Assembly (NCBI RefSeq): GCF_005938745.2 | Contig: NZ_VCBX02000001.1 | Coordinates: 491,001 to 555,000, forward strand | Length of the DNA stretch: 64,000 nucleotides | Source of the DNA: Rhodococcus sp. KBS0724 | GTDB taxonomy: Bacteria > Actinomycetota > Actinomycetes > Mycobacteriales > Mycobacteriaceae | Direction: 5' to 3' | In this document: positions 1 to 64,000 of the stretch, piece after piece | Position numbering within the stretch: position 1 is the stretch's first letter | Layout: every line of letters begins with the position of its first letter | Notes under the pieces: generated by a model | What the model saw: the letters and a program-made list of their open reading frames with translations, nothing else | Told to the model about the DNA's origin: nothing | Databases searched by the model: none | Position numbers and translations under genes: made by a program

Positions 1-35
1 ATAAGCAGCAGGCTGACGAGCGAAAGGAGCTCCGC

Positions 36-107
36 ATGAACCTCTTTGACCTGGAACGGTACGACCGTACTGAACTCGAGATTCACGGCGGGGAAGTCTG
101 TCGGTAG
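36..107 (+). CDS. Possible 23-residue ORF at the window edge
   Basis: A short ORF starting MNLFDLERYDR and ending at TAG. It has a good AGGAG Shine-Dalgarno at about 26-30. Its ATG overlaps a TGA at 37-39 that closes a frame open from base 1, so an upstream gene may end there with an ATGA overlap. The product is too short to recognise. It could be a leader peptide, the remnant of a truncated gene, or chance. Bases 108-235, up to the next gene, show nothing I can support. Confidence 0.25.
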   Translation: MNLFDLERYDRTELEIHGGEVCR

Positions 108-235
108 CCCTTGCTACGTTCGTGGCGGTCTCGGCGAGCATGCCGGGGCCGTCGCCGACGGCGTCATGTGTGTGGTGTCTTGTGTCGAGTTCTGCCGGCT
201 CGATGTAAGGCGCGTTTCGAAAGGTGTTGTGTTTC

Positions 236-1036
236 ATGGTCATGGGCCCCACCCACGCGATGTCCGGTGCTGCTGTGGGTCTGGTGGTTGCCGAACTCTT
301 GCCGCTCGACTGGGGTGGGCCCACCTCCACTGCCGAAACGCTGACGTTTGCCGGGGTGTGCGCGGGTGCTGCGTTGCTTCCGGATCTCGACACGAGCCAG
401 TCGACGGTTTCCCGGTCGTTCGGGCCGCTGAGCAAGGCGCTGGCGCAGGGTGTTGACGCGGTGTCGGTTGCCTTCTACCGGATCACCAAAGGCAAGAAGG
501 ACGGTAAGCGGCGCGGTGGCCACCGGACGCTGACCCATACGGCGTTGTTCGCGGCCGGGCTGGGCACCGGAGTTTCCGCGCTGGTTGTCCAGTTCGGAAA
601 GCCGGCAATCATCATCACGTTGTTCTTCTGTTTGGGCTTGGCTATTCGCGGTCTGGCGGGGGACTTCGCGAAAGACAAGGGCTGGCTGGTCGTCTCCGCG
701 TTGGCACTGGCCCTGTCTGCCGTGACGTGGCAGCAGTATCCCAGCGAAGCGGGATCCACCGGATTGGGCGTCGCGGTTGCGTTGGGATGTGCGACGCACT
801 GTCTGGGCGATGCCATCACCAAGGAAGGCGTGCCATTTCTTGCGCCGCTCATTCCCCTGGGCGGTAAACGGTGGTGGGAACAGCGACTTCCGTCGTTCCT
901 GTCGATACGCGCGGGCGGCAACCTCGAAAAGGTGTTGATCGGCCCGGCGCTCACGCTCCTCACGGTCTGGCTGATCGTGGGTGCGTTCGACGGTGCGACT
1001 GACGCCGTCTATGCGGTGTTCTCACCGACTCCGTAA
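236..1036 (+). CDS. YdjM-type membrane metal-dependent hydrolase
   Basis: A 266-residue protein resembling the YdjM / LexA-binding inner-membrane hydrolase family (DUF457). It has an N-terminal GPTHAMSGAAVG segment, an acidic LLPDLDTSQS motif, and the family signature GGHRTLTHTAL whose histidines would bind metal. Four or more hydrophobic stretches predict an integral membrane protein. The ATG at 236 is preferred because GAAAGG lies 11 nt upstream; GTG at 224 and TTG at 227 are in frame but have no ribosome site. Just after the stop is a 7-bp inverted repeat (1030-1049, TCCGTAA/TTACGGA) that includes the TAA. The substrate is unknown. Confidence 0.75.
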   Translation: MVMGPTHAMSGAAVGLVVAELLPLDWGGPTSTAETLTFAGVCAGAALLPDLDTSQSTVSRSFGPLSKALAQGVDAVSVAFYRITKGKKDGKRRGGHRTLTHTALFAAGLGTGVSALVVQFGKPAIIITLFFCLGLAIRGLAGDFAKDKGWLVVSALALALSAVTWQQYPSEAGSTGLGVAVALGCATHCLGDAITKEGVPFLAPLIPLGGKRWWEQRLPSFLSIRAGGNLEKVLIGPALTLLTVWLIVGAFDGATDAVYAVFSPTP

Positions 1037-1065
1037 CTATTATTACGGAACCACTGGCATCGTAA

Positions 1066-1079
1066 TGGAACTTGTTCTA
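1066..1079. promoter_or_regulatory. KstR operator
   Basis: The sequence TGGAACTTGTTCTA matches the published KstR consensus TNNAACNNGTTNNA at every defined position. It lies 38 bp before the start of the cholesterol oxidase gene, the expected place for repression by the TetR-type sterol regulator KstR, which is released by 3-oxo-cholestenoyl-CoA. The match is seen directly; regulation is inferred. No kstR gene is in the window. Confidence 0.7.
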
Positions 1080-1116
1080 GGTTCATCTCTACGTAAGTCC
1101 GATTCGGCAGAGACGA

Positions 1117-2901
1117 GTGCTCGTGGAACACAACGGTTCAGTGGAACAAAGTGCTGGGGATCGAACATCTCATGCCAGTTCGGTCAGTAGGCGAGGGTTC
1201 ATGGCGGCCGGTGTCGGCGCCGCAGCGCTCGCCGGTCTGACCTGGTCACCGGCCGGAGCTGTGCCGTGGGGCCCACAATCCACGCTCGCTCCGCCGCCCG
1301 AGTTCCCGGCCGGTATCCCGCTGTCCCAGCAGGCCTACGCCAACTGGTCCAAGGAGATCATTCTCGATCAGGTGTGGACGGCAACGGCTCGGAACTCGGA
1401 CGACGTGGTTACCCTTGCCAACTGGGCACACCGCAACGGGTACACGGTCCGCGCTCGCGGCACGATGCACGGCTGGAGCCCCCTGACTGTTGTCCCAGGT
1501 GCGCCGGTAGATCGAGTGCTGTTGGTGGACACGATGGTTCACCTCAATTCTGTCGACGTGCACAGCGATGGTGATCGCTCCCTCGTGACCGCTGGGGCGG
1601 GCGCCAGCATCGAGGCGATCCTCACGGCGCTGCAGAACCACGGCCTGGGTTGGGCCAACTCACCGGCCATCGGTGATCTGTCCATTGCCGGTGCGCTCGC
1701 CATCGGAGCCCACGGTGCGACCTACCCCGCTGCGGGAGAAACCATCACCCCCGGCCAGTCGTTCGGGTCACTGAGCAACCTGGTCACGGCCATCACCGTC
1801 GTGGCGTGGGACAGCAGTTCGAGTAGTTACACGCTCCGTGAATTCGATCGGTCCGACGTCGAGAGCACGGCATACCTGACCCACCTCGGGCGCACATTCG
1901 TCACTTCCGTCACCCTGCAAGCCGGTGAGAACTACCGGTTGCGATGCCAGAGTTTCACCGATATCCCGTGGCAGGAACTCTTTGCACCTCCGGGATCGCC
2001 GGGGCGCACCTACGAGAGTTTTGTCGAAGCCTCCGGACGCGTCGAAGCAATCTGGTTCCCTTTCACTGCAACTCCGTGGCTGAAAATCTGGACACCGACG
2101 CCCGTCAAACCGCCCCAGTCGAGGGAAGTGTTCGGGCCGTACAACTACTTCTTCTCCGACGCGCTCCCCGAGGCAGTCACCACCCCATTGGGGATGGTGG
2201 CCAAGGGATTACAAGCGGCCACGCCATTGTTCGGTGCTTCGCAATTCGGTGCCGTCGCTGCCGGATTGGTGCTCACCGACACCGACGACCTGTGGGGCTG
2301 GTCCAAGGACGTGCTGTTCTATCTGCGGCACACCACGGTGCGCGTCGTTGCGGGCGGCGGGGCGGTGATCACCAAGCGTTCCAACATCGCTCGTGTCATC
2401 CACGAGATGACAACCTGGCTGAACGAGCGGATGACGCACCTCGCATCGATGGGGCAATACCCCGTGAACATGCCTTTCGAAGTGCGACTGTGCGGCGTCG
2501 ACGACAACGGCGAAGTCCTGGTGGACAGTGCCGGCGTGCCGGATCTGTCTGCGGTGCGGCCTCGATCGGATCGCGACGACTGGGACACCGCAATCTGGAT
2601 GAATGTGGTCTCCATCCCTGGCACTCCGGGGCTGTCGGCATTCCTTCGGGACATGGAAAGGTGGATGGTCGCGAACTACTCCGGCGATTACGCCACCTTC
2701 CGGCCCGAATGGTCGAAGGGATGGGCATTCACCAACGACGCCGCTTATCAGGATGACGAATTCCTCACGCGCACAATCCCTGCGACCTTCCGGGCCGGCG
2801 GTGACGGAAATTGGGACTTCGCCCTTGCCACCTACGACAAATACGATCCGCACCGAGTCTTCAGCAACACCTTCATCGACCAGTTCATGCCGCCCGCCTG
2901 A
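1117..2901 (+). CDS. Secreted VAO-type (type II) cholesterol oxidase
   Basis: A 594-residue FAD-linked oxidase of the vanillyl-alcohol-oxidase fold, matching the type II cholesterol oxidase of Brevibacterium sterolicum in length and layout. It oxidises cholesterol to cholest-4-en-3-one using O2. A Tat signal is evident: SRRGFMAAGVG at residues 24-34, then an Ala-rich hydrophobic core. The FAD-binding domain follows, with RARGTMHGWSP containing the histidine expected to carry covalent FAD, then the cholesterol-oxidase substrate-binding domain. The GTG at 1117 is one of two close GTG options (also 1123). A KstR box upstream supports a sterol role. The stop codon lies in a 20-bp tandem duplication. 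Confidence 0.87.
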   Translation: MLVEHNGSVEQSAGDRTSHASSVSRRGFMAAGVGAAALAGLTWSPAGAVPWGPQSTLAPPPEFPAGIPLSQQAYANWSKEIILDQVWTATARNSDDVVTLANWAHRNGYTVRARGTMHGWSPLTVVPGAPVDRVLLVDTMVHLNSVDVHSDGDRSLVTAGAGASIEAILTALQNHGLGWANSPAIGDLSIAGALAIGAHGATYPAAGETITPGQSFGSLSNLVTAITVVAWDSSSSSYTLREFDRSDVESTAYLTHLGRTFVTSVTLQAGENYRLRCQSFTDIPWQELFAPPGSPGRTYESFVEASGRVEAIWFPFTATPWLKIWTPTPVKPPQSREVFGPYNYFFSDALPEAVTTPLGMVAKGLQAATPLFGASQFGAVAAGLVLTDTDDLWGWSKDVLFYLRHTTVRVVAGGGAVITKRSNIARVIHEMTTWLNERMTHLASMGQYPVNMPFEVRLCGVDDNGEVLVDSAGVPDLSAVRPRSDRDDWDTAIWMNVVSIPGTPGLSAFLRDMERWMVANYSGDYATFRPEWSKGWAFTNDAAYQDDEFLTRTIPATFRAGGDGNWDFALATYDKYDPHRVFSNTFIDQFMPPA

Positions 2902-2938
2902 ATCTCACGGCGCCCGCCTAAATCTCACGGCGCCCGCT
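2891..2938. repeat. 20-bp tandem duplication across a stop codon
   Basis: Two 20-bp copies, CGCCCGCCTGAATCTCACGG (2891-2910) and CGCCCGCCTAAATCTCACGG (2911-2930), plus a third partial copy (CGCCCGCT). The cholesterol oxidase TGA is inside copy 1. The only difference between the copies is G to A at the second base of that stop. This is one of five such stop-codon duplications in the window. Confidence 0.9.
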
Positions 2939-2947
2939 GTTTCTGTG

Positions 2948-4564
2948 TCAGCCGACGTCCGCGGCAGTCTTCGGTTCCTCCTCGGGTGAGGAGAGCGGCT
3001 TGTTCGGGATGAGCGCCGTGGCGATCAGACCCACCACGACAAATCCGGCCGCAAGGTATCCGCCGAGCGTGATGCCGTGAGTCATTGCAGACTGGGCAGC
3101 GTCGGCAACGAAGGCCGTGTTCGGTGAACCGGCCAGCGAGTCGATGGCGGCGCCGGCGCTGTCGGTGACTGCCCGCGTCAGCTGATCGGCCTGAGCTTGG
3201 TCGACACCGGATTCGGTGAGGTCGTTGTTCAAAGTGGAATTGAGCGTGCTGAAGAACACCGTGGTGAGGACGGCGATGCCCAGTGCGGATCCGAGTTGGC
3301 GGAACGCACTCTGAATGCCGGAGCCTTGACCGGCGCTCTGCTCGGGAATCTCTTCGAGCACGACGTTGGTGACCTGCGCCGTCGCAAAACCGACGCCGAT
3401 GCCGTAGAAGAACAGCACTGCGGCGATGGTCCACCAAGGACTGTCCGTTGCAGCGATGAATCCGAGGCCGGCAAGGCCGAGCGCTTCGAGAGCCAGACCG
3501 AGACGAACCAAGCCCAACGGCGAGACCTTCGACGCCATCCCGAAGCTCGCACCACTGGCGACAAAGCTGCCGATGGCAATGGGAACCAGTGCGAGTCCGG
3601 CCTGGAGGGCGCTGTATCCGAGCGTGAACTGAAGCCAGAGAGGAAGCACCGCAACGATTCCGAACTCGCCGAGACCGATGATCAGTGTCGCGATGTTGCC
3701 GTTGCGGAACGACGAGATGGAGAACAACCGCACGTCCATCAAAGCCCGTGACGGATCGTCACTGCGGGTGAGCACGGTTTGACGGTAGGCGAATGCGCCG
3801 AGCGAGATGACGGCGAGAACTAGCGCGATCAGAACCGGCGACGGTCCGCTTGACCAGGACAGTCCGAACAGTTCGAAGGGTTCCTTCGTGGTCAGCCACC
3901 CGTACGTACGTCCCTCGACGAGGCCGAAGGCCAGCAGGCCCAGGCCGGCGATGGACAGTGCCGCTCCGGTGGCGTCGACGCGCCCAGCGGTGCAGGGCGA
4001 CGGTGCGATGAACAGCACTGCGCCGACGAGAATGACCGCGACAAGTGGAATGTTGATGCCGAATGCCCAACGCCACGAAGCATGTTCGGCAAGCCAGCCG
4101 CCGAGCAAGGGGCCGAGAGCGGAGGCAGCGCCGATGGTGGAACCCCAGACCGCGAAGGCCTGGCCTCGGGCTTTGCCGGTGAACATCGCGTTCAGGAGCG
4201 ACAGTGAGGTGGGCAGAATCATGGCGGCGCCTGCGCCCTGCAGGAATCGCGCCAGGATGAGCAGACCGCCGTTCGGTGCCAGGCCGGCCAGCAGGCTCGT
4301 TGCGCCGAACACGACGACTCCGGCTATGAAGATGCGACGGGCGCCGACCAGGTCGGCAACTCTGCCGACCAGAAGTAGGAGCGCCGCGAACACGATGGCA
4401 TAGGACTCTTGGATCCATTGAGCCTGAACGGAATTGATTCCGAGATCCTCGATGATCGAGGGGACTATGACGTTGACGATGGTGGTGTCGACGACGATCA
4501 GTGCCACGCCGAGTGCAATGGCAATCAGGCCCAACCACTTGCGGGTGGTGGGTGAGATGTTCAC
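2948..4564 (-). CDS. DHA2-family MFS drug exporter
   Basis: A 538-residue major facilitator with about 14 predicted membrane helices, the DHA2 (EmrB/QacA) type that exports hydrophobic drugs by proton antiport. Family signs are DTTIVNVIVPSI in the first helix, the GRVADLVGARR loop after helix 2, and motif C in helix 5. The GTG at 4564 is chosen because AAGGAGGT-like GGAGGT lies 6 nt upstream (4571-4576), whereas the reading frame is open much further upstream without a ribosome site. It is divergent from a MarR regulator, a common arrangement for inducible efflux pumps. Confidence 0.88.
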   Translation of the reverse strand: MNISPTTRKWLGLIAIALGVALIVVDTTIVNVIVPSIIEDLGINSVQAQWIQESYAIVFAALLLLVGRVADLVGARRIFIAGVVVFGATSLLAGLAPNGGLLILARFLQGAGAAMILPTSLSLLNAMFTGKARGQAFAVWGSTIGAASALGPLLGGWLAEHASWRWAFGINIPLVAVILVGAVLFIAPSPCTAGRVDATGAALSIAGLGLLAFGLVEGRTYGWLTTKEPFELFGLSWSSGPSPVLIALVLAVISLGAFAYRQTVLTRSDDPSRALMDVRLFSISSFRNGNIATLIIGLGEFGIVAVLPLWLQFTLGYSALQAGLALVPIAIGSFVASGASFGMASKVSPLGLVRLGLALEALGLAGLGFIAATDSPWWTIAAVLFFYGIGVGFATAQVTNVVLEEIPEQSAGQGSGIQSAFRQLGSALGIAVLTTVFFSTLNSTLNNDLTESGVDQAQADQLTRAVTDSAGAAIDSLAGSPNTAFVADAAQSAMTHGITLGGYLAAGFVVVGLIATALIPNKPLSSPEEEPKTAADVG

Positions 4565-4587
4565 GGATAAACCTCCATTGTGAAGTA

Positions 4588-4603
4588 ACTTTATGATGAA
4601 AGT
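4588..4603. promoter_or_regulatory. Candidate MarR operator
   Basis: Inverted repeat ACTTT-ATGATG-AAAGT in the A/T-rich intergenic stretch between the divergent exporter and MarR genes. Size and position fit a MarR-family dimer site that could control both genes. The repeat is seen; the binding is inferred. Confidence 0.5.
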
Positions 4604-4684
4604 ATATTTGAGACGGTAAGTTGTCAACGTGCGCGCTGGGCTCGACCGGCCGCCGTCTGGCACAGGAAAGGTGGGATCACCGAG

Positions 4685-5161
4685 GTGGAGGCACCGCGCG
4701 ACATCGCCGTGGAGCGGGAGCGGCTGATGGACGAATTCCGTGCGTACGGTGCGACGTTCACCGAATTCAGCCATCGATTCGCGTCGTGGCTCGGCCTGCA
4801 TTCCACCGACGCAACGGCTCTGATGGAAATCACGGCTGCCGAGGAGAAGGGTGCGCCGCTCTCACCCGCACGCCTCAGCGAGCGGATCTCACTGACGTCG
4901 GGCGCCACCACCGCGTTGCTCAACCGTTTGGAGAAGGCGGGGCACATCGTCAGGACCCGCGAGAATGCGGACCGTCGCGTGGTCACGCTGCACAGCAGTG
5001 CGCATGTACAAGATCTCGCGGACGAGTTCTTCGGGCCACTTGCTGTGCGACTCGACGCCATGATGGCGAAATACCCGCCCGAATTGCTGAGTCGGTTCGA
5101 GGAATTCCTCGTCGACCTGCACTCGACGATGAACGAACACCTCGAGCAGGACACTCGCTGA
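4685..5161 (+). CDS. MarR-family transcriptional regulator
   Basis: A 158-residue winged-helix repressor. It has a helical N-terminus (residues 8-40), then LSPARLSERISLTSGATTALLNRLEKAG, the recognition helix, and the wing ENADRRVVTLHSSA with the typical D-R basic tip. The C-terminus is the dimerisation helix. The start is GTG at 4685 after an AGGAAAGGTGG purine run. It is divergently transcribed from the DHA2 exporter, so it most likely represses that exporter and itself until a ligand binds; the ligand is unknown. Confidence 0.88.
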   Translation: MEAPRDIAVERERLMDEFRAYGATFTEFSHRFASWLGLHSTDATALMEITAAEEKGAPLSPARLSERISLTSGATTALLNRLEKAGHIVRTRENADRRVVTLHSSAHVQDLADEFFGPLAVRLDAMMAKYPPELLSRFEEFLVDLHSTMNEHLEQDTR

Positions 5162-5167
5162 ACAGAA

Positions 5168-5207
5168 AAGACCGCCGCTCGACTCCGGAGAGTCGGGCGG
5201 CGGTCTT
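5168..5207. terminator. Bidirectional hairpin terminator
   Basis: AAGACCGCCG pairs with CGGCGGTCTT, and an inner CGACTC/GAGTCG segment extends the stem. It sits between the convergent MarR and siderophore-binding protein genes and can serve both. Confidence 0.75.
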
Positions 5208-5221
5208 GGCTTCGGTGACGG

Positions 5222-6253
5222 CTACTTGCCGAGCTTGGCTTGCAGGTCGTCGAGAACCAGGCCGGCACCTGTCGGGCCGAGACCCAGGAACCAGGTTTCG
5301 TCGCTGACCTCGCTGGCGCGACCGTCCTTGACGGCGTCCATCGTTGCCCACAACGGACCGGCGGTGACGGTGGTTTGACCGGTGTCCGCGGGGCTTCCGT
5401 AGCTCGAGTAGAAGATCTGATCGCCCTCAGCTTCGGTGATCGTCTCCGGGCTGACCTCGACGGCCAGTTCGTCGATGTCCTGGATTGCCGGGCGGGGGAG
5501 TCCGACGTCCTTCAGGATGACGCCGATGAAGGACAGGTTTCCGTACAGACGCAGCTTGCCGGACATGAAACGGACCAGCGAGATGGTCGGGGAACCGTCG
5601 ATCGACGCGCGGACCTCGTCGGCGTGGGCCTGGTAGTCGTTGAGGATCTGCTCGGCCTTCGTTTCCTCTCCCAGGGCGTCACCGGCGAGGAGGAAGTTCT
5701 CCTTCCACGGGAATCCGGGGCGGATGCTGAAGACCGTCGGCGCGATCGCCGCGAGCTGCGGGTACAGCTTGTCCTGGCGCAGCTTGCTGCCCAGGATCAG
5801 GTCGGGTTTCAGCGCGGTGATCGCCTCGAGGTTGAGGTTGTTGGTGGTGCCCACGTCGGGGACGCCCACCAACTTGTCAGCCAGGTACGACGGCTGGCCT
5901 GCGGCGCTTTCCGGGCTGGCGATGCCGACCGGGGTGATGCCGAGCGAGAGCACCTCGTCGAGTTCGCCGCTGTCCAGGACGACGACGCGGGTCGGCTTGG
6001 CCTCGAGTGTGACCTCTCCCAGTGCATGAGTAACCGTGCGCGGGAACTCGCCGGGAGCGGCATCACTACCGAGCTTGGCGGTTTCGGTATCGGCAGTGCT
6101 GAACAGCTTGCCGCCGGTAGCAACGTCGGTGTTTCCGTTGGCGTTGCTTCCGGCGTCGGAAGTTCCACAGGCCGTTGCGGCAAATACTGTCGCCAGCGCA
6201 ACCATGGCGACCCGGACCGACGTGCGGGTCCGAAATGAAGTACGAGTGAGCAT
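5222..6253 (-). CDS. Iron-siderophore ABC transporter binding lipoprotein
   Basis: A 343-residue periplasmic-binding protein of the FepB/FecB class (helical backbone fold). A lipoprotein signal ends in the lipobox TVFAATAC near residue 29, followed by a Ser/Asn/Gly-rich linker. The body has TRVVVLDSGELDEVLSLGITPVGI and LKPDLILGSKLRQDKLYPQL, typical of siderophore-binding proteins. No permease or ATPase gene is adjacent, so it probably works with a transporter encoded elsewhere. An IdeR box directly abuts the ATG, indicating iron repression. No Shine-Dalgarno is visible; the message may be leaderless. Confidence 0.88.
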   Translation of the reverse strand: MLTRTSFRTRTSVRVAMVALATVFAATACGTSDAGSNANGNTDVATGGKLFSTADTETAKLGSDAAPGEFPRTVTHALGEVTLEAKPTRVVVLDSGELDEVLSLGITPVGIASPESAAGQPSYLADKLVGVPDVGTTNNLNLEAITALKPDLILGSKLRQDKLYPQLAAIAPTVFSIRPGFPWKENFLLAGDALGEETKAEQILNDYQAHADEVRASIDGSPTISLVRFMSGKLRLYGNLSFIGVILKDVGLPRPAIQDIDELAVEVSPETITEAEGDQIFYSSYGSPADTGQTTVTAGPLWATMDAVKDGRASEVSDETWFLGLGPTGAGLVLDDLQAKLGK

Positions 6254-6271
6254 TAGGCAAGGCTACGCTTG
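6253..6271 (-). promoter_or_regulatory. IdeR/DtxR iron box over a putative leaderless promoter
   Basis: TTAGGCAAGGCTACGCTTG on the plus strand matches the 19-bp DtxR/IdeR consensus at about 14 positions. On the minus strand it contains TAGCCT, a possible -10 element, followed by six bases and then the ATG. That spacing puts the transcription start at the A of the start codon. Fe-bound IdeR here would block RNA polymerase directly. Confidence 0.65.
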
Positions 6272-6421
6272 TGATATTGGACGCTTTTAGCTGGTCTCGG
6301 GACAATCGTCGCTGATCCCGACTAACGGAACCTACTCCGCAATTCGACTTCGACGACTCGGTAAAAGTGTTAGCTTCGCGAAAGACCTGCCAATTGTGTG
6401 CGAAGACACGTGAGGAACTCG

Positions 6422-7978
6422 ATGACCCTGAACATTGCCGACCTGTTCGAGGCCGTTGCCGATGCAATTCCCGATCGAACACCGCTGATCCTCGAGGAAA
6501 AGCGCCTCACCTATCGGGAGCTCGAACTGCGGTCCAACCGATTGGCACACCACCTTCAGTCCGTCGGCGTGGAACCGGGGCAGCACGTCGGAATCCACAT
6601 GAGGAACTGCGTCGAATATGTGGAAGCGCTACTGGCCTGCCTGAAGATCAGGGCTGTTCCGATCAACGTCAACTTCCGCTACACCGACGTCGAACTCGCA
6701 TACGTCTATACCAACTCGAAGATGGTGGCATTGCTGGTCGAGGACGAATTCGCGGCAATCGCACTGCGCGTTGTACCGCAGTGCGCCGAGATCGACCACG
6801 TTCTGATCGTCGGCGACGAGTATGAAACGGCACTGGCCGCAGCGTCCGACATCCGGGATTTCGGGACTCGCTCAGACGATGACCATTTCATCATCTACAC
6901 CGGCGGCACCACAGGTATGCCCAAGGGCGTTGTCTGGCGGCACGAAGACTTCTTCTTCGCTGCCCTGTCCGGAGCAAACCTCAGCGGGCCGCCGCGTCGT
7001 AGTCTCGAAGAAGTTGTGGATGCGGCGATTGCGAACACCAATCCCACCGTGCTGCTGCTCATTCCGCCGCTCATGCACGGAGCTGCCATCTACTCGCTGC
7101 TCACTGCCTTTCTGATGGGCGCGCCGCGAGTCCTGACCCGGAGCTTCGACCCCGCCGACGTGCTCCGGCTCGTCGAGGCCGAAAAGATCACCGGCATCAC
7201 CGTTGTCGGCGACGCGATCGCCCGGCCCATCGCCGACGCGATCGCCGCTGCCGACGGTAAGTACGACATCTCCTCATTGAAGCTGATCGGATCCGGGGGT
7301 GCGCTGTTCTCGCCGAACCTCAAGGAAGAGTTGAAGTCCCGAATTCCCGGGCTGGTCATCAAGGACGCATTCGGCGCCTCGGAATCCGGCAACGACGGCG
7401 TCGTCGAGTTCAGCGAAGACGGAACGAAGCGAATTCGATCCAACCCCAACATGATTCTGGTCGACGAGGAATTGCGTCGCATCGAACCGGGATCGGATAC
7501 CGTCGGCTACATCGCGCGAGCCGGACATGTGCCGATTGCCTACTTCGACGATCCGGAGAAATCAGCCGCGACGTTCCCGGTTGTCGACGGTGTCCGGATG
7601 GCAGTCCTCGGCGACATGGGAACGATGGAAGCGGACGGCACAATCGTGCTGCTCGGACGCGGTTCCATGTGCATCAACTCGGGTGGTGAGAAGGTGTACC
7701 CCGAAGAAGTGGAGCAGGCACTCAAGACTCACCCAGCGGTTTTCGATGCCCTGGTGGCGGGTGCACCCGATGCGAAATTCGGTGAGAAAGTGGCGGCGGT
7801 CGTCCAGATCCGGCCAGGCTTCGACGACGTGGAGCCAGGCGCCTTGTCCGAGCACTGCCGGATTCATGTGGCGGGGTACAAGATTCCGCGTTCGATAGTT
7901 CTGGTTCCGGAGATTCTTCGCTCACCGAGCGGAAAAGCAGATTACCGTTGGGCGAAGGAAACCGTCGCCAGGTTGTAA
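6422..7978 (+). CDS. Acyl-CoA synthetase (FadD, FadD19-like)
   Basis: A 518-residue ANL-superfamily ligase that makes acyl-CoA from a carboxylic acid, ATP and CoA. The P-loop-like YTGGTTGMPKG is at residues 160-170, the A5 region is FGASESG, and the hinge/A8 region is GDMGTMEADGTIVLLGR followed by GEKVYPEEVE. The catalytic lysine is in SPSGKADYRW near the C-terminus. Its start (TLNIADLFEAVADAIPDR) resembles FadD19, the sterol side-chain CoA ligase, and a cholesterol oxidase is nearby, but the exact substrate cannot be read. The ATG at 6422 has GAGGAA upstream. It is divergent from the siderophore lipoprotein gene. Confidence 0.85.
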   Translation: MTLNIADLFEAVADAIPDRTPLILEEKRLTYRELELRSNRLAHHLQSVGVEPGQHVGIHMRNCVEYVEALLACLKIRAVPINVNFRYTDVELAYVYTNSKMVALLVEDEFAAIALRVVPQCAEIDHVLIVGDEYETALAAASDIRDFGTRSDDDHFIIYTGGTTGMPKGVVWRHEDFFFAALSGANLSGPPRRSLEEVVDAAIANTNPTVLLLIPPLMHGAAIYSLLTAFLMGAPRVLTRSFDPADVLRLVEAEKITGITVVGDAIARPIADAIAAADGKYDISSLKLIGSGGALFSPNLKEELKSRIPGLVIKDAFGASESGNDGVVEFSEDGTKRIRSNPNMILVDEELRRIEPGSDTVGYIARAGHVPIAYFDDPEKSAATFPVVDGVRMAVLGDMGTMEADGTIVLLGRGSMCINSGGEKVYPEEVEQALKTHPAVFDALVAGAPDAKFGEKVAAVVQIRPGFDDVEPGALSEHCRIHVAGYKIPRSIVLVPEILRSPSGKADYRWAKETVARL

Positions 7979-8033
7979 GCGCCGCGCAGCGGTTTTGCAG
8001 AAGACCTGTGCTGGAGCTCGCTGGGAGTTGTGT

Positions 8034-9531
8034 GTGACTGGGAACGATGCAGGTGCGGGTCATGTGTTTGTCGTTCGTGGTCGGCTCCAATCGGTGGACT
8101 GGGATGCCGCTGTCGTGTCTACGAGCGGTAATTTTCTGCCACGCAGGCATTGGTGGCCGGTACTTGGACTCGTCGAGCCGCTCGAGAGTGCACCACCCGG
8201 AGGTCGTCGGGGTTCGGTCCTTCCCCAAAGAGGGGCGTCCAGCTTGGCTGTTGAATGTCGCTTCGCGGATATCGGTGGACTGGTTGGTGGAGGGTGTCTA
8301 CGAAGTCCTTGATGCGATTGCCGAAACTGGAATTCAGCCGGGCGGTAGCCGAGTTAAACCGCTAGTCGCATTGCCGACGTTCGGAGTGGGTTTGGGTGGT
8401 AAGGGCGCAGTTCGTGGCCAGGTGATCAAGGCATTGATCAACGCCGCTACCGTATGCGCTGACAAGTACGACTTCGATATTGCCTTTGTTGTCGCCAATT
8501 CTGCCGATTACGCTGCCTACCAATCGGTTCGGCGCGGATATCTGCGCAGTGCCGGAGTGCGGCCGCAGGTTCAGCAGTTGGCGGACCGATTACACGCCGG
8601 GGATGTCTCTTTGCTGTTGGGCGCCGGAGTCAGCATTCCCGCAGGCTTGCCGTCGTGGGACAGTCTGCTCGACCGGATTCGAAACGAAGCGCTTCCCGCT
8701 ATCGACGCCGAACTCTTCTCCGGCCTCGGAGTTCTCGATCGTGCACAACTGTTGTCCAAGGCGTTGCATCCACGCGGATTGGGTATCAGCGTTGTCGAAT
8801 TGACCGGGGGTGACGCCAAGCCGACGCTGTCACATTGCCTACTTGCTTCACTAGGTGTGACCAAAGTGGTTACTACCAACTACGACTCGCTCTACGAGAA
8901 AGCATTCGAATCTGCTCACGGTCCGGGTTCGATTTCGGTGCTACCGAGGGAAGAAGCTACCGCAGGTCGCCCCTGGATACTCAAGATGCATGGTGACAGT
9001 GGAGATCCCGACAGCATCGTGCTGAGTAGGCGCGACTTTGTCAGATACGACGCAGAGCGCCGTCCATTGGGATCAATTGTCCAATCGTTGATGGCTACCG
9101 GGCACCTAGTTGTCGTCGGTGCTTCCATGACTGACGACAACGTGCTCCGTCTGGCCCATGAGGTTCTTGCTCTCGACGAACACAACGGCCGGCAGCGAAA
9201 GCTCGGAACAGTGATAACACTGCGTCAAGACGACCTGCGAACTGAATTGTGGAGGAACGACTTCGACTATGTCGCAGCGTCGGATGCAGATAGCGATTCT
9301 ACGGCTGCTCGTGATCTCGAGATATTTCTCGACAACCTTGCAATTTTGACAAGTGTCGACACGCCATACCTTCTGGACGTGAATTACAGCGGATTGCTCG
9401 AAGGTGAAGAGATTGCACTCGCTGATTCGTTGCGTGAAGTCACCAAAATGGTCCGTTCTCTACCGGAAGAGAGTCGCGAACGATGGGGAATCCTGGAAGC
9501 CGCCCTGCGCGGGCTTGGCGCTGAACCGTAG
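8034..9531 (+). CDS. SIR2-domain protein with macro-like N-terminus, probable frameshift
   Basis: The C-terminal two thirds is a SIR2_2-type NAD-binding domain: GAGVS at 8620-8634, TTNYD at 8872-8886, and KMHGD around 8986, where the histidine is the usual catalytic base. Upstream, ALPTFGVGLGGKG (about 8370-8410) and the following helix look like the ADP-ribose-binding loop of a macro domain. The best start, GTG at 8034 with GGGAG 6 nt upstream, lies in another frame and encodes GHVFVVRGRLQSVDWDAAVV, which resembles a macro-type first strand. Joining the two halves needs a +1 shift between about 8160 and 8225. Without it, only a downstream start in the second frame (open from 8047) can be translated. 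It may be a pseudogene, a sequencing error, or programmed. Possible roles are NADase or ADP-ribosyl signalling. Confidence 0.6.
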
Positions 9532-9549
9532 GTCAGCACGTCTCGCGAG

Positions 9550-9575
9550 CGTGAGTACGGCATGATGTGCTCACG
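9550..9575 (+). terminator. Candidate terminator after the SIR2 gene
   Basis: CGTGAG pairs with CTCACG across a 14-base loop, and a TTTTT run follows at 9581-9585. The stem is short, so confidence is modest. Confidence 0.35.
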
Positions 9576-9626
9576 GTTAGTTTTTATGTGCCCGTTTCAC
9601 TATGAGTCCGACGTCGGAGATACGCC

Positions 9627-10940
9627 ATGCCTACCAAACAGCTGACTTCGGTGGATTTCGAATTGATTCCGGCGAATATGGAAACCCGGTCTACGGATGT
9701 CCTGACGATTTTCCTGTTCGATTCCGGTAGTTCGACTCCGCTCGACAAGAAGGAACTACTCGAGTTTCTCGGAGATCGGGCGTCGCGGATTCCGGAATTG
9801 CGGTGGACCGTGACCACAGTTCCCGGCGGATTCGGGTTTCCTTATTGGGTCGACTCCGCACCGTTCGATATTGCCGAGCACGTCGAAGATCATGTCGAAA
9901 TATCTTCGTGGAAAGGTGTTTTCGACTACTTCGGCGACATTGCCGCACAGATCGTCGATCCCTACGAATGCCTGTGGCGACTGCATGTCGTTCGAGGTGT
10001 TCGCGATGCCCCCGGGGTGCAGGGCGAAGCAACCGTCGTGATTCTCAAGGCGTCACACGCGCTAGGTGACGGGCACATCTACAACGCCATTGTTCACGAC
10101 CTCTTCTCGTCCACGGATCTACCCGAATTCGTTCCGGAACTCACGACGCCGAACCCGTGGTGGTCGTCTCTGAAGGGGCTCCTCGGAACTCCGCGACAAT
10201 ATGTCCGCGCTTTTCGTGCTCTGCCGGAAACCCGGAAATACGACGCGCCGGATTCCGGTGGTGGCGCCGTGACCTTTACGGATAAGCGTTCGGCCACGGC
10301 GATCATGCTCGATCTGGTGGCGATTCGCGAAGCCAAGAGAATGTGGCCAGGGGTGACGGTGACCGCAATCGCCCAGACGATCATCTCGTTGTCACTGGAA
10401 GAATATTTTGGTGACAAGAGCCCGCGCTCGATGCAGGTGATGTCCGGCGCACCCGCAGGGGCCGAGGTGCGCGGGCAAAATCATATGGGTTGCTATCACG
10501 TCGATTTGGCGATGGACAAAGAAGATATTGCGGAGCGGCTTCGTGCGATAACCACGAACAACGATGATGGCAAAGCTGGATATCCCGACGCTTATCGAGC
10601 GGTTCGTACGCTGCAATACGAACTGCCGGCAATCGCAATCAGACCTGCATTGTCGTCGGAACCGAAACTGGGAACGGTGGCGAGCAGCGTCAACCGTGGC
10701 CCTGCCGTCATGACACTGGGCGATTCCAGGATTGTGTCGACTGCGTCATTTCCGTACGTGTCGCCGCGGAGTCCGTTCAACCACGGGATCTATTCGGTGG
10801 GTGACGTGCTCGCGATCTCAGTCCTGAGCGGAACTCCCGACAGTGGTGACATCGATGTCTACGCCGCTGTCCTGGAGAAGAATGCAGCCCGCGTCCTGGC
10901 CTGCCTCGAGGAACGAAGTACTAAAGCCACGGCTCGATAG
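9627..10940 (+). CDS. WS/DGAT-like acyltransferase
   Basis: A 437-residue member of the wax ester synthase/diacylglycerol acyltransferase superfamily, which esterifies fatty acyl-CoA to alcohols or diacylglycerol. Supporting motifs: LWRLHVVRG in the position of the PLW element, a condensation-type core ASHALGDGHIYNAI, and the C-terminal half starting near SAPAGAEVRGQNHMGCYHVDL. The canonical HHxxxDG reads SHALGDG, so the first histidine is a serine while the catalytic second histidine and the DG remain. It is slightly shorter than typical Rhodococcus Atf enzymes (about 460). GGAGA precedes the ATG. The 3' end overlaps the convergent gene by 20 nt. Confidence 0.75.
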   Translation: MPTKQLTSVDFELIPANMETRSTDVLTIFLFDSGSSTPLDKKELLEFLGDRASRIPELRWTVTTVPGGFGFPYWVDSAPFDIAEHVEDHVEISSWKGVFDYFGDIAAQIVDPYECLWRLHVVRGVRDAPGVQGEATVVILKASHALGDGHIYNAIVHDLFSSTDLPEFVPELTTPNPWWSSLKGLLGTPRQYVRAFRALPETRKYDAPDSGGGAVTFTDKRSATAIMLDLVAIREAKRMWPGVTVTAIAQTIISLSLEEYFGDKSPRSMQVMSGAPAGAEVRGQNHMGCYHVDLAMDKEDIAERLRAITTNNDDGKAGYPDAYRAVRTLQYELPAIAIRPALSSEPKLGTVASSVNRGPAVMTLGDSRIVSTASFPYVSPRSPFNHGIYSVGDVLAISVLSGTPDSGDIDVYAAVLEKNAARVLACLEERSTKATAR

Positions 10941-11244
10941 GCTTCTTCACCCACATGATCTTCTCGTCGGCGTGCGTGCGCTGCGCCTCGGCGCGATCAG
11001 GGTGCGCCGCAGCCCACTGATCTTTTTCGTCGATGAGACCGGCTGCGATGGTCCAGGTCTCCCGGGTACTCGGGGGATTCGCATCGGCCGCCCGAGCCAA
11101 CTTGCGTAACCGGTCGTCGGGCATGTCCAGGAGTTCGGCGGCAGTGATCCCACGATTCCACGCGAACTTGGCCAGACCCACCGCCTTCTCGCGTCGACTG
11201 CGACTGGCGATGTCGTTGTGTGCGAAGTCCTCGTTCTTGCCCAT
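10921..11244 (-). CDS. Conserved hypothetical protein, 107 residues
   Basis: A small charged protein, MGKNEDFAHNDIASRSRREK to the C-terminal KKPIEPWL, with no membrane segment or recognised domain. The central part (ITAAELLDMPDDRLRKLARA) looks helical and could be a small helix-bundle module. The ATG at 11244 is firmly set by AGGAGGTGG a few bases upstream (11251-11259). The gene lies just downstream of a tRNA-Pro and its terminator, and its 3' end overlaps the WS/DGAT-like gene by 20 nt tail to tail. The function is unknown. Confidence 0.7.
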   Translation of the reverse strand: MGKNEDFAHNDIASRSRREKAVGLAKFAWNRGITAAELLDMPDDRLRKLARAADANPPSTRETWTIAAGLIDEKDQWAAAHPDRAEAQRTHADEKIMWVKKPIEPWL

Positions 11245-11296
11245 GGGTAACCACCTCCTGGAGAGCCTGTACAGCCTGGAGAGCACCGTACAACAA

Positions 11297-11334
11297 AAGA
11301 AGGCACCTTCTCCGCGAGGAAAAAGTGCCTTCTT
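11297..11334 (-). terminator. Terminator of the tRNA-Pro gene
   Basis: AAGAAGGCAC pairs with GTGCCTTCTT, followed on the minus strand by a T-rich tail. It lies 15 bases past the 3' end of the tRNA and before the next minus-strand gene. Confidence 0.8.
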
Positions 11335-11348
11335 CAAGTTCTTCACTG

Positions 11349-11422
<74 letters not shown>

Positions 11423-11476
11423 TGTCGAACCTCGGTTAGCTTACAGCACGAAGTCGGCAGGCATTAAATCCGCAGG

Positions 11477-12445
11477 TCAGTTGCGTAGAACCGGTGCAAC
11501 AGACTGAGCGGAACCGCGCTCGGAGGAGTGCTCCGGTTCGCGACCGGTGGAGGGCACCAACGTCAACAGTGTTGCTTCGGGTCGGCAGCAGAAACGCACC
11601 GGAGCCCACGGCGAGGTTCCGATACCGGCCGACACGTGAAGCTGTGTGTGGGCGCCCCACTTGGACGGCCCCTTCACCCGGGAGCGGTCCAACTCGCAGT
11701 TCGTCACCAGTGCGCCGTAGAACGGCAGGCACAGCTGTCCACCGTGTGTATGGCCGGCGAGAACGAGGTCGTAGCCGTCCTCGGCGAAGCGATCCAACAC
11801 CCGCGGTTCGGGGGAGTGCGTCAAACCGAGCTTCAGCTGAGCCAGGGGATTGGGCGGGCCCGCGATGGTGTCGTAACGATCGCGCTTGAGATGCGGATCG
11901 TCGACGCCGGCCGTGGCGATCTTGATGCCAGACACCTCGAGTTCGCGTCGCACATGCGTCACGTCGAGCCAACCACGCTCGGTGAATGCAGCCCGCAGAT
12001 CTCCCCACGGCAGTGGATCGCCCGTGATGCGCTTCTTCTTGTCGAAGAGGTAGCTCAGCGGGTTCTTCGGCTTCGGGGCGAAGTAGTCGTTGCTGCCGAA
12101 CACGAACAGGCCGGGACGGGCGAGCAGATCGCCGAGTGCCTGGACAACTGCGGGGACACTGCGCTGATGCGACAGGTTGTCGCCGGTGTTCACCACGAGA
12201 TCCGGATCGAGGCTTTCGAGTTCGCGCAACCAGTTCTGCTTCAACCGCTGGTTAGGCATCATGTGCAGATCACTGAGGTGGAGAACCCGCAACGACGACG
12301 ACCCCGGCTCGAGTACGGGCATCGTCACCTCGCGCAACGTAAAAGCATTGCGTTCGATGCCGGATGCGTACCCGATTCCGAGTGCAGCGACGCCCGCGGC
12401 ACCAAGTGCGGTGCGGGTCAGGTTGGTGCGGAACTGGTCAGACAC
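11477..12445 (-). CDS. Membrane-anchored metallophosphoesterase
   Basis: A 322-residue calcineurin-like phosphoesterase of the YkuE/YaeI type. An N-terminal hydrophobic segment (residues 12-30) would anchor it in the membrane. Metal-binding motifs occur in order: LSDLHM, NTGDNLS, GSNDYF (in place of GNHE/D), LTHSPEP and AGHTHGGQ. Homologues cleave phosphodiesters or phospholipid head groups; the substrate here is not readable. The start is GTG. It corresponds in position to Rv3683, next to ponA2. It is divergent from the GatB/YqeY gene, 57 bp apart. Confidence 0.85.
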   Translation of the reverse strand: MSDQFRTNLTRTALGAAGVAALGIGYASGIERNAFTLREVTMPVLEPGSSSLRVLHLSDLHMMPNQRLKQNWLRELESLDPDLVVNTGDNLSHQRSVPAVVQALGDLLARPGLFVFGSNDYFAPKPKNPLSYLFDKKKRITGDPLPWGDLRAAFTERGWLDVTHVRRELEVSGIKIATAGVDDPHLKRDRYDTIAGPPNPLAQLKLGLTHSPEPRVLDRFAEDGYDLVLAGHTHGGQLCLPFYGALVTNCELDRSRVKGPSKWGAHTQLHVSAGIGTSPWAPVRFCCRPEATLLTLVPSTGREPEHSSERGSAQSVAPVLRN

Positions 12446-12502
12446 CAGTCAAGGATATAACTAAGGGGACGAGAGGCGGGGCGTGCGCGTAGCGTTTCCC
12501 TC

Positions 12503-12979
12503 ATGTCCGACACGACAGCAACGCTCAAAGACAAACTCCGTTCCGACATGGTCGCATCCATGAAGGCCAAGGATCCGCTTCGCACCGGCACTCTTCGGAT
12601 GCTCATCGCAGCAGTTCAGACCGAAGAGGTCGCCGGTAAGGAAGCACGAGTCCTCACCGACGAAGAAATCATCAAGGTTCTCGCCAAGGAATCGAAGAAG
12701 CGCGGGGAATCCGCCGAAATTTACACCGAGAACGGCCGCGGTGAACTTGCCGCGAAAGAGCGCGCCGAAGCGCAGATCATCGACGAATACCTGCCGACGC
12801 CGTTGACCGACGCAGAACTCGTCGACGTCGTCGACACCGCGTTGGCGCAGGTAGCCGAGGAACTCGGTGAACGTCCGGGAATGCGTCAGATGGGTCAGGT
12901 CATCAAGGCCGCCAGTGCTTTGGCCAAGGGCAAGGCTGACGGCGCACGTATCTCCGCTGCCGTGAAGTCTCGCCTGTAG
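12503..12979 (+). CDS. GatB/YqeY domain protein
   Basis: A 158-residue YqeY-family protein, all-helical, homologous to the C-terminal domain of GatB amidotransferase subunits and thought to bind tRNA. Recognisable stretches are LRSDMVASMKAKDPLRTGTLRMLIAA and the C-terminal RPGMRQMGQVIKAAS. The length is normal for the family. The precise cellular role of free-standing YqeY proteins is unsettled. A strong hairpin terminator follows. Confidence 0.9.
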   Translation: MSDTTATLKDKLRSDMVASMKAKDPLRTGTLRMLIAAVQTEEVAGKEARVLTDEEIIKVLAKESKKRGESAEIYTENGRGELAAKERAEAQIIDEYLPTPLTDAELVDVVDTALAQVAEELGERPGMRQMGQVIKAASALAKGKADGARISAAVKSRL

Positions 12980-12997
12980 GCATCACCGCCGATAGAA

Positions 12998-13029
12998 AAC
13001 GGCCGCACCCTCACGAGGGTGCGGCCGTT
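12998..13029. terminator. Bidirectional hairpin terminator
   Basis: A perfect 14-bp stem (AACGGCCGCACCCT with AGGGTGCGGCCGTT) and a CACG loop, between the convergent yqeY-like and ponA2 genes. Confidence 0.85.
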
Positions 13030-13033
13030 CTCT

Positions 13034-13069
13034 TATGTAGTTGCCAGCGCGTATGTAGTTGCTAGCGCG
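13034..13069. repeat. 18-bp tandem duplication across the ponA2 stop
   Basis: TATGTAGTTGCCAGCGCG (13034-13051) followed directly by TATGTAGTTGCTAGCGCG (13052-13069). The ponA2 stop (TAG on the minus strand) is in the second copy. The single difference falls on that stop codon, which reads TGG in the other copy. Confidence 0.9.
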
Positions 13070-15416
13070 GTGCCGGTGAATCCGGAGCCGGCGACGCTGG
13101 TGATGCCGGATCTGGTGAGCCGTCCGGCGACGCCGGTGCTACCGGCGCCCGTACCGACCCGTCACTGATGTAGATCGTGATGGTGGAACCCGGAATCGCC
13201 GAGCCCGACGGAGATGCGCCGGTGACAGTGCCGGCACGCGCACCCGACGCCGACGTCACCGCGTTGACGGTGAATCCCGACTCCTGCAGGCGGGAGGTGG
13301 CAGCAGACTGGCTCAGGCCGACAACCTCGGGAACCTGACCGTTCTGCGAACCGCGGGCGTACTTCGGGTCGATCGGCGGCAGCGCCGTGGGACCGAAATT
13401 GTTGGCAACCGGCATCATCGCAGCAAACCAACTCCGCGCCGGTTCGGTACCGCCGTACAGGTTTCCGCTGTAGCACGGGCGCAGCGGAGTCGAGCAGATC
13501 TCACCCGGGGTCGGGGAGTCGCCGAAGATGTAGACGGCCGCGGCCAGATTGTTCGTGAAGCCGAGGAACGCCGAAGACTTGTGAGTCTCCGTGGTACCGG
13601 TCTTACCGGACATCGGCAGGGTCCATCCGGCGCTGCCGGCGGCACCCGCAGAGGTACCCGCACCCACGTCGTCACGGCTGAGTGCATTGGCGAGGGTATC
13701 GGCCAAACCGGGCTCGACTACCTGCTCGCAGCCTTGTTCCGTGACCGTCACCGGCTTGCCGTAGCGGTCGACGACGGAATCGATCGGGCTGGGCGGGCAC
13801 CACTTGCCGTGCGACGCCAACGTAGCCGCGACGTTGGACAGTTCGAGCGGATTGATCCAGGTCGGGCCGAGTGTGAACGAGCCGAGATTCTGTTCCTTCT
13901 GGAAGTCGGCCATGCTGCGATCGTCGAATCCCGACGTGTTGGGTTCGGCGTACGAACGCAGACCGAGACGCACGGCCATATCGACGGTCGGCGTCACACC
14001 TGTTGCCGCGATGAGCTTCACGAACGCGGTGTTGGGCGACTGCGCGAGCGCATCCGTCACCGACATCGTCGCCGGATAGTTACCGACGTTCTCGACGCAG
14101 TACGTGGACACCGGACATCCAGCGGCGCCGCCACTACCGAAGCCCTTGGCGTCGAAGCGCCGGGGGACGTCGAGTATCGCGTCGATGCCCAAGCCCTTCT
14201 CCATGGCGGCGGCGGTGGTGAAGACCTTGAACACCGAGCCGGCGCCGTCACCGGACAGCGAATACGGCTGGGCCAGGACGGTTTCGCTGGCTTCGGCGTC
14301 GAGACCGTACGTGCGGCTGCTGGCCATCGCCACAACCTTGTGCGAGTCCTGGCCTGGACGAATCACGCTCATGACGTTGGCGATGCCGTCGAGGTCCGGC
14401 TTGGCGTTTGCGTTGAGACCCGCCTTGGTGGAGGCCTGAACCGTCGGGTCGAGCGTGGTCTTGATGAGGTAGCCGCCCTCGTTGATCTGCTCGCGACTGA
14501 TCCCGGCGTCCGAGAGGTATTTGAGTGCGTAGTCGCAGAAGAATCCACGGTCACCGGCTGCGATGCATCCACGCGGCAGCGTATTGGGAGTGGGGAGAAC
14601 GCCCAGCGGCTCGTCTTTGGCTGCCCGGAACTCGTCGGCCTGGTCGGGGATATTGGTGATCATCGTGTCGAGCACGGTGTTGCGGCGCTCGGTGACACCT
14701 TCGACGTTGGTGTACGGGTTCAAGGCCGAACTCGACTGAACCATGCCGGCGAGCATCGCGGACTGCGGAATACTGAGATCTTTGGCGTCGACGCCGAAGT
14801 ACGTCTGAGCGGCATCCTGGATTCCGAAGGAACCGTTACCGAAGGGCACGAGGTTCAGGTAACGGGTGAGGATCTCGTCCTTCGTGAGTTCCTTGTCCAA
14901 TGTGAGTGCCATCCGGATTTCGCGAATCTTGCGAGCCGGAGTGGTCTCGATTGCAGCACGGCGTTCGGCGTCGGTTTTTGCGACGACCAACAGTTGGTAG
15001 TTCTTCACGTACTGCTGATCGAGCGTCGACGCACCCTGCTGGACCTCGCCGGAGGTGGTGTTGGTCAGGAAGGCGCGCAGCGTTCCCTGCCAGTCCACTC
15101 CCTTGTGATCCGGGAATCGACGGTCCTCGATGGAGACGATCGCCAACTTCATGTTGTTCGAGATCTGGTCACTCGGGACTTCGAACCGTCGCTGCTCGTA
15201 CAGCCAGGCGATGGGATTGCCCGCCGAATCGACCATCGTCGAGACCGCAGGGACAGTGCCGTCCACCAGTTCGGCAGAAACGTTGTCAACCGTGTCCGCG
15301 GCTCGGTTGGATGCGAATCCGAGTCCGCCTGCCAGCGGAAACATCACTCCGGCAACGAGGACACCGGCCAACGCCGAACTTCCGGCGAGCTTCGCCACTG
15401 TTTTTGCAATCGACAC
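13062..15416 (-). CDS. ponA2: Bifunctional penicillin-binding protein PonA2
   Basis: A 784-residue class A PBP that polymerises and cross-links peptidoglycan outside the membrane. The order is an N-terminal membrane segment (residues 10-35), a glycosyltransferase domain with SIEDRRFPDHKGVDW and GASTLDQQYVKN, and a transpeptidase domain with GSVFKVFT (SxxK serine), SPN and SGKTGTTE (KTG box). A PASTA domain follows (QVPEVVGLSQSAATSRLQESG). The tail is rich in Pro, Ala, Ser and Asp. Like mycobacterial PonA2 (Rv3682) it is divergent from whiB4. The stop codon sits in a tandem duplication. Confidence 0.94.
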   Translation of the reverse strand: MSIAKTVAKLAGSSALAGVLVAGVMFPLAGGLGFASNRAADTVDNVSAELVDGTVPAVSTMVDSAGNPIAWLYEQRRFEVPSDQISNNMKLAIVSIEDRRFPDHKGVDWQGTLRAFLTNTTSGEVQQGASTLDQQYVKNYQLLVVAKTDAERRAAIETTPARKIREIRMALTLDKELTKDEILTRYLNLVPFGNGSFGIQDAAQTYFGVDAKDLSIPQSAMLAGMVQSSSALNPYTNVEGVTERRNTVLDTMITNIPDQADEFRAAKDEPLGVLPTPNTLPRGCIAAGDRGFFCDYALKYLSDAGISREQINEGGYLIKTTLDPTVQASTKAGLNANAKPDLDGIANVMSVIRPGQDSHKVVAMASSRTYGLDAEASETVLAQPYSLSGDGAGSVFKVFTTAAAMEKGLGIDAILDVPRRFDAKGFGSGGAAGCPVSTYCVENVGNYPATMSVTDALAQSPNTAFVKLIAATGVTPTVDMAVRLGLRSYAEPNTSGFDDRSMADFQKEQNLGSFTLGPTWINPLELSNVAATLASHGKWCPPSPIDSVVDRYGKPVTVTEQGCEQVVEPGLADTLANALSRDDVGAGTSAGAAGSAGWTLPMSGKTGTTETHKSSAFLGFTNNLAAAVYIFGDSPTPGEICSTPLRPCYSGNLYGGTEPARSWFAAMMPVANNFGPTALPPIDPKYARGSQNGQVPEVVGLSQSAATSRLQESGFTVNAVTSASGARAGTVTGASPSGSAIPGSTITIYISDGSVRAPVAPASPDGSPDPASPASPAPDSPAPR

Positions 15417-15696
15417 GATCTACAGAGTACGTGTGCGCACCCACTGGGCGTGGCACGGAAAGAATTCGTGCCGGATAAAACGTCCTGAACACCCGGTTTG
15501 TACTGCCGTACCAAAAAAGGTGGACGGCCGTCTTGCGTCTGGGCGTTTCTTTACCTAAATTGTGTGAACGGTGTGATTGATATAACACTCGATCACGAAT
15601 GTGTCTCAGCTTTCGTCGTGATATTCGCGACGGAGCGGAGATGTTGTGCTGCTCGCCCTCGAGGCGACGGACATACTTTGTAGAGGGGACCAGAGA
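15417..15696. other. ponA2-whiB4 divergent intergenic region
   Basis: 280 bases with no convincing gene; the ORFs that cross it lack ribosome sites. It must hold the ponA2 and whiB4 promoters. It also contains a CRP-like site (15572-15587) and a nearby second half-site, TGTGTGA, at about 15561. Confidence 0.6.
15572..15587. promoter_or_regulatory. Candidate CRP/GlxR site before whiB4
   Basis: TGTGATTGATATAACA matches TGTGA-N6-TCACA at nine of ten defined positions. It is about 110 bp before the whiB4 start. The crp gene is in this window. The match is seen; binding is inferred. Confidence 0.45.
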
Positions 15697-16023
15697 ATGT
15701 ACACAGCCACCCCGAGTAGCCGTTTGGATGTCGAACAGGCAGAGGCTCGCATCGCCTGGGTAACGCAGGCGCGCTGCCGCGAAGTAGATCCGGATCAGCT
15801 TTTTGTTCGAGGTGCCGCGCAACGTAAGGCAGCAACAATCTGCCGACATTGCCCGGTCCTGATGCAGTGCGGAGCCGACGCTCTCGACAACCGCGTCGAA
15901 TTCGGAGTGTGGGGCGGCATGACCGAACGCCAGCGACGCGCTCTCCTCAAGCAGCACCCCGACGTCGACTCGTGGTCCGAATTCTTCGAGGACCGGCGTC
16001 ACCAGCAGTCCGCTGCTGTCTGA
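15697..16023 (+). CDS. whiB4: WhiB-family iron-sulfur regulator (WhiB4-like)
   Basis: A 108-residue WhiB protein. Four cysteines for a [4Fe-4S] cluster occur as ARC, then ICRHC, then LMQC, followed by the G-[VI]-W-G-G turn (FGVWGGMTERQRR) and a basic tail. In mycobacteria WhiB4 is an oxidation-sensing DNA-binding protein that represses antioxidant genes. The ATG at 15697 is chosen because GAGGGG is upstream and the longer frame adds an atypical N-terminus. Position between ponA2 and bagAB matches Rv3681c. The TGA abuts a tandem duplication at the bagB end. Confidence 0.9.
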   Translation: MYTATPSSRLDVEQAEARIAWVTQARCREVDPDQLFVRGAAQRKAATICRHCPVLMQCGADALDNRVEFGVWGGMTERQRRALLKQHPDVDSWSEFFEDRRHQQSAAV

Positions 16024-16054
16024 CTAGCCCTTACGAGCGACTAGCCCTTACGAG
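16022..16054. repeat. 17-bp tandem duplication between whiB4 and bagB stops
   Basis: GACTAGCCCTTACGAGC (16022-16038) is repeated as GACTAGCCCTTACGAG (16039-16054). The bagB stop (TAG, minus strand, 16041-16043) lies in copy two and an identical triplet lies in copy one. The whiB4 TGA overlaps the first two bases of copy one. Confidence 0.88.
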
Positions 16055-17234
16055 TGAGCTGATCGCCCACGGCGCGCAGTGCCTCGAGGTCGGACACCTC
16101 GAACGGTAGTGACGGAACGCCGATCAGCGGCACCCTCGGATGAGCTGCGGTAAACCGGCTCAGCAATGCCACCTCACGTTTGGCGATTGCTGCGCGGTGA
16201 GCATGAATACGGAGCACCGCCTCCGTCAGCGCCTCGGCGTCAGTCGGATTTTCCTTGGCTGCGAGTTTGTCTGCGGCTGTTGCCGCGTGATCAGCAGGCA
16301 GCGCAGTCAGAGTTGGATGCGTTCGGTTCAGCACCAACCCGGCCAGCGGCATCGAATCCCCGGCCAGTCGGTCGACGAAAAACGCCGCCTCCCGCAACGC
16401 GTCGGGTTCCGCAGCAGCGATCACCAGGAAATGGGTGCCCGGCTGGCGAAGAAGCTCGTAAGTCTTGGTGGCGCGCTCGCGGAAACCACCGAACATCGAA
16501 TCGAGCGACTGAACAAAGGCCGACGCGTCGGCGAGCATCGCGCTTCCGACGATCGTCGACACACCTTTCAGCGCCAATCCCATCGCACCGGCCACCAGCT
16601 TGGTCAAACCTCGCCCCGGAGCCGAGAGCAACCGGATCATCCGGCCGTCGAGGAACGTTCCCAGCCGCTGCGGAGCATCCAGGAAATCGAGTGCGTTCCG
16701 GGACGGCGGCGTATCCACGATCACCAGGTCCCACTTGTCGTTCGACGCAAGCTGTCCCAGCTTCTCCATCGCCATGTACTCCTGAGTTCCGGAGAACGAC
16801 GTGGCAACGGTTTGGTAGAAGGGGTTCGCGAGAATCTGCTGAGCCTTGTCTGGGCTGGAATGCTCGAGCACCATCTCGTCGAACGTGCGACGCATGTTCA
16901 GCATCATCGCGTGCAGTTCGCCCGTTGCCTCGGGGCCGAGTTTCACCGGTTGCGGTGTGTTGTCGAGTTCCGCGACGCCCAGAGCCTGAGCCAGCCGCCT
17001 CGCCGGGTCGATCGTGAGAACGACGACGCGTCGGCCCTGCTCGGCCGCCCGCAGTGCCAACGACGCTGCTGTGGTGGTCTTGCCGACGCCGCCGGCGCCG
17101 CAGCACACCACAATTCGTGCGGTTGGATCGTTGATGATCGCCGAGATATCGAGTACCGGAGCGCTGCGGCGACCGGTTCTGGAACTGCCGGCCACGACGT
17201 TGTCAGTGACCGCGTTTTCTGTGGTTTCGGTCAT
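16041..17234 (-). CDS. bagB: Get3/ArsA-like ATPase BagB
   Basis: A 397-residue anion-transporting-ATPase family protein (SIMIBI P-loop). The deviant Walker A is [20 protein letters not shown], at about residue 40. Switch motifs are [14 protein letters not shown] and [18 protein letters not shown]. In M. tuberculosis the adjacent Rv3679/Rv3680 pair forms a heteromeric Get3-like complex, BagAB, linked to glycerol metabolism and stress. Length and order fit the second gene. Its ATG overlaps the bagA stop by 4 nt (TCAT at 17231-17234), so the pair is translationally coupled. Confidence 0.87.
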
Positions 17235-18247
17235 CGGACACCCTGTTCCATGAGGTATTCGGCCAATTCGTACAGCCCGCCCAGGTCGACTCCGTCGGCC
17301 AGAGCCGGCAAGTGCAGTCGGGCGCCGTCGATCTCCTGCAGTTTCTCCGAACTGGATTCCTGCGCTTCGAGAACCGATGCGTGCTCGATGGTCTCCGTCA
17401 GCAGTCCGGCGAAGTCGTCGTCCGACAATTCGAGGCCGACATCCGTGAGCGTCGACCGGATCGCCGCCGCATCGATTTCGCCGGCCGCAGCCCCGGCTAG
17501 CGCGCCGTCCGGCAGGAACTTCGGGCTGGTGCGGTTGACGATGATCGCGCCGAGATTGAGCTCGTCTCGTGCCAGCTCCAAGGCGGCATCCGCGGTTTCC
17601 TGCACGGGCAGGGCCTCGAGTAGCGCCACCAGATGCACCACCGTTTCCGGTGAGTGCAGCAGCCGCACGACGCCCTCGCTCTGCGAATGCACCGGCCCGC
17701 CCTTGGCGAGATCGGCCATAGCCTTCGTGACGTCGAGAAAACTACCGATCCGGCCCGTCGGTGGGGCATCGACGACAACGGCGTCGTACACCCGCTTCCC
17801 GGTTCGATCGGTGCGGATGACGCACTCCTTGATCTTGCCGGTGAGCAGCACGTCACGCAGGCCAGGGGCAATGGTGGTGGCGAACTCGATGGCGCCGAAC
17901 TTGCGCATCGCGCGGCCCGCGAATCCCAGGTTGTAGAACATCTCCAAGTACTCGAGGAAAGCCGTCTCGATGTCGACGGCCAACGCCATCACCTCACCGC
18001 CACCTTCGGCAGCTGCGACCTTCGTTTCCTGCGGAGGCAACGGTGGCACGTCGAAGAGCTGCGCAATTCCCTGGCGACCCTCCACTTCCACCAGCAGAAC
18101 GCGTCGGCCGCCTTCGGCTAACGCGAGCGCCAAGGCGGCGGCTACCGTCGACTTACCGGTTCCGCCTTTGCCCGACACAAAATGCAGGCGGGCCTTCGAT
18201 GCAGACTCCGGCCAGCTCTTGCTCAGCTCATCTTGGGATGCGACCAC
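17231..18247 (-). CDS. bagA: Get3/ArsA-like ATPase BagA
   Basis: A 338-residue partner of BagB. The Walker A is [20 protein letters not shown] (signature lysine present, residues 28-47), and later motifs are [15 protein letters not shown] and [18 protein letters not shown]. The start is GTG at 18247. It is the first gene of the minus-strand pair and is divergent from the small DUF4177-like gene 53 bp away. The function is inferred from the mycobacterial BagA/BagB complex. No tail-anchored insertion partner is evident nearby. Confidence 0.87.
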
Positions 18248-18300
18248 ACCGCGAGCCTATAAGTCTGGGGCCGAAGATGTGCGCGGGATAGGCTCACCAC

Positions 18301-18474
18301 ATGAGTGAATTGACTTCCTGGGAATACACCGTTACTCCGTTGCTGGTCCACAACCCGAAGGCCATCCTCGACAATTGGGGCGTCGACGGCTGGGAACTGG
18401 TGACGGTTCTTCCGAGCGCGTCGGGCGAACAGCACGTCGCGTACCTCAAGCGTCCGAAGGTCGCCGGCGCATGA
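18301..18474 (+). CDS. Small DUF4177-like protein
   Basis: A 57-residue protein beginning MSELTSWEYTVTPLLVHN with the family-like core LDNWGVDGWELVTVLP. It is too small to appear in default ORF lists but is well supported: it starts with ATG, ends in TGA, and overlaps the next ATG by 4 nt (ATGA at 18471), so it is co-translated with the RidA gene. A small gene is found at the same place in mycobacteria. The function is unknown. Confidence 0.8.
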   Translation: MSELTSWEYTVTPLLVHNPKAILDNWGVDGWELVTVLPSASGEQHVAYLKRPKVAGA

Positions 18475-18941
18475 CCGAAACAACGCAGACCTGGTCAGCG
18501 CGTCTCGCGGAACTCGGCATCGAGCTGCCCGCAGTTGCGGCGCCGGTCGCTGCCTACGTCCCTGCGGTTCGCAGTGGTGATCACGTCTACACGTCCGGCC
18601 AGTTGCCTTTTGTCGAGGGAAAGCTGTCGTTGACGGGCAAGCTCGGTGCGGATGCGTCGGATGAAGATGCAAAGGCCGCCGCGCGTGTCTGTGCCCTCAA
18701 CGCTCTTGCCGCGATCAACGCCCTGGTCGGCATCGACAACCTGGTTCGTGTCGTCAAGGTCGTCGGATTTGTAGCTTCTGCTGAAGGTTTCACCGGTCAG
18801 CCCGGCGTGATCAACGGCGCCTCCGAATTCCTCGTCGAGGTCTTCGGCGACGAGGGCATTCACGCCCGCTCCGCTGTCGGTGTTGCAGAACTTCCCCTCG
18901 GCTCCGCTGTCGAGGTGGAACTGATCGTAGAAGTTCGCTGA
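18471..18941 (+). CDS. RidA/YjgF-family protein (Rv3678c-like)
   Basis: A 156-residue Rid-family enamine/imine deaminase or relative. It has VRSGDHVYTSGQLPFVEGKL near residue 35, and the trimer-forming core NALAAINALVGIDNLVRVVKVVGF. The canonical C-terminal IEVEAIA-type strand reads VEVELIVEVR. The ATG at 18471 overlaps the preceding small gene. The TGA shares an A with the ATG of the MBL gene (TGATG), so this is a three-gene unit. Confidence 0.85.
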   Translation: MTETTQTWSARLAELGIELPAVAAPVAAYVPAVRSGDHVYTSGQLPFVEGKLSLTGKLGADASDEDAKAAARVCALNALAAINALVGIDNLVRVVKVVGFVASAEGFTGQPGVINGASEFLVEVFGDEGIHARSAVGVAELPLGSAVEVELIVEVR

Positions 18942-19726
18942 TGACAACGGTTCATCCCGCATACGCGCAGCTTCGCCGCGTCACCGATATCGCGTCCGTC
19001 ATGCTCGAGAACAACCCGGGCATGATGACGCTCGACGGCACGAACACCTGGATTCTGCAGGCGCCGGGCAGCGACGAATATGTCGTCGTCGATCCCGGTG
19101 ACAACGACGAAGAACACCTGCAGCGAGTGGCCGGAGTCGGCCAAGTGGCGTTGGTCTTGATCACGCATCGGCACTTCGACCACACCGGCGGTGTGAGCCG
19201 TCTTCATGAATTGACCTCGGCGCCAGTGCGTTCCGTTTCTCCCGAGTTCCTGCGCGGCGACGGCACGACGCTTGTCGACGGCGAACTCATCGAGGTTGCC
19301 GGGCTGCGCCTGCGTATCGTGGCGACCCCCGGCCATACCGCGGACTCCGTCTCGATCGTCATCGAGAACGAAGGCAGCGTGCTGACCGGCGACACGATAC
19401 TCGGCCGTGGCACAACGGTTCTCGATGATTCGGACGGCGATCTGGGGGATTACCTCGCGTCGTTGCATGCGCTCATCGAGCTCGGCGACGGGCGAACCGT
19501 TCTCCCCGGACACGGTCCGGAACTGCCTGACCTGCACGAGATTTCAAAACAGTATCTCGCGCATCGCGAGGAGCGGCTCGATCAGGTGCGGGCTGCGTTG
19601 GCCGTGCTCGGCAATTCGGCATCGGTTCGTGAGATTGTCGAGCACGTCTACTCGGACGTCGATCCCAAACTGTGGCCGGTTGCGGAAAAATCCGTCAACG
19701 TGCAGTTGGCGTATCTGCGTCGCTGA
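18941..19726 (+). CDS. MBL-fold hydrolase (Rv3677c-like)
   Basis: A 261-residue metallo-beta-lactamase-fold hydrolase. The zinc motif is THRHFDHTGG (HxHxDH). The second ligand region is ATPGHTADSV, followed by LTGDTILGRG and VLPGHGPELP. A C-terminal winged-helix-like part (EERLDQVRAALAVL to the end) resembles LACTB2-type nucleases and related enzymes. Substrate unknown. It is the last gene of the unit starting at 18301. Its stop codon heads a set of tandem repeats. Confidence 0.85.
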   Translation: MTTVHPAYAQLRRVTDIASVMLENNPGMMTLDGTNTWILQAPGSDEYVVVDPGDNDEEHLQRVAGVGQVALVLITHRHFDHTGGVSRLHELTSAPVRSVSPEFLRGDGTTLVDGELIEVAGLRLRIVATPGHTADSVSIVIENEGSVLTGDTILGRGTTVLDDSDGDLGDYLASLHALIELGDGRTVLPGHGPELPDLHEISKQYLAHREERLDQVRAALAVLGNSASVREIVEHVYSDVDPKLWPVAEKSVNVQLAYLRR

Positions 19727-19778
19727 AGTGCGTAGTCGTTGAAGTTCGTAGTCGCCGAAGTTCGTAGTCGCTGAGCTG
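19715..19778. repeat. 16-bp tandem repeats after the MBL gene stop
   Basis: Three clear copies of a 16-bp unit, CGTAGTCGTTGAAGTT (19731), CGTAGTCGCCGAAGTT (19747) and CGTAGTCGCTGAGCTG (19763). They are preceded by a divergent fourth at 19715 that contains the gene's TGA (GTCGCTGAAGTG). The repeats look derived from the end of the coding sequence. Confidence 0.85.
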
Positions 19779-19786
19779 TATAGCGG

Positions 19787-19830
19787 AACTGCCGCCCGTT
19801 ATACCTATCCAGGTATAGCTGACGGCAGTT
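19787..19830 (+). terminator. Hairpin terminator before the catabolic cluster
   Basis: AACTGCCG pairs with CGGCAGTT, with an inner TATACCT/AGGTATA stem and an internal loop, followed by TTT. It separates the MBL unit from the aldehyde dehydrogenase gene. Confidence 0.75.
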
Positions 19831-19872
19831 TTTGCATTTGTTTGATATGGGCTCGGGGCCAATAGTTGGTCC

Positions 19873-21348
19873 ATGACCTCACACTGCGACGGATGGATCC
19901 GCAACTACGTGGATGGCTCCTATGTCGAACCCGACGCGTCGTCGAGCTTCGACCAGGTAGACCCCGCAACCGGCCGTGTTCTGGCCAAGGTCCACGAAGC
20001 CGACCGGGCTCTGGTCGATCGGGCCGTGACCTCCGCCAGGCGTGCCCTGGACAACGGTTGGGCGGATACACCGGTCCGCGAGCGCACCGCGCTGCTGCGA
20101 CGGGCCGCCGATCGGATCGAGGAGCGATTCGAGGAATTTGTCGCCGCAGAAATGGCGGACACCGGCAAGCCGATCACGCAGGCCCGCGAACTCGACGTTG
20201 CGCGCGCCCTGACGAACTTCCGCACCTTCGCCGACATCGTTGCCGCGGCCGGCCAGGAATCGTTTGTCACCGATCTTGCCGGCGGCAAGCAGGCGCTGAA
20301 CTACGCGATCCGCAAGCCGCTCGGCGTGGTTGCCGTCATCGTGCCGTGGAACCTGCCGCTGCTTCTCCTGACCTGGAAGGTTGCGCCCGCCCTGGCATGC
20401 GGAAACTCGGTGGTGGTCAAGCCTTCCGAAGAGACCCCGGCAACAGCGTCGTTGCTGGCGGAGGTGCTCGAAGAGGTCGGCCTGCCTGCCGGCGTCTACA
20501 ACGTTGTCCACGGGTTCGGCGCGAATTCCGCGGGCGAGTTCCTCACCACTCACCCCGGTATCGACGGAGTCACCTTCACGGGATCGTCGGCAACCGGTTC
20601 ACATGTCATGAAAACTGTTGCCCCGCGGGTACGCCCGGTCTCGTTCGAACTCGGCGGCAAGAACGCCGCGATCGTGTTCGACGACGTCGACATCGACGAA
20701 GCGCTGACGGGCCTGACCAAGTCGGTGTTCACCAACACCGGCCAGGTCTGCCTGTGCACCGAACGGGTGTACGTGCACCGCAGCATTTTCGACGACATCG
20801 CCGGTGGACTCGTGGAGCGAGCTGCCGGTTTGCGTCTGGGCGACCCGACACTCGCTGCGACGACGACCGGACCCCTCATCTCGCAGGCGCACCGGAAGAA
20901 GGTTCTCGACTACTTCGAGATCGCCGAGCAGGAGGGCGCAAAAGTGTTGACCGGTGGCGGTATTCCGGATCTCGGGCAGAATCTGGCCGGCGGATCGTGG
21001 ATCGAACCCACCCTGTGGACGGGCTTGACCAACAAGGATCGCGCTGTGCGGGAGGAGATCTTCGGACCCGTCGCGGCACTGATTCCGTTCGACACCGAGG
21101 CCGAAGCGATCGCCTTGGCGAATGACACCGAGTACGGCCTGGCGGCATCGGTGTGGACCAACGACTTGCGTCGTGGACACCGCGTCGCTCAGAAGATGAA
21201 CGTCGGAATCTCCTGGGTCAACACGTGGTTCACCCGTGAGCTCCGGTCTCCCTTCGGCGGCATGGGTCTGTCCGGCATCGGGCGCGAGGGCGGCGAGTCT
21301 TCGTTGCACTTCTACACCGAACCGACGAATGTGTGTGTGCAACTGTGA
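19873..21348 (+). CDS. 2-Aminomuconate semialdehyde dehydrogenase (NbaE-like)
   Basis: A 491-residue NAD(P)-dependent aldehyde dehydrogenase. The ALDH signature VIVPWNLPLLLLTWK, the glutamate motif FELGGKNAAIVF and the catalytic-cysteine motif NTGQVCLCTERVYV are all present. Alone this would be a generic ALDH. The four following genes encode the other steps of 3-hydroxyanthranilate meta-cleavage, so oxidation of 2-aminomuconate 6-semialdehyde to 2-aminomuconate is the likely reaction. No strong ribosome site precedes the ATG. Confidence 0.83.
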   Translation: MTSHCDGWIRNYVDGSYVEPDASSSFDQVDPATGRVLAKVHEADRALVDRAVTSARRALDNGWADTPVRERTALLRRAADRIEERFEEFVAAEMADTGKPITQARELDVARALTNFRTFADIVAAAGQESFVTDLAGGKQALNYAIRKPLGVVAVIVPWNLPLLLLTWKVAPALACGNSVVVKPSEETPATASLLAEVLEEVGLPAGVYNVVHGFGANSAGEFLTTHPGIDGVTFTGSSATGSHVMKTVAPRVRPVSFELGGKNAAIVFDDVDIDEALTGLTKSVFTNTGQVCLCTERVYVHRSIFDDIAGGLVERAAGLRLGDPTLAATTTGPLISQAHRKKVLDYFEIAEQEGAKVLTGGGIPDLGQNLAGGSWIEPTLWTGLTNKDRAVREEIFGPVAALIPFDTEAEAIALANDTEYGLAASVWTNDLRRGHRVAQKMNVGISWVNTWFTRELRSPFGGMGLSGIGREGGESSLHFYTEPTNVCVQL

Positions 21349-21394
21349 AGATCGAAGCAGCAGTAGTTCAGTCCCCAGAAATGAGCGAGGCGTG

Positions 21395-22168
21395 ATGACA
21401 GCCCCAGAAGACACCGTATTCGCGCTCGCGCGTCGCCTCGACGACGCTGCGCAGAGTCGCACCGACACCCCGAGCCTCGCCGATGATCACACCATCGACA
21501 TCGACGACGCGTACCGGATTCAGAACCTTCTCCTCGAACGCCGCACTGCCCGTGGCGAATCCGTTGTCGGTGTCAAGCTCGGCTTCACCAGCCAAGCGAA
21601 GATGGCACAGATGGGTGTCTCCGAAGTGATCGTCGGGCAGTTGACCGATGCGATGGCGGTGGACAACGGCGGTGATCTGGACCTGTCGGCGTTCATCCAC
21701 CCCAAGATCGAACCCGAAGTCGCGTACCGACTGTCGAAGGACGTCGATCTCGACGACCCGAGCGTGGACATCGAGTCCTGCGTCGACGCGGTGGCTCCGG
21801 CGATGGAGATCATCGATTCGCGTTACCGCGACTTCCGGTTCACCTACACCGATGTTGTCGCCGACAACACCAGTGCTGCCGGGTATGTGATCGGCCCGTG
21901 GCAGCCGCTGCGCAGTGCCGCGAACCTGGTGGTGCGGATGGAGGTAGGCAGCGAAACGGCAACCGGCTCGACGGCAGCGATACTCGGAGATCCCGTACGT
22001 GCGTTGCAGGCCTTGGTGGATATCGCGCGCCGACGCCGAATTCCGTTGCGCGCCGGGTACGTGATCTTGGCCGGCGCGGCGACTGCGGCTGTGCGACTCG
22101 ACGAGGGAGTCGCACAGTGCAGCATCGACGGACTTGGCACCGTCACGGTGAGAGGTGTGAAGCGATGA
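21395..22168 (+). CDS. 4-Oxalocrotonate decarboxylase / 2-oxopentenoate hydratase family
   Basis: A 257-residue member of the MhpD/XylI family (fumarylacetoacetase-like fold). Characteristic segments are [32 protein letters not shown] with acidic metal ligands, and [12 protein letters not shown]. Position after a semialdehyde dehydrogenase and before an aminomuconate deaminase suggests 4-oxalocrotonate decarboxylase (NbaG-like), giving 2-oxopent-4-enoate. Hydratase activity is the alternative because the two are close homologues. The ATG at 21395 follows GAGCGAGG; the frame is open further upstream inside the previous gene. Its end overlaps the next ATG (ATGA). Confidence 0.83.
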
Positions 22169-22617
22169 GTGGGGCGCAGGTCATCGAGAAGCTGGCCAAG
22201 CCGCGCGGAAAGTTCCCGCACGTCAAGGTGGTCGGAGACTTCGTCTACGTCTCCGGCACCAGCTCGCGTCGGCCCGACAACACGTTTGTCGGCGTCGAGG
22301 TCGACGAGATGGGCACCACGGCGCTCGATATTCGGGCGCAGACACGCGCCGTCATCGAGAACATCGCGGCGATCCTCGCCGAAGTGGGCGGAGAACTGAG
22401 TGATCTGGTTCAGGTCACCTCGTACCTGGTGTCGATGAACGACTTCGGCGGCTACAACGAGGTGTACGCCGAACTGTTCGACGAAAACGGTCCGACGAGA
22501 ACCACAGTGGCAGTTCACCAACTGCCCCACCCGCACCTGCTCATCGAAATTTCCGGCGTGGCGTACGTGCCCGCCGCCAAGCGCTCAGCGTCCGAAGATA
22601 CGGAGAATGCATCATGA
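22165..22617 (+). CDS. 2-Aminomuconate deaminase, RidA family (NbaF-like)
   Basis: A 150-residue Rid-family protein with [38 protein letters not shown], and a C-terminal strand region [12 protein letters not shown]. Aminomuconate deaminases of 2-nitrobenzoate and aminophenol pathways belong to this family, and the operon context supports hydrolytic release of ammonia from 2-aminomuconate. It differs clearly from the other RidA gene at 18471. It overlaps its neighbours by ATGA on both sides, so it is translationally coupled. Confidence 0.82.
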
Positions 22618-23135
22618 CCACGATTCCTCCCGTCATCGACTTCAAGAAGTGGATCGACGACAACCGCCACCTGCTGCAGCCGCCCGTCAACAATCAGACG
22701 ATGGCGCTGGGAGACGACTTCATCGTGCAGGTTGTGGGCGGCCCCAACCAGCGAACCGACTACCACCTCGATCCGTACGAGGAGTGGTTCTATCAGGTCG
22801 AAGGTGACATCCACGTCAATGTCATGACTGACGACGGACCGGTGCGAGTCGATATCCGTGAAGGTGAAAGCTGGCTGCTGCCGGGAAATCTGCCGCATTC
22901 ACCGCAGCGCCCCACCGCGGGATCGATCGGCCTGGTGATCGAAAGGGTGCGGCAGGAAGGAACATTGGAGCACTTCCAGTGGTACTGCCTTGAATGCAAC
23001 CACAAGATCTACGAAGTCGAACTCCAAGTCCGCGATATCGTGGCCGATCTTCCCCCGGTCTTCGTCACGTTCTACGAGAGTGAAGACGCTCGCACATGTG
23101 ACCAGTGCGGCACGCTCCATCCCGGCAAGGGCTGA
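22614..23135 (+). CDS. 3-Hydroxyanthranilate 3,4-dioxygenase (NbaC-like)
   Basis: A 173-residue cupin extradiol dioxygenase that opens 3-hydroxyanthranilate to 2-amino-3-carboxymuconate semialdehyde with Fe(II) and O2. The iron ligands are visible: His and Glu in [13 protein letters not shown] and the second His in LPHSPQRP. The bacterial C-terminal rubredoxin-like site is present as CLEC and CDQC. Length matches the bacterial enzyme. The ATG overlaps the deaminase stop. Confidence 0.92.
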
Positions 23136-23138
23136 GCG

Positions 23139-24134
23139 ATGAGCAACATGATCGACATTCACACCCACTACGTGCCGAATGGGTGGCCCGATCTCACCGG
23201 CGACGCCGGCCCGGACGCGCCGTGGCTGAAGGTGGAGTCGGAAACCGAAGCCATGATCATGATGGGCACCAAGGAGTTCCGCCGTATCCAGTCCGATGCC
23301 TGGGACGCCGAAGTGCGCCTTCGTGACATGGATGCCGACGGCGTCCACACGCAGGTCGTCTCGCCGACACCGGCATTCTTCAACTACGGCAGAACAGGCG
23401 AGCAGGCCGATCGCATCTCCCGGATCTTCAACGACCTGGCACTCGAGATCGTCGAACCCGCTCGAGATCGCCTCATCCCGTTCTGTCAGGTTCCGTTGCA
23501 AGACACCGATGCCGCGTGCCGTGAACTCGAACGGTGCATCGCCAACGGGCACCGGGGTGTCGAGATCGGCAATCACGTCGGCGACCTCGATCTCGACAGC
23601 GAAGGCGTCGTGACGTTCCTGCAGCACTGCGCGTCACTGGATGTTCCTGTGTTCGTGCATCCGTGGGACATGGCGTCCTCGCCGCGCCTGGATCGGTGGA
23701 TGGCGCAGTGGCTCACCGCCATGCCCGCAGAAACGCATCTGTCGATACTCGCGCTGATCCTCGGCGGCGTGTTCGACAAGATCGACGACCGGCTCAAGAT
23801 CGGATTTGCCCACGGTGGTGGATCTTTCGCGTTCTGGCTCGGCCGGATGGAAAACGCCTGGCACGGCCGCAACGACATCATCGGTACATCGGAGTTCCCG
23901 CCGTCGCACTACCTGGGCAGGTTCTACGTGGATTCCGTCGTCTTCGACGACCGTGCACTGCGACTACTGGTCGACACGGTAGGCGTGGACCGGGTGATGG
24001 TGGGAAGTGACTACCCGTATCCTCTCGGTGAGCGGCCGGTCGGTGAGGTGGTGCGCAAGAGTGAGTTCCTGGACGATACTGCGCGCCAACTGATTTCACG
24101 GGGAAATGCGGAACGCTTCCTGGGGATCTGCTGA
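23139..24134 (+). CDS. Aminocarboxymuconate semialdehyde decarboxylase (ACMSD, NbaD-like)
   Basis: A 331-residue amidohydrolase-superfamily decarboxylase acting on the product of the preceding dioxygenase to give 2-aminomuconate 6-semialdehyde. The zinc motif HTH is in MIDIHTHYVPNGWPDL. Further ligands appear in VFVHPWDM and the aspartate of VGSDYPYPLGE, and FAHGGGSFAFWLGR carries the active-site histidine. It starts three bases after the dioxygenase stop. The set now covers 3-hydroxyanthranilate to 2-oxopent-4-enoate. Confidence 0.92.
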   Translation: MSNMIDIHTHYVPNGWPDLTGDAGPDAPWLKVESETEAMIMMGTKEFRRIQSDAWDAEVRLRDMDADGVHTQVVSPTPAFFNYGRTGEQADRISRIFNDLALEIVEPARDRLIPFCQVPLQDTDAACRELERCIANGHRGVEIGNHVGDLDLDSEGVVTFLQHCASLDVPVFVHPWDMASSPRLDRWMAQWLTAMPAETHLSILALILGGVFDKIDDRLKIGFAHGGGSFAFWLGRMENAWHGRNDIIGTSEFPPSHYLGRFYVDSVVFDDRALRLLVDTVGVDRVMVGSDYPYPLGERPVGEVVRKSEFLDDTARQLISRGNAERFLGIC

Positions 24135-24182
24135 TCCTTCAGCTATGCCATTTCCGGTATGACGAACGGTGATTTCGGCATT

Positions 24183-24198
24183 TGTGAGTCATGTCTCA
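24183..24198. promoter_or_regulatory. Candidate CRP/GlxR site before the MHS transporter
   Basis: TGTGAGTCATGTCTCA matches TGTGA-N6-TCACA at nine of ten positions, 110 bp before the transporter ATG. GlxR controls several aromatic uptake and breakdown genes in corynebacteria, so cAMP control is plausible. Confidence 0.45.
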
Positions 24199-24209
24199 AG
24201 TGAGCATAA

Positions 24210-24236
24210 TTCAGGCAACCCATATTTCAGGCAACC
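24210..24236. repeat. Direct repeat in transporter upstream region
   Basis: TTCAGGCAACC occurs at 24210-24220 and 24226-24236, a 16-bp period, about 70 bp before the transporter ATG. It could be a binding site for an activator or just a local duplication. Confidence 0.5.
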
Positions 24237-24307
24237 TTTGAAACTCGCTCGACAAAAACAGAATTCACCTTCCGTCCTGCCCCTCATCCAATCGATAGGT
24301 ATCCGCG

Positions 24308-25654
24308 ATGACCACAAGCGTAACCAGTGACGGAAAGCCGTTGCCGGAGAAAGCTGCCCGCAGCCGGGTTGCCATGGCAACCCTCGCCGGGACAACTCTC
24401 GAATGGTACGACTTCTTTCTCTACGGAACAGCAGCAGCGCTGATCTTCAACAAGCAGTTCTTCCCGAGCCTGAGTCCGACAGCCGGCACCCTCGCAGCCT
24501 TCAGTACCTTTGCGGTCGGCTTCATCGCGAGGCCTGTTGGCGGCTTGGTGTTCGGGCACTTCGGTGACCGGATCGGTCGCAAGGCGACGCTTGTGGTGTC
24601 TCTGGTGATGATGGGAGTCGGGTCCACGCTGATCGGGCTCATCCCGAATTACGATTCCATCGGATTCTGGGCGCCGGTACTACTGGTAGCGATGAGAGTC
24701 GTCCAGGGCATCGGTCTCGGCGGCGAGGGTGCCGGTGCCACGCTGATGTCGATGGAGCACGCGCCGGCCGGGCAGAAGAACCTGTATGCGGGTTTCCCCC
24801 AGATGGGCACGCCCGCCGGACTTGTTCTGGCCAACGGTATCTTCCTGACCACCAGTGCATTGATGTCGGACTCGGCATTCGAATCGTGGGGTTGGCGTAT
24901 ACCGTTCCTGCTCAGCTTCGTTCTGGTGGCGATCGGTCTGGTGATCAGGTTGCGGGTTACCGAATCGCCCTCGTTCGCCGGAATCATGGAGAAGGGTGAG
25001 ATCGTTCGGTTCCCGCTGCGTGAGTCGCTCAAGGTCGGGTTCCCGCGGTTGTCACTGACGCTGGCCGCGTGCTTGGCGAACTCCGCCGTGGCTTACGCCT
25101 TCATGGTGTTCACCCTCTCGTACGGAACTCAACACCTTGGCTACGACAAACAATTCCTGGTGCTCAGCGTCACCGCGGCAGCAGTCCTGTGGTTCGTCTC
25201 CATCCCGATCTGGACCAAGGTGGCCGACAAGTACGGTCGACGGCACATGTTCATCGGCGGATCCGCAGCAATCCTGTTGTGGTGCATCGTGTTCTTCCCG
25301 CTGCTGAACACCGAGAACAAGGTTGTTGCGGTCGTGGCGTTCCTGGGAATGGGCCTGATCATTCCGGTGACCCATTGCGTTCAGGGAAGCATCATTGCGG
25401 ATACGTTCCCGGCCAAGGTTCGATACTCGGGTTCGTCGTTGATTCTGCAGAGTGGTGCGATTCTCGGCGGCGGACTGGCTCCGATGATTGCGACAGCTCT
25501 GCTGGACGCCACGGGATCCTCTGTGGGCGTGACGTGGTACCTCGCGGCGATCTGCTCGATCAGCCTGGTCGGCGCGATAGCACTGTTCAAGGTGGTGCCC
25601 GACTCGTCACGCGGATTGCAGCACGAAGAGGTTCGGGTGGCAGAAAACGCCTGA
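24308..25654 (+). CDS. MHS-family metabolite:H+ symporter
   Basis: A 448-residue major facilitator of the metabolite:H+ symporter group (ShiA/ProP/KgtP-like), about 12 helices. Signatures are TTLEWYDFFLYGTAAAL in helix 1, GHFGDRIGRKATLV in loop 2-3, GIGLGGEGAGATLM, and WGWRIPFLLSF. It lies downstream of the 3-hydroxyanthranilate genes, so import of an aromatic or amino-aromatic acid is likely. The 173-bp gap suggests its own promoter. A terminator follows. Confidence 0.85.
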   Translation: MTTSVTSDGKPLPEKAARSRVAMATLAGTTLEWYDFFLYGTAAALIFNKQFFPSLSPTAGTLAAFSTFAVGFIARPVGGLVFGHFGDRIGRKATLVVSLVMMGVGSTLIGLIPNYDSIGFWAPVLLVAMRVVQGIGLGGEGAGATLMSMEHAPAGQKNLYAGFPQMGTPAGLVLANGIFLTTSALMSDSAFESWGWRIPFLLSFVLVAIGLVIRLRVTESPSFAGIMEKGEIVRFPLRESLKVGFPRLSLTLAACLANSAVAYAFMVFTLSYGTQHLGYDKQFLVLSVTAAAVLWFVSIPIWTKVADKYGRRHMFIGGSAAILLWCIVFFPLLNTENKVVAVVAFLGMGLIIPVTHCVQGSIIADTFPAKVRYSGSSLILQSGAILGGGLAPMIATALLDATGSSVGVTWYLAAICSISLVGAIALFKVVPDSSRGLQHEEVRVAENA

Positions 25655-25668
25655 CGTGTAACGATATT

Positions 25669-25703
25669 CGAAAGCCCGCTCCCGCGCCGGGAGCGGGCTT
25701 TCG
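25669..25703. terminator. Bidirectional hairpin terminator
   Basis: A perfect 15-bp stem (CGAAAGCCCGCTCCC and its complement) with a GCGCC loop, between the convergent transporter and LysR genes. Confidence 0.85.
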
Positions 25704-25708
25704 AGCTT

Positions 25709-26635
25709 TCACTGGTTCATGAGTTCTTCCGCGAAACTGCGTAACGACGCGATCAGAGCCTGCGCCGACGGACTGGACGTCCTTGTCGCCGACGACGTGA
25801 GACCCACACTGTGGCCGATGGGGTCCAAGGTGATCGGGAGTGTGGTCAAGCGGGTGTCGTCGCGATGAATCAGACTCGGAAGAACTGCGATCATGTCGGT
25901 TTCCAGTAACAGCTGTCGCACAGTGAGGAATGACGTTGCCTCTACCCGGTTCTCGGGCAACGGGAGACCGTTCGTGGCGAAGAACTCCTCGAGTTCACGT
26001 CGGAGCACCGTCTCGACGCCGGGCAGGATCCAGGGGAACTCGCGAAGCTCGTCGAGGTGCACGTCATCGCGACTGGTCAGTGGATGATCCACTCGGGTAA
26101 CAAGTTCAACCGACTCGGCATAGAGATTGCGCCTGACGGCTCGGTCGTCTGTCGGTGCTGTGAGTCGGCCAACGATGAGGTCGATACGTCCGGCCTCCAG
26201 ATCGGTGAGTAACTGCTCCGGAGTGCCCTCTCGGACGATCACGGTCAGTAGCGGGTGCTGGACCTTCAGTCGCGCGATGGCCCCGGGCAGCAGAACGTTG
26301 GAGCCGGCGAGATGTGTTCCCACGATGACTGTTCCGCGATTGGCGTCGGCAAGCTCGACGACGTGCCGGCCCGCTTCGGTCAGCTGCGCGATCACTGCCC
26401 GGGCGTGGGTGGTGAAAGCCTCACCGAAAATTGTCGGGGTGATGCCGCGTGGGCCACGGTCGAAGAGCGAGACACCGAGAATGGACTCGATATCGTGCAG
26501 ACTACGCGTTGCGACCGGCTGCGTGATGTGAAGTGCAGCAGCGGCACCGACCACACTGCCCTGACGGCTCAATGCGTCGACGAGCAGGAGATGGCGGAGT
26601 TTGAGTCGCCCGTCGAGGAGCTTGGGCATGTCCAT
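25709..26635 (-). CDS. LysR-type transcriptional regulator
   Basis: A 308-residue LTTR. The N-terminal helix-turn-helix is LVDALSRQGSVVGAAAALHITQPVATRSL, then LGVSLFDRGPRGITPT and the linker helix. The effector-binding domain includes VIVGTHLAGSNVLLPGAI. It resembles the PcaQ/GbpR-like group in motif style. It may activate the adjacent aromatic pathway, but it is convergent to the transporter rather than divergent to the operon, so it could equally belong with the upstream esterase group. Start: ATG at 26635. Confidence 0.85.
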   Translation of the reverse strand: MDMPKLLDGRLKLRHLLLVDALSRQGSVVGAAAALHITQPVATRSLHDIESILGVSLFDRGPRGITPTIFGEAFTTHARAVIAQLTEAGRHVVELADANRGTVIVGTHLAGSNVLLPGAIARLKVQHPLLTVIVREGTPEQLLTDLEAGRIDLIVGRLTAPTDDRAVRRNLYAESVELVTRVDHPLTSRDDVHLDELREFPWILPGVETVLRRELEEFFATNGLPLPENRVEATSFLTVRQLLLETDMIAVLPSLIHRDDTRLTTLPITLDPIGHSVGLTSSATRTSSPSAQALIASLRSFAEELMNQ

Positions 26636-26685
26636 GGAGCAATCCTAGACGGGATTTCTCCTGGTGGGTAGGCGCCCGAAGTTGC

Positions 26686-27978
26686 TCAGGAGAAGGTGAT
26701 TCCGATCGGCTGGGCCGATGTGTACTTCTCCCACGTTTCGCTGCTGTCCGGACTTCCCGTGTGCGCAAACGTTGTCCAATGCCGGCGCACACGACGGCCA
26801 AGTGCGTCGATGCTCGGCCAGTCGCTGCTGCCCAGCATCGGCGAGCGATGCCATGACTGCTCGGTTCCCAGCACGAAGGGTAGTTCGATGCAGTGAGTGG
26901 CGCCGAAGACGTTGTCGGTCGGTGTCCAGTCGAAGCGATACGTGTACACCGACGCACCGGCTTCGGTGAACGCGTCGGCCAGCTCCATCGCCGGTTCGGC
27001 AAACATGTTCTGTGTCAGTGCTTTTTCGGCGACGCGTTCGGGATCGGGTGCTCCGGCAACGTCGCGCAGGAAAGCGGATCCCTCGTCGCGGGTGTATCCC
27101 ACGATGACGTCCGGCGCTGCGCCAAAAGTCCGGGCCACCGGTGCCAACTCGGCGATCGGTGCAAAAGGCGGTTGAACGACGTTGGGAGACCGTCGGCTGA
27201 ACTCGATTGCCGTGCCGCGGAATGCGTCGAGAATGTGGGGGAGCGGCGCGGTTCGCGGATCGCCGTCGAGCAGTCGGGCAAATGTCTTGCCGTTCTCGAT
27301 TGCCGCAGCTTGCGTGAAGTTGAGGTCCGTGCGCGGGGTGCTCTGCAGAATTGCTCGATGAAACAGAGTTCGAGAGTTGTTACTGCTCAACAGGTTAACG
27401 ATGGAATGAGCGCCGGCGGACTGGCCGAACACAGTGACGGAATCGCGGTTGCCGCCGAATGCCTCGATGTTCTCGCGTACCCACTCGAGCGCCGTGATCT
27501 GATCGTGGACCCCGAGGTTGCCTTCGGTGACGCCGTCGAGAAGGAGGTATCCGAGCACGCCGACGCGATAGTTGACCGACACCACGACGACGTCGCCTTC
27601 GGACGACAACGAACCGCCGTCGTACCAGGGTAGGGAGCCGCCGCCACTGGAGTATCCACCGCCGTGCAGCCACACCATGACGGGTCGGCTTCCGGTCAAC
27701 GAGGGGGTGGTGATGGTGACGGTGAAGCTGTCTTCGCTCTGCTCCGGATCGGGGTGCGGTGGTCCCATGATCCGTTCGAGACGTGAAGGTGGTTGGGGGA
27801 ACACCGTTCCGGGAGCTGTGGCGTCGAACACGTCGGAGAACGGTTCCACTGGCCGCGGTTTCTCGAATCGCGAGGCGCTGGCATAGGGAATCGCACCGAA
27901 GTAGTACGACCCGTCACGCTTTCGGCCGCGGACCTTCCCCGAAGTTGTGGATGCGATCACCGTCTCAGACTCGGGCAA
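26686..27978 (-). CDS. Type B carboxylesterase
   Basis: A 430-residue alpha/beta-hydrolase of the carboxylesterase/para-nitrobenzyl esterase family. The oxyanion hole is VWLHGGGYSSGGG, the nucleophile motif is VFGQSAGAHS, and the region ITALEWVRENIEAFGGNRDSVTVFG is typical. A histidine near FGATHCIELPFV is the probable triad member. Length is a little shorter than the usual 490-510. TTG at 27978 is chosen because GGAGAAGGG lies just upstream; an in-frame start at 28050 has no such site. The ester substrate is unknown. Confidence 0.83.
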   Translation of the reverse strand: MPESETVIASTTSGKVRGRKRDGSYYFGAIPYASASRFEKPRPVEPFSDVFDATAPGTVFPQPPSRLERIMGPPHPDPEQSEDSFTVTITTPSLTGSRPVMVWLHGGGYSSGGGSLPWYDGGSLSSEGDVVVVSVNYRVGVLGYLLLDGVTEGNLGVHDQITALEWVRENIEAFGGNRDSVTVFGQSAGAHSIVNLLSSNNSRTLFHRAILQSTPRTDLNFTQAAAIENGKTFARLLDGDPRTAPLPHILDAFRGTAIEFSRRSPNVVQPPFAPIAELAPVARTFGAAPDVIVGYTRDEGSAFLRDVAGAPDPERVAEKALTQNMFAEPAMELADAFTEAGASVYTYRFDWTPTDNVFGATHCIELPFVLGTEQSWHRSPMLGSSDWPSIDALGRRVRRHWTTFAHTGSPDSSETWEKYTSAQPIGITFS

Positions 27979-28078
27979 TGGGTTCCCTTCTCCGTGGGCC
28001 TGTCGGTTCGAGAGTGCATTGTCGAGCATGCCAGCTGAATGCCGCGGCACAAATGCCTTTGTGGTCGTGCGGTATGCA

Positions 28079-28639
28079 TTACGGCGAGAGGGCCTGTACC
28101 AGTCGATCTTCGAGTCGCATCGTCACCCGGCTGTACGCGGCGTCGTCATCCAGTGCTCGGGACATCACGATCGCGCCTTGGATCCCGGCCACTGCTTCTT
28201 CGGCAAGTCCGGTGGAATCATCGGTGCCGGCAAGCGCGGTTGTCAGTCCGGCGATCCATTCGTCGAAGTAGGTTCGCACCCTGGCGCCGAAGCGGTTTCG
28301 TTCTTCGCCGAGTGCAAATGCGCCGAACAGGCAAATGCGTTCCCCTGACCGAAAATAGTCGGCCACAGTAGCGAACATGCTCGCGATGCGCTGCGCCGGT
28401 GGAACCGACTCTGCTCGAAGCGGTTCGAAGACCTCGGTGCGAAACCATCGGTCGACCTCGTCGAGTACTGCCTCTGCCATCTCTTCCTTCCCGCGCGGAA
28501 AGAAGTTGTAGAGGCTGCCTTTGCCCAAACCGGTGTGTTCGGCGATGATCGCCAGACTGGCTCCGTCGAACCCGTACGTTCGGAACACGCCCGCGAGGGC
28601 GGGGATCGTGTCGGAGCGTTCAGCTACCTGTCTCGCCAT
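28079..28639 (-). CDS. TetR-family regulator
   Basis: A 186-residue TetR repressor. The HTH is FDGASLAIIAEHTGLGKGSLYNFFPRGK (residues 24-51) and the ligand domain follows (FATVADYFRSGERICLFGAF). It is of the type similar to YxaF/LmrA-like regulators with a C-terminal TetR_C domain. It sits second in a minus-strand run of NTF2-like protein, TetR, esterase and LysR, and a strong double palindrome before the run is its likely operator. Confidence 0.87.
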   Translation of the reverse strand: MARQVAERSDTIPALAGVFRTYGFDGASLAIIAEHTGLGKGSLYNFFPRGKEEMAEAVLDEVDRWFRTEVFEPLRAESVPPAQRIASMFATVADYFRSGERICLFGAFALGEERNRFGARVRTYFDEWIAGLTTALAGTDDSTGLAEEAVAGIQGAIVMSRALDDDAAYSRVTMRLEDRLVQALSP

Positions 28640-28654
28640 GTGATCATCCTTTCA

Positions 28655-29125
28655 TCACAGGCCCAGCTCCCTCAGGCCCGGATGATCGTGCGGGCGTGGT
28701 CCGGTCGAGTCCCAGAAGAACTTTCGCTCCGATTCCGCGATGGGGACGTCGTTGATGCTGGCGTGACGATGGTGCATGAGGCCGTCGGCGTCGAACTCCC
28801 AGTTCTCGTTGCCGTAGGAGCGGAACCACTGCCCGCCCCGGTCGTGCCACTCGTACGCAAATCGAACCGCGATGCGGTTGTCGCCGTGAGCCCACAGTTC
28901 TTTGATCAGGCGGTAGTCCAGTTCACGGTTCCATTTCTCGGTCAGAAGTTCGACGATCTCGGATCGGCCGGTGACGAACGTCGACCGATTGCGCCACCAG
29001 CTCTCCGGTGTGTACGCCAGTGAAACCTTGTGGGGGTCGCGTGAGTTCCATCCGTCCTCGGCAAGGCGAACCTTCCAGGTTGCGGTTTCGTAGGTGAAGG
29101 GCGGAATGGGTGCTCGCACAGTCAT
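28655..29125 (-). CDS. NTF2-like protein (DUF1348 family)
   Basis: A 156-residue SnoaL/NTF2-fold protein. Family stretches are [31 protein letters not shown], and the C-terminal [20 protein letters not shown]. Members are small cone-shaped enzymes or binding proteins; DUF1348 proteins have no settled reaction. First gene of the TetR-regulated run, 15 bp before tetR. Confidence 0.85.
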
Positions 29126-29148
29126 GATGCGACCTCTCGATTCGGATG

Positions 29149-29183
29149 TGTACCTATCGGTACAAACTGTACTGATAGGTACA
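29149..29183. promoter_or_regulatory. Double palindromic TetR operator
   Basis: Two overlapping symmetries. TGTACC-TATC-GGTACA (29149-29164) and a second TGTAC...GTACA copy (29168-29183) form an outer 10-bp inverted repeat (TGTACCTATC/GATAGGTACA). It lies 24 bp before the NTF2-like gene, the first gene of the TetR run. Confidence 0.7.
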
Positions 29184-29201
29184 ATCGAAGTCCAGAAACA
29201 A

Positions 29202-29237
29202 TTTCGGCCGCCCCCACCGGAGTGGGAGCGGCCGAAA
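29202..29237 (-). terminator. Terminator of crp
   Basis: TTTCGGCCGC pairs with GCGGCCGAAA, with an inner CCCAC/GTGGG stem; it lies 18 bases past the crp stop on the minus strand. Confidence 0.78.
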
Positions 29238-29254
29238 GAGCCGAAAAGGAAGAA

Positions 29255-29929
29255 CTAGCGTGCGCGACGAGCCAGACGCTCGGAATCCGAGATCAGGACG
29301 CTCTTGCCTTCGAGGCGCAGCCATCCGCGATGAGCGAAATCGGCGAGCGCCTTGTTGACGGTCTCACGAGAAGCGCCGACCAGCTGGGCGATCTCTTCCT
29401 GCGTGAGGTCGTGAGTGACGCGCAGTGCGCCACCTTCCTGAGTGCCGAAGCGCTGCGCGAGTTGCAGCAGTGCCTTGGCGACACGGCCGGGGACGTCCGT
29501 GAAGATCAGGTCCGCGAGTGTGTTGTTGGTACGACGCAGGCGACGTGCGAGAACGCGGAGCAGCTGCTCGGCGATTTCGGGGCGCTGCTGGATCCAAGCC
29601 TTGAGAGCGTCGCGGTCCATGCTCACGGCACGAACCTCGGTGACGGTGGTGGCCGTCGAGGTGCGGGGACCGGGGTCGAAGATGGACAGTTCGCCGAACA
29701 TGTCGGACGGACCCATGATCGTCAGCAGGTTCTCGCGACCGTCAGGTGAGCGTCGACCGATCTTCACCTTGCCGGACACGATGATGTACAGGCGGTCACC
29801 GGGTTCACCCTCGTTGAAGATGACATGTCCACGGGGGAAGTCGACGGGCTGCAGCTGCTTGGTCAGCGCCGCTACCGCTGAGGGCTCGACTCCTTGGAAG
29901 ATGCCGGCTCTTGCCAGGACGTCGTCCAC
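29255..29929 (-). CDS. crp: cAMP receptor protein (CRP/GlxR)
   Basis: A 224-residue global regulator. The cyclic-nucleotide-binding domain contains the phosphate-binding cassette [17 protein letters not shown], then the long dimer helix, and a winged HTH with [28 protein letters not shown]. It is close to M. tuberculosis Rv3676 and Corynebacterium GlxR along its whole length. GTG at 29929 is chosen because it has AAGGAG upstream and gives the family length; the frame runs further upstream to 29968. Likely targets in this window include acs. Confidence 0.95.
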
Positions 29930-30208
29930 GTGCGCTCCTTGTTGGGATTTGTTCGTTTGTGGTGTCATTTTTTGCGCTATCTAACTTTGTACCCGGTTGT
30001 GCTTGGTTTGTACGCACGAACCGCCCACACGCAGGCGTTCGCTCGTGCGAGCGAGACGCTGCGTCCGACACAATCCGTGTTGAATACAACAGGTACGGCA
30101 TCGAAGTCTACGTCCCACGCGCTCGGCACGAGTGATTGATGCCACGAAAGCGTCGAAATTATCCTGATGGCGAATAAAAGTGACTACCTTGTATGACTCG
30201 TCGATCGC
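29930..30208. other. crp upstream intergenic region
   Basis: About 280 bases with no supported gene. It holds the crp promoter. Two inverted repeats are visible: TCGCTCG-TG-CGAGCGA (30039-30054) and TGTTG-AATA-CAACA (30078-30091). No perfect CRP box was found, so autoregulation is not shown. Confidence 0.5.
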
Positions 30209-30457
30209 CTAGCGGGTAGGCAGTTCGCCGCCGCCCGATTGCCGCGGAGCGCTGGCTGATCGACCCTTCCGGCGCAGGTGGAAGCGGGCAAACGCGTGCG
30301 GGAACCCATCGGTGGCCAGCGACGCGACGTCGTCGGGACCGGCCTGATCGAGGAACTCCGCCACTTCGTTCTCCCGAACGGAGAGTCGACGCAATCTCCG
30401 TTCGACCCGCTCCATGGCCAGCGCAAAAAGCATCAACAGCACTGGGAAGAGAATCAC
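30209..30457 (-). CDS. Small membrane protein (Rv3675-like)
   Basis: An 82-residue protein with one N-terminal membrane helix (ILFPVLLMLFALAMERVE) and a charged cytoplasmic part (RRLRRLSVRENEVAEFLDQAGPDDV). It occupies the position of Rv3675 between crp and nth. GTG at 30457 is preferred because AAGGA is 6 nt upstream; ATG at 30472 is an alternative with no ribosome site. The function is unknown. Confidence 0.6.
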   Translation of the reverse strand: MILFPVLLMLFALAMERVERRLRRLSVRENEVAEFLDQAGPDDVASLATDGFPHAFARFHLRRKGRSASAPRQSGGGELPTR

Positions 30458-30552
30458 GGCGAGTCCTTGCATAGAGGAAAGTAAACACGGCCAATATCTC
30501 GGAATCGACACGACCAAATGTCATGTCGGGGCGTATCCGTACAGTTGTTTGA

Positions 30553-31329
30553 GTGCAGACCACCCCGACCGAGCGCTCAGCGACCCGCCGGTCTGGCGGC
30601 TCTCGCGGCGAGGAAACCCCGTTGGCGCTCGTCCGTCGCGCGCGCCGGATGAACCGGAAACTAGCCGTCGCCTTCCCCCACGTGTACTGCGAACTCGACT
30701 TCACGACGCCCCTCGAGTTGACGGTGGCGACCATCCTGTCGGCACAGTGCACTGACGTCCGCGTCAACATGGTCACCCCAGCTCTTTTTGCCCGTTATCC
30801 CGACGCCAAGGCCTACGCAGAAGCCGACCGGACCGAACTCGAGGAGTACATCCGGTCAACCGGCTTCTACCGGAACAAGGCCAACTCGTTGATCGGATTG
30901 GGTCAGGCACTGCTCGAGCGTTATGACGGCGAAGTGCCCAACAAACTTGCCGACCTCGTGACGTTGCCGGGAGTCGGTCGCAAGACAGCCAATGTGGTTC
31001 TGGGAAATGCGTTCGACGTCCCGGGAATCACCGTCGACACCCACTTCGGACGACTGGTTCGTCGGTGGAAGTGGACGGACGAAGAAGATGCCGTCAAGGT
31101 CGAACATGCCGTCGGGGCATTGATCGAACGTAAGGAATGGACCCTGCTGTCACATCGTGTGATTTTCCACGGACGACGCGTCTGTCATGCGCGTAAGCCG
31201 GCGTGCGGAGTGTGCGTGCTGGCCAAGGACTGCCCGTCGTACGGCCTTGGCCCCACCGACAAAGCGGAGGCTGCCGCGCTGGTGAAGGGTCCGGAGACGG
31301 AGCATCTGCTCGCTCTGGCCGGGTTGTGA
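30553..31329 (+). CDS. nth: Endonuclease III (DNA glycosylase/AP lyase)
   Basis: A 258-residue base-excision repair enzyme that removes oxidised pyrimidines. The helix-hairpin-helix is [17 protein letters not shown] with the catalytic lysine in GRKTA. The catalytic aspartate is in [10 protein letters not shown]. The C-terminal [4Fe-4S] loop has Cys-X6-Cys-X2-Cys-X5-Cys ([17 protein letters not shown]). The N-terminal 30 residues are an extra basic stretch typical of actinobacteria; the start codon (GTG at 30553) lacks a clear ribosome site, so a later start such as 30649 is possible. Confidence 0.93.
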
Positions 31330-31334
31330 CCCAC

Positions 31335-31988
31335 ATGTCCAATGCTGCTCGGTGGTCCCTTGTCGTGCTTGCGGTTGTTGTTGCGCTCGCTGTTGCGATC
31401 TGGCCGCGCGGGGGAGAGGACACCCCGGTTTCGACTGGCGGTTCCTCGACGTCCGCTTACCAGCCGCCGACGTTCACGCCGTCGTCCGAATCGCTCGATC
31501 AGCTTCGCGGGCAAGCCGGACTGGCAGCGTGCCCGACGCCTACCGCCGAAGCTCCGGCCGGCGCCGCGCTCACCGGAATCACTCTCGACTGTGTTTCCGA
31601 CGGAAGCTCTGTCGATCTTGCTGCCGCGCTGGGAGGTAAGCCCGCGTTGCTGAACCTGTGGGCCTACTGGTGCGCGCCATGCGCCGAAGAACTGCCGCAT
31701 TTGCAGGAATTTGCGGATCGCGCGGGGGACAGTGTGACTGTGCTGACCGTGCATTCCGATCCGAACCAGGAAAATGCTTTGACCCGACTGATCGACTATT
31801 CCGTTCGCTTACCCGGCGTTCAGGACGGCTCGAGCAAGGTGCAGATAGCCGTCGGCGCGCCACCCGTGCTGCCGGTCTCGGTGCTCATTCGTCCCGACGG
31901 AACCGTCGCGAAAGTGTTGCCTCAACCGTTCCGCAGTGCGGATGAGATAGCTGCCGCCACGGCGCAGTATTTGGGAGTTGTCGTATGA
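31335..31988 (+). CDS. Membrane-anchored thioredoxin-like protein
   Basis: A 217-residue TlpA/ResA-like protein. An N-terminal signal anchor (ARWSLVVLAVVVALAVAIW) is followed by a Ser/Thr/Pro linker and a thioredoxin fold with NLWAYWCAPCAEELPHLQEF (CxxC = CAPC). It would act outside the membrane as a thiol oxidoreductase. A GTG at 31326 overlaps the nth stop (GTGA) and is an alternative start. The gene corresponds to Rv3673c, and its end overlaps the Nudix ATG by 4 nt. Confidence 0.85.
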   Translation: MSNAARWSLVVLAVVVALAVAIWPRGGEDTPVSTGGSSTSAYQPPTFTPSSESLDQLRGQAGLAACPTPTAEAPAGAALTGITLDCVSDGSSVDLAAALGGKPALLNLWAYWCAPCAEELPHLQEFADRAGDSVTVLTVHSDPNQENALTRLIDYSVRLPGVQDGSSKVQIAVGAPPVLPVSVLIRPDGTVAKVLPQPFRSADEIAAATAQYLGVVV

Positions 31989-32704
31989 GCTCATCGGTTC
32001 CCGAATGGTTACGTGCCGTATCCAGCACCCAGCCCACTGATCCACATCGGCTCAACCCGGTGCTCGACCGTCGTCCGCCACGCGGGACGGCAACCCGGCC
32101 CGCTGCGGTACTCGTTCTCTTCGGAGGATCCCGGGAAGCCGATCCTCTGTGCCTCGGTGGGATGCCGGACGACGCCGACGTACTGCTGACACAGCGGGCG
32201 TCGACCATGCGTCAGCACAGTGGGCAGGTCGCCTTTCCCGGCGGCGCCGCCGACGAAGGCGACGACGGTCCGATCGGCACAGCGCTGCGCGAGGCGCAGG
32301 AAGAAACAGGTCTCGACCCGAGCGGGGTACTCCCGCTGGCGACGCTGCCCGAGATATTCATTCCACCGTCCGGATTCGACGTGACTCCGGTGATCGCCTA
32401 TTGGGAAAATCCGGTGACCGTGGGCATCCAGGATTCCGGCGAGGTCGGCCGCGTCGCACGGGTTCCGCTGCGCACTCTGCTCGACCCGGACAACCGCTTC
32501 CAGGTACGTCACCAGGCCGGGTACCAAGGCCCGGCGTTCACGGCCGACGGCATGCTCGTATGGGGTTTCACTGCCGGAATACTCGCGGGGCTCTTCGAGG
32601 TGTCCGGCTGGGAAATCCCCTGGGATCATCACGACGTGCGTGACCTGGACACAGCGCTCGCAGAACTGGGCGAAGACATCGAAGATTCGGCGGTTCCCCG
32701 ATGA
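31985..32704 (+). CDS. Nudix hydrolase (CoA pyrophosphatase-like)
   Basis: A 239-residue Nudix protein. The Nudix box is GGAADEGDDGPIGTALREAQEETGL, preceded by the CoA-type element QHSGQVAFPGG, which points to coenzyme A diphosphatase (NudL/Rv3672c-like). It overlaps both neighbours by ATGA, making thioredoxin-like, Nudix and marP one coupled unit. Confidence 0.88.
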   Translation: MSSSVPEWLRAVSSTQPTDPHRLNPVLDRRPPRGTATRPAAVLVLFGGSREADPLCLGGMPDDADVLLTQRASTMRQHSGQVAFPGGAADEGDDGPIGTALREAQEETGLDPSGVLPLATLPEIFIPPSGFDVTPVIAYWENPVTVGIQDSGEVGRVARVPLRTLLDPDNRFQVRHQAGYQGPAFTADGMLVWGFTAGILAGLFEVSGWEIPWDHHDVRDLDTALAELGEDIEDSAVPR

Positions 32705-33891
32705 CAGGTTCGCGGTGGGTCGATCTTGCGATCGTGGTGGTGGCGCTCATCGCCGCGACATCGGGATGGCGTCAGGGCGCGGTGGCGTCGGCGTTGGCCT
32801 TTGTCGGTGTGATTCTGGGTGCTGTTGCCGGAATTCTCCTGGCACCGCATGTCCTGGTGCACGTAACCGAGGGCAAGTTGCGCATCCTCGCCGGTATTTC
32901 ACTGATCGTCGTTTTGGTGATCATCGGCGAAGTTGCCGGCATGGTTCTGGGCCGAGCCGCGCGTAGCGGTATGCATTCCCCGGCCGCGAGATCGGTGGAC
33001 AGTGTGATCGGCGCAGGGCTTCAAGCCGTTGCCGTGGTGGTTGCCGCGTGGCTGCTGGCCATTCCGCTGACGTCGTCGTCTCAGCCCAACGTCGCAGCAG
33101 CAGTCCGCGGCTCGAACGTGCTGGCCGGTGTCGACGACCTCGCGCCGCAATGGTTGAGGCAGATTCCGGCGGAATTCTCGGCGCTGCTCGACACATCGGG
33201 ATTGCCCGATGTCATCGGTCCGTTCGGCCGCACACCCATCACTGAAGTGGAAGCACCCGACGCGAGTGTCCTGGCGAGCCCGCTGGCCGCTCAGTTGCGT
33301 CCGAGTGTCCTGCGCATCAACGGCGTCGCGCCGAGCTGCCAGCGTGCACTCGAAGGTTCCGGGTTCATCGTCGCTCCTGAGCGTGTCATGACCAACGCGC
33401 ACGTCGTGGCGGGTACCGAGAGCATCACCGTCGACACGATGCAGGGCGCACTCCCCGCTCAGGTTGTGCTCTTCGACTCCTCCGTCGACATCGCGATCCT
33501 CGCGGTGCCTGGACTCGAGGCGCCGGTTCTGCCGTTCGCAGCACAACCCGCTCAAACCGGGGACAACGCACTGGTGCTCGGATATCCGGGTGGTGGTCCG
33601 TACACGGCCAGCGCGGCTCGTGTCCGCGAAATCCTGAACCTCAACGGCCCGGACATCTACAAGGCCGGCACCACACAACGTGAGGTGTACACGGTTCGTG
33701 GATCGATTCGACAGGGGAATTCCGGTGGGCCCATGGTCAACGATCAGGGCGAGGTGCTCGGCGTCGTGTTCGGCGCTGCCATCGACGACAGCGACACCGG
33801 GTTCGTACTCACTGCCAATGAGGTCTCGCGCCAACTCGCCATGGCGGAAAGCGCGTCGACGCCCGTCTCCACCGGCGTCTGCATCCTCTGA
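32701..33891 (+). CDS. marP: Membrane serine protease MarP
   Basis: A 396-residue protein: four N-terminal membrane helices of CvpA type (residues 5-130), then a chymotrypsin-like protease. The triad is His in MTNAHVVAG, Asp in SSVDIAILAV and Ser in RQGNSGGPMV. A cysteine pair near the substrate site (PSCQRAL and C-terminal VCIL) fits the redox-sensitive disulfide of Rv3671c. MarP keeps mycobacteria at neutral internal pH in acid by processing the peptidoglycan hydrolase RipA. Coupled to the Nudix gene by ATGA. Confidence 0.9.
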   Translation: MTGSRWVDLAIVVVALIAATSGWRQGAVASALAFVGVILGAVAGILLAPHVLVHVTEGKLRILAGISLIVVLVIIGEVAGMVLGRAARSGMHSPAARSVDSVIGAGLQAVAVVVAAWLLAIPLTSSSQPNVAAAVRGSNVLAGVDDLAPQWLRQIPAEFSALLDTSGLPDVIGPFGRTPITEVEAPDASVLASPLAAQLRPSVLRINGVAPSCQRALEGSGFIVAPERVMTNAHVVAGTESITVDTMQGALPAQVVLFDSSVDIAILAVPGLEAPVLPFAAQPAQTGDNALVLGYPGGGPYTASAARVREILNLNGPDIYKAGTTQREVYTVRGSIRQGNSGGPMVNDQGEVLGVVFGAAIDDSDTGFVLTANEVSRQLAMAESASTPVSTGVCIL

Positions 33892-33895
33892 GTAG

Positions 33896-34828
33896 CTAGT
33901 CGGCTGCCAGGAAGTCCCGGAGCGCGTCGTTGACGCGCTGTGGGGCTTCCCAGTGGGCGTAATGACCGACTCCGGGGACGGGGTGCAACTGTTCGCCAGG
34001 CGCCCAACGCCGACCGCGTCGGATTGTCCGAGTGAGAATGTACGGGTCGAGTTCGCCGTGTATCTGCAGGATCGGAATGTGCAGAGTCTGATCCATCAGA
34101 CGCATGAACCGGCGTCCCTCGGTGCGGAGCTGACTTCGGAACGCCCACCGCTGGTACTCCAACGTCGAGTGCGCGACCCCCGGGATGCGAATCGCCGAGC
34201 GCAATTTCGATACAACGTCGTCGAACTCGGTCTGCTCGGGCCAGCCAGGACCCGAGCGCGAACGCACCAGACGCTCAACTTCGGCTCCGTTGTCGGCTGT
34301 CAGACGCCGTTCCGGGCGGAACGGAAGCTGATTCGCGAGGAACGACGGGAAGAGGGCCTTGCGCTGATAGCGGTCGCGGAGGACTGATTGTTTGAGCGCG
34401 TGCGGATGCGGCGACGACACCAGAGCGATCGACCGAACCAGACGTGGATGCAGGATCGCTGTTGCCCAGCACACCAGGCCGCCGTCGGCATGACCGATCA
34501 GCGTGGCCTTGCCGTATCCCATCGCCCGGATCAGCCCGGCCACATCGCCGGCCAACGTCCAACCGTCGTATCCGCGTGGCGGTTTGTCGGAGTCGCCGTA
34601 GCCACGCAGATCGATGGCAACTACTCGGAAGCCCTGGGTGGACAGTGCCGTCAGCTGATGACGCCACGACCACCAGAAGTCGGCAAAACCGTGCAGGAGA
34701 ACAACCAACGGAGCATCCGGCTCAGCGTCGCCGACCTCGACGACGTGAAACCGGATGCCGTTGGCGTGAATGTCCCGGTGAATCCAGGGGCCGTCGAATC
34801 TGACGGTGGATGGATCTGGGGCTGACAC
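33896..34828 (-). CDS. ephE: Epoxide hydrolase-like alpha/beta hydrolase (EphE)
   Basis: A 310-residue alpha/beta hydrolase. The oxyanion region is VLLHGFADFWWSWRHQL. The nucleophile elbow is LIGHADGGLVCW, where Asp replaces the usual Ser, as in epoxide hydrolases and dehalogenases. A late acid and histidine occur in LDPYILT and GVGHYAHWE. Synteny equates it with Rv3670 (ephE). GTG start. It is convergent with marP with only 4 bases between the stops. Confidence 0.83.
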   Translation of the reverse strand: MSAPDPSTVRFDGPWIHRDIHANGIRFHVVEVGDAEPDAPLVVLLHGFADFWWSWRHQLTALSTQGFRVVAIDLRGYGDSDKPPRGYDGWTLAGDVAGLIRAMGYGKATLIGHADGGLVCWATAILHPRLVRSIALVSSPHPHALKQSVLRDRYQRKALFPSFLANQLPFRPERRLTADNGAEVERLVRSRSGPGWPEQTEFDDVVSKLRSAIRIPGVAHSTLEYQRWAFRSQLRTEGRRFMRLMDQTLHIPILQIHGELDPYILTRTIRRGRRWAPGEQLHPVPGVGHYAHWEAPQRVNDALRDFLAAD

Positions 34829-34838
34829 AGCTGCTTCG

Positions 34839-35348
34839 TTACCTGCGCGCGTTGAAGTCGACCGACGGCTTTGTGTCGTCGTGGCTGCCGGGAATGACGC
34901 TCTTCGCGGCCTTGAGCGATTCGATCGTCTTCTCGGGAGCCCGCAACTTGCGAACCCGCAGATAACCGAGAAGCGCCAGTACCGCGGTGGTCAGCACCAT
35001 GATCAGGAACACGATCAGGAACGCGGCCCAACGCTCGAGCCAGACGCTGAGCAGTTCCGCCAGGAAAAAGAAGAAGAAGAAAGAACTGAACAGCAGAACA
35101 GTGAAGGCCAGAATGAAGAAGACGCTGCCCTGCAGACCCTTCTTGACCTCACCGGTGACTTCGGCCTTGGCAAGCTCGACCTCGGCACGCACCAGTGTCG
35201 AAACCTGAGCCGTCGCATCCCTGACCAGCGCGCCGATCGAGGCCTCAGCCGGTGTCCGGGCGTCTACGTCGGTGAGAGGAATGGACGACACCGTGTTCGG
35301 CACCCCATCTCCGGTGAAGCGTTGGCTCTCTCCGTTGGTCACGCTCAC
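34839..35348 (-). CDS. Holin-X family membrane protein (Rv3669-like)
   Basis: A 169-residue protein of the actinobacterial putative phage holin (DUF1469) family: an N-terminal helical part with ALVRDATAQVSTLVRAEVELAKAEV and two membrane helices. The first helix contains SSFFFFFFLAELLSVW, encoded by a slippage-prone AAG/AGA run. Despite the name there is no phage context; these are housekeeping envelope proteins. GTG at 35348 has GGAGAGG upstream and overlaps the nhaA stop by 4 nt. Confidence 0.82.
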   Translation of the reverse strand: MSVTNGESQRFTGDGVPNTVSSIPLTDVDARTPAEASIGALVRDATAQVSTLVRAEVELAKAEVTGEVKKGLQGSVFFILAFTVLLFSSFFFFFFLAELLSVWLERWAAFLIVFLIMVLTTAVLALLGYLRVRKLRAPEKTIESLKAAKSVIPGSHDDTKPSVDFNARR

Positions 35349-36592
35349 TTGTCGACCTCTCCAGGTAGTTCTCTCGCGTCTGTGGCTCTGGCATCGGCCT
35401 CGGCTCGCGCCGCATGAACCCGTCCACGTCGCCACAGCAGCGCTGATCCGATCAGCGACGCTATCAACGATGTCACGAGAACTGCGGCCTTCGCTATTTC
35501 GGCCTCACTGCCATCGCCGACCCCGTCCAGTGCGAGGTCTGCTACAAGCAGGCTAACGGTGAACCCGATGCCACCGAGCACTGAGAGGGCAAACATGTCT
35601 CTGTGTTCGAGTGTCTTGGGTTTCGTGGCTATGCCCAATTTGATCGCGAGCAGGGAAATTCCGAAGATTCCCACAGTTTTGCCGACGAGGAGGCCGACAA
35701 AAACGGATTGCCCGACGGGATCGGTGAAGATGTCGCCGAGAACCTCGGCGTTGATGGGAACGCCGGACGCGAACAGTGCGAACACCGGAACGCAGAAGCC
35801 GGCGGAGTACGGCTGGATGCGATGTTCGAGTCGGCTGCCGGGGGCGTATTCCTCGTCCTTGTCGCGGACAACGCGAGTGAGTAGACCGAGTGCGACGCCG
35901 GCGAGGGTGGCATGGATACCGGCCTCGTGCATCGAATACCAAGTGAGCAAGGCAAGCGGCACATAGAGGAACGGCGTCGTGATGCGTTTGTGCTGGGCGT
36001 AGGCGTACACGGCCAGCGCCGCCGCGGCGGTGAGTAGCCACAACATCGCGATCGACGCGGTGAACAGCACCGCGATCAAGATGATGGCCAGAAGGTCGTC
36101 GACTACCGCAAGGCTGAGCAGGAACACGCGGGCACTGGCCGGAATCCGGGAACCGGTCAGGGCGAGGACGCCGAGGGCAAACGCGATGTCAGTGGCGACG
36201 GGGATCGCCCAGCCCTTGTCCATCCCCGGAGTGCCGAAGCCGATCGATGCCGCGATGAGCGCGGGAACGAGAACTCCGCCACATGCTGCGATGATCGGAA
36301 GCGCTGCGGCTTTGCGATCGGAGAGCTCGCCGACAACTAGCTCGCGTTTGAGTTCGAGCCCGGCCACGAAGAAGAAAATGGCCAGCAAACCGTCTTGCGC
36401 CCAGGTGCCGAGACTCAGGTTCAGATGCAGTGACGACGGTCCGATCTGGAAGTCGCGCAGCGCGAGGTAACTGTCGCCGAGCGGTGAATTCACCCAGATC
36501 AGAGCAATGGCGGCGGCGATCAGCAGGATCGAGCCGCCGACGGTTTCGGTGCGGAGGTATCGGGACAGTTCGGAACGCAGTGTGGAGATCAC
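35345..36592 (-). CDS. nhaA: Na+/H+ antiporter NhaA
   Basis: A 415-residue 12-helix antiporter that exports Na+ in exchange for protons. The paired aspartates of the ion site are in LLSLAVVDDLLAIILIAV, and the unwound helix-4 region PVATDIAFALGVLALTG is conserved. GTG start at 36592. It is the first gene of a minus-strand run continuing into holin-X and ephE, and is divergent from an MHS transporter. Confidence 0.93.
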   Translation of the reverse strand: MISTLRSELSRYLRTETVGGSILLIAAAIALIWVNSPLGDSYLALRDFQIGPSSLHLNLSLGTWAQDGLLAIFFFVAGLELKRELVVGELSDRKAAALPIIAACGGVLVPALIAASIGFGTPGMDKGWAIPVATDIAFALGVLALTGSRIPASARVFLLSLAVVDDLLAIILIAVLFTASIAMLWLLTAAAALAVYAYAQHKRITTPFLYVPLALLTWYSMHEAGIHATLAGVALGLLTRVVRDKDEEYAPGSRLEHRIQPYSAGFCVPVFALFASGVPINAEVLGDIFTDPVGQSVFVGLLVGKTVGIFGISLLAIKLGIATKPKTLEHRDMFALSVLGGIGFTVSLLVADLALDGVGDGSEAEIAKAAVLVTSLIASLIGSALLWRRGRVHAARAEADARATDARELPGEVDK

Positions 36593-36804
36593 GCGGGTGC
36601 AACGCCTTTGTTCGGTTGGCAGACATGTGGACGCGACGAATCACGTGCCGACCAGACTTCCCGGCTCACCTTTACGGAATTTTATCGCGGATTCGGTCCA
36701 AAACCCGAATTTGCGCGGGAAAACGCGCAGGGTGTTCAATTCCTACTGACTGAGATTCATCCCACCAATTGGGCAATGTTCGTATAGCTGCAGGAGCACC
36801 ACGC

Positions 36805-38190
36805 GTGAGCACGTCACTGAGTAAGAACCCGCCGACGCCAGCCGGCGGTGAAACTGTCGGCGGCGTACCTCGCCGCCGGATCGTTGTCGCGAGCATGATC
36901 GGCACGTCGATCGAGTTCTACGACTTCTACATTTACGCAACAGCAGCGGTGTCGGTCTTCCCGCTTCTGTTCTTCCCCAAAGGCAACGACACCACCGCGC
37001 TCCTCGCGTCGCTGGCGACATTCGGTCTGGCTTTCGTGGCGCGTCCGCTCGGCTCGATCCTGTTCGGTCACTTCGGCGACCGGGTGGGCCGCAAGGCGAC
37101 ACTCGTCGGCTCGCTCCTCACGATGGGCGTCGCAACCTTCCTCATCGGCCTGCTGCCGACTTATTCTCAAGTCGGTTTGCTCGCCCCAGCACTACTTGCC
37201 CTGATGCGCTTCTGTCAGGGGCTCGGCCTCGGCGGTGAATGGTCCGGAGCAGCACTGCTTGCCACCGAAACCGCGAAGGAAGGCAAACGCGCCTGGGCGG
37301 CCATGTGGCCACAGTTGGGCGCACCCATCGGCTTCTTCCTTGCCAACGGACTCTTCCTGACCATCTCGTTGATGATGGACCACGACAGCGCGAACCCGGA
37401 CCTCGACGGAGCATTCCTCTCGTGGGGCTGGCGAATTCCGTTCCTGCTCAGCGCAATCATGGTGATGATCGGCCTGTACGTGCGTCTGCGGCTCGAGGAA
37501 ACGCCGGTGTTCGCCCGCGCAGTCGAGCGCGGCGAGAAGGTCAAGACACCCCTCGCCGAGGTATTCAAGACAAGCTGGCGTCAGCTGATCATCGGCACGT
37601 TCGTCATGCTCGCCACCTACACGCTGTTCTACCTCATGACCACGTGGGTCCTGAGTTACGGAATCGGCAAAACCGCAGCGGAAGGTGGCACGGGAGCGGG
37701 CTTCAAGTACACGGATTTCCTTGTCCTGCAGCTCATCGCGGTTGTGTTCTTCGCAGCTGCCGTCCCGGTCTCCGGGTGGCTGGCCGACCGCTACGGTCGA
37801 CGGATCACGCTGCTCGTCATCACCGGAACCATGATGCTGTTCGGCCTCACGTTCGGACTCTTCCTGCACACCGACGGGATGAGTGACGGCCGCATGCTGG
37901 CCTTCCTCGTTGTGGGCATGATCCTCATGGGTCTGACCTTCGGACCGATGAGTGCTGTTCTCCCGGAACTGTTCCCGACCAACGTCCGATACACCGGTTC
38001 CGGTATCGCCTACAACACCGCAAGCATCCTCGGTGCGGCAGTAGCGCCGTTCATCGCGGTCTACCTGGTCGACCACTACGGCGTCGGCTGGGTCGGGATC
38101 TACCTACTCGTCGCGTCGGCTCTGACGTTTGTCGCACTGCTCGTCATGCGGGAGACGAAGGACGAATCGCTCGATGATGTAGGGGCGTAA
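36805..38190 (+). CDS. MHS-family symporter (second copy)
   Basis: A 461-residue metabolite:H+ symporter. It has GTSIEFYDFYIYATAAVSVF in helix 1, GHFGDRVGRKATLVGS, GLGLGGEWSGAALLATE, and WGWRIPFLLSA. It is related to, but clearly distinct from, the transporter at 24308. The GTG at 36805 is set by AGGAG 8 nt upstream. The substrate is not readable; the neighbours (nhaA, NCS1 permease) do not reveal it. It ends at a large hairpin. Confidence 0.85.
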   Translation: MSTSLSKNPPTPAGGETVGGVPRRRIVVASMIGTSIEFYDFYIYATAAVSVFPLLFFPKGNDTTALLASLATFGLAFVARPLGSILFGHFGDRVGRKATLVGSLLTMGVATFLIGLLPTYSQVGLLAPALLALMRFCQGLGLGGEWSGAALLATETAKEGKRAWAAMWPQLGAPIGFFLANGLFLTISLMMDHDSANPDLDGAFLSWGWRIPFLLSAIMVMIGLYVRLRLEETPVFARAVERGEKVKTPLAEVFKTSWRQLIIGTFVMLATYTLFYLMTTWVLSYGIGKTAAEGGTGAGFKYTDFLVLQLIAVVFFAAAVPVSGWLADRYGRRITLLVITGTMMLFGLTFGLFLHTDGMSDGRMLAFLVVGMILMGLTFGPMSAVLPELFPTNVRYTGSGIAYNTASILGAAVAPFIAVYLVDHYGVGWVGIYLLVASALTFVALLVMRETKDESLDDVGA

Positions 38191-38192
38191 CC

Positions 38193-38242
38193 CTGCTGTG
38201 CGCCTTTATTAACCGCGGGCGGTTAATAAAGGCGCACAGCAG
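38193..38242. terminator. Perfect 23-bp hairpin (copy A), bidirectional terminator
   Basis: Left arm 38193-38215, loop CGGG, right arm 38220-38242, all 23 pairs perfect, with TTTT after it on the plus strand. It lies between the convergent MHS and NCS1 genes. Its core is shared with the hairpin at 40030. Confidence 0.9.
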
Positions 38243-38245
38243 TTT

Positions 38246-39928
38246 TCAGAACTGGGCCGGCAAGACGTGTTTGCCCGTTTTGTCGGTGCTCAGCGCTAGC
38301 GAACTGATGTATTGCTTCTCGCCGTTCGGGCCGGGAATGTTCGACGCAAGCATGTCGGGACGCTCGAACTCGATTCCGCTGACACAGCACATCAGCGTTT
38401 CACCCGACGGGTTTCCGTACTCGTCGAACATCGGCAGGTCGATACCGTCGTCGGTGCGTCGTAGGTAGTACTTGCCCTTGGTGGCGATGGCCAGGATCGG
38501 GGGCATCACGAGTGCGATCGCGATGGCGACGATCGGTGAGAACGGCTTGATTGCCGAACCGAATGCGCCGAAGAACACCAGGATCGAGATGCCGGCAGCG
38601 AGCAGCATCGACACGAAGCCGACCGGATTGACGTCGTAGAGCATTCCGCGTCGGAACTCGGGCACCTTCGGGGAGAGCTTCAACCAGTACTTGTTGATTG
38701 CGATGTCGGACGCGACCACTACGACCCAGGCGATGCCGCAATTGGCGTAGAAGCCGAGGATGGTGTTGAGGAATTCGAACATGTTGGCTTCCATCAAGAT
38801 CAGTGCGATCGCCAGGTTCACCAGAACGAAGATCATGCGTCCCGGGTAGGTCTTGGTGACGCGGGTGAACGAGTTGGTCCAGGCCAGCGAGCCGGAATAC
38901 GCGTTGGTGACGTTGATTTTGATCTGGCTGATGACCACGAGGATCACGGCCAGTGTCATGGCCAGCCAGTGCGGCATCATGTCCTGGTAGATCTCGAGGA
39001 ACTGGTGCACAGGCTGGTTGGCGATCGAAGAACCGTCGACGACGTTCGCGATGATGTATACGGCCAGGAACAGTCCGACGATCTGTTTGAACGCGCCGAA
39101 GACGACCCAGCCTGGTCCGGCGAGAATCACTGCGGCCCACCAGCGGCGAGTGTTCTCGGGGGTCTTGGGCGGCATGAACCGTAGGTAGTCGATCTGCTCG
39201 GCGATCTGAGCGATCAGGGACAGACAAACACCAGCGGCCAGCATCACGGATCCGAAATTGATGCCCTTGCCGTTCGCTCCGTCCTCGCCGCCGAACGCGA
39301 AGAACGCGCTCACCGAATCGGGGTGCTTGAACAGCAGATACAGGAACGGCAGCACCATCATGACCAGCCACAACGGTGTGGTCCACACCTGAAGCTTTGC
39401 GAGAGCTTTCATTCCGTAGATCACCAGTGGGATGACCATCAGAGTGGAGACGGCGTACCCGATCGAGAGTGGAATCCCGAGCCCCAGTTTCAAACCCTGG
39501 GCCATGATCGAACCCTCGAGTGCAAAGAAGATGAACGTGAACGTCGCAAAGATGACGTTGGTGACCACCGAGCCGTAGTAGCCGAAACCGCTTCCGCGCG
39601 TGATCAAGTCGAGGTCGATATTGTATCGCGCGGCGTAGTAGGCGAGTGGAAATCCGGTGGCCATGATGACAACGGCAAATACCGCAATTCCCCAGAGTGC
39701 GTTACCGGTGCCGTACGAGATGCCGATGTTGGCACCGATCGAGAAGTCCGCGAGGTACGCGATTCCGCCGAGTGCGGACGTCGCAACAACGCCGGTTCCC
39801 CATTTGCGGTAGCTGCGTGGAGCAAATCGGAGGGTGTAGTCCTCCAATGTTTCCTTCAGTGCTGTGTTCTCGCCGGCTCGAGTCGTATTCGGTGCTACGC
39901 CGGACGGTCGCTCGTTGATTGCTGTCAT
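38246..39928 (-). CDS. NCS1-family permease
   Basis: A 560-residue nucleobase:cation symporter-1 protein (purine/cytosine permease, CodB-like) with about 12 helices, e.g. LADFSIGANIGISYGTGNALW and FGYYGSVVTNVIFATFTF. The C-terminal 80 residues are soluble (KGKYYLRRTDDGIDLPMFDEYG onward) and contain a CC pair, an extension not found in short CodB proteins. ATG at 39928 has a GGGGGAG site. It is the next gene after acs on the minus strand. Substrate undetermined; an allantoin, purine or related compound is possible. Confidence 0.82.
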   Translation of the reverse strand: MTAINERPSGVAPNTTRAGENTALKETLEDYTLRFAPRSYRKWGTGVVATSALGGIAYLADFSIGANIGISYGTGNALWGIAVFAVVIMATGFPLAYYAARYNIDLDLITRGSGFGYYGSVVTNVIFATFTFIFFALEGSIMAQGLKLGLGIPLSIGYAVSTLMVIPLVIYGMKALAKLQVWTTPLWLVMMVLPFLYLLFKHPDSVSAFFAFGGEDGANGKGINFGSVMLAAGVCLSLIAQIAEQIDYLRFMPPKTPENTRRWWAAVILAGPGWVVFGAFKQIVGLFLAVYIIANVVDGSSIANQPVHQFLEIYQDMMPHWLAMTLAVILVVISQIKINVTNAYSGSLAWTNSFTRVTKTYPGRMIFVLVNLAIALILMEANMFEFLNTILGFYANCGIAWVVVVASDIAINKYWLKLSPKVPEFRRGMLYDVNPVGFVSMLLAAGISILVFFGAFGSAIKPFSPIVAIAIALVMPPILAIATKGKYYLRRTDDGIDLPMFDEYGNPSGETLMCCVSGIEFERPDMLASNIPGPNGEKQYISSLALSTDKTGKHVLPAQF

Positions 39929-40029
39929 GACATCACTCCCCCTTGTGTGTGCTGCAGGCACTCAACTTAGGGAGCTGTCATTACGTGGGCATGATTGAAA
40001 TGTGTCGCCCATGTTGCGGAGGGGGCTTC

Positions 40030-40079
40030 GCCTTGTGCGCCTTTGTCAACCGCGGGCGGTTGACAAAGGCGCACAAGGC
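40030..40079. terminator. Perfect 23-bp hairpin (copy B) after acs
   Basis: Left arm 40030-40052, loop CGGG, right arm 40057-40079, fully paired. It shares the outer TGTGCGCCTTT and inner AACCG segments with copy A, but with paired base changes in the stem. There is no U-run on the acs strand, so it may stop or stabilise transcripts by structure alone. Confidence 0.8.
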
Positions 40080-40088
40080 TGCAGGGCT

Positions 40089-42020
<1,932 letters not shown>

Positions 42021-42066
42021 GGCTGACGGCCTTCTTTCCACTTTGATCGACACTTTTCTGACTCCG

Positions 42067-42082
42067 TGTGAGGGTAGTCACA
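42067..42082. promoter_or_regulatory. Perfect CRP/GlxR box before acs
   Basis: TGTGAGGGTAGTCACA has both half-sites perfect (TGTGA-N6-TCACA), centred about 54 bp before the acs ATG. It is the best CRP site in the window and probably gives cAMP-dependent control of acetate activation. Confidence 0.8.
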
Positions 42083-42384
42083 AGCTCGCGCAAACGCACC
42101 GTTGCATCACGTTGCAACGCGTTGTCCTGCGACGATCGGTCGAATTGCTGCGACGGGTGGTCGCTTCCGCCGACGAATGAGTGTGTCCGAATTCAATTAC
42201 CCCCAAATTTCCAACAATGGGGGCGGTGCGCGCTTCGCGTTCGATGTGTCTATTGTCAAACCATTATTCGACCACAACTCGAAGTTACGTTCACTTTCAG
42301 TTGTTGGCGACACGACGCCGGCAGTTACGGCTGTCGGCAGGCCACGAGGATGCTCGGGGTCTATTAGATGTGGAAGGAATTCCT
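42083..42384. other. acs-dppA divergent intergenic region
   Basis: About 300 bases without a supported gene. It contains an inverted repeat GTTGCA-TCACGT-TGCAAC (42101-42118); the part CACGTTGCAAC resembles the RamB acetate-regulator consensus. The dppA ribosome site GGAAGGAA is at 42372. Confidence 0.5.
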
Positions 42385-44001
42385 TTGCGTATCTCACGCA
42401 TAGCGACCGGCGCGGTCGCGCTCGGAATGACGGCAGTGCTGATCACGGCATGTTCGTCCGGCGATTCGTCGGGCGGATCGTCCAGCGGCGTCGTCAACGC
42501 CTGGGCGGGCGAGCCCCAGAACCCGCTCATCCCCACGAACACGAGTGAGAACCAGGGCGGTCGGGTTCTCGACTCCCTGTTCGCCGGTCTCGTTTCGTAC
42601 ACCGCCGCCGGCGGCACGGAGAACGAGGTTGCCGAGTCCATCGAGAGCACCGACGGTCAGAACTTCACCGTCAAGCTCAAGGACGGTTGGACCTTCACGG
42701 ACGGCACCCCCGTCACTGCGAAGTCGTTCGTCGACGCGTGGAACTTCGGCGCCCTCTCCACCAATGCTCAGCTTCAGGCTTCGTTCTTCGATCCGATCCA
42801 GGGCTACGACGAAGTTGCCGCCGAGGTTCCGACGGCACAGACGATGTCGGGTCTGAAGGTCGTGGACGATTCCACCTTCACCATCGAACTCAAGCAACCC
42901 GAGTCGGCGTTCCCCGATCGCCTCGGCTTCACGGCGTACTACCCGCTGCCTGAGGTCGCGTTCACGGACATGACCGCGTTCGGTGAGAATCCGATCGGCA
43001 ACGGTCCGTACAAGCTCGACGGAACCGGCGCGTGGCAGCACAACGTCCGCATCGACACGGTCGTGAACCCGGACTACAACGGCAACCGCAATCCGAAGAA
43101 CGCCGGCGTCGACTTCATCATGTACAACAACCTCGACACGGCGTACACCGACCTTCTGGCCAACAACGTCGACGTTCTGGACCAGGTTCCGCCGAGTGCC
43201 GTCACGACCTTCGAGACGGACCTGGCCGGACGCACGGTCAACCAGCCGTCGGCGACCATCGAGACGTTCACGATCCCGGCTCGTCTGCCGCACTTCAGCG
43301 GCGAAGAGGGCATGCTCCGTCGTCAGGCGATCTCGATGGCGATCAACCGCGATCAGATCACGCAGCAGATCTACAACAAGACCAGGACGCCTGCGCTCGA
43401 CTTCACCAGTCCCGCAATCGAGGGCTGGAACGACTCGCTGACCGGTAACGGCAACGTGAAGTTCGATCCCGAGGCAGCTAAGGCTGCTTGGGCCAAGGCC
43501 GACGCCATCGCACCGTGGTCCGGCAGCTTCGAGATCGCCTACAACTCCGATGGTGGACACCAGGAATGGGTCGACGCCGCGTCGAACAGCATCCGCAACA
43601 CCCTCGGCATCGACGCGAAGGGCAAGCAGTACGCCACTTTCGCTCAGATCCGCACCGAAGCCACCAACCGCACCATTCAGAGTGCATTCCGCTCCGGCTG
43701 GCAGGGTGACTACCCGCAGCAGTACGGCTTCCTGGCACAGAACTACCAGACCGGTGGCAGCTCCAACGACGGTGATTACTCCAACCCCGAGTTCGACCGC
43801 CTCCTGCGCGAATCGGCCGGCCAGACCGATCAGGCCAAGGCTCAGGATCTGCTCGACCAGGCTCAGGAAGTCCTGCTCAAGGACCTGCCTGCAGTTCCGA
43901 CGTGGTACCGCAACGCAGCCAGTGGATGGTCGGAGAACGTCTCCAACGTGACCATCAGCTGGAATGGCATTCCGGTCTACGAAGACATCGAAAAGAACTG
44001 A
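42385..44001 (+). CDS. dppA: Peptide ABC transporter binding lipoprotein DppA
   Basis: A 538-residue family-5 solute-binding protein. The signal peptide ends in the lipobox VLITACSS near residue 22. The body has the family pattern NTSENQGGRVLDSLFAGLV, LKDGWTFTDGTPVTAKSFVDAW and RRQAISMAINRDQIT. TTG at 42385 is the start, since GGAAGGAA lies at the right distance; in-frame upstream codons do not. It captures oligopeptides, and in M. tuberculosis the homologue also takes haem. First of four dpp genes. Confidence 0.92.
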   Translation: MRISRIATGAVALGMTAVLITACSSGDSSGGSSSGVVNAWAGEPQNPLIPTNTSENQGGRVLDSLFAGLVSYTAAGGTENEVAESIESTDGQNFTVKLKDGWTFTDGTPVTAKSFVDAWNFGALSTNAQLQASFFDPIQGYDEVAAEVPTAQTMSGLKVVDDSTFTIELKQPESAFPDRLGFTAYYPLPEVAFTDMTAFGENPIGNGPYKLDGTGAWQHNVRIDTVVNPDYNGNRNPKNAGVDFIMYNNLDTAYTDLLANNVDVLDQVPPSAVTTFETDLAGRTVNQPSATIETFTIPARLPHFSGEEGMLRRQAISMAINRDQITQQIYNKTRTPALDFTSPAIEGWNDSLTGNGNVKFDPEAAKAAWAKADAIAPWSGSFEIAYNSDGGHQEWVDAASNSIRNTLGIDAKGKQYATFAQIRTEATNRTIQSAFRSGWQGDYPQQYGFLAQNYQTGGSSNDGDYSNPEFDRLLRESAGQTDQAKAQDLLDQAQEVLLKDLPAVPTWYRNAASGWSENVSNVTISWNGIPVYEDIEKN

Positions 44002-44029
44002 CGCGTAGAACGATCCGCATCTGAAACGT

Positions 44030-44070
44030 GAGTTCGGGGCGGCAGGCGCCCTGCCTGCCGCCCCGAACTC
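44030..44070 (+). terminator. Intercistronic hairpin between dppA and dppB
   Basis: A perfect 18-bp stem (arms 44030-44047 and 44053-44070) with a 5-base loop and no T-run. This is typical of a 3' stabiliser or partial terminator that raises the binding protein above the permease. Confidence 0.75.
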
Positions 44071-44112
44071 GTGTTCACACCGGACTGTCCGCTGACGTAC
44101 ACGATCATCGAC

Positions 44113-44125
44113 AAGGAGGTGATCC
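44113..44125 (+). promoter_or_regulatory. Extended Shine-Dalgarno of dppB
   Basis: AAGGAGGTGATCC is complementary to 13 consecutive bases of the canonical 16S rRNA 3' end. One base separates it from the dppB ATG at 44127, although the core AAGGAGG is at normal distance. Confidence 0.85.
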
Positions 44126-44126
44126 G

Positions 44127-45053
44127 ATGCTCTGGTACATCGGTCGCCGAGTGCTTCAAATGATCCCGGTTTTTCTCGGGGCCACTCTTTTGATCTACGC
44201 CATGGTCTTCCTGCTTCCCGGTGATCCGATTGCCGCGTTGGCGGGCGACAAGGCGCTCAGTCCGGCTGTTGCGCAGCAGCTTCGGGAGCGCTACCACCTC
44301 GATCTCCCCTTCTATCAGCAGTACCTGCTGTACCTGAAGGGCATCTTCACGCTGGACTTCGGCACGTCGTTCTCCGGACGGCCCGTCAGTGAAGTTCTGG
44401 CACAGGCATTTCCGATCACGATGAAACTTGCCTTCATGGCACTGATCGTCGAGACCGTCTTCGGTGTCGGCTTCGGCCTCATCGCCGGCCTGCGTAAGGG
44501 CGGATTCTTCGACAGCACCGTCCTGCTGTTCAGCCTCGTTCTCATCGCCATCCCGATCTTCGTGATCGGCTTCCTGGCCCAGTTCTTCATCGGCGTCAAA
44601 TGGGGCATCGTCCCGCCGACGGTCGGTGGCAACACCAGCTTCAAGAATCTCCTGCTCCCCGCCCTGGTTCTGGGTTCGGTCTCGTTCGCTTACGTACTGC
44701 GACTGACCCGAACGTCCGTGGCGGAGAACCTGAGTGCCGACTACGTGCGCACCGCCACCGCCAAGGGACTTTCCCGCGGACGAGTGGTTCGCGTGCACGT
44801 GTTGCGCAACTCGCTGATCCCCGTGGTCACGTTCCTGGGTGCCGACCTCGCAACGTTGATGGGCGGCGCCATCGTCACCGAGGGCATCTTCAACATCAAC
44901 GGCGTCGGCGGCACGATCTACCAGGCGGTGACCAGAGGTGAAGCGCCGACGGTGGTTTCATTCGTCACCATTCTCATCGTGGTCTACCTGATCGCAAATC
45001 TGCTCGTCGACCTCTTGTACGCCGCGCTCGATCCGAGGATCCGCTATGTCTGA
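44127..45053 (+). CDS. dppB: Dipeptide ABC permease DppB
   Basis: A 308-residue inner-membrane permease with six helices. The N-terminus (MLWYIGRRVLQMIPVFLGATL) and the first periplasmic loop are typical of the DppB/OppB group. The EAA loop, which contacts the ATPase, is in YVRTATAKGLSRGRVVRVHVLRNSL. It overlaps dppC by 8 nt. Confidence 0.94.
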   Translation: MLWYIGRRVLQMIPVFLGATLLIYAMVFLLPGDPIAALAGDKALSPAVAQQLRERYHLDLPFYQQYLLYLKGIFTLDFGTSFSGRPVSEVLAQAFPITMKLAFMALIVETVFGVGFGLIAGLRKGGFFDSTVLLFSLVLIAIPIFVIGFLAQFFIGVKWGIVPPTVGGNTSFKNLLLPALVLGSVSFAYVLRLTRTSVAENLSADYVRTATAKGLSRGRVVRVHVLRNSLIPVVTFLGADLATLMGGAIVTEGIFNINGVGGTIYQAVTRGEAPTVVSFVTILIVVYLIANLLVDLLYAALDPRIRYV

Positions 45054-46002
45054 GACCGTGAAGACCGGACGCGCCGTCCGGCAAAGTCATTTCGTGGCAC
45101 CGCCCGAAGTTGCGGCACCGGGGGAGACGGACGCCGTCAAACTCGATCAGGCGCCGACGAGTATGTGGACCGACGCGTGGCGCGATCTGCGCAAGCGTCC
45201 CCTGTTCATCATCTCGACGATCATCATCCTCGCGGTCATCGTCATCGCAGCGTTTCCGGGCTTGTTCACGAACACCGATCCGCGGTTCTGCGACCTCACC
45301 TACAGCATGCAGGGACCGACCTCCGGCCACTGGTTCGGTTTCGACCGCCAGGGCTGTGACGTGTACTCGCGCACCATCTACGGTGCTCGCGCATCCGTAC
45401 TCGTGGGCGTCGGCGTCACTGCGTCGGTGCTGGTGATCGGAGTGATCTTCGGCGCGCTGTCCGGGTTCTACGGCGGTTGGACCGATTCGATTCTCTCCCG
45501 CGTCGCCGACATCTTCTTCGGGATCCCGCTGATCCTCGCTGCCATCGTCCTGATGCAGCTGTTCACCGATCGCACCATCTGGACCGTCGTCGGCGTCCTG
45601 GCGCTCTTCGGTTGGCCGCAGATGGCAAGAATTGCTCGAGGCGCGGTGATCTCGGCGAAGAACAACGACTATGTCATGGCTTCGGAAGCGTTGGGTGTCT
45701 CGAAGCTCAAGACACTGATCCGGCACGTCATCCCGAACTCGTTGGCGCCCATCATCGTGGTGGCCACCATCTCGCTCGGCACGTACATCGTTGCCGAGGC
45801 GACGCTGTCCTTCCTCGGTATCGGGCTTCCGTCCACCGAGGTTTCGTGGGGCGGCGACATCAGCAACGCTCAGGTGACGCTGCGTCAGGGTTCGACCATT
45901 CTGTTCTACCCGGCAACGGCTTTGGCGATCACCGTTCTCGGATTCATCATGATGGGTGACGCTCTGCGCGACGCCCTCGATCCCAAGTCGCGGAAGCGGT
46001 GA
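45046..46002 (+). CDS. dppC: Dipeptide ABC permease DppC
   Basis: A 318-residue permease partner of DppB. It has a cytoplasmic N-terminus of about 55 residues, the DppC-type N-terminal domain, and the EAA loop YVMASEALGVSKLKTLIRHVIPNSL. The periplasmic portion includes FGFDRQGCDVYSRTIYGAR. Its stop overlaps the dppD GTG by 3-4 nt, so the permeases and ATPase are co-translated. Confidence 0.94.
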   Translation: MSETVKTGRAVRQSHFVAPPEVAAPGETDAVKLDQAPTSMWTDAWRDLRKRPLFIISTIIILAVIVIAAFPGLFTNTDPRFCDLTYSMQGPTSGHWFGFDRQGCDVYSRTIYGARASVLVGVGVTASVLVIGVIFGALSGFYGGWTDSILSRVADIFFGIPLILAAIVLMQLFTDRTIWTVVGVLALFGWPQMARIARGAVISAKNNDYVMASEALGVSKLKTLIRHVIPNSLAPIIVVATISLGTYIVAEATLSFLGIGLPSTEVSWGGDISNAQVTLRQGSTILFYPATALAITVLGFIMMGDALRDALDPKSRKR

Positions 46003-47732
46003 GCACGATGACCACCAAGGAAACTCTTACCTCGGAGGAAACTCCGTTGCTCGAGATTCGTGATCTCGAGGTGTCGTTCCAGTCCAATTCCGGTCCGGTT
46101 CCGGCAGTTCGAGGCGTCAGCCTGACCGTGTATCCGGGTCAGACGGTCGCCATCGTGGGCGAATCGGGCTCCGGTAAATCCACCACCGCGCACTCGATCA
46201 TCAATCTGCTTCCCGGCACCGGCAAGGTGACGGCAGGCGAGATTATCTTCGACGGCAAGGACATCTCGAAACTTTCGGAGAAGGACTTCGTCCACATCCG
46301 GGGCAGTCAGATCGGTTTGGTTCCGCAGGACCCGATGTCGAATCTGAATCCCGTGTGGAAAGTGGGCTTCCAGATCGAGGAAGCTCTGGCCGCCAACGGA
46401 ATTGCCAAGGGCAAGGCAGCCAAGGTTCGGGCCGCCGAACTGCTCGAGGAGGCCGGCCTCGCCGAAGCCGAGAGCCGGTTGGGACAGTACCCGCACGAGT
46501 TCTCGGGCGGTATGCGTCAGCGCGCACTCATCGCGATCGGGTTGTCCGCTCGTCCGAAACTCCTGATCGCGGACGAGCCGACGTCGGCACTCGACGTCAC
46601 CGTCCAGCGTCAGATCCTCGACCACCTCGACGGTCTGACTACGGAACTCGGCACCGCCGTTCTTCTCATCACTCACGATCTTGGCCTGGCCGCCGAGCGG
46701 GCCGAGCATCTGATCGTGATGAGCAAGGGCCGCATCGTCGAATCCGGTCCGGCACTGGAGATTCTGAAGCGTCCACAGCATCCGTACACGCAGAAGCTGG
46801 TCGCAGCTGCGCCGTCCTTGGCGTCGAAGCGACTCAGTTCCTCGGTGGTGCGCGCCGAGATTCGAGAACAGGCGGAAGAGGTTGCCGAAGCCGTCAAGGC
46901 CGAGGAAAGTGCGTCAGAGTCCTTCGGCAAGGCGACCGACGACGTTCTCGTAGTCGATCATCTGACCAAGGTGTTCAAGCTGCGCAAGGGTTTCCGCAAG
47001 ACCACCGACTTCACTGCCGTGAACGACGTGTCCTTCAAGGTCCGCCGCGGAACCACAACGGCGATCGTCGGTGAATCGGGTTCCGGTAAGTCGACGGTCG
47101 CGCAGATGGTCCTCGGCTTGCTCGAGCCCACGGCAGGCAACGTGGTCTTCGACGGTCAGGACGTGGCGAAACTCGGCGCAAAGGAAACTTTTGCGTTCCG
47201 TCGCCGAGTGCAGCCGATCTTCCAGAACCCCTACGGCACACTCGACCCGATGTACTCGATCTACCGCACGATCGAGGAGCCGCTGCGTACCCACAAGGTC
47301 GGGACCAAAGCCGAGCGTGAGGCTCGCGTCCGTGAACTTCTCGACAAGGTGGGTCTGCCTCAGTCGGTCATGCGACGGTTCCCGAACGAGCTCTCCGGCG
47401 GACAGCGTCAGCGCGTTGCAATTGCGCGCGCGCTGGCTTTGCAGCCGGAGGTCGTGATCTGCGACGAGGCGGTCTCCGCTCTCGACGTGCTCGTTCAGGA
47501 TCAGATCTTGACCCTGCTGAATGACCTGCAGGCAGAGTTCGGGTTGACGTACCTCTTCATCACGCACGACCTGGCCGTGGTTCGCCAGATCGCGGACAAC
47601 GTGTTGGTGATGTCGGGTGGTTCGATCGTCGAATCGGCACCGATCGACGACGTGTTCGGCAATCCGCAGCAGGACTACACCCGTAAGTTGCTCGACGCGA
47701 TTCCCGGCGGGTCCATCAAGCTGGGAAGCTGA
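45999..47732 (+). CDS. dppD: Fused dipeptide ABC ATPase (DppD)
   Basis: A 577-residue protein with two ABC ATPase domains in tandem (DppD-DppF fusion). Each has Walker A (VAIVGESGSGKSTTAHSI; TAIVGESGSGKSTVAQMV), signature motif (SGGMRQRALIA; SGGQRQRVAIA) and Walker B (LLIADEPTSALD; VVICDEAVSALD). The second Walker B has Ala in place of Pro, a small variation. GTG 45999 overlaps the dppC stop; ATG 46008 is an alternative. Confidence 0.94.
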   Translation: MSTMTTKETLTSEETPLLEIRDLEVSFQSNSGPVPAVRGVSLTVYPGQTVAIVGESGSGKSTTAHSIINLLPGTGKVTAGEIIFDGKDISKLSEKDFVHIRGSQIGLVPQDPMSNLNPVWKVGFQIEEALAANGIAKGKAAKVRAAELLEEAGLAEAESRLGQYPHEFSGGMRQRALIAIGLSARPKLLIADEPTSALDVTVQRQILDHLDGLTTELGTAVLLITHDLGLAAERAEHLIVMSKGRIVESGPALEILKRPQHPYTQKLVAAAPSLASKRLSSSVVRAEIREQAEEVAEAVKAEESASESFGKATDDVLVVDHLTKVFKLRKGFRKTTDFTAVNDVSFKVRRGTTTAIVGESGSGKSTVAQMVLGLLEPTAGNVVFDGQDVAKLGAKETFAFRRRVQPIFQNPYGTLDPMYSIYRTIEEPLRTHKVGTKAEREARVRELLDKVGLPQSVMRRFPNELSGGQRQRVAIARALALQPEVVICDEAVSALDVLVQDQILTLLNDLQAEFGLTYLFITHDLAVVRQIADNVLVMSGGSIVESAPIDDVFGNPQQDYTRKLLDAIPGGSIKLGS

Positions 47733-47788
47733 CACAACAGGTAGGTGGGCAAGTCCGCAGAGGGGCTGCAAGGGTACCGTCGTTGATC

Positions 47789-48541
47789 GTGACGGACCCC
47801 TTGCAGCCCCTCGTCGATCTCTCCGGTGTTCGCGCCGCCGCCGATCATGCGCGTGACGCTCTTGGTGAGGTACATCGGCACAAGACCAACCGGCGCGGAT
47901 GGCCCACGACGGCTGCCGAAGCTGCAGTTCGTGCTGCTCGGGCGTCTGCGTCCTTGGCGGGAGGGTCGACGGAGTTGCCGGCAGAGGGGATGGCCGGTGA
48001 CCCGATTCTCGCCGGAGCGCTGCGCGTTGCGCAGGCGCTGGACGGTGACGGTCTGCCGCTGATGGAGTCCACGTGGAAGCGGGCGCCGCTGCAGGCTTTG
48101 GCGAGGTTGCACCTACTCGCGGCAGCAGATCTGGTCGAGGATCCCGACGAATTGGGGCGACCTCGCATCGATCCGGGCGTCGGTGAGCGTCTCGACGCTC
48201 TCGCCCAACTGGTGACGGGCGGAACTTCGGCGCCGGCTCCCGTTCTTGCGGCAGTCGTGCACGGCGAATTGCTGGCACTGAGCCCGTTCGGTACCGCCGA
48301 CGGCATTGTGGCGCGCGCCGCGTCCCGACTTGTTGCGGTCTCGTCCGGACTGGATCCACATAACCTCGGCGTCCCTGAGGTCAGTTGGCTGCGTAGGCCG
48401 CAGGCGTACTCCGACGGAGCTGCGGGATTTGCTTCCGGTCGTCCGGAAGGTGTCGGCAGTTGGGTGATCCTGTGTTGCGGCGCGCTCGAGGCTGGTGCTC
48501 GTGAAGCAGCGTCGATTGCCGACGCTGCCAGTCCGAGCTAG
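47789..48541 (+). CDS. Rv3662c-like protein with Fic-like motif
   Basis: A 250-residue protein equivalent in position to Rv3662c. It has no clear annotated domain, but the helical middle and the motif VVHGELLALSPFGTADGIVARAASRL align by eye with the Fic/Doc active-site helix-loop-helix (HPFxxGNGR), with SPFGTADG in place of the canonical residues. If truly Fic-like, its catalytic histidine is missing, so it would be inactive or altered. GTG at 47789 is chosen. It is convergent with the Ms1-like RNA. Confidence 0.7.
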   Translation: MTDPLQPLVDLSGVRAAADHARDALGEVHRHKTNRRGWPTTAAEAAVRAARASASLAGGSTELPAEGMAGDPILAGALRVAQALDGDGLPLMESTWKRAPLQALARLHLLAAADLVEDPDELGRPRIDPGVGERLDALAQLVTGGTSAPAPVLAAVVHGELLALSPFGTADGIVARAASRLVAVSSGLDPHNLGVPEVSWLRRPQAYSDGAAGFASGRPEGVGSWVILCCGALEAGAREAASIADAASPS

Positions 48542-48558
48542 ATCCACACCGAGCTAGA
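48533..48558. repeat. 16-bp tandem duplication across the Rv3662c-like stop
   Basis: CCGAGCTAGA occurs at 48533-48542 and 48549-48558, a 16-bp period, followed by related TCCACA and GCACAT. The TAG stop is in the first copy and an identical TAG in the second. Confidence 0.75.
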
Positions 48559-48568
48559 GCACATACAA

Positions 48569-48607
48569 AACGGGCGGCGCTGCCGATTATCGACTTCGCC
48601 GCCCGTT
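48569..48607 (-). terminator. Terminator of the Ms1-like RNA
   Basis: AACGGGCGGCG pairs with CGCCGCCCGTT; on the minus strand a TTTTG run follows. It can also end transcription of the convergent Rv3662c-like gene. Confidence 0.82.
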
Positions 48608-48861
48608 AGCACGGACTACTCGTTACCAAGCGTGCTCGGTGGGTTGTGTGGATGGCCTCGGCGAGGGATCGCCATTTTGAGGTCGTCCCCGCAACTTGTG
48701 CGAAGTCCTCGCTCAAATTGAACGAATCTCGCAGGCCCACAACACTTCTGCCCTTATAGTGGCTTGTGCTCCGCGTGGGTGCCCTAGTGCCCGTGCTGGG
48801 AATCCGGGTTGGGGAAACGGTCCTTCTCTTCCGAGCCGTTCCTGGCCTTCCGTTCTTCCGT
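48569..48861 (-). ncRNA. Ms1/MTS2823-like 6S-type RNA
   Basis: About 290 nt without a supported gene, immediately 3' of the SerB-like gene on the same strand. That is where M. tuberculosis encodes MTS2823 and M. smegmatis Ms1 (300 nt, binds core RNA polymerase). On the minus strand a promoter TTGCTG-N17-TACAAA (48896 to 48868) is followed by a purine-rich start and, at the far end, a hairpin with T-run (48569-48607). Promoter, length, terminator and synteny all agree. I could not run a covariance search. Expected to be abundant in stationary phase. Confidence 0.75.
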
Positions 48862-48926
48862 AACTCCTTTGTACCCTGTGTTGCGGCTCACAGCAAGTAT
48901 CAATTTTTGTTTGTGGGCTTGAAGTT

Positions 48927-49745
48927 TCACCGTTTTCGGCGAAGTAGTGCAAACGTCACAACACCGGCTGTCACGGCTCCGATTCCGAGTGCCGCAGTAG
49001 TTGCCACAGCGGTGCCCGACTGAGCTGACAGCCGAGCACGAAGCGAGACCGGATTCGAGAAAGTCAGTATGGGCCAACCGTTTCCGGCTGCTGCCTTGCG
49101 GAGTGCGCGGTCCGGGTTGACGGCACTCGGGTGTCCGACGGCCTCGAGCATCGGCAAATCGGTGATCGAGTCGGAGTAGGCGTAGCTCGCGGCGAGGTCG
49201 TACCCGTACTCGGCTGCAAGTTTTTCCATGGCTTCCACTTTGCCGGGGCCGTAGCAGTAGAAATCGACCTCGCCCGTGTAGTGACCGTCCTCTTCCTTCA
49301 TCGACGTCGCGACCGAGTGTGTTGCTCCCAGCGCGCTGGCGATCGGAGCGACGATTTCCTCGCCCGACGCAGACACCACGATGACATCGTGGCCGCGCAA
49401 CTTGTGGTCCGCAATCAGGTCGGCGGCCTCGGCGTAGACGAGAGGATCGACGATGTCGTGCAAAGTCTCCGCGACGATCGACTTGACCTGTTCCACATCC
49501 CACCCGGCGCACATCGCGGTGATGTGTGCACGCAAGCGCTCCATCTGATCGTGATCGGCGCCCGAGAGGAGGAACAGGAACTGCGCGTAGCTGCTTTTGA
49601 GAACCGAGCGCCGGTTGATCAATCCCTGAGCGAAGAACGGCCTGCTGAAAGCCAACGTGCTGGATTTGGCTATGACGGTTTTGTCGAGGTCGAAGAAAGC
49701 GGCAGTCCGCCCGGTTGTCAGTCCATTCCCAAGCTTGTCGGTCAC
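48927..49745 (-). CDS. HAD-superfamily IB phosphatase (SerB-like, Rv3661)
   Basis: A 272-residue HAD hydrolase. The nucleophile motif is AAFFDLDKTVIAKSS. Motif II is VVSASGEEIVAPIA, and YSDSITDLPMLEAVGHPSAVNPD holds the acidic metal ligands. A C-terminal membrane helix (VATTAALGIGAVTAGVVTFALL) anchors it, unlike soluble SerB. The exact phosphate substrate is unknown. GTG start. It is flanked by the two RNA genes. Confidence 0.87.
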   Translation of the reverse strand: MTDKLGNGLTTGRTAAFFDLDKTVIAKSSTLAFSRPFFAQGLINRRSVLKSSYAQFLFLLSGADHDQMERLRAHITAMCAGWDVEQVKSIVAETLHDIVDPLVYAEAADLIADHKLRGHDVIVVSASGEEIVAPIASALGATHSVATSMKEEDGHYTGEVDFYCYGPGKVEAMEKLAAEYGYDLAASYAYSDSITDLPMLEAVGHPSAVNPDRALRKAAAGNGWPILTFSNPVSLRARLSAQSGTAVATTAALGIGAVTAGVVTFALLRRKR

Positions 49746-49775
49746 AGCTACCGAGGATAGTCCGACGATAGGTTC

Positions 49776-49793
49776 GGTTGCGTCATCGCAACC
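49776..49793. promoter_or_regulatory. Inverted repeat upstream of the SerB-like gene
   Basis: GGTTGCG-TCAT-CGCAACC, a perfect 7-bp inverted repeat 31 bp before the SerB-like GTG. It could be an operator. Confidence 0.4.
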
Positions 49794-49871
49794 AGGAAAT
49801 CATCGGAGACACTTACGAATCATCGCTGTTCAGGCTTGCATTTTCCGCACGACACCGGTGTAGGATTACCG

Positions 49872-49965
49872 CAGTTCGACTAGCTCGGACTTCTGTTCAG
49901 CCCAACCCCCCGGGGCTGAACAGACAAAGACAACCCCCGCCTCCCCCCAGGCGGGGGTTGTCGAC
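49872..49965 (+). ncRNA. 6C RNA (B11-like)
   Basis: Two adjacent hairpins with C-rich loops. The first has arms 49893-49903 and 49913-49923 (11 bp) with a loop containing six C residues. The second has arms 49929-49942 and 49949-49962 (14 bp) with a loop of six C. This is the defining form of actinobacterial 6C RNA, named for its C-rich loops. TTGCAT (49836) and TAGGAT (49861) form a promoter giving a start near 49872, hence about 93 nt, the size reported for M. tuberculosis B11, which lies between Rv3660c and Rv3661. The same flanking genes are here. Overexpression of B11 affects growth and cell division in mycobacteria. Confidence 0.87.
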
Positions 49966-49994
49966 TTTCTCGGGTGTTTTGACTTTCTCGGGTG
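49963..49994. repeat. Direct repeat after the 6C RNA
   Basis: GACTTTCTCGGGTG at 49963-49976 and 49981-49994, an 18-bp period. The T-rich parts may help end the 6C transcript. Confidence 0.7.
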
Positions 49995-50000
49995 CGGGAG

Positions 50001-50027
50001 TTATCCACAGGACCCGAGTTGTCCACA
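50001..50027. promoter_or_regulatory. Pair of DnaA-box-like 9-mers
   Basis: TTATCCACA (50001-50009) and TTGTCCACA (50019-50027), same orientation, 18 bp apart, between the 6C RNA and ssd. Both match recognised DnaA box forms. Whether DnaA binds them is untested. Confidence 0.5.
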
Positions 50028-50079
50028 GCTCGATTCGGCTATCTGTTCTTTGTCGCCGACAACGCGCAGGCTCGTGCCC

Positions 50080-51180
50080 ATGAACTTGACTACTTCAGGG
50101 GAATCAGGGCACGTCGACGCGGATGTCCTTGTGTTGGTCGAAGATCCGCTGATTCTTGCCAGCGTGCGGCGCGTCGTCGCTGCCGTTGATCAATCGGCGG
50201 ACGAGGGGCCGCAACCGGTGTCGCGGCAGCAATGGAACCGAGCGTCCGCGGTGGTGCTCGACATTGCACACGCCAGGGCGTGTTCGAGCCGTAACCCAAG
50301 GCGTCCACGCGTCTTCCTCGTCAGTGAGTCCGAACCGACGCTCGACGAGTGGAAATACGCCACCTCGATCGGCGCCCAGGCGGTGTTCACCCTGCCTGCG
50401 GACGAGAATGCGTTGGTTGCGGTGCTGGCCGAGCATTCGGTGAGCCGGGGCGAGGCCACCGTTGTGGCAGTTGTCGGCGCGTGCGGTGGAGCTGGTGCCT
50501 CGGTGAGCGCCGCTGCGATCGCCTTGGTATCGGCTGCTCGTCGTATCCCGACGATGCTTGTCGACGTCGACGCACTCGGTTGCGGCGCCGACGTAGTGCT
50601 CGGTGTCGAGAATGTTCCGGGGGTGCGTTGGGCAGCGTTGACAGTCGAGGGTGGGCGATTGTCGGCGGAAGCGCTTCGTGATGCTCTGCCTGCGCGCGGG
50701 CAGCATCTGCGGGTGCTCTCGAGTAGTCGAGGGGAGATCGGTGGTCCTTCGGTCGCAGCGCTCGGGGCGGTGCTCGATGCCGGCCGACGATCCGGTGGTC
50801 TTGTCGTGTGCGATGTTTCCGGTTGTCGCGGCGCCCCGGGTGAGGCCGTGTTGGAGGCGTCGGATGCGGTCGTCATGATTGTTCCCGCAACGGTGGCTGC
50901 GTGTGTCGCTGCGGAAAAGGTGGGAATATGGGCGGCGCAACATAATTCGAATATCGGGGTGGTGGTACGAGGGCCAGCTCCGGGTGGCCTCCGCGGGGCC
51001 GACGTCGCGAACCTGCTCGGATTGCCGTTGATCGCAGTTGTCCGGGGACACCGCTCGCTTGCGTCGATGCTCGAACGCGGTGGGCTGGAACTACGACGCA
51101 AGTGCGCCCTGACTCTCGGCGCTGACGCGATTCTGGACAGGCTCGCGGCTGGTCCACGTTCCTGGAGTTCTGCAGCATGA
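50080..51180 (+). CDS. ssd: Septum-site determining protein Ssd
   Basis: A 366-residue MinD/CpaE-like protein matching Rv3660c (Ssd), which affects septation and dormancy genes in mycobacteria. An N-terminal receiver-like part (VLVLVEDPLILASVRRVV) precedes a ParA-fold domain. The P-loop reads VVGACGGAGASVSAA: the conserved lysine of GKGGxGKS is missing, so ATP binding is probably altered. CpaE proteins localise Tad pilus machinery, and this gene heads the tad cluster, ending in an ATGA overlap with tadA. ATG at 50080 follows a longer open frame. Confidence 0.85.
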   Translation: MNLTTSGESGHVDADVLVLVEDPLILASVRRVVAAVDQSADEGPQPVSRQQWNRASAVVLDIAHARACSSRNPRRPRVFLVSESEPTLDEWKYATSIGAQAVFTLPADENALVAVLAEHSVSRGEATVVAVVGACGGAGASVSAAAIALVSAARRIPTMLVDVDALGCGADVVLGVENVPGVRWAALTVEGGRLSAEALRDALPARGQHLRVLSSSRGEIGGPSVAALGAVLDAGRRSGGLVVCDVSGCRGAPGEAVLEASDAVVMIVPATVAACVAAEKVGIWAAQHNSNIGVVVRGPAPGGLRGADVANLLGLPLIAVVRGHRSLASMLERGGLELRRKCALTLGADAILDRLAAGPRSWSSAA

Positions 51181-52379
51181 GAGAACTGGTCACGGCTGAA
51201 CTGCTCGATCGGGTCCGCGATCGGTTGACGATGTCGACAGCCGCGGAGCCGACCGCGGCGACGGTCGCAGACGCCGTCAGGGCGGAGTCCGCCGGAGTGC
51301 TCGGTGATACCGATCTGCTCGAAGTTGTGCGAATTCTCCAGACCGAGCTGACCGGCGCCGGGCCGCTCGAGTCTCTGTTGCATGAACCAGGAGTCGCGGA
51401 CGTCCTGGTGACTGCTCCGGACCAGGTGTGGGTCGATCGCGGAGTGGGGTTGGAACGAACGGGTGTGAAATTTGCCGACGAGGCAGCGGTGCGACGCCTC
51501 GCAGCACGGCTTGCCCTGTCGGCCGGAAGGCGACTCGACGACGCGCAACCGTGGGTCGACGGCCGGTTGCGCGGAGTCGGCGACGGGCATTTCGGCGTCC
51601 GATTGCACGCTGTTCTCGCGCCGGTCGCGCAGGGCGGAACGTGCTTGTCTCTACGGGTGCTCAGACCGGCGACGCAAGGTCTTGACGCATTGTGCGCTCG
51701 GGGTGCGATCGAACCGGAAGCCCGCTCGCTGCTCGATCGAATCATCATGTGCCGTTTGGCCTTTCTTGTGATCGGCGGAACCGGCGCAGGCAAAACGACC
51801 TTGCTGGCGGCTGTGCTCGGGGCGGTTGATCCCAGGGAACGGATCATCTGTGTCGAGGATGCGGCCGAATTGGCTCCGCCCCATCCGCATGTGGTTCGCC
51901 TCGTCGCACGGGCCCCGAACGTGGAGGGCGTCGGCGAGGTGACGGTACGCGATCTCGTGCGACAGGCGTTGCGGATGCGACCCGACCGTATTGTCGTCGG
52001 GGAAGTGCGGGGAGCCGAGGTCATCGACCTTCTGACTGCCCTCAACACAGGTCATGACGGTGGGGCAGGCACCATCCACGCGAACTCACCGGAGGAAGTG
52101 CCGGCGCGGTTGGAGGCGTTGGCCGCGTTGGGAGGAATGAATCGAAATGCATTGCACAGTCAACTTGCGGCCGCCGTCCAGGTGGTTCTGCACGTGCACC
52201 GCTCCGCCGACGGTTCCCGGCGACTCGAGCAGATCGGGGTCGTCAACCGCGGCGCCGACGGGTACGTGCATATCAGCCAGGCCTGGCCGGCTGCGGGTCC
52301 GGGCCGCGATCAACTCGAGCGACTGCTGCGGCTCCGTGATCGGGACGGGCTGAGTAATCGGGACGGACTGCCGGCATGA
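51177..52379 (+). CDS. tadA: TadA/CpaF-type secretion ATPase
   Basis: A 400-residue type II/IV secretion ATPase (Rv3659c). It has the N-terminal domain, Walker A LVIGGTGAGKTTLLAAVLG, the Asp box RIICVEDAAEL, Walker B-like RPDRIVVGEVRGAEVIDLL and the His box TGHDGGAGTIHANS. It powers assembly of Flp-like fibres in the membrane. The C-terminal end has an in-frame 18-bp tandem duplication (52337-52372), giving DRDGLS-NRDGLP. ATGA overlaps at both ends. Confidence 0.9.
   Translation: MRELVTAELLDRVRDRLTMSTAAEPTAATVADAVRAESAGVLGDTDLLEVVRILQTELTGAGPLESLLHEPGVADVLVTAPDQVWVDRGVGLERTGVKFADEAAVRRLAARLALSAGRRLDDAQPWVDGRLRGVGDGHFGVRLHAVLAPVAQGGTCLSLRVLRPATQGLDALCARGAIEPEARSLLDRIIMCRLAFLVIGGTGAGKTTLLAAVLGAVDPRERIICVEDAAELAPPHPHVVRLVARAPNVEGVGEVTVRDLVRQALRMRPDRIVVGEVRGAEVIDLLTALNTGHDGGAGTIHANSPEEVPARLEALAALGGMNRNALHSQLAAAVQVVLHVHRSADGSRRLEQIGVVNRGADGYVHISQAWPAAGPGRDQLERLLRLRDRDGLSNRDGLPA
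52337..52372. repeat. In-frame 18-bp tandem duplication near the tadA stop
   Basis: TGATCGGGACGGGCTGAG followed by TAATCGGGACGGACTGCC. It keeps the frame and adds a second DGL-containing hexapeptide seven bases before the TGA. Confidence 0.75.
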
Positions 52380-53164
52380 GCGCCGCGCTACTGCTGTGTG
52401 CTCTGTCGGTCATGGTTGCTCCGACGGTGAATTCGCGTTCCAGGCTTGTCGAATTCGCAGATTCGCGGGTGACGGCATCGTTCGCCGTGCCGTGGACGCT
52501 GATTGCCGCTGCACTGCCACTAGGCCTGAGTGCGTTGTTCGGAGGTATCTCTGCATTGATTGCCGCCGCGATTGCAGTGGGAACTGCGCTCTTTCGTGCT
52601 CGGCGGAAGAAAACAGCCTTGGCGCGGGACTCGGAGCTGACGCTGCTGCTTGCCGGCTTGGAGATCCTGATTGCAGAGTTGCGGATTGGTGCGCATCCGG
52701 CATCCGCGTGTTCCGTTGCCGGCGAGGAGTGCTCGGGGGCAGTCGGGGAAGTATTTCGTCGAGGTTCGGCGCGAGCTCGGTTGGGTGGCAGTGCAGCCGA
52801 CGCATTTCGATCCGACGGTTCGCTCGTCGACCAGGAGTTGAGCCGTGTCGCGTCAGCGTGGTCTGTCGCTGAACGATACGGTCTGGCGCTGGCCGAGCTT
52901 CTGGGAGCAGTACGGACGGATATGTTGGGTCGCAACCGTTTCCGTCAGCGTACCGAAGCTGGACTTGCAGGTGCACGAGCTACGGCGACGGTACTGGCAG
53001 GTTTACCGGTCCTCGGCATCGGGTTAGGTGAGTTGATGGGGGCGGCTCCGTTGCAGGTGCTGTTCGGGGGTGGGGTTGGCGGACTGATGCTGGTCGCCGG
53101 AACGGGATTGGTAGCTCTTGGTCTGCTGTGGACCGACAAGATCACGTCGAAGGTGACGTCGTGA
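52376..53164 (+). CDS. tadB: TadB-like pilus assembly membrane protein
   Basis: A 262-residue GspF/TadB-domain protein (Rv3658c). Two N-terminal hydrophobic segments, a cytoplasmic T2SSF domain (LTLLLAGLEILIAELRIGAHPASAC onward), and C-terminal helices (TVLAGLPVLGIGLGELMGA; LMLVAGTGLVALGLLW). It would form the inner-membrane platform with TadC. It overlaps tadA and tadC by 4 nt each. Confidence 0.85.
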   Translation: MSAALLLCALSVMVAPTVNSRSRLVEFADSRVTASFAVPWTLIAAALPLGLSALFGGISALIAAAIAVGTALFRARRKKTALARDSELTLLLAGLEILIAELRIGAHPASACSVAGEECSGAVGEVFRRGSARARLGGSAADAFRSDGSLVDQELSRVASAWSVAERYGLALAELLGAVRTDMLGRNRFRQRTEAGLAGARATATVLAGLPVLGIGLGELMGAAPLQVLFGGGVGGLMLVAGTGLVALGLLWTDKITSKVTS

Positions 53165-53745
53165 TCTGGCTGGGAGTAACGGCGATCGCGTTGTCGTTGT
53201 GGATGGTTCCGGACACGCGAATGTCGCTGCCACGCATGGCAACAATGTTCGACAGAGCGGCCGGGGATACAGTTCTGCAGGATGAGCCATCGGCTCGCGA
53301 TCCTCTCGCAGTCGCAGCAAGTTTCGACCTGCTGGCCGCATGCCTTCGAGGCGGCTTACCGGTTGCGGAGGCGGTGGGAGCTGTTGCCGACACAGCGCCG
53401 ACACCGATGGATCGCACTCTGCGGCGGGTATCGGATCTGCTCACACTGGGTGCCGATCCGGACGTGGCGTGGAGTGAAGCTGCACTGGACCCCGACACCG
53501 AATCGCTTGCCCGGCTGGCCCGCCGGTCGTCACGCTCGGGAACTTCGCTGTCCGTCTCGATGGCGGAACTTGCCGAACGCCGTCGAGATGACGCGGAGGA
53601 CGCTGCTGCCGCGTCTGCCGAACGCGCGGGCGTGTTGATCAGTGGTCCGCTCGGACTCTGTTTCCTGCCTGCGTTTCTCGCGCTGGGGATAGTGCCCGTG
53701 GTGATCGGATTGGCGTCGTCGGTACTCGGTGACGGGCTTATCTGA
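53161..53745 (+). CDS. tadC: TadC-like pilus assembly membrane protein
   Basis: A 194-residue second GspF-type platform protein (Rv3657c). A short N-terminal helix (IWLGVTAIALSLWMV), T2SSF domain with FDLLAACLRGGLPVAEAVGAV, and C-terminal helices. GTG at 53161 overlaps the tadB stop (GTGA); the upstream open frame lies inside tadB. Confidence 0.84.
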   Translation: MIWLGVTAIALSLWMVPDTRMSLPRMATMFDRAAGDTVLQDEPSARDPLAVAASFDLLAACLRGGLPVAEAVGAVADTAPTPMDRTLRRVSDLLTLGADPDVAWSEAALDPDTESLARLARRSSRSGTSLSVSMAELAERRRDDAEDAAAASAERAGVLISGPLGLCFLPAFLALGIVPVVIGLASSVLGDGLI

Positions 53746-53806
53746 GAAGAACCCGCGATTCTTCCGCGGCAGAACAACTGTCGTGGACTTACAGGAGGGG
53801 AAAACG

Positions 53807-54007
53807 ATGTTCGAATTGATGGGAAAGTTGTCGGCGAGGTTGACGTTGCTCGTCGCCGAGGACGACGGAATGTCCACCGCAGAATATGCAATCGGAACTA
53901 TTGCGGCTGCGGCGTTCGGGGCCGTTCTCTATTCAGTGGTCACTGGCGATTCCATAGTATCTGCGCTTACCGGGATCATCGACAAAGCGCTCAAGACAGC
54001 CGTGTGA
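53807..54007 (+). CDS. Flp-like pilin (DUF4244)
   Basis: A 66-residue pilin-like protein (Rv3656c). The segment DDGMSTAEYAIGTIAAAAFGAVLY is the type IVb pilin transmembrane helix with the invariant E-Y pair after the processing site. ATG at 53807 follows a GAGGGG site; the open frame upstream is not used. Expected product: the main subunit of a thin pilus-like fibre. Its TGA overlaps the next gene's GTG/ATG. Confidence 0.87.
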   Translation: MFELMGKLSARLTLLVAEDDGMSTAEYAIGTIAAAAFGAVLYSVVTGDSIVSALTGIIDKALKTAV

Positions 54008-54357
54008 TGTTGTCCACGAGGAGCATCCGATCCGATGGCGGCGCAGTCACGGTCGAAGCGGCAATTGTGCTCGCCTCGATAATCACCGTGGTGGTGCTGT
54101 GCGTCGGCGCGGTTCTGGCGGTGACCATGCAGATTCGGTGCGTGGATGCTGCTCGTGAGGCGGCGAGGTTGACGGCCCGTGGTGATCGGGACAACGCGAT
54201 CACCACGTCGCGTCGAATCGCGCCCACCGACGCCCGGATTACCGTGCAGATCGTGGACGGATTTGCCGTGGCGGTGGTGAGCGCCGACAGCGTCTTGCTG
54301 CCACTGTTGGACATCACCGCAGAAGCAGTAGCTGCTGTCGAACCAGGAGTGGACTGA
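54007..54357 (+). CDS. TadE-like pseudopilin
   Basis: A 116-residue protein (Rv3655c). A short leader and GGAVTVEAAIVLASIITVVVL, a TadE-type helix with the conserved glutamate, then a small extracytoplasmic domain with a Cys (IRCVDAAREAARL). The GTG at 54004 is a possible earlier start. Its stop overlaps the next ATG (TGATG). Confidence 0.83.
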   Translation: MLSTRSIRSDGGAVTVEAAIVLASIITVVVLCVGAVLAVTMQIRCVDAAREAARLTARGDRDNAITTSRRIAPTDARITVQIVDGFAVAVVSADSVLLPLLDITAEAVAAVEPGVD

Positions 54358-54707
54358 TGACTTTGCAGGCAGACGACGGTATCGCAACGGTGTTTTCGTG
54401 TATTGCGCTTGCCGGGATTGTTGCGGTGACCGGTGGGCTTCTGCACGTGGGTTCGGCGGTCACCGCTCGTCACACTGCCCAGTCGTCTGCGGATCTTTCG
54501 GCATTGGCGGGGGCCGGCGCGCTCGAGCGCGGTGTGGAGGCCGCCTGCGCCGCGGCAACCGACGTTGCGACGCGGATGCACACAGTGCTCGCGGAGTGCA
54601 CTGTCGAGGACTGGGATGTCATTGCCCGGGTGCGGGCGCCGGTATTGTTGTCCCGCTTCGGTATCGGTGATGCGGAGGCGTCGGCGCGTGCCGGTCCTGT
54701 CGGCTAG
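54357..54707 (+). CDS. TadE/TadG-like pseudopilin (Rv3654c-like)
   Basis: A 116-residue protein: DDGIATVFSCIALAGIVAVTGG as a TadG-type helix, then QSSADLSALAGAGALERG, the helix typical of TadE-like families. It ends the seven-gene ssd-tad cluster. It is convergent with the helicase gene with zero bases between the stop codons. In mycobacteria Rv3654c is reported to be secreted into host cells; nothing here shows that. Confidence 0.8.
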   Translation: MTLQADDGIATVFSCIALAGIVAVTGGLLHVGSAVTARHTAQSSADLSALAGAGALERGVEAACAAATDVATRMHTVLAECTVEDWDVIARVRAPVLLSRFGIGDAEASARAGPVG

Positions 54708-57056
54708 TCAGCTGATCGTGTCGATGATTGCCGTCAGAATCTTCACGGCGCCGTCCTTGTCGAGTGGATCGTTTCCGTTGCCGCACTTGGGGGAGTAGAC
54801 GCACGACGGGCAACCGTTGGCGCATTCGCACGAGGTGATCGCGTCGCGGGTTGCGGTGAGCCAGCGTGAGAGTTCACTGTGGCCGCGGTCGGCAAATCCC
54901 GCGCCACCGGCGTGTCCGTCGTAGACGAATACCGTGGGCAGGCCGGTGTCGGCGTGGATTGCCGTTGACACGCCGCCGATGTCGCCGCGGTCGCAGATGG
55001 CGACCAGTGGGAGGAGTCCGATCGCTGCATGCTCAGCTGCGTGCAGCGACCCGGGGAACCGCTCCGGCGAGATGCCGACGGATTCGAGTAGTTCCGGCGT
55101 GATCGTGTACATCACGGCTCGGGTCTCCAGCGTATGGGCCGGCATATCCAATTCGATGGAATCGAGGACTTCGCCGGAATTGAGGCGTCGTAGGTATCCG
55201 ACAACCTGATGGGTCACTTCGACGCGCACAAGTGCCACGGTGATGTCACCGTAATTCTTGTGTTCGAGTTGTTCGGTGATGATGATTTCGGTTGTCTCGC
55301 GCGCCGAGGTGGTCCAATCCGGATTTTCCGTATGGACCAATGCCAGACCGACTTCGAGATCGAGTTCGTCCACCACATACGCGTCACCCTGGTGAATGTG
55401 GACCGCGCCGGGGTGGACGGTGGCGGGCGCACGTCCGGTGTCGACGGTTCCCAGCATCCGCCCGGACTCGCCGTCGACTATTGCTACTTGGGTGCCGATA
55501 CCGCCGCGGATATCCAGCGAACCGTGCGGGTTGGCGTCTGCGGTGATGAACCAACCGTGGGTGCGTCGCCTGATCTTGCCCTCTTCGGCGAGCTTGCTGA
55601 GGACGTCGATTGCTCCGAACGAGCTGACCTCGGCGTCGGAGAGTGGGAGTTCCATTGCTGCGCAAAGCAATTGTGGTCCCAGGATGTAGGGATTTCCGGG
55701 GTCCGTCACGGTGGCCTCGACGGGTTTCTCGAGGATGGCAGACGGATGGTGAACTAGGTAGGTGTCGAGGGGATCGTCTCGAGCGATCAGGACAACCAGC
55801 GAGCCCTCACCGCGTCGTCCGGAGCGCCCGGCCTGTTGCCAGAACGAGGCAACCGTGCCCGGGAAGCCTGCTACGACAACGGCATCGAGCCCGGCGATAT
55901 CCACGCCCAGTTCCAGGGCGTTGGTTGTTGCCGCGCCGAGTAGTGTGCCGTCCGCAAGTGCTGCTTCCAGTTCCCGGCGGTCTTCGGCGAGGTATCCAGC
56001 CCGGTACGAGGCGACTCGCTCGGCCAGATCGGTGTCGACTTCTGCGAGTAGTCGTTTGGTGGTCATGGCGGTCAGTTCCGCGCCGCGTCGTGAGCGCACG
56101 AAGGTGAGTGTGCGGGCGCCTTCGATCATCAGATCCGCCATGATCCGGGCGGCCTCGGCGCCGGCGGGGCGACGGACGGGGCTGCCGTTCTCACCGGTGA
56201 GCGCCGGCACGAGCGGAGGCTCCCAGAGTGCGACGGTTCGTGGTCCGTGGGGTGACCCGTCGTCGGTGATCTCGGTGCAGTGCGCACCGATCAACCGGGA
56301 AGCCGCTATTCCGGGGTCCGCGGTGGTGGCGCTGGCCAGGATGAAGGTGGGCTCGGCGCCGTATCGGGCCGCGATGCGTCGCAGTCGGCGAACGATGAGG
56401 GCGACATTCGATCCGAAGACACCGCGGTATGAGTGGCATTCGTCCACGATCACGTATTTCAGATTGCGGAAGAAGTGCGCCCAGCGTTGATGGGTGCGGA
56501 GCAATGAGATGTGCAGCATGTCAGGGTTTGTGAACAACCAACGGGAGTTTTCGCGCGCCCACGTGCGCAGTTCCTGTGACGTGTCCCCGTCGTACGCGCT
56601 CGGATTGGTTCCCCGTAGTTCGGCGTCGAAGTCGGTGAGGGACAGCACGGCCCGCAGTTGGTCGCTGCCGAGAGCCTTGGTGGGGGAGAGGTAGAGCGCG
56701 GTGGCGAGAGGATCCGACGCCATCGCCGTCAGGACGGGGAGTTGGTATGCCAGCGACTTTCCCGAGGCGGTGCCGGTGGCGACCACAACATGGTTTCCGC
56801 TGTGTGCAAGGTCCGCGGCAGCGCGCTGGTGGATCCACGGAGCGGTCACACTGTGCTCGCGAAGGGAACGGACCACGCTGGGGTGCAACCACTCCGGCCA
56901 TTCGGCGAACCGGGCCTTGCGAGCTGGTAGTTGAGCGGTAAAGGTCAGCGGATCTTCGTTTCCGCTCACGCCGGCTACGACACGACCGAGGAGCATCTGC
57001 CCGTAGGTTTCGCTGGGCGCCGCGTCGGGATCAGGAAGGCTGGAGGCTGCGTTCAC
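54708..57056 (-). CDS. DEAD/DEAH helicase with DUF1998 (MrfA-like)
   Basis: A 782-residue superfamily 2 helicase matching Rv3649 and the B. subtilis YprA/MrfA group (3'-5' DNA helicase involved in mitomycin repair). Motif I is VVATGTASGKSLAYQLP, Ia YLSPTKALGSDQ, II VDECHSYRG, III ILASATT, and VI QQAGRSGRRGEGS. The C-terminal DUF1998 metal site has four cysteines (CECANGCPSC and a later PKCGNG). GTG at 57056 has GGAG upstream. Confidence 0.9.
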   Translation of the reverse strand: MNAASSLPDPDAAPSETYGQMLLGRVVAGVSGNEDPLTFTAQLPARKARFAEWPEWLHPSVVRSLREHSVTAPWIHQRAAADLAHSGNHVVVATGTASGKSLAYQLPVLTAMASDPLATALYLSPTKALGSDQLRAVLSLTDFDAELRGTNPSAYDGDTSQELRTWARENSRWLFTNPDMLHISLLRTHQRWAHFFRNLKYVIVDECHSYRGVFGSNVALIVRRLRRIAARYGAEPTFILASATTADPGIAASRLIGAHCTEITDDGSPHGPRTVALWEPPLVPALTGENGSPVRRPAGAEAARIMADLMIEGARTLTFVRSRRGAELTAMTTKRLLAEVDTDLAERVASYRAGYLAEDRRELEAALADGTLLGAATTNALELGVDIAGLDAVVVAGFPGTVASFWQQAGRSGRRGEGSLVVLIARDDPLDTYLVHHPSAILEKPVEATVTDPGNPYILGPQLLCAAMELPLSDAEVSSFGAIDVLSKLAEEGKIRRRTHGWFITADANPHGSLDIRGGIGTQVAIVDGESGRMLGTVDTGRAPATVHPGAVHIHQGDAYVVDELDLEVGLALVHTENPDWTTSARETTEIIITEQLEHKNYGDITVALVRVEVTHQVVGYLRRLNSGEVLDSIELDMPAHTLETRAVMYTITPELLESVGISPERFPGSLHAAEHAAIGLLPLVAICDRGDIGGVSTAIHADTGLPTVFVYDGHAGGAGFADRGHSELSRWLTATRDAITSCECANGCPSCVYSPKCGNGNDPLDKDGAVKILTAIIDTIS

Positions 57057-57454
57057 GTGATTCTCCGGGATCGGCGTTCGGGTGTCCCGACAGTGCGAAA
57101 CTGCCGTTACCTGCAGTTTTGATGATACGCATCGGCCGGTGGATGTGGCGGCACGGGGTGGCGGCGGACTGAGGAGGGCGAAAACAGGTGATTTCGGTAG
57201 CAAATTCTTAACGTATTTCGACTGTTGTGCACGCGCAGAACATGGTTGACTGACAACCGGTCGCAGCTTCTGTGTTCGTAGGCTTGAGAAAGTGCACGCT
57301 CGCAGGATCTTTTGTTGCGGACGTGGTGCTCTTGCCCTTTCCTGCGAGGATGCAAGCCTGGGGGGAAATCAGCTGGTACTGCGGCCGGAACGGGCCCGGT
57401 GGATTGAAATAAGCGCAGTTCATCGAATCCGGTGTTAGAAAGAGAAGGAAAAGC
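57057..57454. other. Helicase-cspA divergent region and cspA leader
   Basis: About 400 bases without a supported gene. It holds the helicase promoter and a long cspA 5' leader, consistent with cold-shock mRNA leaders. AGAAAGAGAAGG precedes the cspA ATG. I see no clear riboswitch. Confidence 0.55.
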
Positions 57455-57658
57455 ATGGCACAGGGCACTGTGAAGTGGTTCAACGCTGAAAAGGGCTTCG
57501 GCTTCATCGCTCCCGAAGACGGTTCCGCAGACGTCTTCGTTCATTACTCCGAGATCCAGGGCAACGGTTTCCGTACCCTCGAGGAGAACCAGCGTGTGGA
57601 GTTCGAGGTAGGGCAGGGCAACAAGGGGCCCCAGGCGACAGGCGTTCGCGCAGTCTGA
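57455..57658 (+). CDS. cspA: Cold shock protein CspA
   Basis: A 67-residue single cold-shock domain protein. RNP1 is [11 protein letters not shown] and RNP2 is DVFVHYSEI, with [15 protein letters not shown] at the start. It binds single-stranded nucleic acids and helps RNA fold at low temperature. A strong terminator follows, so it is monocistronic. Confidence 0.97.
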
Positions 57659-57674
57659 TTCTTACGAGCAAGAC

Positions 57675-57718
57675 AAGGTCTGTCCCCCATTGCTTCGCCG
57701 CAATGGGAGACAGACCTT
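57675..57718 (+). terminator. cspA terminator
   Basis: AAGGTCTGTC pairs with GACAGACCTT, with inner CCCATTG/CAATGGG, followed by a TTTT run: a classical intrinsic terminator. Confidence 0.92.
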
Positions 57719-57776
57719 TTTGTATTGGTCCCCCTAATTTATGCCGCAACGGTCGTCGTGCCCTACGTTGCATTCT

Positions 57777-58361
57777 GTGAGCCAACTGTCCTTTTTCTCC
57801 GCCGAGTCGATTCCCCCTGCCGTGACGGACCTGGCCGGCATGCTGGCCGGACACGGTCAGGTGGTGACAAACGAAGATCGTGCTCGGATCTCGATCGTCG
57901 TAGATCGAGACTGGCGGGCGCAGGCCATCGCCGAACTGATTGCGCAATGCGGACTCGGGGCGGAAGTGACACGCAGTGATGAGGGAAGCCCGCTCGTGCG
58001 AACTCAGGCGACGCCGGCACTGCTGCCCCTGTCCGTGCAGTGGACCAAAGGCGCCGTGAAGTCGGTGCCTTCTGGATGGGTTCCGAATCCCCGCCAGCTC
58101 CGGGTCTGGGCAGTTTCGTCCGGCAGAATGGAAGAAGACGGCGAACGCTTCGTTTTCGGCCTCGATCCGCATGCGACTCAGACTCACGCGCCGTTGGCGC
58201 AAGCCTTGATGCGAGTTGGTATCGCACCTACTCAGCTAGGCAACCGGACGCCCGGTCCTGGGCTTCGGATAGCGGGGAAGAAGCGGCTGACCAAGCTCGT
58301 CGAATATCTGGGTGAGGCACCCCGTCACGTGGACATCGAGGCCGCCTGGCCGCATGTCTGA
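57777..58361 (+). CDS. Conserved hypothetical protein (Rv3647c-like)
   Basis: A 194-residue actinobacterial protein positioned between cspA and topA, as Rv3647c. It starts MSQLSFFSAESIPPAV and has a compact alpha/beta look (RISIVVDRDWRAQAIAELIAQCG; FGLDPHATQTHAPLAQALMRVGI) and a basic end (GKKRLTKLVEYLG). No catalytic motif is recognised. GTG at 57777 is chosen by similarity of the resulting N-terminus; no ribosome site is clear, and the upstream ATG at 57741 is an alternative. Confidence 0.75.
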   Translation: MSQLSFFSAESIPPAVTDLAGMLAGHGQVVTNEDRARISIVVDRDWRAQAIAELIAQCGLGAEVTRSDEGSPLVRTQATPALLPLSVQWTKGAVKSVPSGWVPNPRQLRVWAVSSGRMEEDGERFVFGLDPHATQTHAPLAQALMRVGIAPTQLGNRTPGPGLRIAGKKRLTKLVEYLGEAPRHVDIEAAWPHV

Positions 58362-58507
58362 CGGTGCCCATACTGTACTGATCTGCACGAATGTCTTGCG
58401 GGTATGTCACTCTGTAAAGAGAGACACGGGGTATAACTTGCTCCACACGTCTAGTTCTGAAGAACTGCCGACGGCAGTGATCGTCCAAAGGAAGGTTCGG
58501 GCAGCAG

Positions 58508-61435
58508 GTGGCTAAAGCGGACAACGGCAGCGGTCAGGGAGCGTCCGGTAACCCTCGTCGCCTCGTGATCGTCGAGTCACCGACCAAGGCGCGCAAAATC
58601 GCTCCCTACCTCGGTAAGGACTACGTAGTCGAGGCATCGGTCGGTCACATTCGCGACCTGCCGCGCGGCGCGGCGGATGTTCCGGCCAAGTACAAGGGCG
58701 AGCCATGGGCCCGTCTCGGCGTCAATGTCGATCACGACTTCGAGCCGCTCTACGTCGTCAGCCCGGAGAAGAAGGGCAAGGTCGCCGAACTCAAGTCACT
58801 CTTGAAGGACGCCGACGAACTCTTCCTCGCAACTGACCCCGACCGCGAGGGTGAGGCCATTGCGTGGCATCTCCTCGAGACCCTGAAGCCCAAGATTCCG
58901 GTTCGTCGAATGGTCTTCCACGAGATCACCGAACCGGCAATTCGCGCCGCTGCCGAAGACACCCGCGAGCTCGACATCGACCTCGTCGACGCTCAGGAAA
59001 CCCGCCGTATCCTCGACCGTCTCTACGGTTACGAGGTCAGCCCGGTTCTCTGGAAGAAGGTCATGCCGAGGCTCTCGGCGGGCCGCGTCCAGTCGGTTGC
59101 TACGCGTGTCATCGTTCAGCGTGAGCGTGAGCGCATGGCGTTCAAGTCGGCTTCGTACTGGGACATCTCCGCCACGCTTGATGCCGGCGCCGACGCCAGC
59201 CCACGCAGTTTCGGTGCGCGTCTTGTCTCGGTCGACGGCTCCCGCGTTGCTTCCGGTCGCGATTTCGGACCGGACGGAAAGCTCAAGGGCAATGCCGTCA
59301 CCGTGCTGGACGAGGCGTACGCGCGTCGACTGGCCGAGGCTTTGCACGGCGTTGACCTCACGGTTTCGTCCGCAGAAGACAAGCCGTACACGCGCAAGCC
59401 GTACCCGCCGTTCATGACGTCGACGCTGCAGCAGGAAGCTGGTCGCAAGCTTCGCTTCACGTCCGAGCGAACCATGCGTATCGCGCAGCGTCTGTACGAA
59501 AACGGCTACATCACCTACATGCGTACCGACTCGACGACGCTTTCGGAGTCGGCGATCGCTGCTGCTCGTGCGCAGGCCACCGAGTTGTACGGCCCGGAAT
59601 ACGTCCACCCGACGCCGCGTCAGTACACCCGCAAGGTCAAGAACGCGCAGGAAGCGCACGAGGCAATCCGTCCCGCCGGCGATGTCTTCCAGACGCCGGG
59701 GCAGTTGCACTCCAAGCTCGACGCCGACGAGTTCAAGTTGTACGAACTCATCTGGCAGCGCACCGTCGCTTCGCAGATGGCCGACGCTCGTGGCACCACG
59801 CTGACGCTTCGCATTTCCGGCACCGCCGGTACCGGCGAGGACTGCACGTTCTCCGCTTCGGGTCGCACCATCGTGTTTGCGGGCTTCCTCAAGGCTTACG
59901 TCGAGAGCGTCGACGAAGAGGCGGGCGGTCAGTCCGACGACGCCGAATCCAGGCTTCCGGTGCTGGTCAAGGGCCAGGAAGTCACGGCGACCAAGCTCGA
60001 TCCCGACGGTCACAGCACCAACCCGCCGGCGCGATACACCGAAGCCAGCCTGATCAAAACCCTGGAAGAGCTCGGTATCGGCCGACCGTCGACGTATTCG
60101 TCGATCATCAAGACGATCCTCGACCGTGGGTACGTCTACAAGCGTGGCAGCGCATTGGTTCCGGCGTGGGTTGCCTTCGCCGTAGTCGGTCTGCTCGAGG
60201 CGCACTTCGGCCGGCTGGTCGACTTCGACTTCACCGCAGGCATGGAAGACGACCTCGACGCTATTGCCGGTGGACGTGAGCAGCGCGGTAACTGGCTGAG
60301 CAGTTTCTACTTCGGCGGCGAGACCGGTGCCGAAGGTTCGGTCGCCCGCGAAGGCGGCCTCAAGAAGATGGTCGGCGTCAATCTCGAGGAGATCGACGCC
60401 CGCGAGGTCAACTCCATCCGACTGTTCGACGACGCCGAGGGCCGTGAGGTTCACGTGCGTGTCGGCCGATTCGGTCCGTACCTCGAGCGCATGGTTCAGA
60501 ATCCGGACGATCCCGAAGGCGATCTGATCTCGCAGCGGGCCAATCTCCCCGATGACCTGCCGCCGGACGAGCTCACCCCCGAGTACGCCGAGAAGCTGTT
60601 CGCGACGCCTCAAGAGGGCCGCAAGCTGGGCGTCGATCCTCTGACCGGAAACGAGATCGTCGCGAAGGAGGGCCGCTTCGGTCCTTACGTGACGGAGATT
60701 CTCCCCGAACCGCCGGCCGAGCCGGAGCCGGACATCGTGCCGGTGCCGGAACCGAAAGAGATCAGCGCGGGCACCACGAAGACTGCGGTGAAGAAGGCCG
60801 CAGCCAAGAAGGCTCCCGCGAAGAAGGCCGCCAAGAAGGTCGCTGGTCCCAAGCCCCGAACCGGATCGCTGCTCAAGTCCATGGACTTGGCGACGGTCAC
60901 GTTGGAGGACGCACTTCGGTTGCTGTCCCTTCCGCGCGTTGTGGGTGTCGATCCCGAGAGCAAGGAAGAGATCACCGCTCAGAACGGCCGTTACGGTCCG
61001 TATCTGAAGAAGGGCACCGACTCGCGTTCGCTGGCCGACGAAGAGCAGATGTTCACGGTCACCCTCGATGATGCGCTCAAGATCTATGCCGAGCCCAAGC
61101 GTCGTGGACGTCAGGCGTCGGCTACTCCGCCGCTGCGTGAGCTGGGTGTCGACCCGGTCAGCGAGAAGCCGATGGTGATCAAGGACGGTCGTTTCGGTCC
61201 GTACGTCACCGACGGTGAGACCAACGCCAGCCTGCGTAAGGACGACGCCGTCGAATCCATCTCGGATGCTCGTGCGTCGGAGTTGCTCGCTGACCGTCGT
61301 GCGCGCGGACCGGTGAAGAAGAAGGCTTCTGCCAAGAAAGCTCCGGCCAAGAAGGCCGCTGCGAAGAAGACCGCCGCCAAGAAGGCCCCGGCCAAGAAAG
61401 CGGCTGCCAAGAAGGCTCCGGCGAAGAAGGACTGA
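58508..61435 (+). CDS. topA: DNA topoisomerase I
   Basis: A 975-residue type IA topoisomerase that relaxes negative supercoils. The TOPRIM domain is RLVIVESPTKARKIAPYLG with the acidic DPDREGEAIAWHL. The active-site tyrosine is in NGYITYMRTDST. Four C-terminal TopA_C repeats follow (each with ...GRFGPY or GRYGPY). No zinc fingers, as in other actinobacteria. Two lysine-alanine tails occur, around residues 755-785 and at the very end (KKAPAKKAAAKK), which help processivity. GTG start at 58508. Confidence 0.97.
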   Translation: MAKADNGSGQGASGNPRRLVIVESPTKARKIAPYLGKDYVVEASVGHIRDLPRGAADVPAKYKGEPWARLGVNVDHDFEPLYVVSPEKKGKVAELKSLLKDADELFLATDPDREGEAIAWHLLETLKPKIPVRRMVFHEITEPAIRAAAEDTRELDIDLVDAQETRRILDRLYGYEVSPVLWKKVMPRLSAGRVQSVATRVIVQRERERMAFKSASYWDISATLDAGADASPRSFGARLVSVDGSRVASGRDFGPDGKLKGNAVTVLDEAYARRLAEALHGVDLTVSSAEDKPYTRKPYPPFMTSTLQQEAGRKLRFTSERTMRIAQRLYENGYITYMRTDSTTLSESAIAAARAQATELYGPEYVHPTPRQYTRKVKNAQEAHEAIRPAGDVFQTPGQLHSKLDADEFKLYELIWQRTVASQMADARGTTLTLRISGTAGTGEDCTFSASGRTIVFAGFLKAYVESVDEEAGGQSDDAESRLPVLVKGQEVTATKLDPDGHSTNPPARYTEASLIKTLEELGIGRPSTYSSIIKTILDRGYVYKRGSALVPAWVAFAVVGLLEAHFGRLVDFDFTAGMEDDLDAIAGGREQRGNWLSSFYFGGETGAEGSVAREGGLKKMVGVNLEEIDAREVNSIRLFDDAEGREVHVRVGRFGPYLERMVQNPDDPEGDLISQRANLPDDLPPDELTPEYAEKLFATPQEGRKLGVDPLTGNEIVAKEGRFGPYVTEILPEPPAEPEPDIVPVPEPKEISAGTTKTAVKKAAAKKAPAKKAAKKVAGPKPRTGSLLKSMDLATVTLEDALRLLSLPRVVGVDPESKEEITAQNGRYGPYLKKGTDSRSLADEEQMFTVTLDDALKIYAEPKRRGRQASATPPLRELGVDPVSEKPMVIKDGRFGPYVTDGETNASLRKDDAVESISDARASELLADRRARGPVKKKASAKKAPAKKAAAKKTAAKKAPAKKAAAKKAPAKKD

Positions 61436-61471
61436 GCCGGACTCGTCGGTGCCGACGGTTAAGGTTTTTGC

Positions 61472-62701
61472 ATGAGTACTGATGTGGCCGAACGTGGTGT
61501 GTTCGGTCGGCTGGTAGGTCAGCACGACGTCGAGCAGAGTTTGCGAGCCGCCGCGCTGTCCGCCAGGGGCGACTCCAGCGGATCCGATATGACCCATGCG
61601 TGGCTCTTCACGGGGCCTCCTGGATCAGGTCGGTCCGTGGCGGCGCTGTGCTTTGCTGCGGCCCTGCAGTGCACGTCGGACGGCGAACCGGGATGCGGTC
61701 AGTGCCACGCGTGCACAACCACGATGGCCGGAACCCACGGTGACGTACGACGGATCATCCCCGACGGATTGAGCATCAGCGTCAAAGGCATGCGCGAGAT
61801 CGTCAACATCGCGTCGCGTCGGCCCACGACTGGTCGTTGGCAGGTCATCGTCGTGGAGGACGCAGATCGATTGACCGAGGGCGCTGCCAATGCGCTCTTG
61901 AAGGTTGTCGAGGAGCCGCCGGACCGTACGGTGATCCTGCTCTGTGCTCCCACGACGGACCCTGAGGACATGTCGGTCACACTGCGTTCGCGCTGTCGCC
62001 ATTTGGCTCTGGTGACGCCGTCTGTCGAATCGATCGCCCAGGTGTTGATCAAGCGTGACGGTTTAGCCCCCGACCAGGCGAGATTTGCCGCATCGATAAG
62101 TGGTGGTCATGTCGGCCGAGCTCGGCGCTTGGCCACCGACGATGTCGCGCGAGACGAACGTGCGCGTTCGCTCCGGCTGGCCTTTGATGCCGCGTCAGCA
62201 TCGACGGCGTACAAAGCAGCCGAGAACTTGGTGAAGTCGATCGAGTCCGAAACCAAGACACTGTTCACCGACGTCAAGGAACGTGAACTCGAAGAACTCA
62301 AGGTCTCGCTCGGTGGTGGCGGAACGGGTAAGGGCACAGCCGGCACGCTCCGGGGGTCTGCCGGACTGATCAAGGAACTCGAAGCGCGGCAGAAATCGAG
62401 GGATACGCGGGCCAAGCGTGATCTTCTCGACCGGACGCTGATCGATCTTGCCGGCATGTACCGCGACGCTTTGTCGTATGCGCTCGGATCGTCGTCCACG
62501 TCCACTCATCCCGATATGGCCGAGCGGGCTTCCGATCTGGCTTCGCGGACGTCTCCGGAAGGTCTGTTGAAGTGCATCGAAGCAGTGCTTGCCTGCCGCG
62601 AAGCTGTCGATTTCAACGTCAAGTTGCAGTGGGCTCTCGATGCGATGGTGGCGAGTATCGGCGAAGCCTTCCGACCCCCGTTTTCGCGTTCCGGGGGTTG
62701 A
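61472..62701 (+). CDS. holB: DNA polymerase III subunit delta'
   Basis: A 409-residue clamp-loader subunit. The AAA+ P-loop is FTGPPGSGRSVAALCF, with Arg instead of Lys, as expected for a non-hydrolysing delta'. The zinc module is CTSDGEPGCGQCHAC. Sensor-region motifs include VVEDADRLTEGAANALLKVVEEPP and LRSRCRHLALV. In M. tuberculosis an adenylate cyclase gene lies between topA and this gene; here they are 36 bp apart. Confidence 0.93.
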   Translation: MSTDVAERGVFGRLVGQHDVEQSLRAAALSARGDSSGSDMTHAWLFTGPPGSGRSVAALCFAAALQCTSDGEPGCGQCHACTTTMAGTHGDVRRIIPDGLSISVKGMREIVNIASRRPTTGRWQVIVVEDADRLTEGAANALLKVVEEPPDRTVILLCAPTTDPEDMSVTLRSRCRHLALVTPSVESIAQVLIKRDGLAPDQARFAASISGGHVGRARRLATDDVARDERARSLRLAFDAASASTAYKAAENLVKSIESETKTLFTDVKERELEELKVSLGGGGTGKGTAGTLRGSAGLIKELEARQKSRDTRAKRDLLDRTLIDLAGMYRDALSYALGSSSTSTHPDMAERASDLASRTSPEGLLKCIEAVLACREAVDFNVKLQWALDAMVASIGEAFRPPFSRSGG

Positions 62702-62731
62702 CCAGTTAGACTCGCCATCGCCGAAAGGCAC

Positions 62732-62804
62732 GCTGCCTTAGCTCAGTCGGTAGAGCATTTCACTCGTAATGAAAAGGTCGAGAGTTCGATTCTCTCAGGC
62801 AGCT
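62732..62804 (+). tRNA. tRNA-Thr (CGT)
   Basis: A 73-nt cloverleaf. Acceptor GCTGCCT pairs with AGGCAGC, discriminator T. D-arm has GCTCAGTCGGTAGAGC, anticodon arm TTTCA-CTCGTAA-TGAAA with anticodon CGT (codon ACG), T-arm GAGAGTTCGATTCTCTC. Confidence 0.96.
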
Positions 62805-62809
62805 CGGCC

Positions 62810-62847
62810 AAGAGCCCCGCACCAGGAAATTCTGGTGCGGGGCTCTT
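62810..62847 (+). terminator. Terminator of tRNA-Thr
   Basis: A 16-bp stem (AAGAGCCCCGCACCAG and complement), six-base loop, starting 5 bases after the tRNA. Confidence 0.85.
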
Positions 62848-62851
62848 GTCG

Positions 62852-62864
62852 TTTATCCGATAAA
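62852..62864. promoter_or_regulatory. Short palindrome before the RDD gene
   Basis: TTTATC-C-GATAAA, 60 bp before the RDD start, with another TTTATC at about 62879. Possible operator. Confidence 0.3.
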
Positions 62865-62924
62865 TGCTTGATGGTCGGTTTATCCTGTTCCTGCATACAC
62901 GCGCCTGAGCAGGGGAGTATCGCC

Positions 62925-63524
62925 ATGTCGGAGCAGAACTGGGGACCTGGCGAGCAGCCGAACCAGCCACCGCAGTACGGGCAGCCGCCGCAGTACGGAC
63001 AGCCGTACGGGCAGATGCCTCCCGTGTCGCCGCAGGGATACGGGCCACCGCAACCGGCCTATCCGTACGCATCATGGCTGTCGCGTGTGGGGGCGTATTT
63101 GCTTGATTACTTCATCGTGCCGCTACCCGGAGTGATCGTCGCGATCATCGGTGCGGTTATGGCGTTCGCCGGAGCGGAGGTCACCACGTACGACGACGGG
63201 ACCGTGACTACGGAGGGCGCTAACGGGGTCGGACTCTTGGTCATGGGAGTCGGCATCGTTCTGATCTTGCTGATCGAGGTCTGGAACTACGTCTTCCGCC
63301 AGGGCAACACCGGCCAGTCATTGGGTAAGAAGTGGCTGGGTATCTCAGTGGTCCGCGAATCCGACGGAGTTCCGTTGGGGCCGCCCATGGCTCTTCTGCG
63401 GTGGATATTGGAAGCGATCCTCGGCGGGGCGTGCTTCCTCAACTACCTGTGGCCACTCTGGGATTCCAAGAGCCAGTGCTGGCACGACATGATCGTTCGG
63501 TCCGTTGTTATTCGAGCGAGATAG
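62925..63524 (+). CDS. RDD-family membrane protein
   Basis: A 199-residue protein. The first 45 residues are Pro/Gln/Tyr-rich with imperfect PPQYGQ repeats. Then the RDD domain: SWLSRVGAYLLDYFIVPLPGVIVAIIGAV, a second helix pair (GLLVMGVGIVLILLIEVWNYV), and GNTGQSLGKKWLGISVVRESDG, ending in a conserved WHD motif (SQCWHDMIVRSVV). RDD proteins may be transporters; no function is assigned. ATG at 62925 follows AGGGGAG. Confidence 0.88.
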   Translation: MSEQNWGPGEQPNQPPQYGQPPQYGQPYGQMPPVSPQGYGPPQPAYPYASWLSRVGAYLLDYFIVPLPGVIVAIIGAVMAFAGAEVTTYDDGTVTTEGANGVGLLVMGVGIVLILLIEVWNYVFRQGNTGQSLGKKWLGISVVRESDGVPLGPPMALLRWILEAILGGACFLNYLWPLWDSKSQCWHDMIVRSVVIRAR

Positions 63525-63579
63525 ATCGGGTTCGCGTGGCCACGGCTGTTAGTGGTCACCAGCTTCTACAGTGGATCGT

Positions 63580-64000
63580 ATGAATACCGAGACCTCCGTG
63601 GTGCGGGGCTGGCGGGCGCTGAGCGCTCCGGCCGGCGTCGCCGTAGCGGGGGTTTCGGCCTTCACGCTTTTGCACGTCCGAGATCCGCACAATTCGGGAA
63701 GCTACGGGATCTGTCCGATGTATGCGTTGACAGGTCTGTGGTGCCCCGCGTGCGGTGGCCTTCGAGCAGTCAACGATCTGACGAACCTTGATATCGGTGC
63801 GGCGCTGTCGAGCAATGTCCTGATTGTTCCGTTCATTGCGGTACTTGTTGTCGCCTGGGTCCGGTGGATTGCCCGCAGATGGAACGGGTCGACGGATCGG
63901 ATGATCGTGCTTCGGCCGGCCATGACAATTGCGGTACTCGGAACCCTTGTTGCCTTTACGGTTGTGCGAAACACCCCTTGGGGTAGCTGGCTCGCGCCGG
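63580..64000 (+). CDS. DUF2752 membrane protein, cut by the window end
   Basis: An open frame from ATG at 63580 (MNTETSVVRGWRALSAPAG) to the last base, 140 codons with no stop. The motif GICPMYALTGLWCPACGGLRAVND is the DUF2752 signature (CPxCG), and there are at least three hydrophobic segments. DUF2752 genes often follow RDD genes in actinobacteria, as here. Function unknown. Confidence 0.85.
   Translation, partial: MNTETSVVRGWRALSAPAGVAVAGVSAFTLLHVRDPHNSGSYGICPMYALTGLWCPACGGLRAVNDLTNLDIGAALSSNVLIVPFIAVLVVAWVRWIARRWNGSTDRMIVLRPAMTIAVLGTLVAFTVVRNTPWGSWLAP

Follow-up and report, generated by a model that had tools for sequence, protein, structure and literature searches.

The window, i.e., the whole stretch of 64,000 nucleotides analyzed here (C1:491001-555000 of a 7.25-Mb genome in three contigs), contains an open reading frame of 494 codons (8047-9531) that carries the motifs of a SIR2-type enzyme. 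The original prediction had read its beginning as part of a macro-like domain, the missing N-terminal part of which seemed to be encoded in another frame. This raises the question of whether the locus represents decay, a sequence error, or programmed recoding, and of what the intact protein would do. The explanation that we consider best, with a probability of about 0.6, is that the gene is a frame-interrupted copy whose intact form would be a NADase switched by a macro domain, the lesion being likelier real and not a case of recoding.

Reading frames and domains of the gene

A GGGAG sequence lies just 5' of GTG 8034, the codon that the prediction had chosen for the best start and ribosome site. 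The frame that it opens encodes GHVFVVRGRLQSVDWDAAVV and stays open until 8312; it overlaps the frame of 8047, and both are open across the join (Table 1). Its product begins GHVFVVRGRLQSVDWDAAVVSTSG, aligns with the N-terminus of the intact homologues P0003, P0005, and P0006, and is colinear with single-frame relatives, as expected for the missing part of the same domain. The join had been placed around 8160-8225, and DNA alignment puts the frame change in the later part of this interval, at about 8186-8218.

Table 1. Features of the interrupted gene and of the interval in which it lies (positions in the window).
Feature	Position	Strand	Basis
N-terminal piece, first macro-domain strands (GHVFVVRGRLQSVDWDAAVV)	8034..8186	+	GTG 8034 frame, homologue alignment, GGGAG upstream
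Zone of reading-frame change relative to intact relatives	8186..8218	+	DNA alignment, two-frame search result
Remaining predicted macro domain, including loop ALPTFGVGLGG (8368-8400)	8218..8553	+	Borders transferred from P0003 model
SIR2_2 domain, ThsA/KomC/DSR2-like; GAGVS, TTNYD, and KMHGD intact	8557..9357	+	Pfam, PADLOC, profile, motif conservation
C-terminal helical tail	9358..9528	+	No Pfam match; model
Interval holding the gene, between two conserved genes (6398-7978 and 9627-10940)	7978..9627	+	Empty in L118

Of 7,997 candidates scored in a protein search, 415 were homologues with E up to 0.001, and the best 120 of these were listed. The best homologue listed, P0003 (517 aa; 92% identity at 98% query coverage), runs uninterrupted through MAGNDAGAGHVFVVRGRLESVDWDAAVVSTSG...RVRSFPKEGRPAWLL..., and the same continuity was found in P0005, P0006, and P0008. 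When searched with P0003, the genome of the window strain gave two colinear pieces in two frames, whereas three other genomes (G008, G004, and G021) gave one frame each. A single frame was also kept in the DNA of R. globerulus, the closest named relative at the locus (L013; 89.8% DNA identity over 9.3 kb), and of Rhodococcus sp. IEGM 1379 (L014), both colinear with the window. Homologues starting naturally inside the second frame would have spoken against the prediction, but the DNA of G008, G004, and G021 extends through the first frame. The 8047 frame was thus rejected as a natural full gene, since the first frame continues into the gene in close relatives. Because these relatives are continuous in one frame, the true N-terminus is that of the first frame, and the family requires no recoding.

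Some database proteins, such as P0007 and P0016, start later. However, P0019 (277 aa) corresponds, at 99.6% identity, to a section of a 523-aa ORF that is intact in L070, i.e., its start is mis-annotated, and N-truncated database proteins were therefore rejected as proof of repeated truncation; among P0007, P0015, P0016, P0017, P0019, and P0043, the check at the DNA level covered P0019.

The SIR2-type NAD domain of the prediction was readily recovered, with GAGVS at 8620-8634, TTNYD at 8872-8886, and KMHGD at 8983-8997, all in the frame of 8047, and a match to Pfam SIR2_2 (PF13289; E 3.7e-25, 89.1 bits vs. a curated cut-off of 24.5). SIR2_2 was matched in 17 of 18 alignment rows, the exception being a 92-aa N-terminal piece. 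Among 102 homologues, the Asn of TTNYD is conserved in 100% and the His of KMHGD in 97%, and we take these two residues to be catalytic. The best solved relatives by profile were SeThsA (E 2e-29), ThsA 6lhx, BcThsA, and KomC, and the best PADLOC model was ThsA (E 7e-25), of which only the SIR2 half was covered (positions 10-210 of 478). Given this kinship to ThsA and KomC and the intact motifs, the SIR2 domain is well supported as a predicted NADase.

The N-terminal part resembles macro domains in the predicted fold of P0003 and in structure and profile comparisons, in line with the glycine-rich, macro-like segment first noticed; a structural resemblance was thus present where its lack would have counted against the proposal. 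Ten Pfam families were listed for 25 family members at an E threshold of 1, none of them a macro family. The domain is therefore modeled as a divergent macro domain from fold predictions and a distant profile match. An Asp (96%) and a Gly loop (99-100%) conserved among 102 homologues are both aligned with macroH2A1.1, where they presumably form the ADP-ribose pocket. In hydrolytic macro domains, the loop after the second strand carries a glycine run, which was not present here. In the model of P0003, the first macro strand starts at residue 11, and about 60 structured residues, helical, follow the SIR2 domain. The structure matches listed for the macro part also include designed serine hydrolases (top row 3v45), which we assume to be built on a macro-type scaffold. 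As to whether the macro domain is paired with other effectors, at least five proteins were found, among 7,998 candidates, all with SIR2_2.

Judged from sequence, these proteins form a single-gene chromosomal actinobacterial family with a predicted macro domain, SIR2_2, and a short helical tail, which is interrupted in the window; the gene looks like a frame-interrupted copy, damaged or misread, of such a protein. For annotation, this is a warning that the N-terminus of the frame-broken copy is real, though read in another frame.

Distribution and decay of the family

We scanned 401 genomes of the taxonomic family of the window. Since three candidate stretches were scored per genome, the counts are a lower bound: at least 64 of the 401 genomes had some match, and at least 35 were counted as carriers of the family, 29 having been dropped that matched solely at or after profile position 153 (SIR2 region or border). 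A single-frame copy, from profile positions 2-5 to at least 456 of 499, was found in 27 of the 35 carriers, including G303, the shortest (it stops at 456), and G401, which had one TGA in a first listing and was open in later readings. The eight other genomes had only damaged copies, with a frame change within the macro domain (the window, G000) or at the macro/SIR2 junction (G313), stops and two frames with the K-[LIM]-HG pattern not found (G318), a macro domain shortened in frame by a net total of about 333 nt, together with a change of the GAGVS Ala, which is otherwise 98% conserved (G383), a decayed copy (G280), N-terminal remnants (G238 and G292), and a C-terminal remnant (G407). G274 had an intact copy and a remnant, giving 36 loci in total, of which nine are damaged. 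The Ala change of G383 and the missing K-[LIM]-HG of G318 fit general decay and lend no support to a stable macro-free SIR2 protein.

In a scan of the phylum, eight of 396 genomes had a match, namely that of the window strain, six with SIR2 motifs in the same ORF, and L114, which was dropped as noise (E 2.6e-4, no SIR2 motif); GAGVS was not matched exactly in L110 and L112. A tblastn search of 72,556 plasmid records at E 1e-20 gave no match, and that of 50,697 phage records gave four weak matches, in the SIR2 region.

Several loci deserve a separate mention. In three genomes of one genus, N-terminal remnants of approximately 30-45 codons (L063, L064 at 3051-3365, and L065) adjoin the same other gene, a pattern that resembles truncation at one common position. 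The frame of L060 (G313:C88:141-1620) changes between the domains, and both parts show mostly third-position differences from the nearest relative. The ORF of L069 (G303:C1, around 4686-5258) ends about 40 positions early and the next ORF clusters with the family, so that the frame may have changed within the C-terminal tail. Two loci with records titled Acidobacteriaceae (L018) and Kitasatospora (L019) match genomes of the window's own family, so that these titles may be wrong; the macro piece of L018 has the same end points as that of L044.

Origin of the frame change

Simple parsimony, with three relatives for reference (L013, L014, and L086), was used to count the changes private to the window. 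One synonymous and seven nonsynonymous changes were found in the 43 codons that precede the shift, as compared with 48 and 12 in the 437 codons after it (Fisher 3.4e-4, an optimistic value, since these eight changes are confined to five codons, one of which has three, and are not independent). The same count for R. globerulus was 4/1 before and 42/18 after (p = 1), and among 43-codon segments after the shift the maximum was three nonsynonymous changes, with none of 395 reaching seven. The first 37 codons taken separately had no synonymous and four nonsynonymous changes (p 0.003), and pairwise differences there were 2, 2, and 14 at codon positions 1-3. The nonsynonymous excess before the shift indicates relaxed constraint, as expected for a real lesion, and since third-position differences still prevail there, any relaxation would be recent. 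A real mutation of recent date is thus a likelier source of the lesion than an error in sequencing. Concerning the options of decay, error, and recoding left by the original prediction, one-frame relatives argue against the last, and the nonsynonymous excess favors decay over error, though not decisively.

That the sequencing or assembly is at fault, and that the gene is intact in the organism and yields the complete macro-SIR2 protein, is possible but doubtful. The change is one small length difference within a G-rich stretch, the remainder of the gene is open with intact SIR2 motifs, and the SIR2 part does not distinguish a young lesion from an error. However, the nonsynonymous excess before the shift was found in the window alone, and of the 109 conserved ORFs compared in its surroundings, 97 scored as intact, five were in more than one frame (the gene included), five had stops, and two had low cover. 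In the reverse comparison, 101 of 112 ORFs were intact, three were in more than one frame, and eight had stops (the locus among these); many of the non-intact ORFs near the locus are apparently over-long start calls.

The SIR2 part is under ordinary constraint in the window (48 synonymous, 12 nonsynonymous), which fits either a very young lesion, an error, or a shortened protein in use. It is unlikely that the lesion is real and that a shortened protein, initiated within the second frame and with an incomplete macro domain, still works as a SIR2 enzyme. Besides this constraint, there are many possible starts in the second frame, such as TTG 8392 with a GGAG at 5-base spacing, and G383 lost most of the macro domain while its SIR2 frame remained open. 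TTG 8392, however, falls in the macro glycine loop and would leave just the last part of the domain, the altered Ala of G383 suggests that SIR2 decay followed macro loss, and N-truncated database entries can be mis-annotated starts, as for P0019. Programmed +1 frameshifting yielding the full protein would be compatible with two overlapping frames open across the join, but it is very nearly negligible, as relatives, including the 92%-identical one, use one frame, the shift is not conserved, and the first frame has no stop near the join, ending at 8312.

On the preferred reading, a real and recent mutation, the lesion splits the macro domain, and the intact protein is therefore probably not made in the window strain.

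Genomic context, proposed function, and known systems

In Rhodococcus (L013, L014/L023, and L024), the gene lies in the same DNA neighborhood as in the window, where we take the flanking genes to be acyl-CoA synthetase-like (6398-7978) and wax-ester-synthase-like (9627-10940). In G003 (L118), the two flanking genes are about 0.1 kb apart without it, which indicates presence or absence at one chromosomal site. Neighbors within about 5 kb vary by lineage (28 loci, crude ORF caller), and a conserved operon partner was rejected, as only an SMC/AAA ATPase recurred between unlike arrangements at these loci. This ATPase (816-895 aa) was accompanied by a 121-127-aa protein in L017, L071, L072, and L080, and was found with no small protein called in L019 and L073; as L017 and L072 share a contig, judged by its length, as do L019 and L073, it occurs in four genomes. 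The ATPase of L071 (1396-4223) had partial PADLOC matches to mad3 (E 4e-24) and LmuB (E 3e-23). The ATPase and the small protein near macro-SIR2 genes are a candidate defence pair.

An intact member most probably works as a self-contained NAD-depleting effector, with a putative nucleotide-binding macro domain as its on or off switch. The macro domain would bind an ADP-ribose-type nucleotide and would then switch on the SIR2 domain or help it to assemble; the SIR2 domain would hydrolyze NAD+, and the infected cell would stop growing before phage release. A role in phage defence is plausible by analogy with SIR2 relatives. More tentatively, intact members may act as defence switches in which one protein combines a macro-type nucleotide sensor with a SIR2 NADase, two effector modules otherwise split between two Thoeris classes; they might amplify their own signal, since hydrolysis of NAD yields ADP-ribose, which their own sensor would bind, and the window and several relatives would be natural sensor-broken variants. 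The mode of activation varies among antiphage SIR2 enzymes, and with a chromosomal macro-SIR2 family that has no evident partner gene one could test directly, in a single polypeptide, if a SIR2 NADase is activated (or restrained) by ADP-ribose-type nucleotides.

It is quite unlikely that the family instead consists of Thoeris-type effectors whose activating nucleotide comes from an unlinked TIR protein. The SIR2 part is closest to ThsA and KomC, the macro domains of TM-macro ThsA bind ADP-ribose according to PMC11204291, and the genome of the window strain has two TIR_2 genes, both distant from the locus (G000:C3:50354-50725 and G000:C1:4821020-4821364). However, TIR_2 was found in 10 of the 27 genomes with an intact copy vs. 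12 of 27 hand-picked non-carriers (9 and 12 over the curated cut-off), 21 of the latter being from the window's genus and unmatched to the carriers, so that TIR genes were rejected as a requirement. ThsB_TIR was found in 6 of the 27 carriers and not in the window strain's genome, and 15 of the 27 had neither by both models, which makes a fixed TIR partner unlikely. TIR was also absent from the recurrent neighbors (28 loci, clusters judged by eye) and from the 25 of 72 Pfam families examined for 77 of 210 neighbor ORFs, for which the best 25 of 134 PADLOC families were examined as well. The first of the two TIR_2 genes, on another contig, lies in a 537-aa open frame.

It is distinctly improbable that the protein adds ADP-ribose to targets and removes it again, as SirTM does together with its macro partner, instead of depleting NAD. 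SirTM systems do couple a sirtuin with a macro domain (PMC9503650 and PMC12700824), but the SIR2 part studied here groups with SIR2_2/ThsA/DSR2 proteins, and the glycine run of hydrolytic macro domains is lacking.

The self-contained effector that we favor resembles several known systems in part. ThsA of Thoeris type I is a SIR2-SLOG protein, whereas no SLOG half was matched here, an N-terminal macro domain taking its place, and the adjacent TIR gene thsB of Thoeris is absent. KomC of KomBC (HAM-SIR2) has SIR2-sized chains of 264-278 aa, and the DSR2 SIR2 NADases have chains of about 1000 aa; in both cases, the macro domain lies outside the matched regions. From titles and the openings of abstracts, mostly outside subscription journals, no functional study of a macro-SIR2_2 fusion was recognized. 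The combination, of which the window has a damaged copy, is nonetheless already marked in a published tree: according to the legend of Extended Data Fig. 2 in PMC12700824, SIR2_2 proteins with an added domain such as Macro are marked there. SirTM-macro pairs likewise couple a sirtuin to a macro domain, described as coupled genes in PMC9503650, but they differ in having separate genes or another sirtuin class, and protein targets (PMC9503650 and PMC12700824). TM-macro ThsA shares with the family a macro domain in an NAD-linked defence protein, but has membrane helices and no SIR2 domain (PMC11204291), whereas P0003 has no N-terminal membrane helices before the macro domain; its chains were absent among the matches listed in our structure and profile comparisons. 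As its macro domains are described there as binding ADP-ribose and oligomerizing on binding, TM-macro ThsA is, by analogy, the nearest precedent found for an activating role of the macro domain.
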